A stretch of 52,357 bases of DNA, taken from positions 1-52,357 of the forward strand of contig JACZWL010000019.1 of NCBI GenBank assembly GCA_022572185.1, written 5' to 3'. A model generated the notes under the pieces. That model did not search any database, had not been told where the DNA came from, and was given only the letters and a program-made list of their open reading frames with translations. This stretch comes from Pseudomonadota bacterium. GTDB lineage: Bacteria > Pseudomonadota > Gammaproteobacteria > Steroidobacterales > Woeseiaceae. Of the stretch, positions 1 through 52,357 are shown piece after piece (within the stretch, counting starts at the first letter, position 1; the number at the start of each line of letters is the position of its first letter). The translations under genes and the position numbers were made by a program.

Positions 1-2
1 AA

Positions 3-137
3 GAGTGGCAGAAATTTATCCACGGTAAAAACAACCAACATGCCGTTCGTAACTCCATGGACGACGTTGCCGAGATACTAAGGCTTTGGGAAGCGGCGGG
101 CTGTCCAGACAGGGAAGAAGTAATTTATATCCAGTAA
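3..137 (+). CDS. C-terminal end of an unidentified protein (partial)
   Basis: An open frame enters from the left edge of the window and ends at a TAA at 135-137, giving the last 44 residues of a protein (starts EWQKFIHG, ends EEVIYIQ). The composition (amphipathic, charged, with a clear helix around RNSMDDVAEILRLWEAAG) looks like real coding sequence, not noise. I do not recognise the family from this fragment. It lies 100 bp upstream of the pterin dehydratase gene on the same strand, so the two, and the truncated ferredoxin start that follows, may once have formed one operon. The start codon lies outside the window. Confidence 0.5.
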   Translation, partial: EWQKFIHGKNNQHAVRNSMDDVAEILRLWEAAGCPDREEVIYIQ

Positions 138-237
138 ATTGGGCTTCCCTGACCCTGGGGAATCCGGCACGAGCTATTGCGGAGATCAAGAAAATGCTAC
201 TGCAAAGACACGATTAAGAAGGAGGAGGCAGATACCA

Positions 238-600
238 ATGAAGCTGGCAGATGAGAAGTGTGTCCCTTGCCTTGGCGGGACGCCTCCAATGCAACGACAT
301 CGCGCCGAGGCGTTATTGCAGGAATTGCAGGACGGATGGCAGTTGAACGAGCACGGTCATCTAGAGCGGACCTACAAGTTTAAGAATTTTCTCCAAGCCA
401 TGGCATTTGCAAACAAGGTGGCTGAGCGCGCCGAAGTAGAGGGCCATCATCCGAACCTTTATATTGCATGGGGCCGATGCCGGGTAGAAGTCTGGACTCA
501 TAAGATCCGTGGCCTGACCGAGAGCGATTTCTACTTCGCTGCTAAAGCGGATCGTGCCCAGGAGGAGAGTAGTGCCCAAGATAAAGGGGAGACAATATGA
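238..600 (+). CDS. phhB: 4a-hydroxytetrahydrobiopterin dehydratase (pterin-4a-carbinolamine dehydratase)
   Basis: This 120-residue protein matches the pterin-4a-carbinolamine dehydratase family in length and in its core: the EGHHPNLYI segment with the paired active-site histidines, then the strand VEVWTHKIRGLTESDFYFAAKAD with the typical THxxxGLTxxDFxxAAK ending. The enzyme dehydrates 4a-hydroxytetrahydropterin and so regenerates the cofactor of aromatic amino acid hydroxylases. I chose the ATG at 238 because AAGGAGG lies at 219-225, 12 bases upstream; an in-frame earlier start at 139 lacks such a site and adds a low-complexity Arg-rich stretch. No phenylalanine hydroxylase is visible nearby. 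The stop overlaps a following ATG (ATGA, 597-600), which implies translational coupling to a next gene that is now destroyed. Confidence 0.85.
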   Translation: MKLADEKCVPCLGGTPPMQRHRAEALLQELQDGWQLNEHGHLERTYKFKNFLQAMAFANKVAERAEVEGHHPNLYIAWGRCRVEVWTHKIRGLTESDFYFAAKADRAQEESSAQDKGETI

Positions 601-638
601 GCGAATTCGTCAAAGTCGCAAACACTGACGAGCTTTCG
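597..638 (+). pseudogene. N-terminal stub of a Rieske-type ferredoxin
   Basis: An ATG overlapping the stop of the dehydratase gene opens a frame reading MSEFVKVANTDELS. This is the usual start of small Rieske [2Fe-2S] ferredoxins (MSxFVKVAxxDELxxG). After these 14 codons the frame loses all likeness to the family, has no CxH motif, and stops at about 699. The break coincides with the start of transposase-like sequence in another frame. I read it as a ferredoxin gene interrupted by a mobile element whose remains are still present. The match is short, so the identification is tentative. Confidence 0.45.
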
Positions 639-639
639 C

Positions 640-708
640 ATGGTTGCCGAAGATTTAAACATGAGCAAAGGGACATTAAGGAATTGGATGAAAGCCGATG
701 AGAATAAT
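640..708 (+). pseudogene. IS3-family OrfA-like helix-turn-helix remnant
   Basis: A short stretch reads MVAEDLNMSKGTLRNWMKADE. It resembles the helix-turn-helix of IS3-family OrfA transposase subunits (xVAxDLGxSxGTLRNWxK). Neither the N-terminal OrfA part nor any OrfB catalytic domain follows; the frame runs directly into sequence antisense to the next transposase relic. It appears to be a small piece left by insertion and deletion. Confidence 0.45.
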
Positions 709-715
709 TCACCCG

Positions 716-908
716 CAAGGTCCGGCCAGCGGTCAAGGCGGCCGGCCAGCATGTTCGGTGCGGTCTTGAAGCCCAGACCGGAGATATCCAAGTCGTCAAC
801 GAAGACATCGATCACCCGAACTGCACTGTCTTCGGCAATGTAATCGTCCAGGCGTTCCGGGAATAACGTGGCCTGATGGCGATCCTCGCCTTCAATGAAA
901 CCGCTCAT
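716..908 (-). pseudogene. N-terminal remnant of an IS1182-type transposase
   Basis: Read on the minus strand from the ATG at 908, the frame gives MSGFIEGEDRHQATLFPERL, then DDYIAEDSAVRVIDVFVDDLDISGLGFK. This is the characteristic N-terminus of IS1182-group (IS5-like DDE) transposases. Likeness to the family fades after about 60 residues (around 716), and the catalytic part is absent. From there the frame continues as the antisense of the OrfA-like piece and the ferredoxin stub, so the open frame reaching to 531 is a chimera and not a functional gene. Confidence 0.65.
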
Positions 909-1208
909 CCACTTCTCCTTCGACCGATAAATGTGATTATATCTGCTGCAGAGTTTTTACACAGTCTGGGTCGCTTGCTGTCGGTCGAAAATCTCTCACC
1001 TGAGGGGCAGCGTCCGCGCGGGTAGCCGCCGGTCAGTTCCGATGAAATCGGATAATGTCTGACTGATCAAGTCGCGATGATCACACCTGGTTTACCTGAT
1101 CAGAACCAACGAACGCATGCCAACTCCAGGGAACGATCATGTGGTATCAGGAATGTCGCATTGCAGTCTCTGTCGTATCGTCTTCACAGGATCAGCCCCA
1201 TAAGCCCC
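909..1208. other. Gap with a possible insertion-sequence end
   Basis: No gene is supported here. The stretch GAGTTTTTACACAGTCTGGG at 951-970 lies about 45 bp upstream of the transposase relic and resembles the outer ends seen beside IS1182-like elements, so it may be the surviving terminus. The rest shows no coding signal that I can support. Confidence 0.3.
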
Positions 1209-1463
1209 TTAGACAGGAAACTCTCTCTGACCGGGGTGCCAGTGCGCGAGGCTGACATGTGCGGAGCCGACCCCCAATGACCGGACCCATTTCGCGGCAG
1301 CATCCAGCGTAACCCAGGTCTTGATCTTTCCCTTTTTTGTTTCCGCAGTAACGGGGCCATTCGGCGTGTTAGCCTCGATGTGAAAGCGGGCACCGTTGGC
1401 GATGATGCTGATTTTCTTGATGGCGCCTGCGGCAACCATCATTTTGAGCATTTTTTCATCCAT
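1209..1463 (-). CDS. ParC-like partition-associated small protein
   Basis: This 84-residue protein begins MDEKMLKMMVAAGAIKKISI and contains GPVTAETKKGKIKTWVTLDAAAKWVRSLG. It resembles small plasmid/ICE proteins annotated as ParC-family partition-associated proteins, which have the same length, the same V(K/R)xxxVIxxGxxFxIxxxTxxGPxTAET run and the same KTWxTLDAAAxWxRxLGxG block; I match this from memory. Its start overlaps the end of the ribbon-helix-helix gene by 8 bp, so the two are co-translated. In mobile elements such pairs accompany maintenance and transfer modules; no other transfer genes are visible here. The biochemical role is unknown. Confidence 0.55.
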   Translation of the reverse strand: MDEKMLKMMVAAGAIKKISIIANGARFHIEANTPNGPVTAETKKGKIKTWVTLDAAAKWVRSLGVGSAHVSLAHWHPGQREFPV

Positions 1464-1650
1464 CTTTTTTCTCGGGGAATAAGTCGCTCTGTTCAGGAAT
1501 AGTGATGCCAGCTTCGTCGCAATGTCGCCGGATTAGCATCTCAACCATGTTGGCGATGCTGCGGTGGTCTCTGTCGGCGGCCTCCCGGACCGCCTCCTTG
1601 ACGCCCGGGTCGATACGCAGATTTAGCGTGGCTATCTTGGTTTTGGGCAT
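1456..1650 (-). CDS. Ribbon-helix-helix (Arc/CopG-like) DNA-binding protein
   Basis: This 64-residue protein has the ribbon-helix-helix pattern: a basic N-terminal strand (KIATLNLRIDP), helix A (GVKEAVREAADRD), a turn, and helix B (SIANMVEMLIRRHCDEAG). Such proteins bind DNA as dimers and usually repress their own promoter. The C-terminus, TIPEQSDLFPEKKDG, is typical of the versions found next to ParC-like proteins on plasmids and integrative elements. A tandem 11-bp repeat just upstream (1666-1687) is a likely operator. It is probably an element-maintenance regulator or antitoxin-like factor, but no toxin is recognisable in its partner. Confidence 0.65.
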   Translation of the reverse strand: MPKTKIATLNLRIDPGVKEAVREAADRDHRSIANMVEMLIRRHCDEAGITIPEQSDLFPEKKDG

Positions 1651-1665
1651 GGTTTTGCGAAAACT

Positions 1666-1698
1666 GAATGTAACGCGAATGTAACGCAGATTGCGTTA
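1666..1698 (-). promoter_or_regulatory. Tandem-repeat operator upstream of the RHH/ParC-like pair
   Basis: GAATGTAACGC occurs twice back to back (1666-1676 and 1677-1687). It is followed by TGCGTTA at 1692-1698, the inverse complement of TAACGCA. The array lies 16-48 bp upstream of the ribbon-helix-helix start codon. RHH dimers bind short repeated sites with a period near 10-11 bp, so this is a plausible autoregulatory operator. It also lies about 140 bp upstream of the kelch gene on the other strand. Confidence 0.5.
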
Positions 1699-1840
1699 AG
1701 AGTCCATAGCGCTCGAGGCCACAGGAGCAGCCAGGGTCTCTTTGCTTGGCAAAATCATGGTCCTGTCCCGAGATCTGAGCTGCAGCGAGGGACTGCTGCG
1801 CAATGGAGTGCTGGTGACGATCATGCGGTATTGTCGGGCA

Positions 1841-2908
1841 ATGAAGCGCCTGCCCCTGTTCATATTGGTTTCCTTCCTCGGTGCCTGTGTCTCCGCCGAG
1901 GACGGTGTGCACCATATTCTCGCGGAGAAAATTGCTGCGTTACCGATGCCGCTGTCGAACAACGCGGTGACGACGGTTACCAGGGAGGACCGGCAATATG
2001 TGGTGAGCTTTGCCGGTCTTGGTCGGGGGCGCGGTCATGAGGATACCTTGTCGGTCACGCTGGTGCTGGATTCGGCAAGCGGTCGCTGGCGTGAGTCTGC
2101 GCCGCTGCCGGGCGGTGTAGGGAGGCTTGCATCTGTGGCGGCTTCGGTCGGTGGGCTTGCCTATGTGTTCGGTGGTTACACGGTGGCCGAGGATGGATCC
2201 GAGGTGTCGACGCCGTGGGTGCAAGCGTTTGATCCCGTAACGGAAGAGTTTTTTGATCTACAGCCAATGCCGGTGCCGGTGGACGATGCCGTTTCGGTCA
2301 CGTATCTGGATCGTTACATCTATCTCATCAGTGGCTGGCACGATCTGGGCAACATTAATCTGGTGCAGCGCTACGATAGTTCAACGGATACCTGGGTGCA
2401 GGCGACACCGATACCGGGGAGGGCATTGTTTGGTCACGCGGGTGGCATCGTTGGGAACAGGATTGTCTATTGCGATGGCGTAATAGTGCGGCCTCATGCT
2501 GATCGCCGGCGGGATTTTGTGGCGAGCGATGAGTGTTTCCTGGGCATCATCGACGAAGAAGACAGCCGCAGAATCGACTGGCGTCGTCTGGATCCGCATC
2601 CCGGTCTGCCGCGTTATCGGATGGCGGCCGCCGGTATTGATTCTTTGAACGCAGTGCTGTTCATCGGCGGCAGCGAGAATCCCTATAACTACGACGGCAT
2701 CGGTTATGACGGTGAGCCTTCCGAACCTGCTGCGGATGCACTGCTTTTTGATCTGTCGTCGCTTTCGTGGCGGAAGTTGCCGCTGTCTGCTCCGCCGACG
2801 ATGGATCATCGCGGCCTGGTGCCGTTTGGCGATCACTGGTTGACGGTGGGTGGCATGCTGGCGGGCCAGAAAGTTACCGATCAGGTGATGGCATACACGG
2901 TAGAGTAG
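1841..2908 (+). CDS. Kelch-repeat lipoprotein (beta-propeller)
   Basis: The 355-residue product starts MKRLPLFILVSFLGACVSAE, a lipoprotein signal peptide with lipobox LGAC and the lipidated Cys at 16. The rest holds kelch-type blades, for example LASVAASVGGLAYVFGGY, DDAVSVTYLDRYIYLISGW, GHAGGIVGNRIVYCDG and LNAVLFIGGS, each with the hydrophobic strand, diglycine and spaced aromatic pattern. The propeller therefore faces the periplasm or cell surface. Secreted kelch proteins include sialate epimerases (NanM) and galactose-oxidase-like folds, but I see no specific catalytic signature. ATG 1841 was preferred because it directly precedes the signal peptide, although 1823 is also possible; neither has a strong ribosome-binding site. 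It stands alone. Confidence 0.75.
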   Translation: MKRLPLFILVSFLGACVSAEDGVHHILAEKIAALPMPLSNNAVTTVTREDRQYVVSFAGLGRGRGHEDTLSVTLVLDSASGRWRESAPLPGGVGRLASVAASVGGLAYVFGGYTVAEDGSEVSTPWVQAFDPVTEEFFDLQPMPVPVDDAVSVTYLDRYIYLISGWHDLGNINLVQRYDSSTDTWVQATPIPGRALFGHAGGIVGNRIVYCDGVIVRPHADRRRDFVASDECFLGIIDEEDSRRIDWRRLDPHPGLPRYRMAAAGIDSLNAVLFIGGSENPYNYDGIGYDGEPSEPAADALLFDLSSLSWRKLPLSAPPTMDHRGLVPFGDHWLTVGGMLAGQKVTDQVMAYTVE

Positions 2909-3287
2909 GAAAGAGGGGGCTGATCAATTTTTCCGGCTTGTTGTTGACTGGTCCATGCACGCTCTGGCAGCTGAGGGCTAGGTTAATTCCTGATATATCT
3001 CATAGCTTTAGGAATACTAATTAGAAAGTAAACATGCAAACGTACAGACGATCGTTGCACTGCCATTGTAAAGAATGCGAACACCGGAACGGCTTTCGGC
3101 ATGGCTTTCGCGCGACCCAACACGCATCAGCGGTTGATGTGCGACGAACGGAACCTTTGACGGGGTAAAGCGTCTCTTAAGACAGCTGATTCGAGCAGAT
3201 AGTGAGTTGGCATGCTTGAGTTCGCACGACAGCCGCTGTGGACTGCAATGGGTGTCGTCATGCAGTTTGCTCAAGGAAACCAGGCAC
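2909..3287. other. Intergenic gap without recognised content
   Basis: This 379-bp stretch separates the kelch gene from iorA. I see no gene, RNA or strong promoter in it. The left part is AT-rich (around 2985-3035) and would be the natural place for a promoter of the iorAB operon. Confidence 0.4.
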
Positions 3288-3755
3288 ATGATTTCATTCC
3301 AGGTCAATAAGAAGCCGGCCTCGTTCGCGGGAGACAGGAACACGCCATTGCTGTGGGTATTGCGTGATCACCTTGAGCTGACGGGCACCAAGTTCGGTTG
3401 TGGTATCGGTCAATGCGGCGCCTGTACGGTACACATCGACGGCCACGCACAGCGCTCGTGCATCACCCCGGTATCAGCCATTGAAGGCCAGTCGATTACG
3501 ACCATCGAGGGGCTCGCCAGTGCTGATGGTGTGCTCCACCCGGTACAGAAGGCCTGGCTTGAAATAGACGTTCCCCAATGCGGCTATTGCCAGGCCGGGC
3601 AAATCATGGCCACGGCAGATTTTCTGAAAAAGCATCCCAGGCCCAGTGATCAGGACATCGACAAGAACATGACCAATATCTGCCGCTGCGGGACTTATGT
3701 GCGGATTCGTACTGCGATCCACCGGGCCGCAGAACTGGCTGAGTCGGGAGAATGA
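3288..3755 (+). CDS. iorA: Isoquinoline 1-oxidoreductase-type small subunit ([2Fe-2S] protein)
   Basis: This 155-residue protein is the two-cluster iron-sulfur subunit of a xanthine oxidase-family molybdenum hydroxylase. The plant-type cluster is bound by Cys38, Cys43, Cys46 and Cys58 ([16 protein letters not shown]), and the second cluster by Cys98, Cys101, Cys132 and Cys134 (QCGYCQAGQ and NICRCGTY). Electrons from substrate hydroxylation at the molybdenum site pass through these clusters. The start at 3288 follows AAGGAAAC and gives the family's usual length; an in-frame start at 3207 adds 27 residues unlike the family. Its stop overlaps the large-subunit start (ATGA, 3752-3755). It has no signal peptide, so it would be exported bound to its Tat-bearing partner. 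Confidence 0.85.
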
Positions 3756-6037
3756 GCATGTCAGGTAACGAAGCAAGAATGGATCTGGAGCGTATTGACG
3801 TCAGTCGCAGGCGATTCGTCGTAACGGGCGCAAGCATCGCCGGTGGTTTCGTACTGGGCCTGCCTGCAATCGGGCTGTCGAATGATGTTGTCGGTGGCGA
3901 GGCGGACAGTGAACACCAGATCGGGTTTTTCATCGAGATAGCAGCCGATGGCAGCGTGATCATTGGCAGCAACCAGCCCGAGATCGGCCAGGGCGTGCGC
4001 ACCGCGTTGCCGATGCTGGTGGCCGAGGAACTGGATGTCGAGTGGTCGAAAGTCAGCGTCAGGCAAATGCCACTGGGGATCGTCAAGACAGCGGACGGCT
4101 ATGCCTGGAAATACGGTGGTCAGGGTGTCGGTGGCAGCACCGGATTAACCGGGAACTGGGACTTTATGCGCGAGGTCGGGGCAACGGCCCGCCAGCAACT
4201 GATCAGGGCAGCGGCCGCACGCTTGAATGTCCCGGTATCGAGTTGCAGTACCAGGCCGGGTTACGTGGTCTGCAGTTCCCCGGCTGCAGAGATTCCATAC
4301 GGTGACCTGGTGGCTGCGGCGGCACGACTGGACCTGCCCGCGGAAAGCCCGCCGCTGAAAGAAATGAAGCAGTACCGGATTGTCGGCAGGCGGCAAAAAA
4401 CGATAGACGCGATGGATATCATCACCGGCAAGGCGCGCTACGGTATCGATACCCGGGAAGCCGGCATGCGTTATGCGGTGATTGCCCGTTCCCCTTATCT
4501 CAATGGACGCGTCCGTTCATTTAATGATACCGAAGCACGTAAAGTCGATGGCGTACTCGATGTCTTCAAAATCGATGGCCCCGAACCCGGCGAGCCCTAC
4601 CTGATACTCGCCAATGGGGTGGCAATCGTCGCCACCTCGACCTGGGCGGCGATCAAGGGCCGCGAAGCGCTGCAGATCGACTGGGATCCGGGCCCGAATG
4701 CAAGCGACAACAGCGATGCTTTCTGGCAGCAGAATCACGAGATGTTGAAATCGACAGGCCAGGTGGTGGTCGACGATGGCGAGTTTGACAAGGCCATGGC
4801 AGAGGCTCACCAGGTCATCGAGCGACACTATCAGGTGCCGTTTGTGTCGCATCAGCCATTGGAACCGCAAAACTGTTACGCCCATGTGCAGGAGGACCGA
4901 TGTCATATCATCGCGCCGACGCAGATGCCGAGCGGTGCATCCAGAGCCGCGGCCGCGGTGACCGGTCTGCCGCGTGAAAATATCCAGGTCGACATGACTC
5001 GCGTGGGAGGCGGGTTCGGCCGCAGGCTGACCAATGACTATGTCGCCGAAGCCTGCATGATTTCGCAGAAGACCGGCTGGCCGATCAAGCTGCAATGGAC
5101 ACGCGAAGATGATGTCAAACATGACTTTTACCGGCCCGCCGGCTTGCACGAGATGCGCGCGGGAGTGGACGGTAAAGGCAAGGTCATCGCCTGGACTCAG
5201 CGACTGGTAAGCGCCAGCAAGTATTATCGGCGTCCCAATATGACGGAGGAACGTTTGTGGGAAGCCGAACTTTACCCGGACGATTTCCCGAGAAAAATCG
5301 TCGAAAACTTCAGGCTGGAATATTTCCATAACCCGATCGGGCTTCCCAGGGGTTCGTGGCGCGCCCCGGCGCACACCGCCAATGCATTTGTTATTCAAAG
5401 CTTTCTCGATGAAATCGCTGTCGAGACCGGCCAGGACCCGTTACAGCTCCATATCGATATGCTGGGAGAAGAGCGGGAAATGGAATACGGCAACCATGGC
5501 GGTCCCACATTCAATCCTGGAAGACTCGTGCGATTGATTAAATTTGTCGCCGCGCGCATCGACTACCAGAAACAACGGCCGGATGGGCGCGGTGTCGGTC
5601 TTGCTACCCACTTTACCTTCGGCGGATACGCTGCGCATGCTGTCGAAGTTACGGTCAGCCCGCAGGGACAACTGAAAATCGAACGCATCGTAGCGGCAAT
5701 CGATTGTGGTTTTGCCGTCAACCCGCAGGCGGTTGAAGCACAATTGCAAGGCGGCACCATCGATGGAATCAGTACGGCACTGGGCCTGGAAATCACGGTG
5801 AAAGACGGCCAGGTACAGCAAAGCAATTTCCACGATTATCCGCTATTGCGAATTGCCGCGGTGCCCAGCCTGTTCGAGACGCATATATTGCCGTATGACG
5901 ATACACCTACCGGAGTCGGTGAAATAGGTATTCCTTCTGCAGCCCCGGCGCTCGCTAACGCAATTTTTGCTGCTTCCGGTATACGGCTTCGGCGCCTGCC
6001 CATCGGAGACCAGTTGCAAAAAGCCATGGCAGGCTGA
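3752..6037 (+). CDS. iorB: Molybdopterin-dependent hydroxylase large subunit (IorB-like), Tat-exported
   Basis: The 761-residue product is a single-chain molybdopterin subunit of the isoquinoline 1-oxidoreductase / aldehyde dehydrogenase group. Near residues 20-45 is a twin-arginine signal ([20 protein letters not shown]), so the folded complex should reach the periplasm. Family landmarks include [20 protein letters not shown], the GGFGRR loop, [11 protein letters not shown]-like [12 protein letters not shown], and [20 protein letters not shown] with the catalytic-type Glu in GVGE near the C-terminus. The true substrate cannot be read from the sequence; relatives oxidise N-heteroaromatics or aldehydes. 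It is translationally coupled to iorA. No XdhC-like maturation factor or cytochrome c partner is adjacent. Confidence 0.85.
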
Positions 6038-6121
6038 ATCAAGGACCGGCTGGCTGTCGGTAAGGGCTACGTACATATCCTCATTTCAAAGGCTGGTCCC
6101 GTGCCCTTATAAGAAGGATTA

Positions 6122-8641
6122 ATGGCCAACGCAGCGATCAAACTTTATGACAGCGTCGTCCTCGGACGGCCGTTGGTGACACTCCTTGTTATCGCCGTTG
6201 TTACTTTAGCCTGCGGCTGGTTCGCCAAGGACTTCGGGCTCGATGCGACGACTGATTCGCTGACGCTGGAGCGGGACGAAGACCTCACTTACTACCGCTC
6301 GATTCGGGCCCGCTACGAGTCCGATGATTTTCTCATCGTTACCTTCACACCGTCGGAAGATTTGTTCAGCGAACAGGTTCTTGCCGATCTCAAACAGCTG
6401 CGTGATGCTCTGGCGGCGGTGCCGGGGGTCGACTCCGTTGTCAGCATACTGGACGTACCGCTGATCCGGAGCCCGCCGGTCGATCTTCAGGATCTGGGCT
6501 CAGGCATGAGGAGGCTGGGAGAGAAGGAAACCGACCGCGGCATGGCTCGTGAGGAGCTGTTGACGAGCCCCCTCTATCAGAATGTGATAATCAGTACCGA
6601 TGCCAAAACGACGGCGATGCGGGTCGATTTCGTACAGGATGAGGAATACCTGCAGCTCTTTTACTGGCGTAACAGTCTTCGCGAGAAGCGTCTGGTCAGC
6701 GAGCTGACTGCCGATGAGGCAGCAGAACTCAAAGACGCAAGCGACCGTTTTCAGGCTTACAGTCAACGTGCTCTGGCCAGGGAGCAGGAGCAAATCGCGG
6801 CGATCAGGGCTGTGTTGGCCGAGCGCAGCCATCTGGGAAAGATGCATCTTGGTGGAGTACCGATGATCGTCTCCGATTCGATCGACTTCATTCGCCACGA
6901 TTTGCTGGTGTTCGGTCTCGCCGTTCTGGTCTTCCTCCTGGTTATTTTGACGGTAGCTTTTCGAAAGCCACGATGGGTCGTGTTGCCGCTCATCACCTGT
7001 CTTGCGACGTGCACCATCATGCTCGGGGTGCTCGGTTTCATGGACTGGCGGGTGACCGTCGTTTCATCGAACTTCGTCTCGCTGATGTTGATTCTCTGCC
7101 TGGCGCTGACGCTGCACATCATCGTACGTTATCGCGAGATACATGCGGCGCAACCTGATGCCGACTCGATGACTCTCGTAAGAACGACGGTGCGGAGGAT
7201 AGTCGTTCCCTGCTTTTACACGGCGTTGACGACAATGGTGGCGTTCGGCTCTCTGATTGTCAGCAACATTGAACCGGTCATCGATTTCGGCTGGATGATG
7301 GTGATGGGTGTCGCGATCGCGTTCATCCTGTCATTTACGTTGTTCCCGGCCGCACTCGTGATGCTCGAGCCGGGCGAACCCAGATCGCGACACGACCTTA
7401 CGGCGGCGATAACAGCGTTTTTTGCGAGGCTGATTACGCGACATAGCAAGGCGACGTTGCTGGCCTTTGCCATACTTGCGGTTATCTGTGTTTCGGGAGT
7501 TGCCAGGCTAACCGTTGAAAACCGTTTTATAGATTATTATCGCAAGACGACCGAAATCTATCAGGGCATGGAATTGATCGACAGGGAACTCGGTGGCACG
7601 ACGCCCCTGGAGATCATCATCGATGCACCGGTGGAGGCAACAACCGAGGACGACGACCTCGGCTTTGAAGACGAGTTTGAGGAGGAGTTCGAGGACTTTT
7701 ACTCGGATGACTCAGAAGGCGGGGCGGGAATTACGGCGACGAGCTACTGGTTCAACAGCCGGCGAATTCCGGATGTACGCGCGATACACGATTACCTGGA
7801 CAGCCTGCCCGAAACTGGAAAAGTCCTGTCTATTGGCACGACAGCGGAAATCCTGGAGCAACTCGATCCGGACATACTGCAGGACAACTGGGGTCTGTCC
7901 ATTATTTATCGGAAGTTGCCCGAAGATGTAAAAGACATCCTGTTTTCGCCATATCTTTCGGACGACGGTCAGCAACTGAGGTTCAGCATACGGGTGTTCG
8001 AGTCGGATCCGACGTTGCGACGGGCAGACTTGATCGATGAAATCCGGCGCTATCTGGTCGATGAAATGAATCTCGCGGACGACCAGGTACATCTGAGCGG
8101 CATACTCGTACTTTATAACAACATGCTGCAAAGTCTGTTTCGCTCGCAAATCCTGACACTGGGGGTAGTCTTTTTCGCGATAGCGCTGACCTTTCTTGTA
8201 TTGTTTCGCTCGATCAGGATCGCCGTCATTGCGATTATTCCAAATTTGCTCGCAGCGGGAATCGTACTAGGCGTGATGGGCTGGTCTGGTATTGCCCTCG
8301 ATATCATGACTATTACGATCGCGGCAATCACAATCGGCATCGGCGTGGACAACACGATCCATTATGTGCATCGTTTTAATACGGAATTCGAGTCGGATCA
8401 CGACTACTGGGCGGCGATCAAGCGCAGCCACGCGACAATTGGCCGTGCAATGTATTACACCAGCGTTACGATCATGCTCGGCTTTTCCATCCTCGCTTTG
8501 TCCCAATTTGTGCCGACCATTTATTTCGGCCTTCTTACAGGGCTCGCGATGTTGGTTGCGCTGCTCGCGAATCTGGCATTGCTGCCTGTGCTTATTGCGA
8601 CATTCCACGCAGAGGGGCATCTGACCGCTGCTGATCGATAA
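6122..8641 (+). CDS. MMPL/RND-superfamily exporter
   Basis: The 839-residue protein has the duplicated RND layout: TM1 near residues 18-35, a periplasmic loop, a block of five TMs at about 255-415, then TM7 (about 440-460), a second loop and a final block at about 670-830. SDDFLIVTF and the TDSLTLERDED start of the first loop are typical of predicted RND exporters related to HpnN and MMPL. The second half repeats with ITIGIGVDNTIHYVHRF, which holds the intramembrane Asp used in proton coupling. Such proteins move lipids or hydrophobic molecules. The second loop carries a highly acidic insert (DDDLGFEDEFEEEFEDF). The start at 6122 has AAGAAGGA 5-12 bp upstream. No membrane-fusion or outer-membrane partner is adjacent. 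Confidence 0.8.
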   Translation: MANAAIKLYDSVVLGRPLVTLLVIAVVTLACGWFAKDFGLDATTDSLTLERDEDLTYYRSIRARYESDDFLIVTFTPSEDLFSEQVLADLKQLRDALAAVPGVDSVVSILDVPLIRSPPVDLQDLGSGMRRLGEKETDRGMAREELLTSPLYQNVIISTDAKTTAMRVDFVQDEEYLQLFYWRNSLREKRLVSELTADEAAELKDASDRFQAYSQRALAREQEQIAAIRAVLAERSHLGKMHLGGVPMIVSDSIDFIRHDLLVFGLAVLVFLLVILTVAFRKPRWVVLPLITCLATCTIMLGVLGFMDWRVTVVSSNFVSLMLILCLALTLHIIVRYREIHAAQPDADSMTLVRTTVRRIVVPCFYTALTTMVAFGSLIVSNIEPVIDFGWMMVMGVAIAFILSFTLFPAALVMLEPGEPRSRHDLTAAITAFFARLITRHSKATLLAFAILAVICVSGVARLTVENRFIDYYRKTTEIYQGMELIDRELGGTTPLEIIIDAPVEATTEDDDLGFEDEFEEEFEDFYSDDSEGGAGITATSYWFNSRRIPDVRAIHDYLDSLPETGKVLSIGTTAEILEQLDPDILQDNWGLSIIYRKLPEDVKDILFSPYLSDDGQQLRFSIRVFESDPTLRRADLIDEIRRYLVDEMNLADDQVHLSGILVLYNNMLQSLFRSQILTLGVVFFAIALTFLVLFRSIRIAVIAIIPNLLAAGIVLGVMGWSGIALDIMTITIAAITIGIGVDNTIHYVHRFNTEFESDHDYWAAIKRSHATIGRAMYYTSVTIMLGFSILALSQFVPTIYFGLLTGLAMLVALLANLALLPVLIATFHAEGHLTAADR

Positions 8642-8847
8642 GCATACTGCGTTGCTCGGGCCCGACCCAGAACGCGGTCCCTATTCTTGGTATTTTCGCT
8701 TCTACGGTACGTACCGCCAGATGCACTCCTCGAAGCCTGGCGTCATAAGGAACTGGAATTCCTCTGTACCAAAAGCGCATTCGAAAACGATCTTGCTGCG
8801 CGCATTGGTGATTGGGAAGTTACCGCAGAAACGCCAGCCGATACGCC

Positions 8848-8860
8848 TATAATACGGCGA
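8848..8860 (+). promoter_or_regulatory. TATAAT box at leaderless spacing
   Basis: A perfect TATAAT occupies 8848-8853, with the A of the next gene's ATG at 8860, which is where transcription would begin. There is no ribosome-binding site in front of that ATG, so a leaderless message is possible. The -35 region is poor (8825-8830), which weakens the case. Confidence 0.3.
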
Positions 8861-10410
8861 TGGGAGATTTCTTCCGCGAACTGCGTGAACGGAAGGTCAT
8901 CAGGGTCGGCATCGCCTACCTTGTGGGTAGCTGGGTGGTCATGCAATTGGCCGATGTCATCTTCCCAGCTATGGGACTGCCAGATTGGTCCATCGCGCTT
9001 GTGCTCGGTATTCTGGCGGCCGGCTTTCCAGTGGCACTGATACTCAGCTGGGTGTTCGAAATCACACCGCGGGGCATCAAACGCTCCGAGGTTGCTGCGC
9101 AGCCCGAGGCAGCAGAAGCAACAAACAAGGTCACGCCGGCCAGCGGCCCGTCGATTGCTGTGCTGCCCTTTCCCGATATGAGCGCTGAAAAGGATCAGGA
9201 GCACTTCTGCGATGGCCTCACTGAAGAGCTTTTGAACGTCCTCACGCGAATCCCGAATCTCCGTGTTGCCTCGCGCACGTCAACGTTCTCGTTCAAGCAC
9301 AAGGAAGTTGATCTGAAAGCTGCCGCGGAAAAACTGCAAGTCGCTCATATACTCGAGGGCAGTGTCCGCAAGTCCGGCAATCGTGTTCGAATTACGGCAC
9401 AACTGATCGAGGCCGCGACAGACTCGCACCTGTGGTCAGAAACCTACGATCGGGAACTCGACGATATCTTTGCCATCCAGGATGACATAGCCGCGCGTGT
9501 TCTCGAGGCGCTGCAGTGCCGGCTTGGTGCGGAGCAATTGCCCAATCCTACGACAGAAAATCCAAAGGCTTACGAATATTTTTTGCGCGGTCGTGGTTAT
9601 GCGATTTCCGGTGGCGCGCGAAACAAGGAGCTGGCGGTGGAAATGTTTCAGAAAGCCGTCGATCTCGATCCCGAATTTATTCGAGCATGGATTCACCTGG
9701 CCGAAGAGTGTGCGCTCAATGCGAATTTCTTTTCGAAGGACGAGAAGTGGCGTCGTTTTGCAGACGAGGCCGCAGATAAGGCGATGCGACTCGCACCTGA
9801 TCACGTGGAGAGTTTCCTTGCCCGAGGTTACGCACATTTAGCGAGCAAGCGATTTGCCGAAGCCGAACGTGATTTTCAGAAGGCGGTCGAACTCGATCCC
9901 ACATTTAGCAGGGCATATCATTACCTGGCACGCGCCCACTATCACCAAGGGCACATTGAGCGGGCAGTCGAATATTTTGATAAGGCGACCGAACACGACC
10001 CGGACGATTTCGAGAGCCCCTTGCTTGCGACCACGATTTATAAGGCCGTGGGCGATAATGACGGTGCGCGACGCGTCGCCGAAATCGGCGTCAAGCGTGC
10101 CAAAAAAATCCTGGAGGACTACCCCGACAATGAACGCGCCTACTACCTGGGTGCTGCTGGTCTGTTCACGCTGGAACGACACGATCAGGCGAAGGAATGG
10201 GTCGAACGCGCCCTGGAGCTCAATCCCGATGATCCCGCGACGAGATATAACGCAGCCTGTATGTTTGCGAATTATGGCGACGTTGAGCGGGCGTTGGATT
10301 GCCTCGAGAATTCACTAGTGTCACGCAGCTGGATCGAAAACGATCCTGACCTCGCACCCCTGCGAGATCTTCCCAGATTTCAGGCTATGCTCGCAGCCCT
10401 GTCGGATTAG
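8860..10410 (+). CDS. FlgO/TolB-like TPR protein with N-terminal membrane segments
   Basis: The 516-residue product starts MGDFFRELRERKVIRVGIAY. It has two hydrophobic segments at about 17-35 and 42-62 (VGSWVVMQLADVIFP and ALVLGILAAGFPVALILSW) and a short linker. A FlgO-like domain of about 110 residues follows (SIAVLPFPDMSAEKDQEHFC, then ILEGSVRKSGNRVRITAQL and YDRELDDIFAIQDDIA), and after it a long TPR array with repeated AxxxFxKAxxLDPxxxxA units. The same membrane-FlgO-TPR body occurs in the winged-helix regulator at 12780-15149, but here the DNA-binding domain is absent. This architecture is common beside adenylate cyclase-like or CadC-like sensors. It is probably a scaffold or signal-transducing membrane protein. 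The start choice is based on the conserved MGDFFxELRERKVxRV motif. Confidence 0.7.
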   Translation: MGDFFRELRERKVIRVGIAYLVGSWVVMQLADVIFPAMGLPDWSIALVLGILAAGFPVALILSWVFEITPRGIKRSEVAAQPEAAEATNKVTPASGPSIAVLPFPDMSAEKDQEHFCDGLTEELLNVLTRIPNLRVASRTSTFSFKHKEVDLKAAAEKLQVAHILEGSVRKSGNRVRITAQLIEAATDSHLWSETYDRELDDIFAIQDDIAARVLEALQCRLGAEQLPNPTTENPKAYEYFLRGRGYAISGGARNKELAVEMFQKAVDLDPEFIRAWIHLAEECALNANFFSKDEKWRRFADEAADKAMRLAPDHVESFLARGYAHLASKRFAEAERDFQKAVELDPTFSRAYHYLARAHYHQGHIERAVEYFDKATEHDPDDFESPLLATTIYKAVGDNDGARRVAEIGVKRAKKILEDYPDNERAYYLGAAGLFTLERHDQAKEWVERALELNPDDPATRYNAACMFANYGDVERALDCLENSLVSRSWIENDPDLAPLRDLPRFQAMLAALSD

Positions 10411-10438
10411 CTGGCTGTATTGCATCGAACCCTTCACT

Positions 10439-10603
10439 CTGGAGCGCCCCTTGGTCGTCGATGTCAACCCGGTACCAGTCGGAATCCCCTTTGGGCAATA
10501 TCGTCCCCTCGATCGATTGACCTGGTGCGAGTGGCGCCGGCGTTCCGAATCCTCCATTGGGCTCATACGCGTCCACGCTCGGCGTAAATTGGCCAGCGTT
10601 TTG
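10439..10603 (-). pseudogene. Fragment of a secreted PPC-type domain protein
   Basis: On the minus strand a run of about 55 codons reads QNAGQFTPSVDAYEPNGGFG, then TPAPLAPGQSIEGTILPKGDSDWYRVDIDDQGALQ. This is the classic opening of a bacterial pre-peptidase C-terminal (PPC)-like beta-sandwich (xEPNxxxxxAxPLxxGxxxxGTIxxxxDxDWYRVxxxxxG). The frame has no signal peptide and loses the pattern right after the GAL, so both ends of the gene are missing. It fills the space between the TPR protein and the small antitoxin gene. Confidence 0.5.
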
Positions 10604-10637
10604 ACGGTAAAACGTTATGCAGCGCTATGGTGCTTGA

Positions 10638-10799
10638 ATGAGTGAACCCACACAAAAACGGGCCACCGTTTACTTCGACCCCTCACTACACCGGGCGCTC
10701 CGATTGAAGGCAGCTGAGACGGACCGCAGCATTTCAGATCTTGTCAATGAAGCGGTCAAAGAGGCACTTGCCGAAGACGCGGCGGATGCGATTCGGTGA
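10638..10799 (+). CDS. Short CopG-family ribbon-helix-helix antitoxin-like protein, no toxin
   Basis: A 53-codon gene encodes MSEPTQKRATVYFDPSLHRA, continuing LRLKAAETDRSISDLVNEAVKEALAEDAADAIR. The RHH strand (RATVYFDP), helix A (SLHRALRLKAAE) and helix B (SISDLVNEAVKEAL) match CopG-type antitoxins of RelE/ParE modules closely. Those antitoxins usually continue for some 25-30 residues with a FExRxxEPxxxYExFLxxLKxxG tail that contacts the toxin; here the protein ends right after helix B. The next gene, 15 bp downstream, is not a RelE-like toxin. It may act as a solitary repressor or be a relic of a toxin-antitoxin pair. Confidence 0.6.
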   Translation: MSEPTQKRATVYFDPSLHRALRLKAAETDRSISDLVNEAVKEALAEDAADAIR

Positions 10800-10814
10800 A
10801 ACTGGAGTTGAATA

Positions 10815-11195
10815 ATGCCCAATGAACTCGATCCAATACGCGGTCAATGGTACGCGCATCTCAAAAAGGGGCAGCGATTCTTTATTTCTGCCGTCGATGA
10901 AGATGGCGGTACCGTGGAGATTCAACACTTCGACGGGGACCTGGAGGAAGCGACGTTTGATGAATGGCGTGAACTCGACATCGAACTGAGTGTCGCCCCA
11001 GAGAATTGGGCCGGTGCCCTCGATGTCGGCGAATGGGACGATCTCGGAACCGAAGTCACAGATACCAGCGCGGCAGACTGGAATGAACCGCAGCACGACC
11101 TGCGTCCCTTGCAACGGCAGGGGGTCTTCCCTGGCAAAGAATCGCCGGACGACGCCTATGGCGAGGGCTATATGGAAGAGGAGACGCCGGAGTAA
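10815..11195 (+). CDS. Conserved acidic protein, DUF6763-like
   Basis: This 126-residue soluble protein begins MPNELDPIRGQWYAHLKKGQ and contains FISAVDEDGGTVEIQHFDGDLEEATFDEWRELDIELSVAPENW. It matches from memory a gammaproteobacterial family annotated DUF6763, whose members share the WYxHLxKGQxFxVxAVDExxxTVEIQHFDGDxEExxxxxWxxxxIELAxEPExW core. It is strongly acidic and has no signal peptide or membrane segment. The start is supported by GGAG about 10 bp upstream. Its function is unknown. It follows the small RHH gene by 15 bp and may be cotranscribed with it. Confidence 0.7.
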   Translation: MPNELDPIRGQWYAHLKKGQRFFISAVDEDGGTVEIQHFDGDLEEATFDEWRELDIELSVAPENWAGALDVGEWDDLGTEVTDTSAADWNEPQHDLRPLQRQGVFPGKESPDDAYGEGYMEEETPE

Positions 11196-11216
11196 GCCAC
11201 ACAGGACAAACCGTAA

Positions 11217-11282
11217 GGAAAGGGGCCTACGGAAAGGGGCCAGATTCATTCCTGCGCCTTGCGAAATCAGATCTGATCCCTT
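11217..11282. repeat. Small inverted-repeat element D with a direct GGAAAGGGGCC duplication
   Basis: GGAAAGGGGCC occurs at 11217-11227 and again at 11231-11241. AAGGGGCCAGAT (11234-11245) forms an imperfect inverted pair (10 of 12) with ATCTGATCCCTT (11271-11282). The layout, short outward-facing G-rich/TCAGAT ends around 25 bases, resembles the other small elements at 12562, 15794 and 17262. Confidence 0.5.
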
Positions 11283-11374
11283 GGCTCTGGCACTGCTTTC
11301 CTTATGTAAAGTGACTGTCGCCATTCCCCTGAATTCGGGGTCAAAAGCTGACATTTCTGGTCACCCGGCGAGCT

Positions 11375-11396
11375 TGCCGCATGGATTAGCGCGGCA
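11375..11396. promoter_or_regulatory. Candidate enhancer site (UAS) for the sigma-54 promoter
   Basis: TGCCGC-N10-GCGGCA forms a 22-bp dyad. Its centre lies about 93 bp upstream of the predicted sigma-54 start at 11479, inside the range where bacterial enhancer-binding proteins usually bind. The activator is not encoded in this window. Confidence 0.4.
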
Positions 11397-11452
11397 TAAC
11401 TTTACCTTTAGTTTCATTAACTTATCAGTCTTTCTTCAATCAATTTATCGGT

Positions 11453-11468
11453 TGGCACAGCCCTTGCA
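11453..11468 (+). promoter_or_regulatory. Sigma-54 (RpoN) promoter
   Basis: TGGCACAGCCCTTGCA, preceded by T, matches the -24/-12 consensus (TTGGCAC-N5-TTGCW). GG is at 11454-11455 and GC at 11466-11467, exactly 10 bases apart. Transcription would start near 11479, 70 bp upstream of the small gene at 11549. Very few random sequences fit the full motif. Confidence 0.8.
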
Positions 11469-11548
11469 CTTATAAAGGCAGGGCGCCCGACATCGATGCC
11501 TTGAGGCGCCACTGGAACACCGAAAACCACAGGCATGTGGAGGATAAG

Positions 11549-11797
11549 ATGATGAGCAACGAAGTGGTTCAGGACTGGACAGACAGCACGGTACTGCTGA
11601 AATTCGGCGAACACAAAGACGTGCGCTACAAGGTGTACTGGGACGGTGCCAAGCTCTTGCAGGAAATCACGGATCCCGATGATTCTCCCATTCACACACT
11701 CGAGCTGCCGCCGGGGCTGGTCATGGAAAAGCAGAGTTACGAAGTATTGCTGCGCTACGTGCTGCTCGATGTCGTACACAGAGAAGCCAAGCCGTAA
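11549..11797 (+). CDS. Small soluble protein of unknown function under sigma-54 control
   Basis: The product is 82 residues, starting MMSNEVVQDWTDSTVLLKFG and ending VLLRYVLLDVVHREAKP. I do not recognise the family. It is acidic to neutral, with alternating strands in the first half (TVLLKFG, VRYKVYWDG) and a helix in the last third (EKQSYEVLLRYVLLDVV); it has no signal peptide or membrane segment. GGAGGA at 11538-11543 fits the ATG at 11549 or 11552. The sigma-54 promoter 80 bp upstream and a dyad further up suggest expression on demand, as for nitrogen, motility or envelope-stress genes. It is a single-gene unit, and no terminator is clear after it. Confidence 0.65.
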   Translation: MMSNEVVQDWTDSTVLLKFGEHKDVRYKVYWDGAKLLQEITDPDDSPIHTLELPPGLVMEKQSYEVLLRYVLLDVVHREAKP

Positions 11798-12000
11798 TTG
11801 CGGCTGATACCCTTTATTCGGGCCGCCACCAGCGGGCGAAGGGGGATTCCTTTTGGCAGCAAGCTACCGGTGTGCGGATTCTCAGCTTATGGAGAACGAG
11901 CGGACATACGGTCTTGCGCTGGCCTGTAAAGAACGCCTGACGCATTCATGCACAGCCCCACTGCCAAGGAAGCGCTCCCAGTGCTACGGCCCGTGGCGGA

Positions 12001-12456
12001 TTATTCAGACACCTCGAGTTCCTCGGGTTCCGGCGGCGGGAGGGGCTCCGGCTCGATATCAGGCGGCTCCTTGAGCGCCTGAGCCTCGTCTTTGGAAATC
12101 GCATAGAATTTTCCAAGGCCACAAGATGCTCCCGACGAGAGACCCATGCCCTGGTTATACAACACGGTGATGGTGTCGATATCGCATAAGCGGGAAATTG
12201 TCGTGCTATAACTGAATCTCTTCTCACGGGCCAATCCCGAGCAACGACGCGGCAGGTAATTGCGGTAAATCAAACCACCACGCATATAGAAAAGAATGGT
12301 CTGATCATCGATGATTACGGTTCTGGAAACAGTTCTCATGTTCACACATCGCTCGCCACCTTCCTCGGGGGCCTCATCCGCCAGAGCAGAGGCCAAAGGC
12401 GACAAGCTCAGGACGCAACAGGCTACTGCCAGAATAAAAACGCGTTTATGCATCAT
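12001..12456 (-). CDS. Secreted protein, DUF6491-like
   Basis: The 151-residue product carries a Sec signal peptide (MMHKRVFILAVACCVLSLSP, cleavage likely after SALA). The mature part has four or more cysteines in the pattern CVNxRxVSRTVIIDDQTILFYMRGG, NYLPRRCSGL, RFSYxTxxxxLCDIDTITVL, and SCGLGKFYAI. This matches DUF6491-family periplasmic proteins, whose paired cysteines probably form disulfides. The tail is Pro/Glu-rich (EPEPLPPPEPEELEVSE). The start is supported by GGAGGG 9 bp upstream on the minus strand; a longer frame back to 12618 has no such support and would bury the signal peptide. Its role is unknown. Confidence 0.65.
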   Translation of the reverse strand: MMHKRVFILAVACCVLSLSPLASALADEAPEEGGERCVNMRTVSRTVIIDDQTILFYMRGGLIYRNYLPRRCSGLAREKRFSYSTTISRLCDIDTITVLYNQGMGLSSGASCGLGKFYAISKDEAQALKEPPDIEPEPLPPPEPEELEVSE

Positions 12457-12561
12457 TGATCTCAGCCCTCCAGGCAAACACGACAATTCAGATATATTTT
12501 GACCGCAGACCAGGGTAGGAGTTCGTAAGTACATGCCGTAAGCAAGTCTATCGATTAGAGT

Positions 12562-12625
12562 GGAAAAGGTGTCAAAATTATTTTTGCAACAAATAAGGAG
12601 CGAACATAAACCTGACACCTTTTCC
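12562..12625. repeat. Small inverted-repeat element A (13-bp perfect arms)
   Basis: GGAAAAGGTGTCA (12562-12574) is mirrored perfectly by TGACACCTTTTCC (12613-12625), enclosing 38 bases that include AAACC just inside the right arm. The GTGTCA/TGACAC ends recur in elements B and C. No coding capacity. Confidence 0.65.
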
Positions 12626-12671
12626 CGTCAAAACTCGGGGAACAGCATCGATTTGTTGTTTTACGCAGTCG

Positions 12672-12691
12672 CCGTAGCAATACCGCTACGG
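12672..12691. repeat. Hairpin CCGTAGC/GCTACGG
   Basis: Perfect 7-bp arms (12672-12678 and 12685-12691) with a 6-base loop lie between the DUF6491-like gene and the CadC-like gene, whose starts diverge. No U-run follows clearly, so a terminator is not certain. Confidence 0.4.
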
Positions 12692-12751
12692 AGCTTTTGC
12701 CAGATTAGAAAAACCCTGTCGTCACAATAGCCTGCGTCAGATGCTATGCTT

Positions 12752-12768
12752 GGTATGTCTGGCATACC
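12752..12768. promoter_or_regulatory. Palindrome GGTATG-N5-CATACC ahead of the winged-helix gene
   Basis: A perfect 6-bp dyad lies 12 bp upstream of the CadC-like start at 12780. It could be an operator, perhaps for the encoded winged-helix protein itself. This is inference from position and symmetry only. Confidence 0.35.
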
Positions 12769-12779
12769 GGATGGCCAGT

Positions 12780-15149
12780 ATGAATAACAAGTTGCTGGAT
12801 GGATTCTTCTTACAAGAGGTGCTCGTCGAGCCCTTGATCGGAAGGGTGAGTGGCTCCGGTGAGCCTGCGCATTTGCCGTCCAAATCCATCGAAGTTCTTC
12901 TTTGCCTGGCAAAGCAACCGCGCAGGCTTGTGTCACGCGAAGAGCTCCTCAGCAAAGTGTGGGGTGATGGAAACGGCAGTCCGGAAGCCCTGAGCCATGC
13001 TGTCAGCGAAATACGCCATGTGTTAGGCGATCACGCGGACGACCCTGTGTTTATCCAGACAGTGCCGAAACGCGGCTATCGTTTGCTATGCGAACCCCGG
13101 TTACGGGACTCTTCGAGTCAGGTCGCATCCGTTGCTGCGGAATCGACGCTTCCTGCTGCAGTGCCGATCTGGGGAGCATTGCTGCGCCATGGCGTGGTGC
13201 AGGCCGGTTTCGCTTACCTTGTGATCGGCTGGTTGCTGATCCAGGTCGCTGACGCGACCTTTCTCAACCTCGGTTTGCCAACGTGGGCCATGCCCTTTAT
13301 CACGTTCGTGGTCGTCGGCGGTTTCCCGGTTGCCGTGTTGCTCGCATGGTTTATTGAGGTGGCAGAGGGCCGCATGATCCGGGATCGCGGCGAACAGCCG
13401 GGAGGGCTACTGCAGGGCCTGGAGAGAAATTATCTCGCGATTATCGCGGCTTATGGCATCGCCGCGCTGGGTGCCGGTACTTATCAGTTCACGGTTGGCT
13501 TCAATGTGCCCGAGAACGGCAGCGTTCAGGCGGCGGAACCGGCACTGGTCCCGATTGAGCCGAACTCTATCGCCGTACTGCAGTTAATGAATATCGACGG
13601 GAGTGAGGAGACTGCCATATTCAGTAACGGCCTGGTGGAGGATGTCATCAACCGCCTTGCCAGGATACCCGGGCTGCATGTCTCGTCGCGGGGTGACTCC
13701 TTTTCGCTGCCAGCTAATAGCTCATCCAGTGAGGTACGCCAGCGACTCCGGGTCAGCTACTACATTGAAGGCAGCGTCCGGTTGACAGAAGAACAGATTC
13801 GCGTCGTGATTCAGTTGATTGAATCGGCAAGCGGCCGGCATCTCCTATCTCGCAGTTTTGACCGTGAACGCAAGGATTTTTTCGAAATTCAGGATGAAAT
13901 TACCAGTCTTGCGGTCGCCAATTTGCGTGTTGCGTTGCCACAAGATACTCAGACTGCTCTTGGTACTGCGATCAATGTTGCGAGTATTGACGCATATATT
14001 TTGTATCGTCGGGGCATCGAAGAGCTACACAAGCCAATGACAGTGCAGACTATAGAGCAGGCGCTTGATTGGTTTTCGCAGTCTCTGGATATTGATCCGG
14101 ATTATGCCGCTGCCCATGCCGGTATTTGCCTCACATATTCATCGGGATTCACTGTCGTCGATGATCCAAGTTTCATCGATGAAGCAGAACAGGCCTGCGC
14201 CTCCGCTTTGGCATTAAGTCCGAATCTCAACATAGTGCATAACGCACTCGGTGATTTGTATTGGGAAACCGGGAAACACCAGGAGGCTGAAGCGTCGTAC
14301 TTGCGTGCGCTGGCGGTACACCAGAATGATACGTTGGCGCTTACTGGGCTGGCGGGTGTGTATTCCGGCCAGCAGAGATTGGCGGAAGCGGAGGAAAAAT
14401 TCAGACAGGCTATTGCTCTGCAGCCTGGAAACTGGCGATCCTACGATTCGCTGGGCTGGTTTCTTTACCAAAATGGACGATATGAAGAAGCAGCAGCGGC
14501 ATACGAAGAAGTCGTATCTCTCGATGCAGAAAACAGGCAGGGATGGGGCAATCTTGGTACGTCATTAATGTTGTCTGGCAACTTTACAGATGCAGCCCCG
14601 GCATTCAATCGCTCCATCGATATCGAACCACAAGTCGACGCGTACGCCAATCTTGGATTGATGTACTACTATCTGGGCAAAACAGGCGCTGCGGTTGCTG
14701 CACTCGAAAACGCAACGACACTGGCACCAAATGACCATCTTGTATGGGCGAATCTTGGAGACGCATTATCTTTTTCCGAGCAAGGGGAGAGAGCGAGTCA
14801 GGCGTTCAGCAGGGCGGAAGGGCTTGCGGAAAGCCAGCTCGCGGTCAATCGTAAGGATGCGGCAACCATGATCGATTTGGCATGGATCAAGGCGATGCTC
14901 GGAAAGATGGAAGATGCAGAAGCATTAATCGTCAGAGCACAACGCATTGCACCAGGTGACCCATACGTGTATTACATTCACGGGCTTGTCCTGACGCAAC
15001 TGGGGGAGCACACTGCTGCACTGGCTGAACTGGAGACAGCAGTCGAGATGGGGTACCCACTGGTGATGCTGGCCGCCGAACCACATCTGACGGATCTGAA
15101 AGGAAAACCACGGTTCGTGGCACTCGTGAATAAACAAGACGCGAAATGA
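12780..15149 (+). CDS. CadC-like winged-helix transmembrane regulator with FlgO-like and TPR domains
   Basis: The 789-residue product has an OmpR/PhoB-type winged-helix domain (about residues 10-100: LPSKSIEVLLCLAKQPRRLV, SREELLSKVW, SHAVSEIRHVLGD, FIQTVPKRGYRLL). Two membrane segments follow (VVQAGFAYLVIGWLLIQVAD and FITFVVVGGFPVAVLLAWFI), then a further hydrophobic segment near 220-245. A FlgO-like domain (NSIAVLQLMNIDGSEETAIF onward) and roughly ten TPRs complete it. A cytoplasmic DNA-binding head joined to a membrane-anchored TPR sensor is the CadC/ToxR-type plan. The membrane-FlgO-TPR body parallels the protein at 8860-10410. Start 12780 (MNNKLLDGFF) fits the domain; ATG 12771 is also possible. 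A dyad lies just upstream. Confidence 0.75.
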   Translation: MNNKLLDGFFLQEVLVEPLIGRVSGSGEPAHLPSKSIEVLLCLAKQPRRLVSREELLSKVWGDGNGSPEALSHAVSEIRHVLGDHADDPVFIQTVPKRGYRLLCEPRLRDSSSQVASVAAESTLPAAVPIWGALLRHGVVQAGFAYLVIGWLLIQVADATFLNLGLPTWAMPFITFVVVGGFPVAVLLAWFIEVAEGRMIRDRGEQPGGLLQGLERNYLAIIAAYGIAALGAGTYQFTVGFNVPENGSVQAAEPALVPIEPNSIAVLQLMNIDGSEETAIFSNGLVEDVINRLARIPGLHVSSRGDSFSLPANSSSSEVRQRLRVSYYIEGSVRLTEEQIRVVIQLIESASGRHLLSRSFDRERKDFFEIQDEITSLAVANLRVALPQDTQTALGTAINVASIDAYILYRRGIEELHKPMTVQTIEQALDWFSQSLDIDPDYAAAHAGICLTYSSGFTVVDDPSFIDEAEQACASALALSPNLNIVHNALGDLYWETGKHQEAEASYLRALAVHQNDTLALTGLAGVYSGQQRLAEAEEKFRQAIALQPGNWRSYDSLGWFLYQNGRYEEAAAAYEEVVSLDAENRQGWGNLGTSLMLSGNFTDAAPAFNRSIDIEPQVDAYANLGLMYYYLGKTGAAVAALENATTLAPNDHLVWANLGDALSFSEQGERASQAFSRAEGLAESQLAVNRKDAATMIDLAWIKAMLGKMEDAEALIVRAQRIAPGDPYVYYIHGLVLTQLGEHTAALAELETAVEMGYPLVMLAAEPHLTDLKGKPRFVALVNKQDAK

Positions 15150-15244
15150 CAGCAGAACATGGAAGCGAAAATATGCAGGTCGAGGAAGACAGTAGAAATT
15201 GCCTTGATCGCATCACATCTCCAAAAACAGAAAGGGGGAAAATA

Positions 15245-15625
15245 ATGAAATCATCAAGAATAGTGCTGTTGTTGGGATTGCTATCCGTACTGGGCGCTTG
15301 TAGCCCAAAAAATAGCCAAACTTGCCCGGACAGACACGTAAATTTGATAGCGAAAACTGGCAACGAAAATGCGCCAACGATTCTGCAAGTCAAGCCCGAC
15401 ACGATCGTGGTCAAGGAGGGATGTTCGTTCGAAGTCAGGTTCTCAGGTGACATAACTGTGTCGACGGTTGGGAAAACAGAAGCCTGGCTGACCAAAGGCT
15501 CTCAAAAAGTTTCCCCGATCATAATTACCGCGCCGTCAGGGACAGCGCAGGACGAACCTTACAAGTACACGATCGTGGTTGACAATTTCGGCACGCTGGA
15601 TCCACGCGCGCGCATCACCGAATAG
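15245..15625 (+). CDS. Small lipoprotein of unknown function
   Basis: The 126-residue product starts MKSSRIVLLLGLLSVLGACS, a lipoprotein signal with lipobox LGAC and Cys19 as the lipidation site. The mature part looks like one small beta-sandwich (NLIAKTGNENAPTILQVKPD, VVKEGCSFEVRF, KYTIVVDNFGTLDP), similar in style to cupredoxin-like or Ig-like single domains but without a recognised metal site. AAAGGGGGA at 15232-15240 supports the start. It follows the CadC-like gene by 95 bp on the same strand. Its function is not recognised. Confidence 0.65.
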   Translation: MKSSRIVLLLGLLSVLGACSPKNSQTCPDRHVNLIAKTGNENAPTILQVKPDTIVVKEGCSFEVRFSGDITVSTVGKTEAWLTKGSQKVSPIIITAPSGTAQDEPYKYTIVVDNFGTLDPRARITE

Positions 15626-15793
15626 CGATCCGGGAATTTGGGGACACCACAGCTGTCCCATAAACATCGGCTGCGAGGCCCAGAATCGAAACAGTGACAT
15701 CGCGCTCAGCCAGCTATTGTTCGTTGGGCGGATGACGTTCGCCTGGATATCACTACATACATCGCCCCTCCGGTTTGGTCGTGGGGATAAGGC

Positions 15794-15859
15794 GTCAGGT
15801 TTATTGTGCCGCTTCTTCGCAGGAAAACAGACCTGACACTTATAAGCTAAACCTGATAA
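15794..15859. repeat. Small inverted-repeat element B
   Basis: GTCAGGT (15794-15800, followed by TTA) is mirrored by ACCTGAC (15831-15837, followed by AC). A third related AAACCTGATAAC sits at 15848-15859. It shares the GTCA..TGAC outward ends with elements A and C. The remaining bases of this 308-bp gap (15626-15933) also hold GGGACA-N7-TGTCCC around 15642-15661; no gene is seen. Confidence 0.45.
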
Positions 15860-15933
15860 CTTTGGCTGGCCCGCTGTTTGTGCCGAAAGGGTAGAGTACG
15901 GTCTGACGACAGCGCAAACTCAGGATTCGCAAT

Positions 15934-17235
15934 ATGGGCATTTGGTCACAGGCCAGGGATCTGGCAGCAGCAACACCCGACGAGCGGAATCGATACGTCG
16001 ATTTCCTTCGTGCCGTATCGATCCTGGTAGTAATCACCGGCCATTGGCTGATTTCCGCTCTTTACTACCATGACGGATCGCTGACTGCGACCAGTATCCT
16101 GGTCGTTCAACCCAGTACACATTGGTTGACCTGGTTGTTTCAGGTGATGCCGATATTCTTCATCGTGGGCGGTTACGCCAATGCCGTCTCACTGGAGAGC
16201 GCGCGCCGACGAGAGATTGCTTATGCAGGCTGGCTGGCTGCGCGTCTGAATCGCCTGGTTACACCATTGCTGGTCCTGGTGCTGGGTTGGGCCTTGTTCG
16301 CGGCAATATTGCACTTTTCGGGTGTCAGTGGCGCTGTTATTCAACTGGCATCGCGGGCTGCGCTGATCCCAATCTGGTTTCTTGCCATCTACATCATGGT
16401 AGTCGTATTGGCACCGGCTACCTACATCGCGTGGCGACGTTGGGGTTTTGCTTCATTTTGGGGACTTGCGGCTATCGGTGTGCTCGTCGATGTCGCGTTT
16501 TTCGTGGCAGATCTCCGCTGGTTGGGTTGGAGTAACTTCTTCTGGGTCTGGCTCTCTGTTCACCATCTGGGTTACGCATGGCGCGACGGGCGTATGGGCA
16601 GCCCGGCGCGGCTCCTGACTTACGCGGCGCTCGGTTTTTTGGCGTTGGTGCTGCTTGTATTCAAAGGACCATATCCTTTCGCTATGGCAGGATCACCGGA
16701 CGAGGGTCTGAGCAACACAAGTCCGCCGAAAATTACTTTGCTGGCGCTTGCTATTACGCAGTGCGGTCTACTCCTGGCCATTGAATCGCCGATGCGCCGC
16801 ATGTTGTCCGGTTTGCGAGTTTGGACGGCGACCGCGCTGATCAATAGCATGATCATGACCCTCTATCTCTGGCACCTGACCATCATGATGATCGTCGTTG
16901 CACTGGTCTACCTGGCAGGGGGTGTGGGACTGGGACTGGAACCCGGGAGTTCCGAGTGGTGGTTTACTCGTCCGGTATGGATAGCCGTTCTTTATGCAGT
17001 GTTGTTGCCGGTAACCTTGCTATTGGCGCCAATGGAGAGACGTGCGCGCGCTGCTGACGCAGCTGTCCCGGCGGCGGTAAGGCAAGTGGGTGGCGCTGCA
17101 CTTATTTGCTTTGGCGTTGCTCTGCTTGCCCGTTTTGGATTTGGAAACGCGCCGCTGCCGGGGCTCGATGTCGCTGCAACCGTAATGGTTATTGCGGGTG
17201 CCGGAAGCAGTGGTCTGCTGCCCGGATTCAAATAA
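15934..17235 (+). CDS. Acyltransferase family 3 membrane protein
   Basis: The 433-residue protein has about ten or eleven membrane segments. It opens with the acyltransferase-3 signature: ERNRYVDFLRAVSILVVITGHWLI (conserved R-x(10)-H), then MPIFFIVGGYANAVS with the F(F)xxGG/SG motif and an Arg-rich loop after it (ESARRREIAYAGWLAARLNRLV). Such enzymes transfer acyl groups to sugars, lipids or surface polymers across the inner membrane. The last 80 residues (after LLLAPMERRARAAD) are hydrophobic and less typical. The start at 15934 is preceded by CAGGA about 10 bp upstream. It stands alone and converges on ydbL. The substrate is unknown. Confidence 0.75.
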   Translation: MGIWSQARDLAAATPDERNRYVDFLRAVSILVVITGHWLISALYYHDGSLTATSILVVQPSTHWLTWLFQVMPIFFIVGGYANAVSLESARRREIAYAGWLAARLNRLVTPLLVLVLGWALFAAILHFSGVSGAVIQLASRAALIPIWFLAIYIMVVVLAPATYIAWRRWGFASFWGLAAIGVLVDVAFFVADLRWLGWSNFFWVWLSVHHLGYAWRDGRMGSPARLLTYAALGFLALVLLVFKGPYPFAMAGSPDEGLSNTSPPKITLLALAITQCGLLLAIESPMRRMLSGLRVWTATALINSMIMTLYLWHLTIMMIVVALVYLAGGVGLGLEPGSSEWWFTRPVWIAVLYAVLLPVTLLLAPMERRARAADAAVPAAVRQVGGAALICFGVALLARFGFGNAPLPGLDVAATVMVIAGAGSSGLLPGFK

Positions 17236-17261
17236 GAACAAGAGAACGGCGTACAGAAAAT

Positions 17262-17305
17262 GTGTCAAATCTATTTTCGTAAAGCGCAAAAAAGAAATTT
17301 GACAC
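17262..17305. repeat. Small inverted-repeat element C
   Basis: GTGTCAAAT (17262-17270) and ATTTGACAC (17297-17305) are perfect inverted arms around 26 bases. It sits at the start of the convergent gap after the acyltransferase gene and shares ends with elements A and B. Confidence 0.55.
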
Positions 17306-17316
17306 CTTCCATGATC

Positions 17317-17385
17317 GGTTCGCGGCTAAAGCCGCTCGTACACATTTCAAAATCAGGATCGTAGGAGCGGCTTTAGCCGCGATCG
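17317..17385. repeat. REP-like twin palindromes (GCGGCTAAAGCCGC)
   Basis: Two copies of a REP-type palindrome face each other: TCGCGGCTAAAGCCGCTC (from about 17319, followed by GTAC) and GAGCGGCTTTAGCCGCGA (about 17365-17382, preceded by GTAG). Each is itself a hairpin, and the two together make a longer inverted pair of about 22 bp. The GTAGGAGCGGCTTTAGCCGCGA form is widespread as an extragenic repeat in gammaproteobacteria. It sits between two converging genes and could act as a bidirectional transcription or mRNA-end barrier. Confidence 0.7.
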
Positions 17386-17467
17386 CTGCTGTTGAGCTAC
17401 CTGGAACCTGTCTTTTTGTACGGATCAAACACTATGTTATCCGGTCGCAGCATTTTCATCTGCGCAG

Positions 17468-17791
17468 CTATTTTTTCTTCCAGCGGCCGTTTTTGTCCTG
17501 GTAGTAATGTCCGGCCGCAGTCTTTTGCACAGCAAGTTCGTAAAACCGGTTGCTGACCTGTGCGACAGTCGTACCCGTTTTCTGGGCGGTGCTTTGGAAT
17601 TTGGCTTTCCGTTTTGCGTTCACGTTTGCGATCAGCGCCTTGACCTCACTGCTCGCTGGTGTTGTGACGGCAGCGAGATAACCGGTGCTGGCTTCGCCCA
17701 CCAGGCCCTGAGCCTTGGCGTCGTGTAGGTCAATGGCCCACGCGTTTTGCAGTAACAACACCAGGCCGATGGCAGCAAAGATCTTTTTCAT
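17468..17791 (-). CDS. ydbL: YdbL-like periplasmic protein (DUF1318)
   Basis: The 107-residue product has a Sec signal peptide (MKKIFAAIGLVLLLQNAWA) and the DUF1318 body: DLHDAKAQGLVGEASTGYLA, then EVKALIANVNAKRKAKFQ, QVSNRFYELAVQKTAAGHYY and a basic end (GRWKKK). In E. coli YdbL works with YdbH and YnbE, apparently as a chaperone-like factor controlling YnbE multimers; that is family knowledge. ATG 17791 is chosen because TGAGG lies 9 bp upstream; 17797 and 17800 are alternative in-frame starts. It is the last gene of the ydbH-ynbE-ydbL unit, 11 bp after ynbE. Confidence 0.8.
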   Translation of the reverse strand: MKKIFAAIGLVLLLQNAWAIDLHDAKAQGLVGEASTGYLAAVTTPASSEVKALIANVNAKRKAKFQSTAQKTGTTVAQVSNRFYELAVQKTAAGHYYQDKNGRWKKK

Positions 17792-17802
17792 GTTCATCAT
17801 CC

Positions 17803-17988
17803 TCAGAATACGTCGCTGTCTTCGTCGAACAAGCCATCCAGTTCCTTGTCGACGTGAAGCCGGATTTCATGTTCGATCTTGATATTGAGATTGATCTCGA
17901 TCGGCTTTTCTGGGGCCGCAAGCTGGATGGTCGGATTACAGCCGGCGAGGGAGGAGAGCAGAACGATTGTGAAAATTATCGATTTCAT
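17803..17988 (-). CDS. ynbE: YnbE-like outer-membrane lipoprotein
   Basis: This 61-residue lipoprotein (MKSIIFTIVLLSSLAGCNPT, lipidated at Cys17) continues IQLAAPEKPIEINLNIKIEHEIRLHVDKELDG, a short amphipathic beta-strand stretch, and an acidic tail. In the E. coli model YnbE stacks in the outer membrane and completes the beta-sheet bridge begun by YdbH, letting phospholipid reach the outer leaflet side. The PIEINLNIKIEHEI core is the recognisable family mark. It lies 72 bp downstream of ydbH and 11 bp upstream of ydbL. Confidence 0.8.
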   Translation of the reverse strand: MKSIIFTIVLLSSLAGCNPTIQLAAPEKPIEINLNIKIEHEIRLHVDKELDGLFDEDSDVF

Positions 17989-18060
17989 GGCTGCACCAGG
18001 CTTCTCAAGAATCTACGATCAAGCTTACCTTATGTTGCTTTCCCGGGATAGCGGCATCAT

Positions 18061-20571
18061 CTATTGCGCAAGTCTTCTTTCCAGGATCTCTTCCACCGCC
18101 CGCGCCGCCTGCAGGCTCCTGAGCATCTGGGGAATGTTGTTCTCAATCCCGAGATTCAACACGATCGGCCGACTGCTCTCCATGTCGGGGTTCCTGCCAG
18201 TCAAGTGCATTTGCAATGTCAGGTCACCGTCTTTGCTGTAGTCAAGCTCGGCGGTGAGTGTCTCGTATTCGAAGTTGCTCAAGGCACGCGTCACCAGGTC
18301 GATGCTGCTTGCGCCGGCATCGTCGGGCGCGATCCCCGGCAGATAACGAATGACACCGCCGGGCGCCTCGCCAGTCAGCCGCCCGTTCACAATGGTTACG
18401 GCATTTCCTTCGATAATCACCGGCAACTCCGCAGCAATGCTTCCACTTATCTCGATGGACTCAAATTCTTTGAGCGTCAGCAGCTCCGGCAGTTCAATCG
18501 ATTCAGCCCTGAGAACGAGCGCATTGCGGTCCCTGCCAAGCTGGTAGCTGAAAGGATCGGCCTGTATGACACCACCGAACGCGGTCATGCGGAGGTTTTC
18601 GACCGCAACGGACAGTGCGTTCGGATTCAGGGTGTAATCCGCGGTGATGTTCTCGATTGGCAAACCGACCTCGATCAGGTCGATTGCAATTTTGGCGGGT
18701 TCTGTGGTCAGTCCAGTCGCCGGATCGTAGTTGGCCTGTAAGCTCGTCGACAAGCCGGCGAACGCGGTGTCGGCGTATGCGCCGGCCAGGTCCGTCATCT
18801 GTATCGAGGATGCTCCGTCGAGCTGCCAGTCTGAGTCCGGTTTCTCCCAGTTCAGCTGCAACTCGCCCGAGAAGGTACCGGCGCTGATATCCCAGTCGTA
18901 AGGCCATGGAGAGACGCGGTCCGATAGTCCCTGTGAGTCGAACGACAGGGCGACATCCTGGATGGACAGTTGGCCGGTGCCGGAGTCGAGGTTGTGCCGT
19001 GCCTGTATGGTCGCTTCCTTGCCGTCGTGAAGTCCGACTGTCGCCAACGCAACCAGCATATTCGCGCCTTGCAGGGACACATCGCCTTTGAACCCTGGCA
19101 AAGCGATTACCCGGTCGTCCCACGTTGCCTGGCTCGATGGCGAGTCGACGACGACTGTCGCCGACAAAGCCTGGTCCGATTCACTGACAACAATGTTACG
19201 AAGAGAGACCGGTGCAGTGATCGCAAGGTTTTCATCCAGCGATAATGACTGGATATCGGCATCGAGCGACGCCGCTGAAAACTGCCAGCCGGTGTCCGCC
19301 AATTCCAGTGTGGCGCCGGATATCAGTCGGACATCGAGCCGGCCCAATGCGACGTCGGGGCCCGAGAGCTCAGTCACAACAAGTTCGGCGCCCGGATGAA
19401 CATGCACCCACAAGCCGTCGTCACGAAACACGATGTCCTGTGCCGCTGAAAGCGCAAGTCGGCTGGCTGTCGCAAATGCCAAATCGGTAGCGCCCACGGC
19501 AACATCGATATCCATGAAGCAGGCGGGTCCCGTCTCGCAGCTAAGGTTGCTCAGGGATACGGGTATGTCACTCCAAAGTCCGTGGGAAACGCGCAGTAAC
19601 GCCTGCTGCTGGTTACCGGACCATTCAAGCTGTGGAAATGTGGTTTCGAACTCCACCGGGCTGGACGACTCCATGCTGATCGATGTGACGACGCCTGGTC
19701 TGCTGGCATAAACGAATTGCCACGGCGTTGACGGCGTGAATTGAGCTTTTATCGACGCCGTTTGGCTCGCGTCATACGGAATCTCGGCATCGAACTCCAG
19801 CTCGGCAGATCCGGTCCGGACTTCGACACCGGCAGGAGTGATGCCGAACGATACCGCTATTGATGTCGCGATCGAGGCCAACGCGGGGAGGTCGAGGGCG
19901 GATGCACCACTGAGGGAGATAACGGTGTCGGTCTGCCGTATGCTGGCCGTGACCGACTGCTCTGCCACATTCGCGAAAGCATCTCTGACCGAAACCACTC
20001 CCTCATGGATTGCTTGCTCTGTACGGATGATCTCCGCCGACAAATCCACGGAGTCCACGCTCGCGGTCAGAGTTTGCTTGTTTTCGGTTGAGGCCCACCG
20101 GAGCTCATGTATTGTCGGGTAGGGCGCTATGCTCAGCTGCGTGACATTGACTACCGTGTTCGGAAGGCTATCTGGCAGCAAGAGTATCTGATCGATCAGC
20201 TGAGCCAATGCAAGCGGTTCGCTGCCGCTTGCGGACGCGACAGCTATCGTCACTTTCCCGGCAGTGAATACCTGGGTCCCGGTCCGCGACTTGCCGATCG
20301 GCAGGGTCAATTCATCAATGGTTATCGTCGTGCCGTTCTCATGCTCGAGTTCCAGGTAGCTGATGGTAGCGTTACTGGTCGCCAGCGCATCCAGGGATAC
20401 GCCGGTCACCGTCAGGCCATACTGCTGCAGGATCGGGCCTGATATGCGCTGAATGATCGTGTCGCGCAGGACCCAGGCAAGCGAAGCCAGGATGGCGACA
20501 ATGACCAGGGCAATCACAAGGTACTTAGTGACTTTCATTGCCTGTTGCTTCCCTGGTGTCTGCCTGACCAT
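18061..20571 (-). CDS. ydbH: YdbH-like AsmA-family intermembrane lipid transport protein
   Basis: The 836-residue product has a single N-terminal membrane anchor (KYLVIALVIVAILASLAWVL) and a long periplasmic region made of repeated beta strands, as in AsmA-like bridge proteins. The C-terminal third (TADYTLNPNALSVAVENLRM, GRLTGEAPGGVIRYLPG, TALSNFEYETLTAELDYSKD, LHLTGRNP) matches YdbH closely. With TamB and YhdP it belongs to the redundant set that carries phospholipid to the outer membrane. The start overlaps the bipA stop (TGATG at 20569-20573), suggesting coupling; an internal ATG at 20538 (MKVTKYLV) is an equally reasonable start. ynbE and ydbL follow. Confidence 0.85.
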   Translation of the reverse strand: MVRQTPGKQQAMKVTKYLVIALVIVAILASLAWVLRDTIIQRISGPILQQYGLTVTGVSLDALATSNATISYLELEHENGTTITIDELTLPIGKSRTGTQVFTAGKVTIAVASASGSEPLALAQLIDQILLLPDSLPNTVVNVTQLSIAPYPTIHELRWASTENKQTLTASVDSVDLSAEIIRTEQAIHEGVVSVRDAFANVAEQSVTASIRQTDTVISLSGASALDLPALASIATSIAVSFGITPAGVEVRTGSAELEFDAEIPYDASQTASIKAQFTPSTPWQFVYASRPGVVTSISMESSSPVEFETTFPQLEWSGNQQQALLRVSHGLWSDIPVSLSNLSCETGPACFMDIDVAVGATDLAFATASRLALSAAQDIVFRDDGLWVHVHPGAELVVTELSGPDVALGRLDVRLISGATLELADTGWQFSAASLDADIQSLSLDENLAITAPVSLRNIVVSESDQALSATVVVDSPSSQATWDDRVIALPGFKGDVSLQGANMLVALATVGLHDGKEATIQARHNLDSGTGQLSIQDVALSFDSQGLSDRVSPWPYDWDISAGTFSGELQLNWEKPDSDWQLDGASSIQMTDLAGAYADTAFAGLSTSLQANYDPATGLTTEPAKIAIDLIEVGLPIENITADYTLNPNALSVAVENLRMTAFGGVIQADPFSYQLGRDRNALVLRAESIELPELLTLKEFESIEISGSIAAELPVIIEGNAVTIVNGRLTGEAPGGVIRYLPGIAPDDAGASSIDLVTRALSNFEYETLTAELDYSKDGDLTLQMHLTGRNPDMESSRPIVLNLGIENNIPQMLRSLQAARAVEEILERRLAQ

Positions 20572-22394
20572 CAGGCGCGCAATCGGGATTTGCGCCGCCG
20601 TTCAACTTCGGTCAGTAATTTCTTGCGCAGGCGGATGCTATGGGGAGTGACTTCCAGTAACTCATCATCATCGATAAATTCGAGTGCCTGCTCGAGCGAC
20701 AAGCGGATCGGCGGTGACAGCACAATATTTTCATCGCTACCCGCTGCGCGAATATTCGTTAACTGTTTCGCCTTCGTGGGATTAACGGCCATGTCACTGC
20801 GGCGGCTGTTGACACCAATGATCATGCCTTCGTACACGGCATCTCCATGGCCAATCATGAGTCTCCCGCGTTCCTGTAAGTTGAAGAGCGCATACGCAAG
20901 TGCCTTGCCGGCGATCATCGAAACCAGAACGCCATTGTTTCTCTGACCGAGCGTTTCGGGCACATATCGATCGTATTTGTCGAAAACGTGGTAGAGAAGG
21001 CCCGTGCCCGAGGTGGCGGTCAGGTAGTCTGTTCGGAATCCGATGAGACCACGCGTCGGGATTCGATAATCAAGCCGGACACGACCTTTTCCGTCCGGCA
21101 GCATCGCCAGCAGTTCGCCCTTGCGTTCCGCGAGGCGGGTCATAACCGCACCCTGATAGGCTTCTTCGAAATCCACAGTGAGCTGTTCCCAAGGCTCCAG
21201 CCGGACGCCGTCTTCCTCATGGACAATGACTTCTGGCCGCGATACGGCGATTTCGAATCCTTCGCGGCGCATGTTTTCGATCAGTATTGAAAGATGTAGC
21301 TCACCGCGCCCGGAAACGCGAAATTTGTCCGGATCCTCCGTGGAATCGACGCGCAATGCAACGTTGTGTTTCAGTTCCTGGGCCAGGCGCTCCCGAATCT
21401 GGCGACTGGTGAGAAACTTGCCGTCTTGCCCGGCAAACGGGGACTTATTGACCTGAAAGGTCATGCTGATGGTGGGTTCATCGACGTTCAGTGCTGGCAG
21501 ACCCTCGGGGTGGTCTCTTGGACACAGCGTATCGGATATTAAAAGGTCATCGATACCGCTGAATACAATAATATCGCCAGCGCTTGCTGTCGGTATCACT
21601 TGCCGCTCGAGGCCGTGAAACCGGTACAACTCAAGAATTCTTCCGTTTCTCACTGAACCATCGGTGGCGACGATACTGACCGGTGAGTTTGCATTAATCT
21701 GCCCACGCTGAATACGGCCGATACCCAGCACGCCGACATACGGATTGTGGTCGAGACTCGAGACCTGTAGCTGCAGAGGCCCGGAGGGGTCGACTGCCGG
21801 CGGCGGAACCTGCGAGACAATCGCTTCGAAGAGCGGTGTCATGTCGCCTTCACGTTGATTTGGGTCGGTACTGGCATAGCCTTGCAGCGCTGAGGCATAA
21901 ATCACCGGAAAATCCAGCTGCTCGTCGGTGGCTCCGAGGCGGTCGAACAAATCGAAGGTCTGGTCCAGCACCCAGTCCGGGCGGGCCCCGTCGCGATCAA
22001 GCTTGTTGATCACAACAAGCGGTGCAAGCCCTCTGGCAAATGCCTTCTGTGTGACAAACCGGGTTTGCGGCATCGGCCCTTCGACTGCGTCAACCAGCAG
22101 CAGCACGCTGTCGACCATCGAGAGCACGCGTTCGACTTCGCCACCGAAGTCGGCATGCCCGGGAGTGTCAACGATGTTGATGCGGTAATCCTGCCAGCGG
22201 ATGGCTGTATTCTTCGCCAGAATCGTAATGCCGCGTTCGCGTTCCAGGTCATTCGAGTCCATCACCCGCTCGGGTACGGACGCACGCGGCCCCAGCGTTC
22301 CTGACTGCTGCAGCAGCTGATCCACCAAGGTGGTCTTGCCATGATCTACATGGGCAATGATGGCGATGTTGCGAAGTCGCTGGATATCGGACAT
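20571..22394 (-). CDS. bipA: Ribosome-associated GTPase BipA/TypA
   Basis: The 607-residue protein is a translational GTPase with all G motifs: [15 protein letters not shown] (P-loop), [11 protein letters not shown] (switch I), [16 protein letters not shown] (switch II) and [16 protein letters not shown] (NKxD). Domain II follows, then the BipA-specific C-terminal region with [18 protein letters not shown] and [15 protein letters not shown]. BipA assists 50S assembly and growth at low temperature. Its length equals that of E. coli BipA. Its stop codon overlaps the start of ydbH, an unusual partner that may tie lipid-transport expression to bipA transcription. Confidence 0.97.
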
Positions 22395-22457
22395 CGGACT
22401 ATTTTGACGGTGAATCAGAGAGACGCGGATTATAAACGAGAATGGTGCCGGTGTTGT

Positions 22458-24581
22458 TTAGGCCGTTGCTTGATCTTCAGTGCGGGGATCGGAGGCTGCA
22501 TCGGCGATTTTGACGAGCATTGCTGAAAAATTCTCTACCGACAATGGCTTGCTGCAAAGGAAGCCCTGAATCTGATTGCATCCGTGACGCCGCAGAAATG
22601 CCAGTTGTTCCTCCGTCTCAACGCCTTCCGCTACGACATTCAGGCCCAGTTGCTGCGACATCGCCAGTATCGCCGCGCAGATGGCCGCATCGTCCAGGTC
22701 GGTATCGAGGTCCTTCACGAATGAACGATCAATCTTGATCGTGTCGATGGGAAATCGCTTCAAGTAACTGAGAGACGAATAGCCTGTGCCGAAGTCATCG
22801 ACCGACAATGAAACCCCGGCATCCTTCAGTCGCTGTAGCGCAATAAGCGTATTGTCCAAATCCTGTAGCAGGACGCTTTCAGTTATCTCAAGTTCGAGCA
22901 AACGCGGATCTATATCGGCATCTGACGCAGCGCCAAGCACGTCTTCGTACAGGCTATCAGCATGGAATTGATGAGGGGATATGTTGACGGAAACCGGCAC
23001 AGCACCGGCCGGCGATGTGGACCACACTTTAACTTGCTTGCAGGCTTCACGGAGAACCCATTGACCGATTGGCACGATCAGACCGGTTTCCTCGGCAACC
23101 GGAATAAAGTCGGCGGGCCCGATTTCCCCTCGCACCGGGTGGAACCAGCGCAATAGTGCCTCTGCCCCGACTAACTCCCACGTTTCTGCGTCGACTTTCG
23201 GCTGGTAGTAGAGCTCGAATTGCTCGTCGTCAATTGCCTTGCGAATCTCGTTTTCGAGATCGAGCCGGTGCAGCGATTTCGTTCGCATGGTTTCGGAATA
23301 GAACTTGTAATTATTGCGCCCGGAAAATTTGGCGCGATACATTGCGGAGTCCGCATTCATCAGCAGCTGTTCGCCGTTTTGGCCATCCTGCGGATATAAC
23401 GCAATGCCAATACTCGGCGTTACTACGAACTGATGTCCTTCGCAGCTAAAAGGTGGTGTCAATACCGAGATAATCCGCGATGCTATCGTAGCCACGACGT
23501 CCTCGGAATCTATGCCGTACAGAATTATGACGAATTCATCTCCGCCGAGGCGTGCCAGCTTGATGCCCCCATCTTCATCAGTCGGATCAAGGCGGGCAAC
23601 GGAGTCGCCGGATCGAGTACACTGCTCGAGCCTGCGGGCCACCTGTCTTAGCAGCTCATCGCCTATGCTATGGCCCAGGGTATCGTTGATGCGTTTGAAT
23701 CGATCCAGATCGATGAAAAGAATCGCAAATTTTTCATCATCACGCTGGGCTATCTGTATGGTTCGCTCCAAGCTTTGGCTGAAGAGCTGTCGATTGGGTA
23801 GCTCGGTCAGTTCATCGTAATAGGCGAGATTGTAAATTTTCTCCTCAGAATTTTTTCGTTCGGTGATGTCTCTGACAATGGCCAGAACAGAATTCTTGTC
23901 GCGCGCCACAAACCGGGTTTCCAGTTCGATATCAAGGCCCTCCAGACTGTGCTCATAAACTTGCGGTTTGCCGGTCTCAAGAGCCCGCTTGATGCAATCT
24001 CTTGCTCTGTCATCGTTCTCACAGGGATAGAAATTGACCTGGGACGCTGTCGTCAGCGCCTTTAGTTGCAGAGTATGGGTCGCGTCCGGGCCGCTCAATC
24101 CTTCCTCCACCTCGCCTTCGGCGTTGACGATGAAGATAAGATCCGGAACGGCACGAATCAGCCCCCTGAGATCGTTGAGGGACCGGCATGTTCTCAGGGC
24201 ATAGCGGATGCGATGTGCCAGAACGGGCAAGGCAATCGGCTTGACGATAAAGTCGGTTGCGCCAAGCGTATAGGCGCGCTCCACGGATTCGTCGTCCTCC
24301 GATTCCGTAATTATGAAGATCGATGATTCCCGGACTGTTTCTCGCGCTCTTATGATGTCGCAAACGGAAAATCCGTCCAGCCCCTCCGGTGTTTCAACGT
24401 CAAGCAGAACAACGTCGGGTTGCAGCTTGCTATACAGTTCCAATGCAACTTTTCCATCTGGAGCAGTTACTACGCGAAAGCCGGATTCCTCCAGGAAATC
24501 CTGAATTAAGCTGCAGTGATCAGGATCGTCGTCGGCGACGAGAACGAGAGGCTTTTCTGCTGTGTCCGAACTTTGACTCAT
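22458..24581 (-). CDS. Response regulator with PAS-like, GGDEF and EAL domains
   Basis: The 707-residue product starts MSQSSDTAEKPLVLVADDDP. It has a receiver domain (residues 12-130; acidic pocket DDD 17-19, phospho-Asp 61, FIVKP lysine), a PAS-like stretch (about 150-265 ending VRDITERKNSEE), a GGDEF domain with the intact LARLGGDEFVIIL motif, and an EAL domain with ALLRWFHP, EITESVLLQDLDN and DDFGTGYSSLSYLKRFPIDT. Both catalytic motifs look complete, so it may make and degrade cyclic di-GMP, with one activity probably dominating. It is soluble. Start 24581 was chosen because it directly precedes the receiver domain; the longer frame to 24683 adds unrelated sequence. No partner kinase is adjacent. 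Confidence 0.88.
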   Translation of the reverse strand: MSQSSDTAEKPLVLVADDDPDHCSLIQDFLEESGFRVVTAPDGKVALELYSKLQPDVVLLDVETPEGLDGFSVCDIIRARETVRESSIFIITESEDDESVERAYTLGATDFIVKPIALPVLAHRIRYALRTCRSLNDLRGLIRAVPDLIFIVNAEGEVEEGLSGPDATHTLQLKALTTASQVNFYPCENDDRARDCIKRALETGKPQVYEHSLEGLDIELETRFVARDKNSVLAIVRDITERKNSEEKIYNLAYYDELTELPNRQLFSQSLERTIQIAQRDDEKFAILFIDLDRFKRINDTLGHSIGDELLRQVARRLEQCTRSGDSVARLDPTDEDGGIKLARLGGDEFVIILYGIDSEDVVATIASRIISVLTPPFSCEGHQFVVTPSIGIALYPQDGQNGEQLLMNADSAMYRAKFSGRNNYKFYSETMRTKSLHRLDLENEIRKAIDDEQFELYYQPKVDAETWELVGAEALLRWFHPVRGEIGPADFIPVAEETGLIVPIGQWVLREACKQVKVWSTSPAGAVPVSVNISPHQFHADSLYEDVLGAASDADIDPRLLELEITESVLLQDLDNTLIALQRLKDAGVSLSVDDFGTGYSSLSYLKRFPIDTIKIDRSFVKDLDTDLDDAAICAAILAMSQQLGLNVVAEGVETEEQLAFLRRHGCNQIQGFLCSKPLSVENFSAMLVKIADAASDPRTEDQATA

Positions 24582-25054
24582 ACGGCCGCTGTCCCGGTCC
24601 TGTCGTCCAGGGCATCGACTACCGTCTTGCAGACCTGCATAGCCGCCGATCGCAATAGCCACGCAAGCACAGAGAAGACGCAATCAATTTTTTTTTGCAA
24701 TGACATGGCGCTTACCGATTTCTGCTCCCTGGCAAAACTGGACGAGACCGCGGCGTGACTACGAGAGTCCGCCAGATCTTGGTTTCTCGACGTTAAGGGT
24801 ATGTAAAATAAGAGAATATTGCCGGAATGCCACAATATCCGCGACCGGTGTCACAGTTATGACAAGCTGCGTCGTCCTGGCGCTGTTCAAGCGTCATAAA
24901 GTGACGACCGGCACGCCCATCTTGAGAGTCGGTATGGCTAACAAGAAACTTCGATAAGCATACAAGAGGTCGGTTTCGACTTTAGTTTCACGTCATCCAG
25001 GCCTAATATGTCCCGGAACGAACAACGCCAAGAAAATGACACAGGGGGAGAGTC
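24582..25054. other. Intergenic gap without recognised content
   Basis: This divergent gap lies between the c-di-GMP regulator and the dioxygenase homologue and must carry both promoters. AT-rich stretches occur at 24686-24698 (a run of T) and 24802-24822. I see no gene, RNA or confident promoter motif. Confidence 0.4.
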
Positions 25055-25765
25055 ATGGACAGGAGAAAGTTTATTGCCGGGGCGGGTGGCGCCATTCTTA
25101 CGAGCCACGCTTCCAGCGTTTTCGGCACGTCCAACATTGCAAATCTAAACAATGCCTGTGGGCCAACGACGCGTTTGACTCGAGGGCCTTATCTGACGCC
25201 GAACAGCCCGCTGCGGTCCGATATTCGCGAGAACTCGCCAGGGGTTCCCCTCAAACTCGAGTTGACTGTGATTGACGACCTTTGGTGTACGCCCATTTCA
25301 GAATGTGTCGTCGATATCTGGCATTGCGGTGCCAATGGTCTTTATTCCGGGGTTGACAACATCGTGTTCAATCCCGACACGCTACGTGTAAGCGACCAGG
25401 CCATCAACATGAAGGACAAGTCCTACCTTCGGGGTCATCAGGTGACTGATGAGAATGGCAAAGTGGTATTCACGACAATATACCCCGGCTGGTACATGCC
25501 GCGCCTTGCGCATATTCATGTGAGAGTCGTGTGGCGGGACGTGGAGTGGACAGCGCTTGACACACAGTTGTATCTGCCCGCGGATGTCGAACGAGCGGTG
25601 TATCAGACAGCAGCGTATGCGGCGCGAGGTCCGAACCCAATCGGCGTGGATAGAGATATCGTGATGAAAGGTGACGCCGAGGCGGTAAGAAACCTGACCG
25701 TCACGCTGGAGCGGGATGGCGACGGCTACAAGGGCAACTTTGAGATAGCTGCGACCAGCCTGTAG
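25055..25765 (+). CDS. Intradiol ring-cleavage dioxygenase homologue, Tat-exported
   Basis: The 236-residue product begins with a twin-arginine signal (MDRRKFIAGAGGAILTSHAS). The body shows the intradiol dioxygenase core: LELTVIDDLWCTPISECVVD, IWHCGANGLYSG (first Tyr ligand region), LRGHQVTDENGKVVFTTIYPGWYMPR and LAHIHVRV with the two His ligands of the non-heme Fe(III) site. Secreted members of this family occur widely and often act on unknown catechols, so the substrate is open. GGGGGAGAG just upstream supports the start. It is not part of a degradation operon here; the nearest genes are a membrane protein and the YtkA/MauG operon. Confidence 0.8.
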   Translation: MDRRKFIAGAGGAILTSHASSVFGTSNIANLNNACGPTTRLTRGPYLTPNSPLRSDIRENSPGVPLKLELTVIDDLWCTPISECVVDIWHCGANGLYSGVDNIVFNPDTLRVSDQAINMKDKSYLRGHQVTDENGKVVFTTIYPGWYMPRLAHIHVRVVWRDVEWTALDTQLYLPADVERAVYQTAAYAARGPNPIGVDRDIVMKGDAEAVRNLTVTLERDGDGYKGNFEIAATSL

Positions 25766-25841
25766 GCCACAGCTGTTATTTATCGAACTCAGCCGGGCCG
25801 GTGACGAGGCCGTCCCGGCTCGGAGCACGTCTGCAGCGTGT

Positions 25842-26396
25842 TCAGGGCCAGAGCCAGCCGAATACTCCTGCTGTCAGGAAACCGTAGATCACACCGTCGA
25901 GTACATCCTTCGCGGTAGCGCTCCAGGGTTGGCCGAACCAGATCGAGCGCATCGGGGCAGCGCCCGCATACGCTAGAACGGCAACCGTGCCGGCGATCCG
26001 GAAAACATTCAGATAATCGGCGCCCGCCGATACTGTCACGCTTGCCACGTAGGCGACCAGGAACGAGATTGCCAAGCAGTAAATGATCCATTGAACCATT
26101 TGTTTGCCCATCGCCAGTGATCCGTGCGGGAGAATCGTCAGTATTGCGGCAGGCCCTTCCTTGAATTTCTCCTGCCATTCCGCGCTCTTGCGCTCCGCAG
26201 CGGTAGCCGCATAGGGAATGCTGTACTTGCCCGGTGCGGCAGATTTTAGCGCCATTCTGGCCGTGTCCTCGTCAGGCAGTTCCTGCCAGTCGGAATTGTG
26301 ATAATTCACCACCATCCAGATCAGGCTGCTGGCCATGAATACGACGACGCCCGATGCGAGAATCGGCAACCATAACGACACCAGACTTACGTTCAT
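25842..26396 (-). CDS. Membrane protein of unknown function (4 TM)
   Basis: The 184-residue protein has an N-terminal segment at about 8-30, a soluble middle region (NYHNSDWQELPDEDTARMAL to EKFKEGPAAILTILPHGSLA), then three segments from about 100 to the end. A conserved-looking run is GKQMVQWIIYCLAISFLVAY, and the end is GVIYGFLTAGVFGWLWP. Similar proteins are annotated only as conserved hypothetical membrane proteins. AGGGGA lies about 10 bp upstream of the start on the minus strand. It is transcribed divergently from the operon at 26555-28996. Confidence 0.6.
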   Translation of the reverse strand: MNVSLVSLWLPILASGVVVFMASSLIWMVVNYHNSDWQELPDEDTARMALKSAAPGKYSIPYAATAAERKSAEWQEKFKEGPAAILTILPHGSLAMGKQMVQWIIYCLAISFLVAYVASVTVSAGADYLNVFRIAGTVAVLAYAGAAPMRSIWFGQPWSATAKDVLDGVIYGFLTAGVFGWLWP

Positions 26397-26554
26397 TTGT
26401 CGGTTCCCCTTATTTTTGGCGGCTGTAACGCCGCTTATTCTATGCTGTAGTTTAGACCATTTTATTGGGAGAATCGGCGCGTCGGCTGGTTGACGTGGTG
26501 TTCGCCCGCAAATCTGTAGCTTTGTGCGACGATTTTCCTTCTAGAATAGGGCTC

Positions 26555-27196
26555 ATGATCCGCTACCGTTTGCCACAAACTCTGTTCTGCTGCTGTGTTG
26601 CGCTTGGTCTGGCGCTCGTCGTGCACAATGCCAGTGCGCACGGAAGCGTGGGCCCCGACGAAGACCTGTGCCTGATCAAAATCGGCTACCTCACGGCGCA
26701 TTTCAAAATTTATCTGCCGCGGACGCGTCAGCGGGAGGAGTTCTGTGAAGACGTGCCGGAAGCAACCGAGACCGTGTTTGTAATGGAGTATGTGCACAGC
26801 AGCCTTGGGAAAATGCCGATCGACTTTCGCATCATCCGGGACGTAACCGGACTGGGCCGCTTCGTCAAGTGGCAGGATGTGGCGCTGATCGAGTCGCTCG
26901 AGGGAGCTACCGTGTTTTATCAGCCGGCCATTATCGAGCCGGATGTATTTACGATCGTTCAGCAATTTGACGAGTCCGGTTGGTACATCGGGATCGTCAC
27001 CGCGCTACCTCAGGATACGGACAAGATTTACACTGCGGTTTTTCCGTTCAAGGTTGGTTTCACGGGCTTCGGCTACTGGCCGTTTTTCATTGGACTGATG
27101 ATCCTCGTTCAGCTCCATTACTGGTATATGAATGGATCATTGACGCGTTGGCGCGAATGGCGGAATAAACGCTCAAATGTCGTCTCGGAGATGTGA
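26555..27196 (+). CDS. Exported, C-terminally anchored protein with a predicted N-terminal histidine
   Basis: The 213-residue product has a signal peptide ending NASA, so signal peptidase would leave His29 as the first residue (HGSVGPDEDLCLIKIG). The exported domain has two cysteines (DLCL and EEFC) about 30 residues apart and another His in YLTAHFKIYL. One membrane segment near the C-terminus (YWPFFIGLMILVQLHYWYM) is followed by a basic tail. A free N-terminal His after an AxA site is how CopC and related copper proteins bind metal, so copper binding is a reasonable guess. The family is not named to my knowledge. It leads a three-gene operon, 1 bp before the YtkA/FixH-like gene. Confidence 0.6.
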   Translation: MIRYRLPQTLFCCCVALGLALVVHNASAHGSVGPDEDLCLIKIGYLTAHFKIYLPRTRQREEFCEDVPEATETVFVMEYVHSSLGKMPIDFRIIRDVTGLGRFVKWQDVALIESLEGATVFYQPAIIEPDVFTIVQQFDESGWYIGIVTALPQDTDKIYTAVFPFKVGFTGFGYWPFFIGLMILVQLHYWYMNGSLTRWREWRNKRSNVVSEM

Positions 27197-27197
27197 C

Positions 27198-27662
27198 ATG
27201 GCGAGTGGCCTGCGGAGCGCCGGTGTTCGCTTATGCTCGAGAGTGTTTTTTCGACACTTGACCGCGTTGGTGCTCATGGTGGCGTTACTTGCTGCCTCAA
27301 TAGCCGAGGAAAACCAGAGCGAGTCCGCTGACAACGGGGTTTGGATTTCGCAGTCTGGTCTCTTTAAGGTGGGTTATGAGAGTCAGCAGCATCCGATAGC
27401 GATCAACCGGATGCATAGTTGGGTGCTGCATGTGGCAACGGCTGACGGCCAGCCCGTCGCGAACGCCGACATTTCGTTGACAGGTGGCATGCCGGCACAT
27501 GATCACGGTCTGCCGACCAGTCCCCGGATGACGCAATATTTGGGCAACGGTGAATACCTGATTGAGGGCATGCGTTTTCACATGAACGGCTCCTGGGAAA
27601 TTACGATCACCATCAGCACAGCTGGTAATCGCGACACCGTAGTCATCCTCCTGGAACTGTGA
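27198..27662 (+). CDS. YtkA/FixH-like periplasmic protein
   Basis: The 154-residue product has an uncleaved or cleaved N-terminal hydrophobic segment (LTALVLMVALLAASIA) and one beta-sandwich domain. That domain has the YtkA/FixH pattern: INRMHSWVLHVATADGQPVA, NADISLTGGMPAHDHGLPTS, PRMTQYLGNGEYLIEGMRFH, then MNGSWEITITI. The spaced Met and His residues (GGMPAHDHG and GMRFHM) recall copper-chaperone-like sites. GGAG 8 bp upstream fits ATG 27198, which follows the previous stop by one base; an earlier ATG at 27177 overlaps that gene. Its stop overlaps the GTG of the di-heme protein gene (GTGA), so all three genes are tightly coupled. Confidence 0.7.
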   Translation: MASGLRSAGVRLCSRVFFRHLTALVLMVALLAASIAEENQSESADNGVWISQSGLFKVGYESQQHPIAINRMHSWVLHVATADGQPVANADISLTGGMPAHDHGLPTSPRMTQYLGNGEYLIEGMRFHMNGSWEITITISTAGNRDTVVILLEL

Positions 27663-28996
27663 CCTTGGCCAAAGGAGTGAACAGGGGAAACAGGCTTGCA
27701 AGGCTCATTGGTCTCGCGGCCATAGCGGCATTGGTCGCCTGGTGGTTCAACCGAACGGTCGATCCTTCGCCCTGGACCGAGATCGAGACGGAGATGCTGC
27801 GCTCGCTCTGGATCGGCAGTCTGCCGCCGTTGGCCCCCGATCCGTCGAATGCCATGGCGGATGACCCGCGTGCGGCGAAGCTGGGTCAGCAATTATTTTT
27901 CGATCAAAGGCTCAGCGCCAACGGGCGGATCGCCTGCGCGACCTGCCATCAGCCGCAGCGCCGTTTCACGGACGGGCGGGCCAGGGGTCAGGCGATAGGG
28001 ACCTCAAAGCGTAATACGCCAAGCATCGTCGGAACCGCGCACAGTCCGTGGCTCTACTGGGATGGCCGCAAAGACAGCCTGTGGTCACAAGCCTTGTCGC
28101 CCCTGGAAGACCCGAACGAGCATGCCGGCACCCGCATGCAATACGTGCGGCTCATTGCCACAGACTCGAGCTATCGAGCAGCCTATGAGGCGTTGATCGG
28201 GCCCTTGCCCGACCTGTCGGACCGAAGCCGGTTCCCGGACGCCGCGGCTCCCGTTGCAGAGCCGCAGTTGCACGCCGCATGGCAGGCGATGACCACCCAT
28301 GATCGGGAACTCGTCAACAGGATATTCGTGAATATCGGCAAATCGATTGCGGCCTATGAACGACTTCTCATGCCAGGCCCGTCACGTTTCGATGCTTATG
28401 TTCAAGCCGTGCTGGATCGGGATGAGGCCGCTCAGCACGCAACGTTCAGCGACGACGAAATAATGGGTTTGCGCCTCTTCATCGGCGAGGCTAATTGCAC
28501 GCAATGTCATAACGGACCGCTCTTCACCAACTTCGAATTTCACAACACGGGCGTCACCACCTTTCCGAGTGAAGTGCCTGATAAAGGCCGCATCGTTGGC
28601 GTGCGCAGTGTGAAGTCGGATCCCTTCAATTGCCTGGGCGCCTACAGCGACGATCCGGCAAAAGACTGTGCCGAACTGCGTTTTACCCGCACCGGACCCG
28701 AGCTGATTGGCGCAATGCGGACGCCTTCGTTGCGAAATCTCGAGGGGACCGGTCCCTATATGCACAAGGGCCAAATGGCGTCACTGGCGGCGGTACTCGA
28801 TCACTATAATCGGGCCCCGCTTGCGATGATTGGACACAACGAGGCGAAGCCTCTCAAGCTAAACCGACGTGAACGCATGCAGCTTGAGAATTTTCTCAAG
28901 ACCCTTGCGGCCCCCTTGGCGACACCGGCCGAGTGGCTTGGAGCTCCTGCCGATGACGACGCCAGGCTCGCCGTACACGCCGGTTCAGCACCCTGA
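27659..28996 (+). CDS. Di-heme cytochrome c peroxidase / MauG-family protein
   Basis: The 445-residue product has an N-terminal anchor (LARLIGLAAIAALVAWW) and two c-type heme sites: CATCH at 93-97 and CTQCH at 280-284. Family marks include LGQQLFFDQRLSANGRIACA, RNTPSIVGTAHSPWLYWDGR, and RTPSLRNLEGTGPYMHKGQM with the downstream Met/His region. Members either reduce peroxide or, like MauG and MbnH, oxidise tryptophan or tyrosine residues in a partner protein. It starts with GTG at 27659, overlapping the YtkA-like stop. The tight operon with two exported proteins favours a partner-modifying or metal-linked role over plain peroxide defence, but that is inference. Confidence 0.85.
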   Translation: MTLAKGVNRGNRLARLIGLAAIAALVAWWFNRTVDPSPWTEIETEMLRSLWIGSLPPLAPDPSNAMADDPRAAKLGQQLFFDQRLSANGRIACATCHQPQRRFTDGRARGQAIGTSKRNTPSIVGTAHSPWLYWDGRKDSLWSQALSPLEDPNEHAGTRMQYVRLIATDSSYRAAYEALIGPLPDLSDRSRFPDAAAPVAEPQLHAAWQAMTTHDRELVNRIFVNIGKSIAAYERLLMPGPSRFDAYVQAVLDRDEAAQHATFSDDEIMGLRLFIGEANCTQCHNGPLFTNFEFHNTGVTTFPSEVPDKGRIVGVRSVKSDPFNCLGAYSDDPAKDCAELRFTRTGPELIGAMRTPSLRNLEGTGPYMHKGQMASLAAVLDHYNRAPLAMIGHNEAKPLKLNRRERMQLENFLKTLAAPLATPAEWLGAPADDDARLAVHAGSAP

Positions 28997-29023
28997 ACTG
29001 TAGTTTGTCCGTGATATCAGTTC

Positions 29024-31258
29024 CTACACGGAAATTGCGGGGAATGAGACTCTGAATTCCGCTCCCGGCTCCTGGTTGATCACGTCCACTTTGCCATTCA
29101 TTGCCACGCTGAGCTGATGGACGATGGCCAGGCCAATGCCTGTGCCGACCGTTTCTCTCGTGAGTTCGCTTTCTGCGCGGTAGAATAACTTGAAGATTTT
29201 CTTCATCTGGTTCCTGGAAACGCCGGGGCCGAAGTCTCTTACAGCGAACATGACTTTGTTGTCGCTGGTAAGTTTACTGGTGATGCCGATGCGTTTTTCT
29301 TTTGCACCTTTCGAGAACTTGATCGCATTATCGACGAGGTTGATGATGATCTGGGCGAAGCAGTCTTCGTCGATGTTGATGGTCGCTTTGTCTGCTTGTT
29401 CGTCTTTCTGCAACTCGAGCTCGAAGCCGGCGCGTTGTACCTGGCTCGAGATCTTCGATTCGATCTGGTTCATCAGTTCGCCGACCGTGACGGGCTGCAA
29501 GTCGAATTGTGGTTCGTTTCGGGTGATATTGGCCAGCTGCAGTACGTTCGAGATCAATCTCGTCAGGCGCTCGCTCTCATCGTGTATGAATTCATAATAC
29601 TGTTGCTGTTTCTCGGGCTCTGCCCAGCCTTCCTTGAGCATCTCGCCATACATGCGGATCGAGGTCAGGGGTGTCTTCAGTTCATGGCTGACCGCTGAGA
29701 CGAAATCCTGCTGTTGCCGGGCCAGGCTAATTTGGCTCAGGCCCAGGCGATACAGAATAAAAAAGCCGCCGAGAAATACAATCGCGAGTACGAGCGTGAG
29801 CCAGCCGATAACCGTGGCGCCGGGCCCGGGAGGCAGGCCGTTGATGCTGTAAATCAGCTCGAGGCTATCCAGTGGTGCGGATAAGCGGTTGCGGTAAAGC
29901 AGGGCGCCGTCGAATGCTTGAGAACTGTTGGGATAATCAGAATACCGCTTGCCGGTGAGCGTGTGGATGACGTCATCCTGGTAGGCGACGATCAGGTTAC
30001 TCATGGCAGAGAGTCCGGTCTCGTTAAAGCGAGTGTCGAAGGCGCCGTGAATAAAAGTCTCCTTGTCGATCAGGAGTCCCTGGATGTAGCGCTCGCCCTC
30101 GCGCCAGACCTTGCGGAAAAGCACGAAGTGGCCGCTGTCGAGCAGGCTGAACTCCAGCGGGTCGATCTCGCTCTCGAAGGTACTAATACGCAGATCTGCG
30201 GGCCCTGCCAGGCTGCTGACCGGCCGCCGCGCAGATACCGTCAGCCCGACGGGTTCGGATTCCGGCAATGAGATCTGCTCTCTTCGTTTCATTCTGCCGG
30301 GGGCGAGGAGGCGTTCGTCGTCCCTGATTGATCCTGCAGTTCGCGATCGCTCGGCAACTTCACTTTTCTTTTGATAGGCGGCATCCAGCTTGAGGTCGGC
30401 GACTTTGCCGAGCGTGTTGAGTCGTTCTTTGCTCTCGAGGGTGCCAACCATGCTTGCATCGGCCAGTGTGCCGGCCGCGTATTCATCGTCCGAACTCTTT
30501 CTCGGGCTGTTCAGCTCATCGAAGACCGCCTGGCTATACAGCTCGTTTTGTTTCGGGGCCGGTTCCTCAGGCATGGCGTAGAGTTTGTCCACGGCATCTT
30601 TATCATCGACGGTCTCGCTGCCGAGTTGTGCAGTGACTTCTGCTATTTGTCGCTGCCGGTCCTCGTCAGTGTCAGCCTCTTGTTCAGCTTCAGCTTCGTC
30701 CGAAGCGGCCTTGGGGGTTGCAGGCGAAGAGGCAAGCCTTCGTCTCACGCCCGTCGCCTGGTATTGAACAAGGCGGTTGTCGCTCAGGATGTCCTGAATT
30801 CTATGCGCCAGTTGCAGCCGTCGTTCGTACTCGTCTTCGCCGATGCCAAACGTTAGCGGGTCGGCAGTACTCTTTGGCAAAAGCGGCGTGGAGAAGTCCC
30901 CTTCGGTGCCGACCTGGAAGTAGCCGATCACGCCGGGCAATTCCTGGGTGACCGGAAATTCAGACAAAGGCGAGCGCTGCACCAGGTTGGCGCTGGGGTC
31001 GCCGGTGACGATTAGAAATGTGTAGTCGGCGAAAGAGCGGGCTTCGGCCGTGTTGATCCTGTCGACCAGGCTTGCATCCATGCGCTTGGTGAGTTCCTCC
31101 GCCATGCCCCGGTATTGATGAAAGGCTTCCCATTTGAGCTGGCTGTAGGCCTGCCAGATTAATACAGCGGTGGGGATGGCGAGTGCCAGGAAAAAGACAG
31201 TCAACAGTATCTTCAGACGGTCTTTATCGAAGCCCTTGATGAGGGTTTTGGGCAGCAT
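29024..31258 (-). CDS. Sensor histidine kinase with a very large periplasmic region
   Basis: The 744-residue kinase has TM1 at about 17-36, then some 450 residues outside the cytoplasm. These include a charged, low-complexity stretch (KAASDEAEAEQEADTDEDRQ region) between two more ordered parts. TM2 is near 485-508 (VIGWLTLVLAIVFLGGFFIL). The kinase core follows: FVSAVSHELKTPLTSIRMYG with the phospho-His, the N box IIINLVDNAIKFSKG, G1 DFGPGVS and G2 GTGIGLAIVHQLSVAMNGK. Catalytic motifs are complete. It begins 4 bp after the response-regulator stop, so the pair is one operon, divergent from the PspA/VWA genes, whose state it may control. Confidence 0.88.
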   Translation of the reverse strand: MLPKTLIKGFDKDRLKILLTVFFLALAIPTAVLIWQAYSQLKWEAFHQYRGMAEELTKRMDASLVDRINTAEARSFADYTFLIVTGDPSANLVQRSPLSEFPVTQELPGVIGYFQVGTEGDFSTPLLPKSTADPLTFGIGEDEYERRLQLAHRIQDILSDNRLVQYQATGVRRRLASSPATPKAASDEAEAEQEADTDEDRQRQIAEVTAQLGSETVDDKDAVDKLYAMPEEPAPKQNELYSQAVFDELNSPRKSSDDEYAAGTLADASMVGTLESKERLNTLGKVADLKLDAAYQKKSEVAERSRTAGSIRDDERLLAPGRMKRREQISLPESEPVGLTVSARRPVSSLAGPADLRISTFESEIDPLEFSLLDSGHFVLFRKVWREGERYIQGLLIDKETFIHGAFDTRFNETGLSAMSNLIVAYQDDVIHTLTGKRYSDYPNSSQAFDGALLYRNRLSAPLDSLELIYSINGLPPGPGATVIGWLTLVLAIVFLGGFFILYRLGLSQISLARQQQDFVSAVSHELKTPLTSIRMYGEMLKEGWAEPEKQQQYYEFIHDESERLTRLISNVLQLANITRNEPQFDLQPVTVGELMNQIESKISSQVQRAGFELELQKDEQADKATINIDEDCFAQIIINLVDNAIKFSKGAKEKRIGITSKLTSDNKVMFAVRDFGPGVSRNQMKKIFKLFYRAESELTRETVGTGIGLAIVHQLSVAMNGKVDVINQEPGAEFRVSFPAISV

Positions 31259-31262
31259 GGCG

Positions 31263-31970
31263 CTAATCTGCCGTCAGCAGCCGGTAACCGGCACCGCGTA
31301 CCGTGATGAGGCCCGCCGGTTCCTTGGGGTTGGTCTCGATCTTGCGCCTGAGTTTCGCAATATGGATGTCGACCGTTCGTGTCTCTATTTCGAGATTTCT
31401 AGCATAACCCCATACTTTTGTTAATAATTCTTCTCTCGACACGGGCCTTGCCGAGTTAGCCGCGAGGTAACTCAGGATCTCGATCTCGCGCCGGGTGAAG
31501 GTCAGTGGCTCAGCACCGTTCTGACCGGTGAGGTTCTCGGTATCTATTTGCACGTTATTGCTGAGGCTGATGGTCCTGGCCTGCTCGATGCCGATCCGCG
31601 ACCGTCGCAGGACCGCTTCGATGCGAAGTACCAGCTGCTGGATGGAGAAGGGCTTGGCGACATAGTCATCGGCGCCGAGTTTCAAGCCCTGGATGATCTC
31701 TTCATCCGAGGTCTTGGCGGTCAGCATGATGATCGGCTGCTCGCGGTCTCTGGCTCGTATCTCGTTACAGATCTCATAGCCATCCATGCCGGGCAGCATG
31801 ATGTCGAGCAATATCAGATCGAACTTGCCCGTCAGTGCTTTCTCGAGGCCCTCCGGTCCGTTGTCGGCGCTGTCCACGTCGTAGCCGTGGAAGACGAACA
31901 CGTCGATGAGGCCGGAGCGGATGGCCTCTTCATCTTCCACGATCAGAATGCTGATCGATCGCTTATTCAC
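31263..31970 (-). CDS. OmpR-family response regulator
   Basis: The 235-residue protein has a receiver domain (acidic residues E12, D13; phospho-Asp56 in LILLDIMLPGMDGYEIC; KPF lysine in ADDYVAKPFSIQQL) and a C-terminal winged helix (LTFTRREIEILSYLAANSAR, SREELLTKVWGYARNLEIET, VDIHIAKLRRKIE, TVRGAGYRL). It binds DNA when phosphorylated by the downstream kinase. The 168-bp gap to the oppositely oriented pspA-like gene is a natural place for its binding sites. The start ATG has AT-rich sequence upstream and no clear repeat that I could assign as an operator. Confidence 0.9.
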   Translation of the reverse strand: MNKRSISILIVEDEEAIRSGLIDVFVFHGYDVDSADNGPEGLEKALTGKFDLILLDIMLPGMDGYEICNEIRARDREQPIIMLTAKTSDEEIIQGLKLGADDYVAKPFSIQQLVLRIEAVLRRSRIGIEQARTISLSNNVQIDTENLTGQNGAEPLTFTRREIEILSYLAANSARPVSREELLTKVWGYARNLEIETRTVDIHIAKLRRKIETNPKEPAGLITVRGAGYRLLTAD

Positions 31971-32138
31971 GCAGTCTAGGCTAGCAGTTTGCGACAGTCA
32001 GATCAGCGATCGCTTGTAAAGTTCTTGTAAATTCTGTGCGGCAGGTTTTACCCGTTCGTGTCTTAAGTGTGCTGGCGTTCCTCTCTACCATTTGTGCCAT
32101 TGAAATATTTTGTCCAGCAAACGGAAGGAGACAACATC

Positions 32139-32687
32139 ATGGCACTTATCAACCGCATATCGCGGCTTTTCCAGGCGGACTTTCACGCCGTTTTGGATCA
32201 GATCGAAGAGCCCGAGCAGCTTCTAAAGCAAGCCATTCGGGAGATGGAAGACGATCTGGTCGAGACCGAGCAGCGCATAAGAGTGTGTGCGCATGACCAG
32301 GAAGCGCTGGCGACACGCAACAGCGAAATCGACAGCAAGCTTTCTGAGATCGACGAGGAACTGGACCTTTGTTTCGAATCGGAGAAGGACGATCTGGCCA
32401 AAGGCCTGATCAGGAAAAAGCTCGAGGCAGCGCGGCTGTCGAAGCAGCTGAGTGCAAAACACAGCGCTTCTGAGAAGTACCTGACCGAGCAGCGCGTCAT
32501 GCTCGATGAAAACCGGGCAACGCTCGAGGGCCTGCGGCAAAAAGCAGAGCTGTTTGCACAACGCGCACCGGCAGGCGGCACATCGGAATTCGATGATATC
32601 GCCTGGATGGCACGGGAGCTGCGAGTGGGCGACGACGAAGTGGAAGTCGCTTATCTCCGTGAGAAAAACGCAAGGAGTCAGTCATGA
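32139..32687 (+). CDS. PspA/IM30-family protein
   Basis: The 182-residue product starts MALINRISRLFQADFHAVLD, then QIEEPEQLLKQAIREMEDDL, the PspA opening with its amphipathic membrane-binding helix and the conserved ExPxxxLxQxIREME motif. The rest is a long coiled coil typical of ESCRT-III-like PspA/Vipp1 proteins that bind and remodel stressed inner membrane. At 182 residues it is shorter than E. coli PspA (222). GGAAGGA 8-16 bp upstream supports the start. It shares an ATGA overlap with the membrane-protein gene that follows. No PspF-type activator or PspBC is present; the divergent two-component system is the likely regulator. Confidence 0.82.
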   Translation: MALINRISRLFQADFHAVLDQIEEPEQLLKQAIREMEDDLVETEQRIRVCAHDQEALATRNSEIDSKLSEIDEELDLCFESEKDDLAKGLIRKKLEAARLSKQLSAKHSASEKYLTEQRVMLDENRATLEGLRQKAELFAQRAPAGGTSEFDDIAWMARELRVGDDEVEVAYLREKNARSQS

Positions 32688-33250
32688 AGCGGCCTGGCTT
32701 TTTTCACGGCGTTGTCGTGGCCGCGGTTCTGGGCTTCTTCGCCAGTGCCATCGTTGCCACCCTCACGCCATTCCTTGGCCTCGGTGCCGTCGTTCGCCTG
32801 GTCATTCCCTTGCTGGGGCTGGCTTACCTCCTGTACTTGCTCAATCGCACGGCAGAACGGGTAGGGCGCGTCACCACGTTAACGCTTTGGACAGCAATGG
32901 CAGCAGTCACCTGGTGGATTGCACCACCGTTACCGCTGTATCTGATGGTCCATGTCGGCACCATCTGGCTTGTTCGCTCCCTTTATTTCTACTCGGGTGT
33001 GATACCGGCACTGATGGATCTCGGTTTGGGTGCTTTGAGTATCTCGGCCGCGGTCTGGGCGATCACCCGTTCGGGCAGCGTGTTCCTCGCGACCTGGTGT
33101 TTCTTCCTGGTGCAGGCGCTGTTTGTGGCGATTCCACCAGCAGTGCAGCGGAAAGCGAAGCCGGAACAGAACACACCGGCCGGCAACGAGAACTTCGAGC
33201 GCGCCAGACGTCAGGCCGATGCGGCTCTTGGCCAGCTGTTCACCCAATAG
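32684..33250 (+). CDS. Five-to-six-TM membrane protein linked to PspA
   Basis: The 188-residue product has hydrophobic segments at about 8-28, 32-52, 65-80, 84-103, 110-130 and 134-152, then a soluble tail (NENFERARRQADAALGQLFT). I do not recognise a named family. The start overlaps the pspA-like stop (ATGA, 32684-32687), and the VWA gene begins 40 bp downstream, so the three genes form one operon. It may be the membrane docking partner for the PspA-like protein, as PspB/PspC or LiaF-type proteins are in other lineages; that is inference from context. Confidence 0.65.
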   Translation: MKRPGFFHGVVVAAVLGFFASAIVATLTPFLGLGAVVRLVIPLLGLAYLLYLLNRTAERVGRVTTLTLWTAMAAVTWWIAPPLPLYLMVHVGTIWLVRSLYFYSGVIPALMDLGLGALSISAAVWAITRSGSVFLATWCFFLVQALFVAIPPAVQRKAKPEQNTPAGNENFERARRQADAALGQLFTQ

Positions 33251-33290
33251 AAATTTTTACTCCTTATATATACAACGAGAGGACATCATC

Positions 33291-34481
33291 ATGAAAAGCA
33301 AAATCTTAGGGCTTGCCCTGTTCGCACTAACCCTGGGTGCGGTGATCTATTACCCGTCACTCAAAGCCAAGCATATTGACCCTGCTCCGATCGAGCACAT
33401 CGTTGCACCTGCTGGCATCCCCAAAATAGATGTCGTGTTTGTGCTCGATACGACCGGCAGCATGAGTGGCCTGATTCAGACCGCGAAGGACAAGATCTGG
33501 TCAATCGCCACAACGATGGCATCGGCACAGCCGACGCCCGAGATTCGCATTGGTCTGGTTGCCTATCGTGACCGCGGTGATCACTATGTCACGAAAGTAG
33601 TCGATCTGTCCGATGACCTGGATTCCGTTTATGCCACGCTGATGGACTTTCAGGCGGATGGCGGCGGCGACACGCCCGAGAGCGTGAATCAGGCGCTGTA
33701 CGAAGCCGTGCACAACATCTCGTGGAGTCAGGACTCGCAGGCCTACCAGGTTGTGTTCCTGATCGGCGATGCACCACCGCATATGGACTATCAGGGCGAG
33801 GTGCAGTACCCGGAGATCGTGATGGCTGCCTTGGAGAAAGGCATTGTGATCAACACGATTCAATGCGGTGAAATTCCGACGACCGTCGGGCCCTGGACGC
33901 AGATCGCGAGCCTCGGCCACGGCAAGTTCTTCCAGGTAGGCCAGGCGGGCAGCGCGGTTGCTATGACGACCCCGTTTGACGCAGAGATCGCCACGTTGTC
34001 GGCCAGGCTTGACGACACGCGGCTGTACTACGGCAGCAAGGAAGAAAAGGAAAAAATGGCGAGAAAGGTCGCGGCTACCGACAAACTGCATAAGAGTTCA
34101 TCGGTTGAATCCCGTGCACGTCGCGCCGCGTTCAATATGTCGGCAGCCGGCAAGGCGAATCTCCTGGGTGAGAATGAACTGGTCGACGGCATCACCAGCG
34201 GGACCATCAAACTCGACGAACTCGACGAGGCTGAGCTGCCCGCGGCGCTGAAGCCTATGGCGCCGGCGGAACAGGAGGCGTACGTCGCACGACTCGCTGG
34301 CGAACGGGCTGACCTGCAGCGGCAGATACGTGAACTCGCAGACGACCGCGACAGCTATATCTCCAAGAAGGTCGAAGAAGCCGGTGGCTACAAAGACTCA
34401 CTGGATCAGAAGATCTATGACGCTGTCAGCGTGCAGGCTGGCATAGTCGGGCTCGAGTACAGCGACGGTCCGGAATACTGA
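33291..34481 (+). CDS. Exported von Willebrand factor A domain protein
   Basis: The 396-residue product has an N-terminal signal or anchor (KILGLALFALTLGAVIYYPS) followed by a VWA domain. The MIDAS metal site is complete: DTTGSMS at about 53-59, the Thr in GGGDTPESVNQAL, and the Asp in VFLIGDAPPHMDY. Residues 270-396 are charged and helical (KEEKEKMARKVAATDKL, AEQEAYVARLAGERADLQRQ), giving a coiled-coil tail. GAGAGGA lies 8-14 bp upstream of the ATG. VWA proteins of this kind often work with stress or assembly machines. Here it is the third gene of the PspA operon and is followed by a clear terminator. Confidence 0.8.
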   Translation: MKSKILGLALFALTLGAVIYYPSLKAKHIDPAPIEHIVAPAGIPKIDVVFVLDTTGSMSGLIQTAKDKIWSIATTMASAQPTPEIRIGLVAYRDRGDHYVTKVVDLSDDLDSVYATLMDFQADGGGDTPESVNQALYEAVHNISWSQDSQAYQVVFLIGDAPPHMDYQGEVQYPEIVMAALEKGIVINTIQCGEIPTTVGPWTQIASLGHGKFFQVGQAGSAVAMTTPFDAEIATLSARLDDTRLYYGSKEEKEKMARKVAATDKLHKSSSVESRARRAAFNMSAAGKANLLGENELVDGITSGTIKLDELDEAELPAALKPMAPAEQEAYVARLAGERADLQRQIRELADDRDSYISKKVEEAGGYKDSLDQKIYDAVSVQAGIVGLEYSDGPEY

Positions 34482-34506
34482 TCGACGGCGTATCGAGATC
34501 AATATA

Positions 34507-34535
34507 CGGGGTCGCAAGCGGCCCCGTTTTCGTTT
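34507..34535 (+). terminator. Rho-independent terminator after the PspA/VWA operon
   Basis: CGGGGTCGC-AA-GCGGCCCCG forms a strong hairpin (one T-G pair), followed by TTTTCGTTT. It lies 26 bp after the VWA stop. Confidence 0.85.
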
Positions 34536-34677
34536 GCCCGGGTAATGCCTGGCATCGATCAAAAGGACGTCTTCGGTGAGGCGCTTACGGTAGATTCAAG
34601 GAAAACTGTGGAACGCCCAATATACAGATCGTAGCTATACAAAGCCGACATATGTCCCATTTAGGCCCTAATGCTCG

Positions 34678-34705
34678 TTGACTACGGGGTTTTGCTGTAT
34701 ATAAT
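34678..34705 (+). promoter_or_regulatory. Sigma-70 promoter of the cold-shock gene
   Basis: TTGACT (34678-34683), a 16-bp spacer and a perfect TATAAT (34700-34705) would start transcription near 34712. That leaves an untranslated leader of about 149 bases before the ATG at 34861, similar to the long thermosensing leader of E. coli cspA. Confidence 0.75.
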
Positions 34706-34860
34706 GCGGCCAGCTTGAAAGTTCGTCTTATATTTATGTACACCATTTCGATGTCCCTTCTTTAATACCTCGTCCTGTTCTTCATAAGTAATAGCAATAC
34801 TTCCAGCCAAATGGCCTTGTTAAAAGGCTTCAATTACTCTTGATTTAATAGGATATGACT

Positions 34861-35067
34861 ATGTCTACTACTACCGGCACCGTTAAATGGTTCAACGAAT
34901 CCAAAGGTTTTGGCTTTATCGAGCAGGAATCTGGTCCCGACGTATTTGCCCACTACAGCGCTATCGCTGGCGGAGGTTTCAAAACTTTGGTTGAAGGCCA
35001 GAAAGTCGAGTTCACTGTTACTCAGGGCCAGAAAGGTCCCCAGGCAGAGAACATCATAGCGCTTTGA
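34861..35067 (+). CDS. CspA-family cold-shock protein
   Basis: The 68-residue product ([20 protein letters not shown] onward) is a single cold-shock OB-fold domain. RNP1 (KGFGFI) and RNP2 (DVFAHYSAI) are intact, and it ends [16 protein letters not shown]. It binds single-stranded RNA and DNA and melts RNA structure. ATG 34861 is preferred over the in-frame ATG at 34855 because AGGA at 34849-34852 then has usable spacing. A strong promoter and a leader of about 149 bases precede it, so control at the mRNA level is likely. A terminator follows. Confidence 0.95.
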
Positions 35068-35133
35068 TTACGCGATACGGCTTGCAATGAATGCATTGCA
35101 GGCCAGCCTCACACTCCTTTGGAGTTGAGGACT

Positions 35134-35169
35134 AAAAGGGTGGGGCCTCCAGGTCTTGCCCTTTTTTAT
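35134..35169 (+). terminator. Probable terminator after the cold-shock gene
   Basis: AAAAGGG is matched by CCCTTTT across an 18-base loop that can pair further, and the T-run TTTTTT ends the site. It lies in the gap to a converging gene. Confidence 0.6.
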
Positions 35170-35207
35170 TGGCCCATAGCGAACCCTCGGGAATCGGGCT
35201 CTGACTC

Positions 35208-35702
35208 TTATTCTGATGCGGGTTTTTCTGGATTCGACGCGGGTTTCAGCAGTCTGACAAAGATCATGAAATGCGTCACCAAGAGTAGCGGCACCAAAAA
35301 TGTCGGTATGTACCAAGCTGCTCCGAAGTTCTGTGCTACGTCTACGTGACGTAATGCATTTAGCAGATCAATCGTGCCAACAACGTTGAAGAGCCACACC
35401 GCCCCTATTGCACCCTTCCATCCGCCTCGCAGCAAGACAAGCGCCAACAGCGCGAGGACGCCGGTCAACAAATCTCCATACGCCGCCGGTATCGCGAAAT
35501 AGTCCGGGAGGCGTTGCGCCACGATGCCGGGGACAAGAAAGACCATGCCAACGTGGCGAAACGCATGCGGTACAGCCAGCCAGAATAACGCTTCGCGTTG
35601 TGACTGATTCGCCAACCAAGGGGCCAGCACCCACTTGGCCAGTAGAGCTATCACTAACATGCTTAAGACAAATTGTAATCCGAAAATGGCTTGCGTATTC
35701 AT
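35208..35702 (-). CDS. Small multi-pass membrane protein
   Basis: The 164-residue product (MNTQAIFGLQFVLSMLVIAL onward) has about five hydrophobic segments, with PHAFRHVGMVFLVPGIV between the first two and a short polar tail (PASNPEKPASE). I know it only as a conserved hypothetical membrane protein of soil and marine bacteria. Start 35702 is chosen because GAGGA lies about 8 bp upstream on the minus strand; a frame back to 35762 lacks support. It stands alone, converging on the cold-shock gene. Confidence 0.6.
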   Translation of the reverse strand: MNTQAIFGLQFVLSMLVIALLAKWVLAPWLANQSQREALFWLAVPHAFRHVGMVFLVPGIVAQRLPDYFAIPAAYGDLLTGVLALLALVLLRGGWKGAIGAVWLFNVVGTIDLLNALRHVDVAQNFGAAWYIPTFLVPLLLVTHFMIFVRLLKPASNPEKPASE

Positions 35703-35797
35703 TACGGCATTCCTCAAATAACAGTAGAGTGAATGTTCGCTTTCGGCGAATAGCAGGCGCAAGCTAGCACCGTTGGAATCCTAGTTAGTACCGCTAA

Positions 35798-36610
35798 TCA
35801 TTGGGCTCGACCGACGATGAATTGAGTATTGTTCTGAAAAGATCGAGGCCCGGCAGCGTCGTTCCACATGAGGTTGCGGACTGCGTTCTTCGCCTGCTCC
35901 TGAATATCTGGCGCCAGACTTGCCGTTGTAACGCCAGCAAGAACGTCCCACGCGGACTCAAAGTCATCGAATTCAAAACTGAGAAGTTGGCCTTCAACCT
36001 GGGCTTGTATTCCTGATGTCAACAATTGGCCGATGAACTCGCTGGGATCGGCCATTGCGCCCGGACCGACACCTGGTACGGGCGGTGGAGGCGCAAAGCC
36101 CCCTGCCGTTTGCTGAAATAGTACGATATCGCATTCATTTGCAGCGGCCCACACTGCCGCGACAAAGCGCCCTCCGGTCCGCAGCACGCGCCCGATTTCA
36201 CGTGCCGCAGTCCCTCGATCAATAACATACATAAGACTCAATGAAGCCAGTACGACATCGAAGGAAGAATCCTCTGCCGGGATACTCTCTGCGCGACCTT
36301 CCTGAAACTCGATATTAGTCAGGTGCAACTCGTTTGCTTTCTGCGTCGCGATTCGCAACATATCCTGGCTGATGTCATGTCCGACGACACGGCCCTCATC
36401 CCCAAGCACGGAAGCCAGGCGCAGGGCGACCGAGCCCGTACCGGTGCCCAAATCGAGAACATGATCACCGGCCTTTATTTGCGCCCGACCGATTACACCG
36501 TCAACGACCGGAACAAATCGATGATCGACTTCTTCCTGATAAACATCCGAGATCTTGTCCCAAATGCCCGTTTGCCACACGAGGCCCTCATTGTCGCTGT
36601 CACTATTCAT
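35798..36610 (-). CDS. Class I SAM-dependent methyltransferase
   Basis: The 270-residue soluble protein has the Rossmann methyltransferase motifs: VLDLGTGTGSVALRLA (motif I), GRVVGHDISQDMLRIA (acidic residue binding the ribose), the motif II region DSSFDVVLASLSLMYVID, and the motif III region REIGRVLRTGGRFVAAVW. It resembles UbiE/Methyltransf_11 enzymes of small-molecule metabolism; the substrate cannot be told. It lies 5 bp downstream of the deazaflavin-type oxidoreductase gene on the same strand, so the two are cotranscribed and may act on one compound. Confidence 0.8.
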   Translation of the reverse strand: MNSDSDNEGLVWQTGIWDKISDVYQEEVDHRFVPVVDGVIGRAQIKAGDHVLDLGTGTGSVALRLASVLGDEGRVVGHDISQDMLRIATQKANELHLTNIEFQEGRAESIPAEDSSFDVVLASLSLMYVIDRGTAAREIGRVLRTGGRFVAAVWAAANECDIVLFQQTAGGFAPPPPVPGVGPGAMADPSEFIGQLLTSGIQAQVEGQLLSFEFDDFESAWDVLAGVTTASLAPDIQEQAKNAVRNLMWNDAAGPRSFQNNTQFIVGRAQ

Positions 36611-36615
36611 GCTTG

Positions 36616-37071
36616 TTACTGACGAATGGGTTTTGCCTCGACCAATATCGCGCTTCGTGAGGCTTTTTCCAGGTCCTCTGATACCAGGCTCTTGTCTCTA
36701 TTCAGACGTACATCATGGTAGGCCGCATCCTGCGGGAACATGCCGAGATAGTGTTGGAGGCTCTTCTTGACCTCTTCCGGATCATTTTCCACTGCCGTGG
36801 CATGATACGGTGCGTCCCGTCCTTCTATGCGGAGCACGACATCGGCCCCTCCCCGCAGATTTCGCCACCACTGGGTGTCTGCGGATGTAAAGCACCTGAC
36901 GGTCTCGCCAACCTGCAAATAGCGGACTGGTATCGTAAACTGGCGCCCACTTTTTCGACCGGTAAAGGTAATAAGCATCAAACTTCTGCTCGAAACGAAG
37001 TGCATCGGCGATCTGAGCAGCAACCGCATAATTGGGTTGATAATTGCAAACAATGGCTCGGGAATCTTCAC
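36616..37071 (-). CDS. Deazaflavin-dependent nitroreductase-like (DDN/FDOR) protein
   Basis: The 151-residue product matches the split beta-barrel family that binds F420 or related flavins: SSRSLMLITFTGRKSGRQFT, IPVRYLQVGETVRCFTSADT, then QWWRNLRGGADVVLRIEGRD. The TGRKSGxxxxxPV and WWxNLxGG motifs define the group annotated nitroreductase / deazaflavin-dependent oxidoreductase. Gammaproteobacteria usually lack abundant F420, so the cofactor may be FMN, heme or something else. It precedes the methyltransferase gene by 5 bp and forms an operon with it. Confidence 0.75.
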   Translation of the reverse strand: MKIPEPLFAIINPIMRLLLRSPMHFVSSRSLMLITFTGRKSGRQFTIPVRYLQVGETVRCFTSADTQWWRNLRGGADVVLRIEGRDAPYHATAVENDPEEVKKSLQHYLGMFPQDAAYHDVRLNRDKSLVSEDLEKASRSAILVEAKPIRQ

Positions 37072-37166
37072 GGCTGACTATTTAGACACCTGACTAATAA
37101 TTATCTCGTAAGAGTACTGTATATCATGTCGTCAGGTATGAAGTCGGCATGACCGCGGTTGTCCAC

Positions 37167-37721
37167 TCAGAAACCAGCGTTGCCGTCCTTCAGATACAAC
37201 TCCTCTGCGGTGGTATTGCGGCGTCCGAGAATACTGTTTCGGTGCGGAAATCGCCCGAATCGCTCTATTATTGCCAGGTGATTCAGAGCGTACTTATCCG
37301 TGCCGTAGCCTGCATCGTTGAGCTCCCTGGTCTTCGCCAAGCCAAGATCCTGCATCGCGAGATTTTCGGCATGCCGCAGCGGAAGGTAAAAAAAGGACCG
37401 TTGCTCCAGTGTAAGTTTTTCATCTAAGCCTTTCTGAACGCCATCCACAGTCAGCTGAAGCGCCTTGGGGTCTGCTTCAAATGCGCCAGGTGCATCGCGA
37501 TATATATTTCTCGAGAACTGGTCGAGAATAATGATTAGCGCCAGAGTGCCATGCGGAGTACTGCACCAGTGATCCAGCCGATCATTCTTGGCCAGCGTCA
37601 AGACGCCTCCAAAACGTTGCTCGAGTTCCCGGTCGAACTCAGCGTCCTTCTTGAACCAACGAGAATGCTCAATATCCTCAAACCAAAATTGCAAGATTTC
37701 GTCGACTGATATGTCGTTCAT
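37167..37721 (-). CDS. DUF924-family protein
   Basis: The 184-residue soluble, all-helical protein has the DUF924 marks: ILQFWFEDIEHSRWFKKDAE, FDRELEQRFG, LALIIILDQFSRNIYRDAPG, FFYLPLRHAENLAMQDLGL and NHLAIIERFGRFPHRNSILG, ending in GF. The family is widespread in proteobacteria; it has a TPR-like fold and no firmly known reaction. The frame and ends agree with the family. It is a single-gene unit on the minus strand. Confidence 0.85.
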   Translation of the reverse strand: MNDISVDEILQFWFEDIEHSRWFKKDAEFDRELEQRFGGVLTLAKNDRLDHWCSTPHGTLALIIILDQFSRNIYRDAPGAFEADPKALQLTVDGVQKGLDEKLTLEQRSFFYLPLRHAENLAMQDLGLAKTRELNDAGYGTDKYALNHLAIIERFGRFPHRNSILGRRNTTAEELYLKDGNAGF

Positions 37722-37930
37722 GTTTTTCGCGCGATCCGAAGCGGAGAAAAACTATAGCAACTTCAAGATCAGCACACCAAGCACCGTCGACGCCTTTCGC
37801 CGGTCGTGACGTGCTGAGATTGGGCGCAATTGACGGCAGGGAGGCCGTTTTATCGACCGGTTACTATGGGTGGTGATCTCAGTTGATCGACGCAGCAACC
37901 TGTTGCGCTATTTATCACGATCTCCGGGAA

Positions 37931-38440
37931 TCAGTACACGCTGGCTTTTGCCGTTTGCCCCGCCACAGTGCGGGATTTATCTGTGCGAACGGGTTCCGCC
38001 TGCGCAGGTTCTTTCGGCACTACGGCTACTTTGGGCGGTTCTCCCATGTCGATTTTTCCTGTGAATCTCGCGCCGTACTCCATGACGATATGGCTGCAGA
38101 AGATATTGCCTTTGACATCGGCGCCCTTGGCCAGCGAGACTGTGCCTTCACTGTGAATGTCTCCGACAAGCTGTCCTTCAATGATGACGGAGCTGGCATG
38201 GATGTCTGCCAGGACCCGACCTCGTTTGCCGACCGTGAGATGTTTCTTGTGGTGGGCAATCGTGCCCTCTATGTGGCCTTCGATAATCAGGTCTTCGTCT
38301 GATGACAGCTCGCCCTTGATTACCAGTGTTGGTCCGATGACTGACACTTTTTTTGACCGTATCGATCGCGTCTGCCCGATTGTTGGCGCCGATGCTGTGT
38401 CCGGCCTGTCGTTATCCTCTGACTTTCTGAATATTGCCAT
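37931..38440 (-). CDS. Bactofilin 1
   Basis: The 169-residue product (MAIFRKSEDNDRPDTASAPT onward) contains the bactofilin beta-helix: VSVIGPTLVIKGELSSDEDL, IIEGHIEGTIAHHKKHLTVG, ADIHASSVIIEGQLVGDIHS and GNIFCSHIVMEYGARFTGKI, with repeats about every 17-18 residues and a proline-rich tail. Bactofilins polymerise into filaments at the inner membrane and place enzymes or shape the cell. GGAGG at 38446-38450 supports the start. It is nearest in sequence to bactofilin 3 (49404-49877), including the upstream region with the 14-bp box at 38490-38503. Confidence 0.88.
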   Translation of the reverse strand: MAIFRKSEDNDRPDTASAPTIGQTRSIRSKKVSVIGPTLVIKGELSSDEDLIIEGHIEGTIAHHKKHLTVGKRGRVLADIHASSVIIEGQLVGDIHSEGTVSLAKGADVKGNIFCSHIVMEYGARFTGKIDMGEPPKVAVVPKEPAQAEPVRTDKSRTVAGQTAKASVY

Positions 38441-38489
38441 TTTTTCCTCCGCATGCGTGTCCGAGATGACGATACCTGCATGGCTGAGA

Positions 38490-38503
38490 GAATACTTCGG
38501 ATC
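38490..38503 (-). promoter_or_regulatory. Bactofilin upstream box, copy 1
   Basis: On the minus strand it reads GATCCGAAGTATTC, 50-63 bp upstream of bactofilin 1. Matching boxes precede bactofilins 2 and 3 (12-13 of 14 positions shared between copies 2 and 3). It could be part of a promoter (TATTCT as a -10) or an activator site. Confidence 0.5.
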
Positions 38504-38693
38504 TCCGGCGCAGGCACGCGTTTCGGCGGGTTTGGTTTTGTCGGTGTTTGGTGACCTAAGTATAGTCGATGCATGGCAGATCGGTAGTGGGGCAGCCGAA
38601 TCAAGGGAAAAGGACAAAATGAAGCGCGGCGCCGCACTCTGCTACTATTCCGCCTTTGCTGCCCAAATTTACGACAGCATCAGGGGGATTTCA

Positions 38694-39662
38694 ATGCAAG
38701 GCGTTTTCCGTTTGGCTGGCCTTACGATTGTGCTGCTGGCCACCAGCAACGTTAGTTTCGCTGAACCAGACTCAAGTAACGCCAGTGGCCAGAAGGCCGT
38801 GCTGGTCACCGGGGCAAGTACCGGTATCGGCCGCAAAATCACAGAAGTTCTCGCGGCTAACGGCTATTTCGTCTACGCCGGCGCACGTAAGCAGAAAGAT
38901 CTCGATGCCCTGAATGAAATTGCGAACGTGCAGTCGATCCGACTCGATGTCACGATCCAGGAAGAGATCGATGCGGCCGTGGAAACCGTTCGCGAGGGCG
39001 GCCGAGGTCTTTACGGACTTGTCAATAACGCCGGCGTGGGCACTGCCGGCCCGCTGATCGAAGTCGACGAAAAAGACGTCAAGTGGCTGTTCGATGTCAA
39101 CATATTCGGGGTGTTTCGCATTACCCAGGCATTCGCACCGTTGATCATTGAGGGAAAAGGGCGAATAACCACAATTGGCTCTATCGCCGGTATTTTGTCA
39201 GGACCGTTCTATGGCCCCTACAGCATGAGCAAACACGCGATTGAGGCATACACCGATGCGCTGGCTGCGGAAATGGAGCGATTCGACGTACAGGTAAGCG
39301 TCATCGAACCGGGCAACTATCGATCGCAAATCAGCAAGAGCGGCCGCGAGCGAATGGGCGGTATGAACGACGCGAAAGAGAAGTCGCCTTACGCCGAGGA
39401 CTACAGGCGCAGACTGGAAGGTTCGGCCGACAGAAGCCAGTACAAGGATCCTGACGAGGTTGCGGACGCAGCGATGCACGCGTTGTTCGACGCGGATCCC
39501 AAGCTCCGTTATATGGTGGTGCCGAATCGTGAAGAGGCGGCCTGGACTATTGGTAGGGCCATGCAGAAGATGGTACAACTCAACGATGGGCAAGAGCATT
39601 CTTTCAGTCGTAACGAACTTATCGCCATGCTTGATAAAGCGATCGGTGCCGATGAGAAATAA
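38694..39662 (+). CDS. Short-chain dehydrogenase/reductase with a Sec signal peptide
   Basis: The 322-residue product is a classical SDR: VLVTGASTGIGRKITEVLAA (TGxxxGxG cofactor site), LVNNAGVGTAG (NNAG), catalytic Ser in ITTIGSIAG and YSMSK as the YxxxK motif. Ahead of the Rossmann fold it carries a signal peptide, MQGVFRLAGLTIVLLATSNV ending SFA before EPDSS. SDRs need NAD(P)(H) and are normally cytoplasmic, so export is unusual. AGGGGGA 7-13 bp upstream of ATG 38694 supports this start; the frame is open far upstream but there it is antisense to bactofilin 1. The substrate is unknown. Confidence 0.82.
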   Translation: MQGVFRLAGLTIVLLATSNVSFAEPDSSNASGQKAVLVTGASTGIGRKITEVLAANGYFVYAGARKQKDLDALNEIANVQSIRLDVTIQEEIDAAVETVREGGRGLYGLVNNAGVGTAGPLIEVDEKDVKWLFDVNIFGVFRITQAFAPLIIEGKGRITTIGSIAGILSGPFYGPYSMSKHAIEAYTDALAAEMERFDVQVSVIEPGNYRSQISKSGRERMGGMNDAKEKSPYAEDYRRRLEGSADRSQYKDPDEVADAAMHALFDADPKLRYMVVPNREEAAWTIGRAMQKMVQLNDGQEHSFSRNELIAMLDKAIGADEK

Positions 39663-39812
39663 TTGGACTTGCACTTGCGTTCGCCCGCAATGCGAGTTTC
39701 CCACAGCCCACTAACAATCATCGCAGCAAGCTGTCGGAAGATCGCGGCGCCCGATCGTTGCTGACGGGTAACGCGGCGACGCCACTACAAGAAAAAGAAA
39801 CCGGAGGGGTGC

Positions 39813-41738
39813 ATGAATTCACCGTCTGTTCCACCACAACTTACCGTTAAAGCAATCATGCTTGGCCTCATCCTGTCGGTCGTGCTGGCGGGCGCTAATG
39901 CCTATCTTGGCCTGTTCGCGGGAATGACAGTATCGGCATCGATTCCGGCCGCGGTCATCTCGATGGCAGTCCTCAGGATGTTCAAGCACTCCAATATTCT
40001 TGAAAACAACATTGTGCAGACGGCGGCATCTGCCGGCGAGTCCCTGGCTGCCGGCGTCATATTCACTTTACCTGCGCTCATTTTGCTGGGTTATTGGGAT
40101 GTCTTCCACTACTGGTGGGTCACCGCCATTGCGGGACTCGGCGGTTTGCTCGGTGTGCTGTTTACCATCCCACTGCGGCGTTCGCTGATTGTCGAACAGC
40201 AGCTTGCTTTCCCGGAAGGCAAAGCGACGGCCGAGGTATTGAAGGTTGGACAGGATCCGGCGTCCGGCGTCAAATATCTCGCCATGGCGGCATTGGCTGG
40301 CGCCTTCATCAAATTTTGTGCGACCGGCCTGAAGCTCTGGACCGGTACCGCACAGGCGGCACGCTATTTCGGTCAGGGCACAATCGGCTATCTGGGCATC
40401 AACCTGTCACCGGCGCTGATCAGCGTCGGTTTTATTGTCGGTCTTAATATCGCCGTACTCGTATTCGCCGGCGGAGCAATTTCCTGGTACTTCGCTATCC
40501 CGGTCTTCTCGACTTTTTTCCTTGACAGCAGCCCGGACCTGGCCGCAATGCTTGCCTCCGGCACGAGCGCAGAGGATCTTGCCGGCGCGATCTGGAGCCA
40601 ACAGGTTCGCTATCTCGGCGTAGGCGCAATGGTTGTTGGCGGCGTTTGGGCGCTGATATCAATGCGTGGCTCGCTCATGGACGGCGTCAAAAGTGGTATG
40701 GCACAGTACCGGGCCGGCGCGAACGAGGCTACCGTTCATACCGACATGGATATTCCGATGAACTATGTGCTGATCGGCATCGCAGCATTTGTGATTCCGA
40801 TCTTCATTCTTTATCAGAACATCGTTGAGAATTTTGGCATCAGTATTTCGATGACGCTTATCATGGTCGTTGCGGGCTTCCTGTTTTCCTCGGTTGCCGC
40901 CTTTATGGCCGGTATTGTCGGTTCGTCAAATAACCCGATTTCCGGAATCACGATCGCTACGATCCTGTTTGCATCTCTTGTGCTGGTACTCATGATGGGT
41001 CCCGATGCATCGCTTGGGCCACCGGCGGCGATCATGATCGGTGGCGTCGTCTGCTGTGCGGCCGCGATTGCGGGCGACAATTTGCAGGACCTGAAAGCGG
41101 GTTACATCGTCGGCGCGACGCCGTGGAAACAACAGATCATGCAGGGTGTCGGGGTTGTGTCATCGGTTCTGGTCATGGCGCCGATCCTGACTCTACTCCT
41201 GCAAGCCTACGGCATTGGCGTGCCGACCGCCGAGCACCCGGATCCACTGGCCGCGCCACAAGCAACGTTAATGGCCTCGGTGGCACAGGGCGTATTCCAG
41301 GGAGGTCTTCCCTGGGCTATGGTCGTGATCGGTGGTGCGATCGGCATCCTCATTATCATGGGTGATGAGATCCTGAAGTCCAGAGGCTCATCATTCCGCA
41401 TGCCGGTACTGGCAGTAGCAGTTGGCATTTACCTGCCGCTCGAGCTGTCTTCGGCGATCTTCGTTGGCGGGCTGATCGCGCACTTCGCTCAGAAGGTGCA
41501 CGCGAAACGTGGTGAGGACGGTGAAAAGAGTATGCGCCACGGTATGCTTTTTGCGGCCGGCCTGATTACCGGTGAGGCACTCGTCGGAATATTTATGGCG
41601 ATTCCCATCGTGCAATCCGGCGATGCAGACGTGTTCGCACTCCGTGAGTCGCTGCAATTCGGTGGCGGAGCGGGTCTGATTATCATCGCCCTGGTCTCTG
41701 TCTGGATGTATCGCGTTGCCTCGGGGAAGCAATCCTGA
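39813..41738 (+). CDS. OPT-family oligopeptide transporter
   Basis: The 641-residue protein has about 14-16 membrane segments. OPT-family marks include LTVKAIMLGLILSVVLAGAN, AYLGLFAGMTVSASIPAAVI, the NIVQTAASAGESLAAGVIFT motif, FPEGKATAEVLKVGQ and GDNLQDLKAGYIVGATPWKQ. Members carry short peptides, or metal chelates in the YSL branch. GGAGGGG about 6-12 bp upstream supports the start. It is a single-gene unit, and its 3' end overlaps a Kazal-domain relic on the other strand. Confidence 0.9.
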   Translation: MNSPSVPPQLTVKAIMLGLILSVVLAGANAYLGLFAGMTVSASIPAAVISMAVLRMFKHSNILENNIVQTAASAGESLAAGVIFTLPALILLGYWDVFHYWWVTAIAGLGGLLGVLFTIPLRRSLIVEQQLAFPEGKATAEVLKVGQDPASGVKYLAMAALAGAFIKFCATGLKLWTGTAQAARYFGQGTIGYLGINLSPALISVGFIVGLNIAVLVFAGGAISWYFAIPVFSTFFLDSSPDLAAMLASGTSAEDLAGAIWSQQVRYLGVGAMVVGGVWALISMRGSLMDGVKSGMAQYRAGANEATVHTDMDIPMNYVLIGIAAFVIPIFILYQNIVENFGISISMTLIMVVAGFLFSSVAAFMAGIVGSSNNPISGITIATILFASLVLVLMMGPDASLGPPAAIMIGGVVCCAAAIAGDNLQDLKAGYIVGATPWKQQIMQGVGVVSSVLVMAPILTLLLQAYGIGVPTAEHPDPLAAPQATLMASVAQGVFQGGLPWAMVVIGGAIGILIIMGDEILKSRGSSFRMPVLAVAVGIYLPLELSSAIFVGGLIAHFAQKVHAKRGEDGEKSMRHGMLFAAGLITGEALVGIFMAIPIVQSGDADVFALRESLQFGGGAGLIIIALVSVWMYRVASGKQS

Positions 41739-41854
41739 CGCGCGATTATTTGGGTGTTGGGACAGACGAGCGTCTGTCCGGCGTTCTCAAGCTGACAGGC
41801 ATTTTCGAAAGTGAGGCCGTCGAGACTGCAGATTGGCTGATAATCACGTGGGCA
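41731..41854 (-). pseudogene. Kazal-type protease inhibitor domain relic
   Basis: On the minus strand the frame reads CPRDYQPICSLDGLTFENAC, then QLENAGQTLVCPNTQIIARQDC. This fits the Kazal pattern C-x(7)-C-x(2)-DGxTxxNxC, with Tyr/Phe and five cysteines spaced as expected. No nearby ATG or signal peptide lies in frame. After the last Cys the frame runs into the antisense of the OPT gene without a stop until 41489. It is best explained as the core of a secreted inhibitor gene that has lost both ends. Confidence 0.55.
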
Positions 41855-41891
41855 GTTCCACCTCTGCGATCGACAGAGGCCGGCACGCAAT

Positions 41892-42260
41892 TCATTGTTC
41901 TGCAAGTGCCAGACCGGCGCCGACGGCGGCAAGAGGAGCTAGCACAATGCCGCCCAATACAGCAGCCGTCGTTCTTCCAAACGCAATCCGTTCTGCCTCG
42001 ATTTTTTGGATATGCTCCAGTTTAATCTCGACTGATTCCAATCCATCGTCAAACAAGCTGCCGCGCAATACATTGCCTTCGATAAGTACGAAGCGCATGT
42101 CGACAATTCGGCCGTTGGTCTCATAGACAATGATGTGATCACCGATTTCGAGGTAATCCGTCAGGAGCCACTCTTGTTGTTTCACTTCCTGCATCGTTGT
42201 ACACCCAAAGAGAGCAGCAAGTAAGAGTGTGGCCAGGCTTCTGTAAATACACAGTCTCAT
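41892..42260 (-). CDS. Lipoprotein with C-terminal hydrophobic segment, paralogue A
   Basis: The 122-residue product has a lipoprotein signal (MRLCIYRSLATLLLAALFGC, Cys20), a small beta domain (LLTDYLEIGDHIIVYETNGR, IVDMRFVLIEGNVLRGSLFD, VEIKLEHIQKIEAERI) and a hydrophobic C-terminal segment (TTAAVLGGIVLAPLAAVGAG). It is a close structural copy of the protein encoded 42 bp upstream (42303-42671), sharing GDHxIVYExxGRIVDM and IxxIxxIExExI. The beta part resembles a small SH3- or Sm-like barrel. Its function is unknown; the pair is probably cotranscribed. Confidence 0.7.
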   Translation of the reverse strand: MRLCIYRSLATLLLAALFGCTTMQEVKQQEWLLTDYLEIGDHIIVYETNGRIVDMRFVLIEGNVLRGSLFDDGLESVEIKLEHIQKIEAERIAFGRTTAAVLGGIVLAPLAAVGAGLALAEQ

Positions 42261-42302
42261 CGTATTAACTCGCCAGGTTTGATCCGTGACGGCTATTAGC
42301 CA

Positions 42303-42671
42303 TTACTGTGAGAACATTGCGCCGGACATGGCCGCGATCAGCATTAGTGGCAAGATAATGATGGTGCCACCCACGACAGCCAGCGTTGTTTTCACCCCAT
42401 CAATTTTTTCGACCTCGATTTTCTTGATGTCATTAATATCTACCTCGACAGGAACGAGGCTGTTGTCTGCCAGCGTTCCTTCGAGACTGTCATCATCGAT
42501 CACAGCAAGGGTCATATCCACGATCCGACCGGATTTTTCATAAACTATCAGGTGGTCGCCTACTTCCAATTGCTCGATCAGGTTGGCTTGCCCGGTTTCA
42601 ATAGGGCGCATGGTCGTGCAACCCACCAGGGAGATTCCAGCGATCAGAATGACGGTCAATTTGCTATGCAT
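42303..42671 (-). CDS. Lipoprotein with C-terminal hydrophobic segment, paralogue B
   Basis: The 122-residue product has a lipoprotein signal (MHSKLTVILIAGISLVGCTT, Cys18). Its small beta domain reads LIEQLEVGDHLIVYEKSGRI, VDMTLAVIDDDSLEGTLADN and VEVDINDIKKIEVEKIDGVK, followed by a C-terminal hydrophobic segment (TLAVVGGTIIILPLMLIAAM). It has the same length and layout as paralogue A just downstream, so the pair arose by tandem duplication. The acidic middle region differs between the two. The role is unknown; an envelope location is clear from the lipobox. Confidence 0.7.
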   Translation of the reverse strand: MHSKLTVILIAGISLVGCTTMRPIETGQANLIEQLEVGDHLIVYEKSGRIVDMTLAVIDDDSLEGTLADNSLVPVEVDINDIKKIEVEKIDGVKTTLAVVGGTIIILPLMLIAAMSGAMFSQ

Positions 42672-42881
42672 GGCTTTATCCTCTGTTGTGGTGCCGCGTT
42701 GGATGGCGGTCCAGGCTAAAGCTAGGTAAACAGGGATAAGGCTGCCTGATGAGGGCCTGATTTTTTTCTGACGATAAACTTAAGTGATCATAATTTGTTG
42801 ATACTGCTTAAGTATATTTGATAGTTCGGCTTACCGAATAGCTGCCAATAATCATTCAGACCGGCATCTTTCGTCAGATTA

Positions 42882-43238
42882 TTATGTCTGGAGGCCTCTT
42901 TTTTCTTGATTGATTCCGAGTCGATACGAATCGATGATGCCGATAATCCAGCATGCGACGACAACAAACGTAGCAATATTCAATATTGATCCTTCCGCAC
43001 CAGCAGTGGATTTCGAAACCAGTTCTGTAATGGCCCCTGCTTCAAGAGGAATCTCACCACTATTAATTTTGTCGACAATGGCCAAGGCTTGCTTTACTGC
43101 TTTTGTGACAATCACTGTCAGGGCGATCAGGGCGGACAGCATCAAAATCGAGCCACGTAGATATTGCTTCAAGGCCATGTGACCAACGCCTGGAAATATA
43201 AGGCCGGATAGAAGCGCAGCTTTCGTCGATCTCTTCAT
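42882..43238 (-). CDS. Small membrane protein downstream of the solute-binding protein
   Basis: The 118-residue product (MKRSTKAALLSGLIFPGVGH onward) has two membrane segments, at about 26-48 (GSILMLSALIALTVIVTKAV) and about 86-106 (ILNIATFVVVACWIIGIIDS), with the N-terminal KAALLSGLIFPGVGHMALKQ pattern of TM2/DUF5683-like proteins. The tail is basic. The start at 43238 gives this pattern at the N-terminus; the longer frame overlaps the upstream gene. It lies 20 bp after the solute-binding protein gene and is probably cotranscribed with it. Its function is unknown. Confidence 0.6.
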   Translation of the reverse strand: MKRSTKAALLSGLIFPGVGHMALKQYLRGSILMLSALIALTVIVTKAVKQALAIVDKINSGEIPLEAGAITELVSKSTAGAEGSILNIATFVVVACWIIGIIDSYRLGINQEKRGLQT

Positions 43239-43258
43239 CAGAATTTTCTCGGTAAAGT

Positions 43259-44134
43259 CTATTCCGGAAGGGTGTTGAGCTGATACATCGCGACAAGAAT
43301 CGGTGACGGGCGAATACCGATGCGACCAATCCACTTGTTGAATATTGGAATGTGTTGTCCGCTACGATATAGCTGCGTTATGGCCCTGTTGGCAACGAGC
43401 CGAAAATCGGCATCATTTCGTCGTACCACAAGTGCATAAGGTTCGTAGGAAAAAGTCTCATCCACAAGCGAGTATTGCTTTGGATAGAGCGCCTCGATAA
43501 CCTGGCCAATCAATACGATTTGATCCGAAGCAAATGCCTCGATATCGCCCCGGTTCAGTTGCTTCATGCCCTCCTTCCGGTCACGGACGATGACAAGCTC
43601 GGCATCGATCAGGTTTTGCTGCAAGTGATTCCGGAGCTGCTCGACCGTGGTTGTGTCTTTTACGACCCCAACCTTCTTGCCGGACAGATCGGACATGTCA
43701 TGGATCCCATTCTTGGCAAGTGACAGCACACTCCCGCCGGTCACGAATGTCGGCAGGGTGAAGTCAACTTTCTCCTGGCGTGACAAAGTGACCGTCGTTG
43801 AGCCGCATTCGATGTCAATCTTGCCAGTGACGACCGCCGATATGCGTTCGTCTGACGTAACAGGTACGAATTTTGTTGCGATATCCTCTTTGCCGAGATG
43901 GGCCTTGACAGCAGCCGCAATGCGTCGGCACAGATCTACCGAATATCCGGATGGCTGGCCATCTGCGTTTTCATAGGACAATGGGCTCGCGTCAATACGA
44001 TAGCCGATCACGAATTCGCCGGTTCTTGCAATTTTCTCCAGCGTCCCTTCTGCATCTCGGGCTAGCAGGTCGGAGCCGGGCAAAAACAGGATTGCGGCAA
44101 GCAGGAATATGGCGGCGCAGGAGTTGTGCTTCAT
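43259..44134 (-). CDS. Family 3 extracellular solute-binding protein
   Basis: The 291-residue product has a Sec signal (MKHNSCAAIFLLAAILFLPG region) and the periplasmic amino-acid-binding fold: ARTGEFVIGYRIDASPLSYE, GYSVDLCRRIAAAVK, ISAVVTGKIDIECGSTTVTL and SRQEKVDFTLPTFVTGGSVL, then SGKKVGVVKDTTTVEQLRNH in the second lobe. Such proteins feed ABC importers of polar amino acids (glutamate/aspartate-like), but no permease or ATPase gene is next to it. It could serve a transporter encoded elsewhere or act as a sensor or enzyme-like orphan. A small membrane protein gene follows by 20 bp. Confidence 0.85.
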   Translation of the reverse strand: MKHNSCAAIFLLAAILFLPGSDLLARDAEGTLEKIARTGEFVIGYRIDASPLSYENADGQPSGYSVDLCRRIAAAVKAHLGKEDIATKFVPVTSDERISAVVTGKIDIECGSTTVTLSRQEKVDFTLPTFVTGGSVLSLAKNGIHDMSDLSGKKVGVVKDTTTVEQLRNHLQQNLIDAELVIVRDRKEGMKQLNRGDIEAFASDQIVLIGQVIEALYPKQYSLVDETFSYEPYALVVRRNDADFRLVANRAITQLYRSGQHIPIFNKWIGRIGIRPSPILVAMYQLNTLPE

Positions 44135-44476
44135 TGTTATGCTCCATGTTGCGGAAAGTAGAGGTTATCAATAAGCAGACACAAGCACTAGAACGAATAG
44201 TTCTGCGGTGTCATCGATGGCCTTCGGCCTGCCGGTCTGCTCCAACTCCGTGTTCGAGTCGCTGCTGCTATTCGGCGTCATCGAAATTGCCCCTGGACCC
44301 GGCGATGAGACCGTCGGCGTCAATCTTCTAATCTTCGTAAGCGCTGAACGGTACAGCATCCGTTGCGCGTTTACTGGAAGCAGCCAGCCGTTGTAGGCTC
44401 AGCTCAGAGGCCGCCACCACACCAGGGCATTCCTCCGCGATTGCATGGTCCCTCGAATCAACGCAACATGTGAACC
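44135..44476. other. Intergenic gap without recognised content
   Basis: This divergent gap lies between the solute-binding protein and the NAD(P)HX epimerase genes. It must hold both promoters. I see no supported gene; a minus-strand open stretch at 44168-44359 has no family likeness and no ribosome-binding site. Confidence 0.4.
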
Positions 44477-45229
44477 ATGTCCCTACGATACTTCACTGAT
44501 GCCGGCATCGAAGTACCCGCCGTGACCACTGAGCAGATGATCGAGGTGGATCGGGTGGCTATCGAGGACACCGGGCCCAATCTCCTGCAGATGATGGAGA
44601 ATGCCGGGCGGAACCTGGCGCTGCAGGCTATCGCCAGTCTGGGCGAGACCTGGCGCGGGGCGAACATCGTCGTACTGGCTGGAAACGGTGGCAACGGTGG
44701 GGGAGGCATCTGCGGCGCACGGCACCTGGCGAACCGTGGCGCCCAGGTACGCCTCTGTCTGGTATCGCCTGACCGCCTCGGCGCAGCGGGCATGTGGCAA
44801 CGGCATATCTTGCAGTCCACCCCCGCCCGGGAAGTCGATATGCATGCGCTCACCAGCACAAACGAGCCGGTTGATATCATTCTTGACGCCCTGATCGGCT
44901 ACAGCTTGCAGCAAGCGCCCCGGGGGAACGCGCTTCGTCTCATTCAATGGGCAAATGGCACGGGCGCAGCAATTCTCGCCCTGGATATTCCCTCTGGTGT
45001 GAATGCCACCACCGGCGAGACGCCGGGCGAGTACATAAAAGCCCGCTGGACCCTGACTCTGGCTCTGCCCAAGACAGGCCTGCTGCCTGAGCATACGGGA
45101 GACCTGATCCTGGCCGACATCGGGATTCCGCCGGGCGCCTACGCAGGGGAAACCCTGAAGCTGCCGTACACACCACCATTTGGAGACCGATTTCTGGTTC
45201 CCTTACTGCCACGGAGTCAACAAGAATGA
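44477..45229 (+). CDS. NAD(P)H-hydrate epimerase, stand-alone
   Basis: The 250-residue product is the YjeF N-terminal (NAXE) domain alone: VTTEQMIEVDRVAIEDTGPN, LLQMMENAGRNLALQAIA, IVVLAGNGGNGGGGICGARH, LANRGAQV, DIILDALIGYSLQQAPRG, and ILALDIPSGVNATTGETPGE. It interconverts the R and S forms of damaged NAD(P)H hydrate so that the dehydratase can repair it. In most bacteria the epimerase is fused to the ADP-dependent dehydratase (Nnr); that half is missing here and must be elsewhere or absent. Its stop overlaps the start of an exported D-2-hydroxyacid dehydrogenase gene (ATGA), a striking pairing. Confidence 0.85.
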   Translation: MSLRYFTDAGIEVPAVTTEQMIEVDRVAIEDTGPNLLQMMENAGRNLALQAIASLGETWRGANIVVLAGNGGNGGGGICGARHLANRGAQVRLCLVSPDRLGAAGMWQRHILQSTPAREVDMHALTSTNEPVDIILDALIGYSLQQAPRGNALRLIQWANGTGAAILALDIPSGVNATTGETPGEYIKARWTLTLALPKTGLLPEHTGDLILADIGIPPGAYAGETLKLPYTPPFGDRFLVPLLPRSQQE

Positions 45230-46368
45230 ATAAAGTCGTGTGTGCATCTGCCTGGCTTGTAACATTGCTTGGGTGTGGCCTGACGGTCGCCAGCAATAGC
45301 GCGAATGCTCAGCAGGCAGATCCTGCCGCTATAGAACTCATCGATAGTCTCTCATTACGGGAATCGCCCGAGCCGATTCGCAATCATCCACGCTGGGCCA
45401 AGCCAAGGAAGGTGGTTGTTGCGTACCGTTCCACTCTGGGGGGCTCGGAAGCAGAATTCCTGGCCGGCATCGAAGCGGTGGCAGGTGACGCCGAGGTGGT
45501 TTTGTTCGAGCCATTTGACCCGGATCTGGATTTGATTGCCGATGCTGACGTTTTCATCGGTTTCTGCAGTCCGCAGATCTTGAATCAACTCAAGAATTTG
45601 CGCTGGATACACACTTATCTGGTCGGCGTCGATCGCTGCCTCAGTGACCCCGGTGTCCGCAAAATGGACTTCATCATGAGTAACAACCAGCGGGTCTCCG
45701 GTCCCAGCATCGCAGAATTGGCAATTGCAATGACCTTGATGCTGTCCAGGAAACTCCACTATTACCAGGAGCAACAGAGTCAGCAACGCTGGGCCCGCGA
45801 TGCAGAACTCAGCACCGATCTCTCTGGCAAGACGCTGTTGATTCTCGGGCTGGGCGGCATCGGCACCGAAACAGCCCGCCGTGCATCGGCGCTCGGTATG
45901 CGCGTGATCGCCACGCGAAATTCGAGCCGTGAGGGACCCGAGTTCGTTGACAAAGTCGGCTTGTCGGACGAGATGTACGAGTTCGCAGGCGAAGCCGATT
46001 TCGTCGTCAATACACTGCCATTGACAAAGAAAACGAACGGCTTGATCGACAGCAGGTTTTTCGATGCGCTGAGACCCGGTGCGTACTACATCAACGTAGG
46101 GCGGGGCAAAACAACCGTCACCGACGCTCTGGTCGCCGCACTGAATGATGGTACTCTCGCCGGCGCGGGACTGGATGTAACGGATCCGGAGCCATTGCCG
46201 TCAGGCCATCCGTTGTGGGTCGCCAAAAACGTTGTGATTACACCCCACATCGCGGGCCGCAATTTCGATTCAGTCCAGCGAACGCTGATCATCGCCAGGG
46301 AAAACCTGCGCCGATACGTTCGGGGCGAAAAGCTATTGAGCGTTGTCGATGTAGAACGCGGCTATTGA
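45226..46368 (+). CDS. D-2-hydroxyacid dehydrogenase with an export signal
   Basis: The 380-residue product begins with a signal sequence (MNKVVCASAWLVTLLGCGLT through SNSANA before QQADP). The LLGC might even be a lipobox. The rest is a complete D-2-hydroxyacid dehydrogenase: LLILGLGGIGTETARRASAL (Rossmann GxGxxG), YYINVGRGKTTVTDALVAAL (catalytic Arg region), GLDVTDPEPLPSGHPLW (Glu) and VITPHIAGRN (catalytic His). These NAD(P)-dependent enzymes reduce 2-oxoacids and are normally cytoplasmic. It is translationally coupled to the NAD(P)HX epimerase gene. The substrate is not evident. Confidence 0.85.
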   Translation: MNKVVCASAWLVTLLGCGLTVASNSANAQQADPAAIELIDSLSLRESPEPIRNHPRWAKPRKVVVAYRSTLGGSEAEFLAGIEAVAGDAEVVLFEPFDPDLDLIADADVFIGFCSPQILNQLKNLRWIHTYLVGVDRCLSDPGVRKMDFIMSNNQRVSGPSIAELAIAMTLMLSRKLHYYQEQQSQQRWARDAELSTDLSGKTLLILGLGGIGTETARRASALGMRVIATRNSSREGPEFVDKVGLSDEMYEFAGEADFVVNTLPLTKKTNGLIDSRFFDALRPGAYYINVGRGKTTVTDALVAALNDGTLAGAGLDVTDPEPLPSGHPLWVAKNVVITPHIAGRNFDSVQRTLIIARENLRRYVRGEKLLSVVDVERGY

Positions 46369-46423
46369 TCGAAATACGTTACAGTTAGTTATCTCGCAAT
46401 TTGCAGAGAAACTGAACAGGCTT

Positions 46424-46438
46424 CCGTGGGAGCCACGG
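46424..46438. terminator. Hairpin between converging genes
   Basis: CCGTGG-GAG-CCACGG forms a perfect 6-bp hairpin in the gap between the hydroxyacid dehydrogenase (+) and peroxiredoxin (-) genes. No long T-run follows on either strand, so it is only a possible bidirectional terminator. Confidence 0.35.
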
Positions 46439-46547
46439 AGCTAATCGAGGCGCATAAGAACGGTGCGGCAGGGTGCCCGCATCGCGGCGACGATTCGGGG
46501 CCTGCCGGCAATCTGTCAGCCGGGCTTTCTTACTTTCTGTCCGAAGC

Positions 46548-47207
46548 CTATTGCGGCGGCGGTACGTATCTGATGTATGGTTTGGGTGATTTCCAGCCAT
46601 CCGGATAACGTTTTCTGGCTTCTTCGTCCGAAACCGCAGGCACGATGATTACATCCTCGCCCTGTTTCCAGTTGACCGGCGTTGCAACCTGATGCAGTGC
46701 CGTCAGCTGATTAGAGTCAATAAGTCGCAGGATCTCATCAAAGTTTCTGCCGCTACTCATCGGGTAAATCAGCATGGCCTTGATTTTCTTGTCCGGCCCG
46801 ATCAGGAACACCGACCGCACGGTTGCATTATCGGCTGCTGTTCTGCCTTCGGCAACATCGCCCGCATCGTCGGGCAACATGTCGTACAGTTTGGCTATGG
46901 CCAGGTCAGTATCGCCGATCAACGGGTAAGTGACCTTATGCCCCTGTGTCTCCTCGATATCCTTGAGCCATAACTCGTGATCTTTAACCGAGTCGACGCT
47001 CAGACCGATGATCTTGCAATTGCGTTTTTCGAACTCGGATTTCAGACCGGCCAGGTAGCCAAGTTCGGTCGTACAAACCGGCGTGAAGTCTTTCGGGTGT
47101 GAGAACAACATGGCCCAACCGTCACCAATCCACTCATGGAAATGGATGGTCCCTTCCGTGGTTTCGGCCGTGAAATCAGGTGCCTCGGAATTGATTCTTA
47201 ATGACAT
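46548..47207 (-). CDS. 1-Cys peroxiredoxin (Prx6 type)
   Basis: The 219-residue product (MSLRINSEAPDFTAETTEGT onward) has the peroxidatic Cys45 in FSHPKDFTPVCTTELGYLAG. The Prx6-type C-terminal extension reads YPMSSGRNFDEILRLIDSNQ, LTALHQVATPVNWKQGEDVI and PDGWKSPKPYIRYVPPP. It reduces hydrogen and organic peroxides in the cytoplasm, with an external reductant resolving the Cys. GGAGGG 7-13 bp upstream of ATG 47207 supports the start over the longer frame. It lies 41 bp downstream of bactofilin 2 on the same strand, so the two may be cotranscribed. Confidence 0.93.
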   Translation of the reverse strand: MSLRINSEAPDFTAETTEGTIHFHEWIGDGWAMLFSHPKDFTPVCTTELGYLAGLKSEFEKRNCKIIGLSVDSVKDHELWLKDIEETQGHKVTYPLIGDTDLAIAKLYDMLPDDAGDVAEGRTAADNATVRSVFLIGPDKKIKAMLIYPMSSGRNFDEILRLIDSNQLTALHQVATPVNWKQGEDVIIVPAVSDEEARKRYPDGWKSPKPYIRYVPPPQ

Positions 47208-47248
47208 GACGTCCCTCCGTTGGTTACTTCTACTACGAACTGCCCATT

Positions 47249-47758
47249 TCAAACTGCAGTGGGGTGCATCGCCACGGATAAACTGGTCCTTGGCCCCATA
47301 TACATGGTGCCGTTGAATCGCGCACCATCATCCATCATGATGCGAGGGCAGAATATGTTTCCATTGACTTCCGACCCTTCAGTCAAGCGCACAAAGACAT
47401 CACCATGGATGTCTCCATCGACTCGCCCCTCAATCGTGACGGAACTGGCGTGTATGAGGGCGTTGACTCGTCCCTGTTTGCCCACGGTGAGATTTTTCTT
47501 ATGATGAGCAATCGTGCCTTCGACCTTGCCTTGTATCAGTATCTCCTCGTCTGCCGAAAGCTCTCCCCTAAATACCAGCGTTGATCCGAATACAGATATG
47601 TTCTGCGGCTGTACCCGCGGGATGTCTTTATTTTTTGAGATCGCTACCGGTGATTTCTCGTTATCGCTGCCAATAGGTTTCACGAATGTGGGATTATTTT
47701 CATCCTCTAACGGCACGGACGCCGATGCAGTTTCTCTGTATTCAGGTTTCTTTAACAT
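47249..47758 (-). CDS. Bactofilin 2
   Basis: The 169-residue product (MLKKPEYRETASASVPLEDE onward) has the bactofilin core: ISVFGSTLVFRGELSADEEI, LIQGKVEGTIAHHKKNLTVG, VNALIHASSVTIEGRVDGDI and GNIFCPRIMMDDGARFNGTM. It is more divergent than bactofilins 1 and 3, with a different charged N-terminal tail and a shorter C-terminal tail. The start has GGAGAG upstream on the minus strand. The peroxiredoxin gene follows by 41 bp. The 14-bp box at 47841-47854 lies about 83 bp upstream. Confidence 0.88.
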   Translation of the reverse strand: MLKKPEYRETASASVPLEDENNPTFVKPIGSDNEKSPVAISKNKDIPRVQPQNISVFGSTLVFRGELSADEEILIQGKVEGTIAHHKKNLTVGKQGRVNALIHASSVTIEGRVDGDIHGDVFVRLTEGSEVNGNIFCPRIMMDDGARFNGTMYMGPRTSLSVAMHPTAV

Positions 47759-47840
47759 TGAATTACTCTCCGGTTCGCATGCGTATCCGCGGACGTTCTT
47801 CTTGCGACGCGAGCCCGTGTGTGACCCGCGCTACAGAGGA

Positions 47841-47854
47841 GAGTACTCCAGATC
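47841..47854 (-). promoter_or_regulatory. Bactofilin upstream box, copy 2
   Basis: On the minus strand it reads GATCTGGAGTACTC, 83-96 bp upstream of bactofilin 2. It differs from copy 3 at one position only. The gap here (47759-48072) is divergent with the secreted-protein gene at 48073. Confidence 0.5.
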
Positions 47855-48072
47855 CCAGCTGATGGCACGCTCAGCCGGTACCCGGACCACTTTCATGGAC
47901 CCGTTTCTAGAATTGACATGAGAAAGTCCTTGTAAGGTACGTGACAACCTCCGTATTGAAAGTGATCGCCGTTGTTTCGCTTGCGATCCAGAACATCCAC
48001 AGGCCAGGTCCAGACAACGCATGCACCTTGTTATACTTTGGGAACTGTTGTTACTTGCTTCGGGTGAGCGAT

Positions 48073-48525
48073 ATGAACGATAAATTCCTGGCCGTGCTGC
48101 TGGCGGCAATGCTACCGAGCCTTTCATTTGGACAAGGCGCTCAGAGCTATCACTGCTCCTACGGGGAGCTGCAAAGGCGTGTTGAAATCCTCTACGAAAC
48201 GGGTGTGACGGTTCCTTGTGAGGTGCACTACTACAAAGATACCGAAGCACCTGGTGAACGTCAGGTGCTCTGGCGGGCCTTGAACGAAACAGGCTATTGT
48301 GAAAGGAAAACCGAAGAGTTTATTGCCAGGCTCCGGGATATGGGTTGGCAGTGCGAGCAGGGGAGTAGTGCGGGACAGGTCGCTGAGCCGGAGCAGGTGG
48401 ATGATTCAGGGCAGGACGCCGAACCGGCGCAGGCGGATGATTCAGATCAGGACGCTGAACCAGCACAGGACGATGACACAGAGGCCCTGATACCAGGCGA
48501 AGAGGATGAGTCGACCGGGGAATAA
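48073..48525 (+). CDS. Secreted protein with an acidic repeat tail
   Basis: The 150-residue product has a Sec signal (MNDKFLAVLLAAMLPSLSFG). Its small domain has four cysteines (YHCSYGELQRRVEILYETGV, TVPCEVHYYKD, TGYCERKTEEFIARLRDMGW, QCEQG), and its tail repeats a 12-residue acidic unit (EPEQVDDSGQDA, EPAQADDSDQDA, EPAQDDDTEA). The four Cys suggest two disulfides. The DNA of the tail repeats with a 36-bp period. A GTGAGCGAT stretch precedes the start. I do not recognise a named family; it is a probable periplasmic protein. Confidence 0.65.
   Translation: MNDKFLAVLLAAMLPSLSFGQGAQSYHCSYGELQRRVEILYETGVTVPCEVHYYKDTEAPGERQVLWRALNETGYCERKTEEFIARLRDMGWQCEQGSSAGQVAEPEQVDDSGQDAEPAQADDSDQDAEPAQDDDTEALIPGEEDESTGE
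48391..48487 (+). repeat. 36-bp tandem repeat inside the secreted-protein gene
   Basis: About two and a half copies of a 36-bp unit (GAGCAGGTGGATGATTCAGG-type start, then CAGGACGC and GAACC) encode the acidic EPAQxDDSxQDA repeats. Copies differ by a few substitutions; copy number may vary between strains. Confidence 0.55.
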
Positions 48526-48590
48526 CAGCGCCGCGTGTCGGCACGGTCTTCTGTCGTCTGACAGACGGAACATGAAAGCGGCGTGATTGA

Positions 48591-49274
48591 TCAGCGACGC
48601 AAAATCGCCCACCACCTGGCTATGTTGAGAAGGCTCATCAGTGATGCTGACACATAGGTGTAGGCGGCCGCTTTCAGGATGTGCCTTGCGTGTCTTCGGT
48701 CTGTTTGTTTCAGGATATTGTCGTTCTCGAGGAGCGGTAGTGCCCGATTGAAGCTTGCATCGAACTCCGTGGGCAAGGTCACCAGATGTACCAGAGTTGA
48801 GCTGCCGAGCGTCAACAGGCCACCCAGGAACATCAATATGCCGAGACCCGGTATGCGGGTGAGGGCGCCGATGAAGGGCGATACCATCAGTATTCCGGCG
48901 CCCAGTCTTTCGACATTTCGCATGCCCTTGACCAGGCGAGTTCTGAGTTTCAGGGGGCCGAAACCATCACGGTCCTGTAAGGCATGACCGACTTCGTGTG
49001 CCGCGACCGTAATTGCCGTTAACGATCGTCCGTCGAACTTGTCCGGGGTCAGGCGCACGACCTTTCCGACGGGATCATAATGGTCGCCTTCCTTGGTTTG
49101 TTCGACCTTGACGTTCTCGAGACCGTTCTTGTTCAGCAGGTGGCGTGCAAGCTGGGCGCCGGTACCGGAGTAGCGGTCGTCGGGCTCGGAATATTTCGCC
49201 AGTACCCGCTGCACCCAGATGCCGGGGCCAAAGACAATCGTGAGAACAATGAGACCAAAGATGAGGAGGTGCAT
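48591..49274 (-). CDS. Membrane zinc metallopeptidase (YugP-like, Zn_peptidase_2)
   Basis: The 227-residue product has an N-terminal membrane segment (LLIFGLIVLTIVFGPGIWVQ), then the zinc site HEVGH at 93-97 (AITVAAHEVGHALQDRDGFG), two central membrane segments (GAGILMVSPFIGALTRIPG and ILMFLGGLLTLGSS), and the third-ligand region LPTEFDASFNRALPLLE. This matches the neutral zinc metallopeptidase family known from B. subtilis YugP. Substrates are unknown. ATG 49274 was chosen because it starts the TM helix; the longer frame lacks likeness. It lies 130 bp downstream of bactofilin 3 on the same strand, which may localise it. Confidence 0.85.
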   Translation of the reverse strand: MHLLIFGLIVLTIVFGPGIWVQRVLAKYSEPDDRYSGTGAQLARHLLNKNGLENVKVEQTKEGDHYDPVGKVVRLTPDKFDGRSLTAITVAAHEVGHALQDRDGFGPLKLRTRLVKGMRNVERLGAGILMVSPFIGALTRIPGLGILMFLGGLLTLGSSTLVHLVTLPTEFDASFNRALPLLENDNILKQTDRRHARHILKAAAYTYVSASLMSLLNIARWWAILRR

Positions 49275-49403
49275 GGCACCTATTTTACTCGCTTCGCGGC
49301 GCGTCGCTTTCGCGCATCCCTGCGCTCCGCGACATAAGGTCATCCTGACCAGCAAGCCGCTCGAACTGCAGCGAGCCCAGGCGTTGCAGGCAATGTTGTC
49401 CGG

Positions 49404-49877
49404 CTAGGCGGAAACCTTTTCTGCCTGAACGGATTTGGCCTGCACAAGTTCTTTCGGCACCTCGATCTTGGCCGGTTCGCCCATGTCGATTTTGCCTTTG
49501 AATCTCGCTCCGTCCTCCATGACGATACGGGCGCAGAAAATGTTGCCTTTGACATCGGCGCCCTTAGCCAGCGAGACAACGCCTTCGCTGTGGATGTCGC
49601 CGACAAGCTGTCCTTCGATGATGACCGAGCTGGCATGGATGTCTGCCTTGACCCGGCCTTGTTTGCCCACCGTGAGATTCTTCTTGTGATGGGCAATTGT
49701 GCCCTCTATTTGACCTTCAATGATCAGGTCTTCGTCAGCCGACAGCTCGCCTTTGAAAACCAGTGTTGGTCCGATGACGGACACGTTTTTGGACCGTATC
49801 GGCCGCGCCTGCCCGATTCGTGGTGGCGAGGCTATATCCGGCCTGCCGTCATCATCTACCTTCTTGAACATAGCCAT
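49404..49877 (-). CDS. Bactofilin 3
   Basis: The 157-residue product (MAMFKKVDDDGRPDIASPPR onward) has the core VSVIGPTLVFKGELSADEDL, IIEGQIEGTIAHHKKNLTVG, ADIHASSVIIEGQLVGDIHS, GNIFCARIVMEDGARFKGKI and the tail DMGEPAKIEVPKELVQAK. It is very close to bactofilin 1 across the core and also in the tail and upstream DNA (ACGCATGCGGAGG before both starts), indicating a recent duplication. GGAGG 5 bp before ATG 49877 supports this start; 49871 is an alternative. The zinc protease gene follows. Confidence 0.88.
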   Translation of the reverse strand: MAMFKKVDDDGRPDIASPPRIGQARPIRSKNVSVIGPTLVFKGELSADEDLIIEGQIEGTIAHHKKNLTVGKQGRVKADIHASSVIIEGQLVGDIHSEGVVSLAKGADVKGNIFCARIVMEDGARFKGKIDMGEPAKIEVPKELVQAKSVQAEKVSA

Positions 49878-49927
49878 TCCATCCTCCGCATGCGTCCCAG
49901 ATATGGCCCCACCTGCTTGGCTGTGAA

Positions 49928-49941
49928 GAATACTCCAGATC
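49928..49941 (-). promoter_or_regulatory. Bactofilin upstream box, copy 3
   Basis: On the minus strand it reads GATCTGGAGTATTC, 51-64 bp upstream of bactofilin 3. It matches copy 2 at 13 of 14 positions and copy 1 at 12 of 14. Confidence 0.5.
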
Positions 49942-50059
49942 CATGTCGGCCGCACCTGCCCGGGCGCGTAATATATCGGCTGCCCGGTCGGTCATTAATC
50001 CTTGTGGCTGCTTGCGTTTCAGCCAACCACGATCGCGTTCTGATAAGTAGGATTGAGAC

Positions 50060-50929
50060 ATGAGAATTGGCATTATCGTTGCCCTCGTCGCAGGGATTTT
50101 GGTCGCGGCCGTGTTGCTGCTGAACCGCCCCCGCTTGGTCACGATCGATGCGGCTATCCCGGAGAATTTTCCCGCGGATCGATTTTCCCACGATACCCTG
50201 GAGCAATTGCTGCAGACTTATGTGGACGGGGCGGGCAATGTCGATTACGAGCGATGGCAACAGAACACGCCTGATCTGCAACGACTGGAATCTTATCTCG
50301 CCGCAGTCAGCCGCTACAGTCCGGAAGCAACGCCTGAACGATTCAAAACGAAGCAGGATGAACTGGCCTACTGGCTTTATGCCTACAACGCGTATGTCAT
50401 CAAGAGCATTCTGGATCGCTGGCCTTTGGCAAGCGTGACGAATGTCAAGGCGCCGCTCGAGATTGTCAAGGGGCTGGGATTTTTTTATCAACTTCGATTT
50501 GTTTTCGGCGGCAAGGAATACAGCCTGTATGCGGTCGAGAACGATATCATTCGCGCAAGCTATCGCGATGCGCGTATTCACTTCGTGTTGAACTGCGGTA
50601 GCGAGAGTTGTCCGATACTGCGACCGGAGTTACCCAGCGGCACCGAGCTCGAAGCGTATCTACAACAGGCAGCGGTCGATTTTGTCAGCGATCGGCGAAA
50701 CGTATCCATCGATCACGACAAAAAGGAAATTGTATTGTCCGCGATTTTCAAATGGTTCAGAAAAGATTTTATTAACGATCTGAGGCGGCGCGGCTTGTCA
50801 TCCGATCGTGGACTGATCGACTACGTCGCGAGCGTAGCGCCGGCAAGCCTAAGAGATGAGTTGATCAACACAAACGATTACGAGATTGTCTTTACCGACT
50901 ACGACTGGGCGGTCAACAAGACAAAGTAG
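50060..50929 (+). CDS. DUF547 protein with N-terminal membrane anchor
   Basis: The 289-residue product has one N-terminal hydrophobic segment (IGIIVALVAGILVAAVLLL) and a DUF547 domain: GAGNVDYERWQ, QDELAYWLYAYNAYVIKSIL, YSLYAVENDIIRASYRDARI, HFVLNCGSESCPILRPELPS, then the LSAIFKWFRKDF and VRRR-like NDLRRRG end. The conserved Asn-Ala-Tyr, His, and CxxxSCP residues suggest a papain-like or transglutaminase-like fold; activity is unproven in bacteria. It would face the periplasm. GTAGGATTGAGAC precedes the ATG. It is divergent from bactofilin 3. Confidence 0.85.
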   Translation: MRIGIIVALVAGILVAAVLLLNRPRLVTIDAAIPENFPADRFSHDTLEQLLQTYVDGAGNVDYERWQQNTPDLQRLESYLAAVSRYSPEATPERFKTKQDELAYWLYAYNAYVIKSILDRWPLASVTNVKAPLEIVKGLGFFYQLRFVFGGKEYSLYAVENDIIRASYRDARIHFVLNCGSESCPILRPELPSGTELEAYLQQAAVDFVSDRRNVSIDHDKKEIVLSAIFKWFRKDFINDLRRRGLSSDRGLIDYVASVAPASLRDELINTNDYEIVFTDYDWAVNKTK

Positions 50930-50998
50930 GCCGAAATATTTAGCCAATCTTGCCTGTCAGGACGGGCGAATCAATATCGTGTTGGCGCTTACTTACAA

Positions 50999-51641
50999 TT
51001 ACTTCTCCGCTTCGCCGACAATCGTGGTCTGGGCAGTGAAGACGGCAAACACGAATAGGTTATCCATTGCGGCACCGCTATCCTGCGTCAGCCCCAGGCC
51101 GTCATACATGCCATCGAGGCCGCCGCAGTTTGCGACATCCAATGTGACGTCGTAGGCGTTAAATGCAGCGTCGATGATCGTGACCTGACCGTTCAGCACA
51201 CATCCGGCGCTGGAATTGCCGAAAATTGCACCGGTGTTATCGATCGCAAATGATGACATATCGCCGAAAATATCGAACGATGTGTAACCCGCGGCGATTG
51301 TCGTGAGATCACTACCACGATCATATGAGTTGTCAAATGTAGTTGACACTGAAGTCGAGGCTCCGGCGGCGCCGACTGTCAGATTGAGCGAAGCTCTCTC
51401 ACTGACTGTGCCTACACTGATCGTCACGTTTGCAACAGTCGAGCCGTCTGCAAGCGTTGTTCCCGGCGCCGCATGAATTGTGCCGGAATCCGGTAATCTG
51501 GTTACCGCTCACCTGTCCGGTGCCATGAACACCAGCGACAAAATCACCAGTCGTGACATTGGTCACTACGCAGACAAGCTCCAGAGTTTCCGCAACCAGA
51601 CAACCAAAATCTGACAGTCGGCTTTCACCAGAAGCGGTCAG
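50999..51641 (-). pseudogene. Broken secreted beta-rich protein gene
   Basis: On the minus strand the intact 3' part reads from MTISVGTVSERASLNLTVGA to the end at 50999. Upstream, sequence of the same style continues: LSDFGCLVAETLELVCVVTN, VTTGDFVAGVHGTGQVSGNQ, ITG. It then needs a one-base frame correction near 51488-51492 (GGATTCCGG; removing one T restores SGTIHAAPGTTLADGSTVAN and joins the 3' frame). The upstream part has no start codon or signal peptide; it follows the stop of the next lipoprotein gene in frame. I read it as a 5'-truncated and frameshifted relic of a secreted protein. Confidence 0.6.
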
Positions 51642-52175
51642 TCAAGCGACTACAAAAATGAAGTCGTCAATCACGACATCGCCGCCACTTGTGCTCGTTA
51701 CGACAATTGAACCGATTAATGTTTGACCCGGATCGCGGTTTACGATGACCTGCTGGAAAACGTTCGTCGGTGTCACTGACATGATCAAATCGTCGTTCTC
51801 ATCCAGGATCTGGATGTCGCTGACGGTACCCGCGAACTCCGTACGCACAAAGAACGTTACCGTGCTGGGCAAAGTCTCGAAGGTCACGGTAGCCGAAGTG
51901 CCGCTCAACACATGCCAGGAAAAGTTTCCTGATGAATAAAGGTCCATCTGGCCGACCGACTTGGTAACGCCACTGGAGAACGTGGCAGTAAATGGCGACG
52001 TGCCGATACAGAATGGCCCCGTAGCATTGAACTCGAAGCTCGTGCTTAGGTTGCATGTCGACTGAGTGGGCGGTGCTGCGCCGCCACCGCCGCCACCGCC
52101 GCCACCGCCGCCACAAGCAGCTATGAACGCTGATAACAGCAGCGCACCTGAAATTAGGCAAATCGTTCTTTTCAT
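51642..52175 (-). CDS. Lipoprotein with polyglycine linker
   Basis: The 177-residue product has a lipoprotein signal (MKRTICLISGALLLSAFIAA, Cys21), a run of 11 glycines after the Cys as a flexible linker, and a single beta-sandwich (STSFEFNATGPFCIGTSPFT, SWHVLSGTSATVTFETLPST, VTFFVRTEFAGTVSDIQILD, TLIGSIVVTSTSGGDVVIDD). Its end, DDFIFVVA, fits a carbohydrate-binding-like jelly roll. GGGGGAA just upstream of ATG 52175 supports the start. The stop at 51642 is followed in the same frame by the relic of another secreted protein, so it could also be a shortened form of a longer gene. Confidence 0.65.
   Translation of the reverse strand: MKRTICLISGALLLSAFIAACGGGGGGGGGGGAAPPTQSTCNLSTSFEFNATGPFCIGTSPFTATFSSGVTKSVGQMDLYSSGNFSWHVLSGTSATVTFETLPSTVTFFVRTEFAGTVSDIQILDENDDLIMSVTPTNVFQQVIVNRDPGQTLIGSIVVTSTSGGDVVIDDFIFVVA
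52081..52112. repeat. CCGCCA/CCGCCG microsatellite (polyglycine codons)
   Basis: A simple triplet array encodes the polyglycine linker of the lipoprotein on the minus strand. Such arrays can slip and change length between strains; lengths stay in frame because the unit is 3 bp. Confidence 0.6.
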
Positions 52176-52357
52176 GTCGTTCCCCCACACCGAAGCCGCG
52201 ACAGCGACGCGGGCTGAGTCTCAATAATTGTAGCTGCTTTTAAGGTGAGTCGCCGGAAAAGACGAATTGGTTCAATGTCCCAGCCAGCATATTCCACCAA
52301 GGATCGCGCCGATTTGGTGAAATATGCAGGCCAGAGCTAAAACGGAAGGTGTAACTC
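52176..52357. other. Right-edge sequence without recognised gene
   Basis: The last 182 bases must carry the promoter of the minus-strand lipoprotein gene. I see no coding sequence, RNA or confident motif in them. Confidence 0.35.

Follow-up and report, generated by a model that had tools for sequence, protein, structure and literature searches.

PspA proteins are membrane-repair polymers and kin of eukaryotic ESCRT-III. The locus described here raises the question of whether a short PspA-family protein, its two partner proteins and a divergent two-component system work as one unit, and how such a unit relates to the Psp system of the same genome. The window, i.e., the whole 52,357-nucleotide stretch of DNA that was analysed, carries the genes of a sensor histidine kinase and a response regulator on the minus strand. 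They are divergent from pspA, a membrane protein gene (tm) and a VWA protein gene (vwa) on the plus strand (Table 1). All five genes described in the initial annotation were present, and their names agreed with the results of Pfam and NCBIfam searches. The kinase contains the HisKA and HATPase_c domains of Pfam. A defence system was considered and rejected; PADLOC scores did not exceed 23.5 bits and came from the kinase ATPase region and from coiled coil. Terminator-like hairpins, one of which lies 3' of vwa, matched 7 times in the region and 5.0 times in shuffled sequences, which is weak evidence alone.

Table 1. Coordinates of the genes, sensor parts and intergenic elements in the window
Feature	Positions	Strand	Remarks
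Sensor histidine kinase	29024..31258	-	744 aa; SHELKTP (524), NLVDNA (640), DFGPG (675), GTGIGL (705)
dCache-like periplasmic domain, first half	30755..31141	-	residues ~40-168; AlphaFold model and VIA-align matches
Disordered loop in sensor	30176..30754	-	residues ~169-361; mostly below pLDDT 50
dCache-like domain, second half	29825..30175	-	residues ~362-478; model and VIA-align; followed by second transmembrane helix (479-500)
OmpR-type response regulator	31263..31970	-	235 aa; GTG start; Response_reg and Trans_reg_C (Pfam)
Direct repeat TGTAAA-N5-TGTAAA, presumed regulator box	32015..32031	+	11-bp step; conserved in relatives
TTTTAC element	32046..32051	+	fixed spacing from box, on the pspA side; absent at regulator-side box copies
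Conserved TGTCT element	32059..32063	+	column conservation in aligned intergenic regions
Presumed -10 element of pspA promoter, TACCAT	32086..32091	+	column conservation; assignment inferred
Short PspA/IM30-family protein	32139..32687	+	182 aa; PF04012 match at residues 4-143
Membrane protein (tm)	32684..33250	+	188 aa; 4-bp overlap with pspA
VWA protein	33291..34481	+	396 aa; N-terminal hydrophobic helix, helical C-terminal part
Terminator-like hairpin 3' of VWA gene	34506..34527	+	consensus match only

The PspA protein of the locus scored 53.2 bits against PF04012, above the cut-off of 33.9. The match stops at position 142 of 220, and the protein is without similarity to the last third of the family model, so that polymer formation cannot be assumed for it. 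Against TIGR02977, the model of phage shock protein PspA proper, it scored 50.5 bits, below the cut-off of 242.95. It matched solved PspA and Vipp1 over residues 1-135, with the N-terminal region and the hairpin kept, and an alignment of relatives indicated that it ends in a conserved motif of its own. The locus had been proposed to be an alternative envelope-stress system, without PspF, PspB or PspC. These three proteins are indeed missing from the locus, but not from the genome. On its contig C4, pspF lies opposite pspA-pspB-pspC-pspC. Its PspF scored 483.3 bits (cut-off, 443.55), and its PspA, a protein of 228 aa, covers PF04012 positions 1-217; PspB and two PspC proteins complete the set. 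Because of this classical pspF/pspABCC set, the locus is an additional PspA module and no substitute.

The membrane protein had zero matches in Pfam or NCBIfam. Hydropathy and positive charges indicated that it probably has six transmembrane helices and a conserved, charged C-terminal tail. The VWA protein scored 50.3 bits against VWA_4 of Pfam (cut-off, 27), and a sequence search of the PDB returned nothing for it. In its structure model (pLDDT 80.9), the VWA fold is accompanied by a helix at the N terminus and by a helical C-terminal part, one helix of which is 39 residues long; this model matches known VWA structures. The metal site was said to be intact. The site is present, with D53, T55, S57, D127 and D160 invariant in 27 aligned operon VWA proteins; it is not of the textbook form, as position 128, where the second-loop Thr would usually stand, varies among T, G, S and N, and D127 is the invariant acid at this place. 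The single NCBIfam model that matched the VWA protein was TIGR03788, the marine proteobacterial sortase target. The score was 24.1 bits against a cut-off of 551.65 and came from the VWA fold alone, and the kinase sensor had no NCBIfam match. A proteobacterial dedicated sortase system was thus rejected.

The kinase sensor was modeled with AlphaFold. In the model (mean pLDDT 67.7), a long first helix is accompanied by two halves that are folded and an insert that is disordered. VIA-align gave Z-scores of 9.9, 9.2 and 8.8 with CqsR, KinD and PcrK, respectively, all dCache-type sensors, and one integrative chemoreceptor model reached 10.2. Unrelated models attain Z-scores only moderately below these values, of which 9.9 is the highest with a solved sensor. 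A Foldseek search with the model returned nothing at E below 0.001 (best E, 0.036), and the first 500 kinase residues had zero NCBIfam matches at E up to 10. From the model, the sensor resembles a dCache domain that is interrupted by a disordered loop. The periplasmic sensor had been described as partly disordered; the disorder stood, and it is confined in the model to a loop inserted into a folded domain. Among 25 aligned sensors, the loop contains conserved short islands near Q243-F246-L249 and R325-E327-L331. The dCache-like domain points to the kinase itself as the sensor.

To find the loci of relatives, genome contigs were scanned with the VWA protein, which gave 31 loci. Their records are named Woeseiaceae, Hahella, Methylococcales, Chromatiales, Ectothiorhodospiraceae and other gamma-proteobacteria. 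All five gene types were found in 29 of the 31 loci, some genes being cut by contig ends; the kinase and regulator genes always share a strand, opposite to that of pspA, tm and vwa. The remaining two loci, truncated by the ends of their contigs, start inside the operon. A gap of 150-400 bp separates the gene sets in 27 of the 29 loci. In the other two (L006 and L011), about 2.3-2.6 kb of other genes lie between the sets, including those of a laminin-G-like protein and a DUF1538 protein. The pspA/tm overlap is 4 bp in the window and in 28 of the 29 loci, and 14 bp in L024.

An even draw of 369 genomes across the class was used for counting co-occurrence. The kinase sensor was found in 23 genomes, the membrane protein in 24, and both together in 22. 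The VWA protein was present at 200 bits or more in 23 genomes; five of the 28 genomes with VWA matches, with best scores of at most 114 bits, were omitted from the count. The sensor, the membrane protein and the VWA protein occurred together in 21 of the 369 genomes, on a single contig every time. Fisher p values for co-occurrence ranged from 5e-32 to 7e-30, which are too small because the genomes are related. There were exceptions. In G342 and G410, the matches lie at a contig end, and in G231 on a 5-kb contig. G217 contains a solitary VWA gene only. G092 contains kinase, regulator and membrane protein matches in pieces, with VWA absent; these fragments may come from decay or sequencing error. 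In a phylum-wide draw, the kinase sensor was found in 2 of 398 genomes, one of them a partial match only, and the system is therefore sparse. By these counts, the five genes form a coherent but patchy system across scattered gamma-proteobacteria, and the grouping of the two gene sets is far beyond chance. The proposal that the two gene sets belong together was thus borne out by the neighbourhood and by co-occurrence. Cultured hosts carrying the system include Hahella ganghwensis and Methylomicrobium.

The intergenic region was then compared between loci. Between the gene sets, the box has the general form TGTAAM-N5-KGTAAA. Counting the 29 loci together with the window, 28 of the 30 intergenic regions contain the strict box, and the remaining two (L004 and L007) have one-letter variants, TGTAAG. 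For alignment, the near duplicates L003, L030 and L070 were dropped, and 35 of 38 rows were kept. The GTAA columns are invariant by construction, because the alignment was anchored on the pattern; the conservation of the TTTTAC, TGTCT and -10-like columns was not forced in this way. TTTTAC, TGTCT and a -10-like TAxxxT all come after the box at constant distances. The -10-like element in relatives is mostly TAGACT or TAxxAT. A sigma-70 scan found no promoter match in the intergenic region, and its single match was at 34678-34705. In the 3.14 Mb of its own genome, TGTAAMNNNNNKGTAAA has a single exact match, and the reversed control has 0. When one mismatch was allowed, a second box match appeared in the window, at 1669.

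The extended box pattern was searched in 60 genomes of relatives, a set that overlaps with the 31 loci of the VWA scan (e.g., L006 and G027) and is not independent of it. It gave 15 matches in 13 genomes, and the reversed control gave 0. Most matches were assigned to genes by coordinates; for some of them, the sequence itself was read. Eleven lie upstream of an operon VWA gene, on its contig and its strand, and three are upstream of an unlinked VWA gene (in G009, G011 and G021). The last one adjoins the kinase gene of G001 at a contig break, with the operon of this genome on another contig. The kinase sensor is present in 18 of the 60 relatives. The extended box was found in 13 of these 18 genomes and in none of the 42 kinase-less genomes; the five kinase genomes without a strict box have one-letter variants. 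These results indicated that the box is restricted to the genes of this system and that its presence depends on that of the kinase.

In L006, L011/L069, L067, L068 and L084, the operon is parted from the regulator, and the box is found on both sides. Its copy upstream of pspA is accompanied by TTTTAC, and its copy upstream of the regulator gene is not. In L071, the regulator-side box is present, and its 7-kb contig showed no operon.

The unlinked VWA genes encode a second class of VWA proteins, with the motifs DxSxSM, TNGGxE and AGNE, compared with DTTGSM in class 1. In other lineages (L055-L058), a class-2 VWA gene occupies the operon place; the exact joins of the VWA tree are unsure because the branches are long. 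All seven unlinked class-2 VWA genes of the relatives, as well as L059 from another family, have the box upstream, at a distance of 106-133 nt from the ORF start. Four of these eight boxes are strict and four are one-letter variants. The seven genes all sit in kinase genomes, and the genes flanking the second VWA gene vary between most genomes. A PLA1-like gene lies 3' of the second VWA gene of L050 (27.2 bits; cut-off, 27) and is absent beside the other second VWA genes, and a phospholipase as a constant partner was rejected. For the solitary class-1-like VWA genes L053 and L054, a proper box was not found; a loose pattern matched in L053, in L054, where it is beside the solitary VWA gene but on the other strand, and in L082, and these matches were not counted.

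The box could in principle belong to a general envelope regulator such as CpxR, with the adjacent two-component system controlling something else or being one more target. Like CpxAR, the locus combines an OmpR-type regulator with a GTAAA direct repeat: its box, read as GTAAA-N6-GTAAA, fits a published CpxR consensus, GTAAA-N4-8-GTAAA (PMC5063474), and another OmpR-type regulator could therefore bind it. For a general regulator, many sites would be expected, whereas the genome contains a single exact copy of the box. In the relatives, all the extended matches are at this system, with none in kinase-less genomes, and the box remained with the regulator gene after the operon had moved (L067, L068, L069, L071 and L084). 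The kinase sensor is unrelated to that of CpxAR in NCBIfam, and the regulator scored 132.7 bits against the CpxR model NF008199, below the cut-off of 341. We consider control by a general regulator unlikely.

Another possibility is that only common descent keeps the two gene sets adjacent and that they have no joint function. The five proteins do share much the same tree. Their distances correlate at 0.88-0.97 among all five, which is uninformative beyond common descent, and the parallel-tree test was set aside for this reason. However, gene linkage is maintained at 34-50% protein identity between families, both sets keep a box once they are separated, and the box is also present at unlinked VWA genes. 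Neighbourhood by descent alone is thus very improbable.

The restriction of the box, the split loci and the boxes of class-2 VWA genes together make regulation by the adjacent two-component system, including self-regulation, much the likeliest reading. That the operon is under the regulator, as first proposed, is very probable from a conserved, kinase-dependent box that is kept beside both sets after their separation. As far as sequence tells, neither gene sets that fail to co-occur nor an operon independent of the regulator was seen.

LiaR and LiaS represent another regulator type, which is LuxR-like. Of the known systems, Lia is probably the one whose mode of working the locus resembles most, the periplasmic VWA protein being an addition. 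In the Lia system of Bacillus (LiaRS, LiaI and LiaH), as described in surveys of PSP systems, a PspA homologue and a membrane protein are likewise under a two-component system, which answers to envelope stress (PMC9239133, PMC11237479). A difference is that homologues of LiaF, Toastrack and LiaI are absent among the locus proteins in Pfam searches; the locus has a membrane protein without a family and a periplasmic VWA protein instead. The classical PspF-PspABC system also pairs a PspA-family protein with a membrane partner, but the locus has none of PspF, PspB and PspC and uses two-component instead of enhancer-binding control. In Actinobacteria and Firmicutes, pspA also lies beside a membrane kinase and a regulator, whereas the partners described there are PspAA, PspC or Toastrack (PMC11237479). 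The terms 'vwa' and 'von Willebrand' are absent from the main texts of both PSP surveys (PMC11237479, PMC9239133). An earlier description of the module was not found in the main texts of the open-access literature searched, and a prior mention is possible. The module can be described as a PspA that is controlled by a two-component system and has two new partners, namely the membrane protein and the VWA protein.

The module may also respond to something other than membrane damage. A dCache kinase, a VWA protein and a membrane protein might make up a surface or secretion device that responds to nutrients or metabolites, in which the PspA-like protein is a scaffold. The dCache domains of the closest structural matches (CqsR, KinD, PctA and Mlp37) bind small molecules, and a classical Psp set for membrane damage is already in the genome. 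A device of this kind is possible, and we consider it rather improbable: transporter, enzyme and secretion genes are never constant neighbours, the constant unit being the five genes; the surroundings of the second VWA gene differ between most genomes; and PspA homologues under two-component control, as in the Lia system, answer to envelope damage (PMC9239133).

The reading that we favour, with moderate confidence, is a self-contained envelope-response module, in which the two-component system acts through the box on its own genes and on pspA-tm-vwa. A periplasmic signal would be received by the dCache-like kinase, which would phosphorylate the OmpR-type regulator. The regulator would bind TGTAAM-N5-KGTAAA and activate its own genes on one side and pspA-tm-vwa on the other; in some relatives, it would also turn on the unlinked second VWA gene. 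The path from signal through kinase and regulator to the box probably operates in this way, given the evidence from the box and its distribution. The short PspA would assemble on the cytoplasmic side of the inner membrane, and the cytoplasmic tail of the translationally coupled six-helix protein would hold it there. The membrane-anchored VWA protein would be in the periplasm, where its metal site would bind an envelope or protein ligand, possibly with feedback on the sensor. That PspA is held by the membrane protein, with the VWA protein outside, is probable by analogy with the LiaI-LiaH pair as described in PMC9239133 and from the coupling of the genes. A second PspA beside a full classical system, with a private two-component system and a single exact site in its own genome, makes a small, clean circuit. 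It allows one to ask what the job of the shortened PspA is, what recruits it to the membrane, and what the periplasmic VWA protein contributes.

More speculatively, the VWA protein might be the switch of the kinase. In resting cells, by metal-dependent docking on the conserved islands of the sensor loop, it would hold the kinase off, and periplasmic damage or a ligand would release it; the two VWA classes that share the box would be interchangeable receptors. We regard this role as doubtful. If it were true, the two VWA classes would set what the one kinase answers to. The module would then correspond, in Gram-negative bacteria and with a VWA gate, to the LiaF-LiaS brake, and it would be the two-protein analogue of eukaryotic proteins that join VWA and Cache domains.

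The two classes of VWA gene, class 1 (DTTGSM type) and class 2 (DxSxSM type), exchange places between lineages: loci L055-L058 and loci L050 and L075-L079 have them the opposite way round with respect to the operon and the unlinked site. The predicted box, a direct repeat (TGTAAM-N5-KGTAAA), accompanies both classes in these loci. A second, one-mismatch match to it was found in the window (Table). With one mismatch allowed, 2 of 100 shuffles contained equally many matches.

Among genomes with the second, unlinked VWA gene, only G009 (locus L050) had a phospholipase A1-like gene adjoining it. In another relative, G092, matches to the kinase, regulator and membrane-protein genes were broken into pieces (L072), and a search with the VWA protein found no VWA gene in that genome. 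Either the entire module is decaying in G092, or errors in the sequence may account for both observations.

Table. Features in the window and at other loci
Feature	Position	Strand	Basis or arrangement
YtkA-like protein	27177-27662	+	PF13115
Di-haem cytochrome c peroxidase/MauG-like protein	27659-28996	+	family profile searches
Bactofilin	37931-38617	-	PF04519
One-mismatch box match, TGTAACGCGAATGTAAC	1669-1685	+	pattern search
Phospholipase A1-like gene	L050:3516-4562	+	directly 3' of second VWA gene
Classical psp set (L066)	own genome, C4:42500-49000		pspF opposite pspA-pspB and two pspC

The MauG-like and kinase genes are convergent. Near related loci, a MauG-like relative was detected at L021 alone, and weakly. 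The YtkA-like gene lies directly upstream of the MauG-like gene and overlaps an ORF of 226-243 aa without a Pfam match. The gene for bactofilin, a polymer-forming cytoskeletal protein, lies a few kb from the operon. In the classical psp set, the pspC genes are in tandem and differ from each other.
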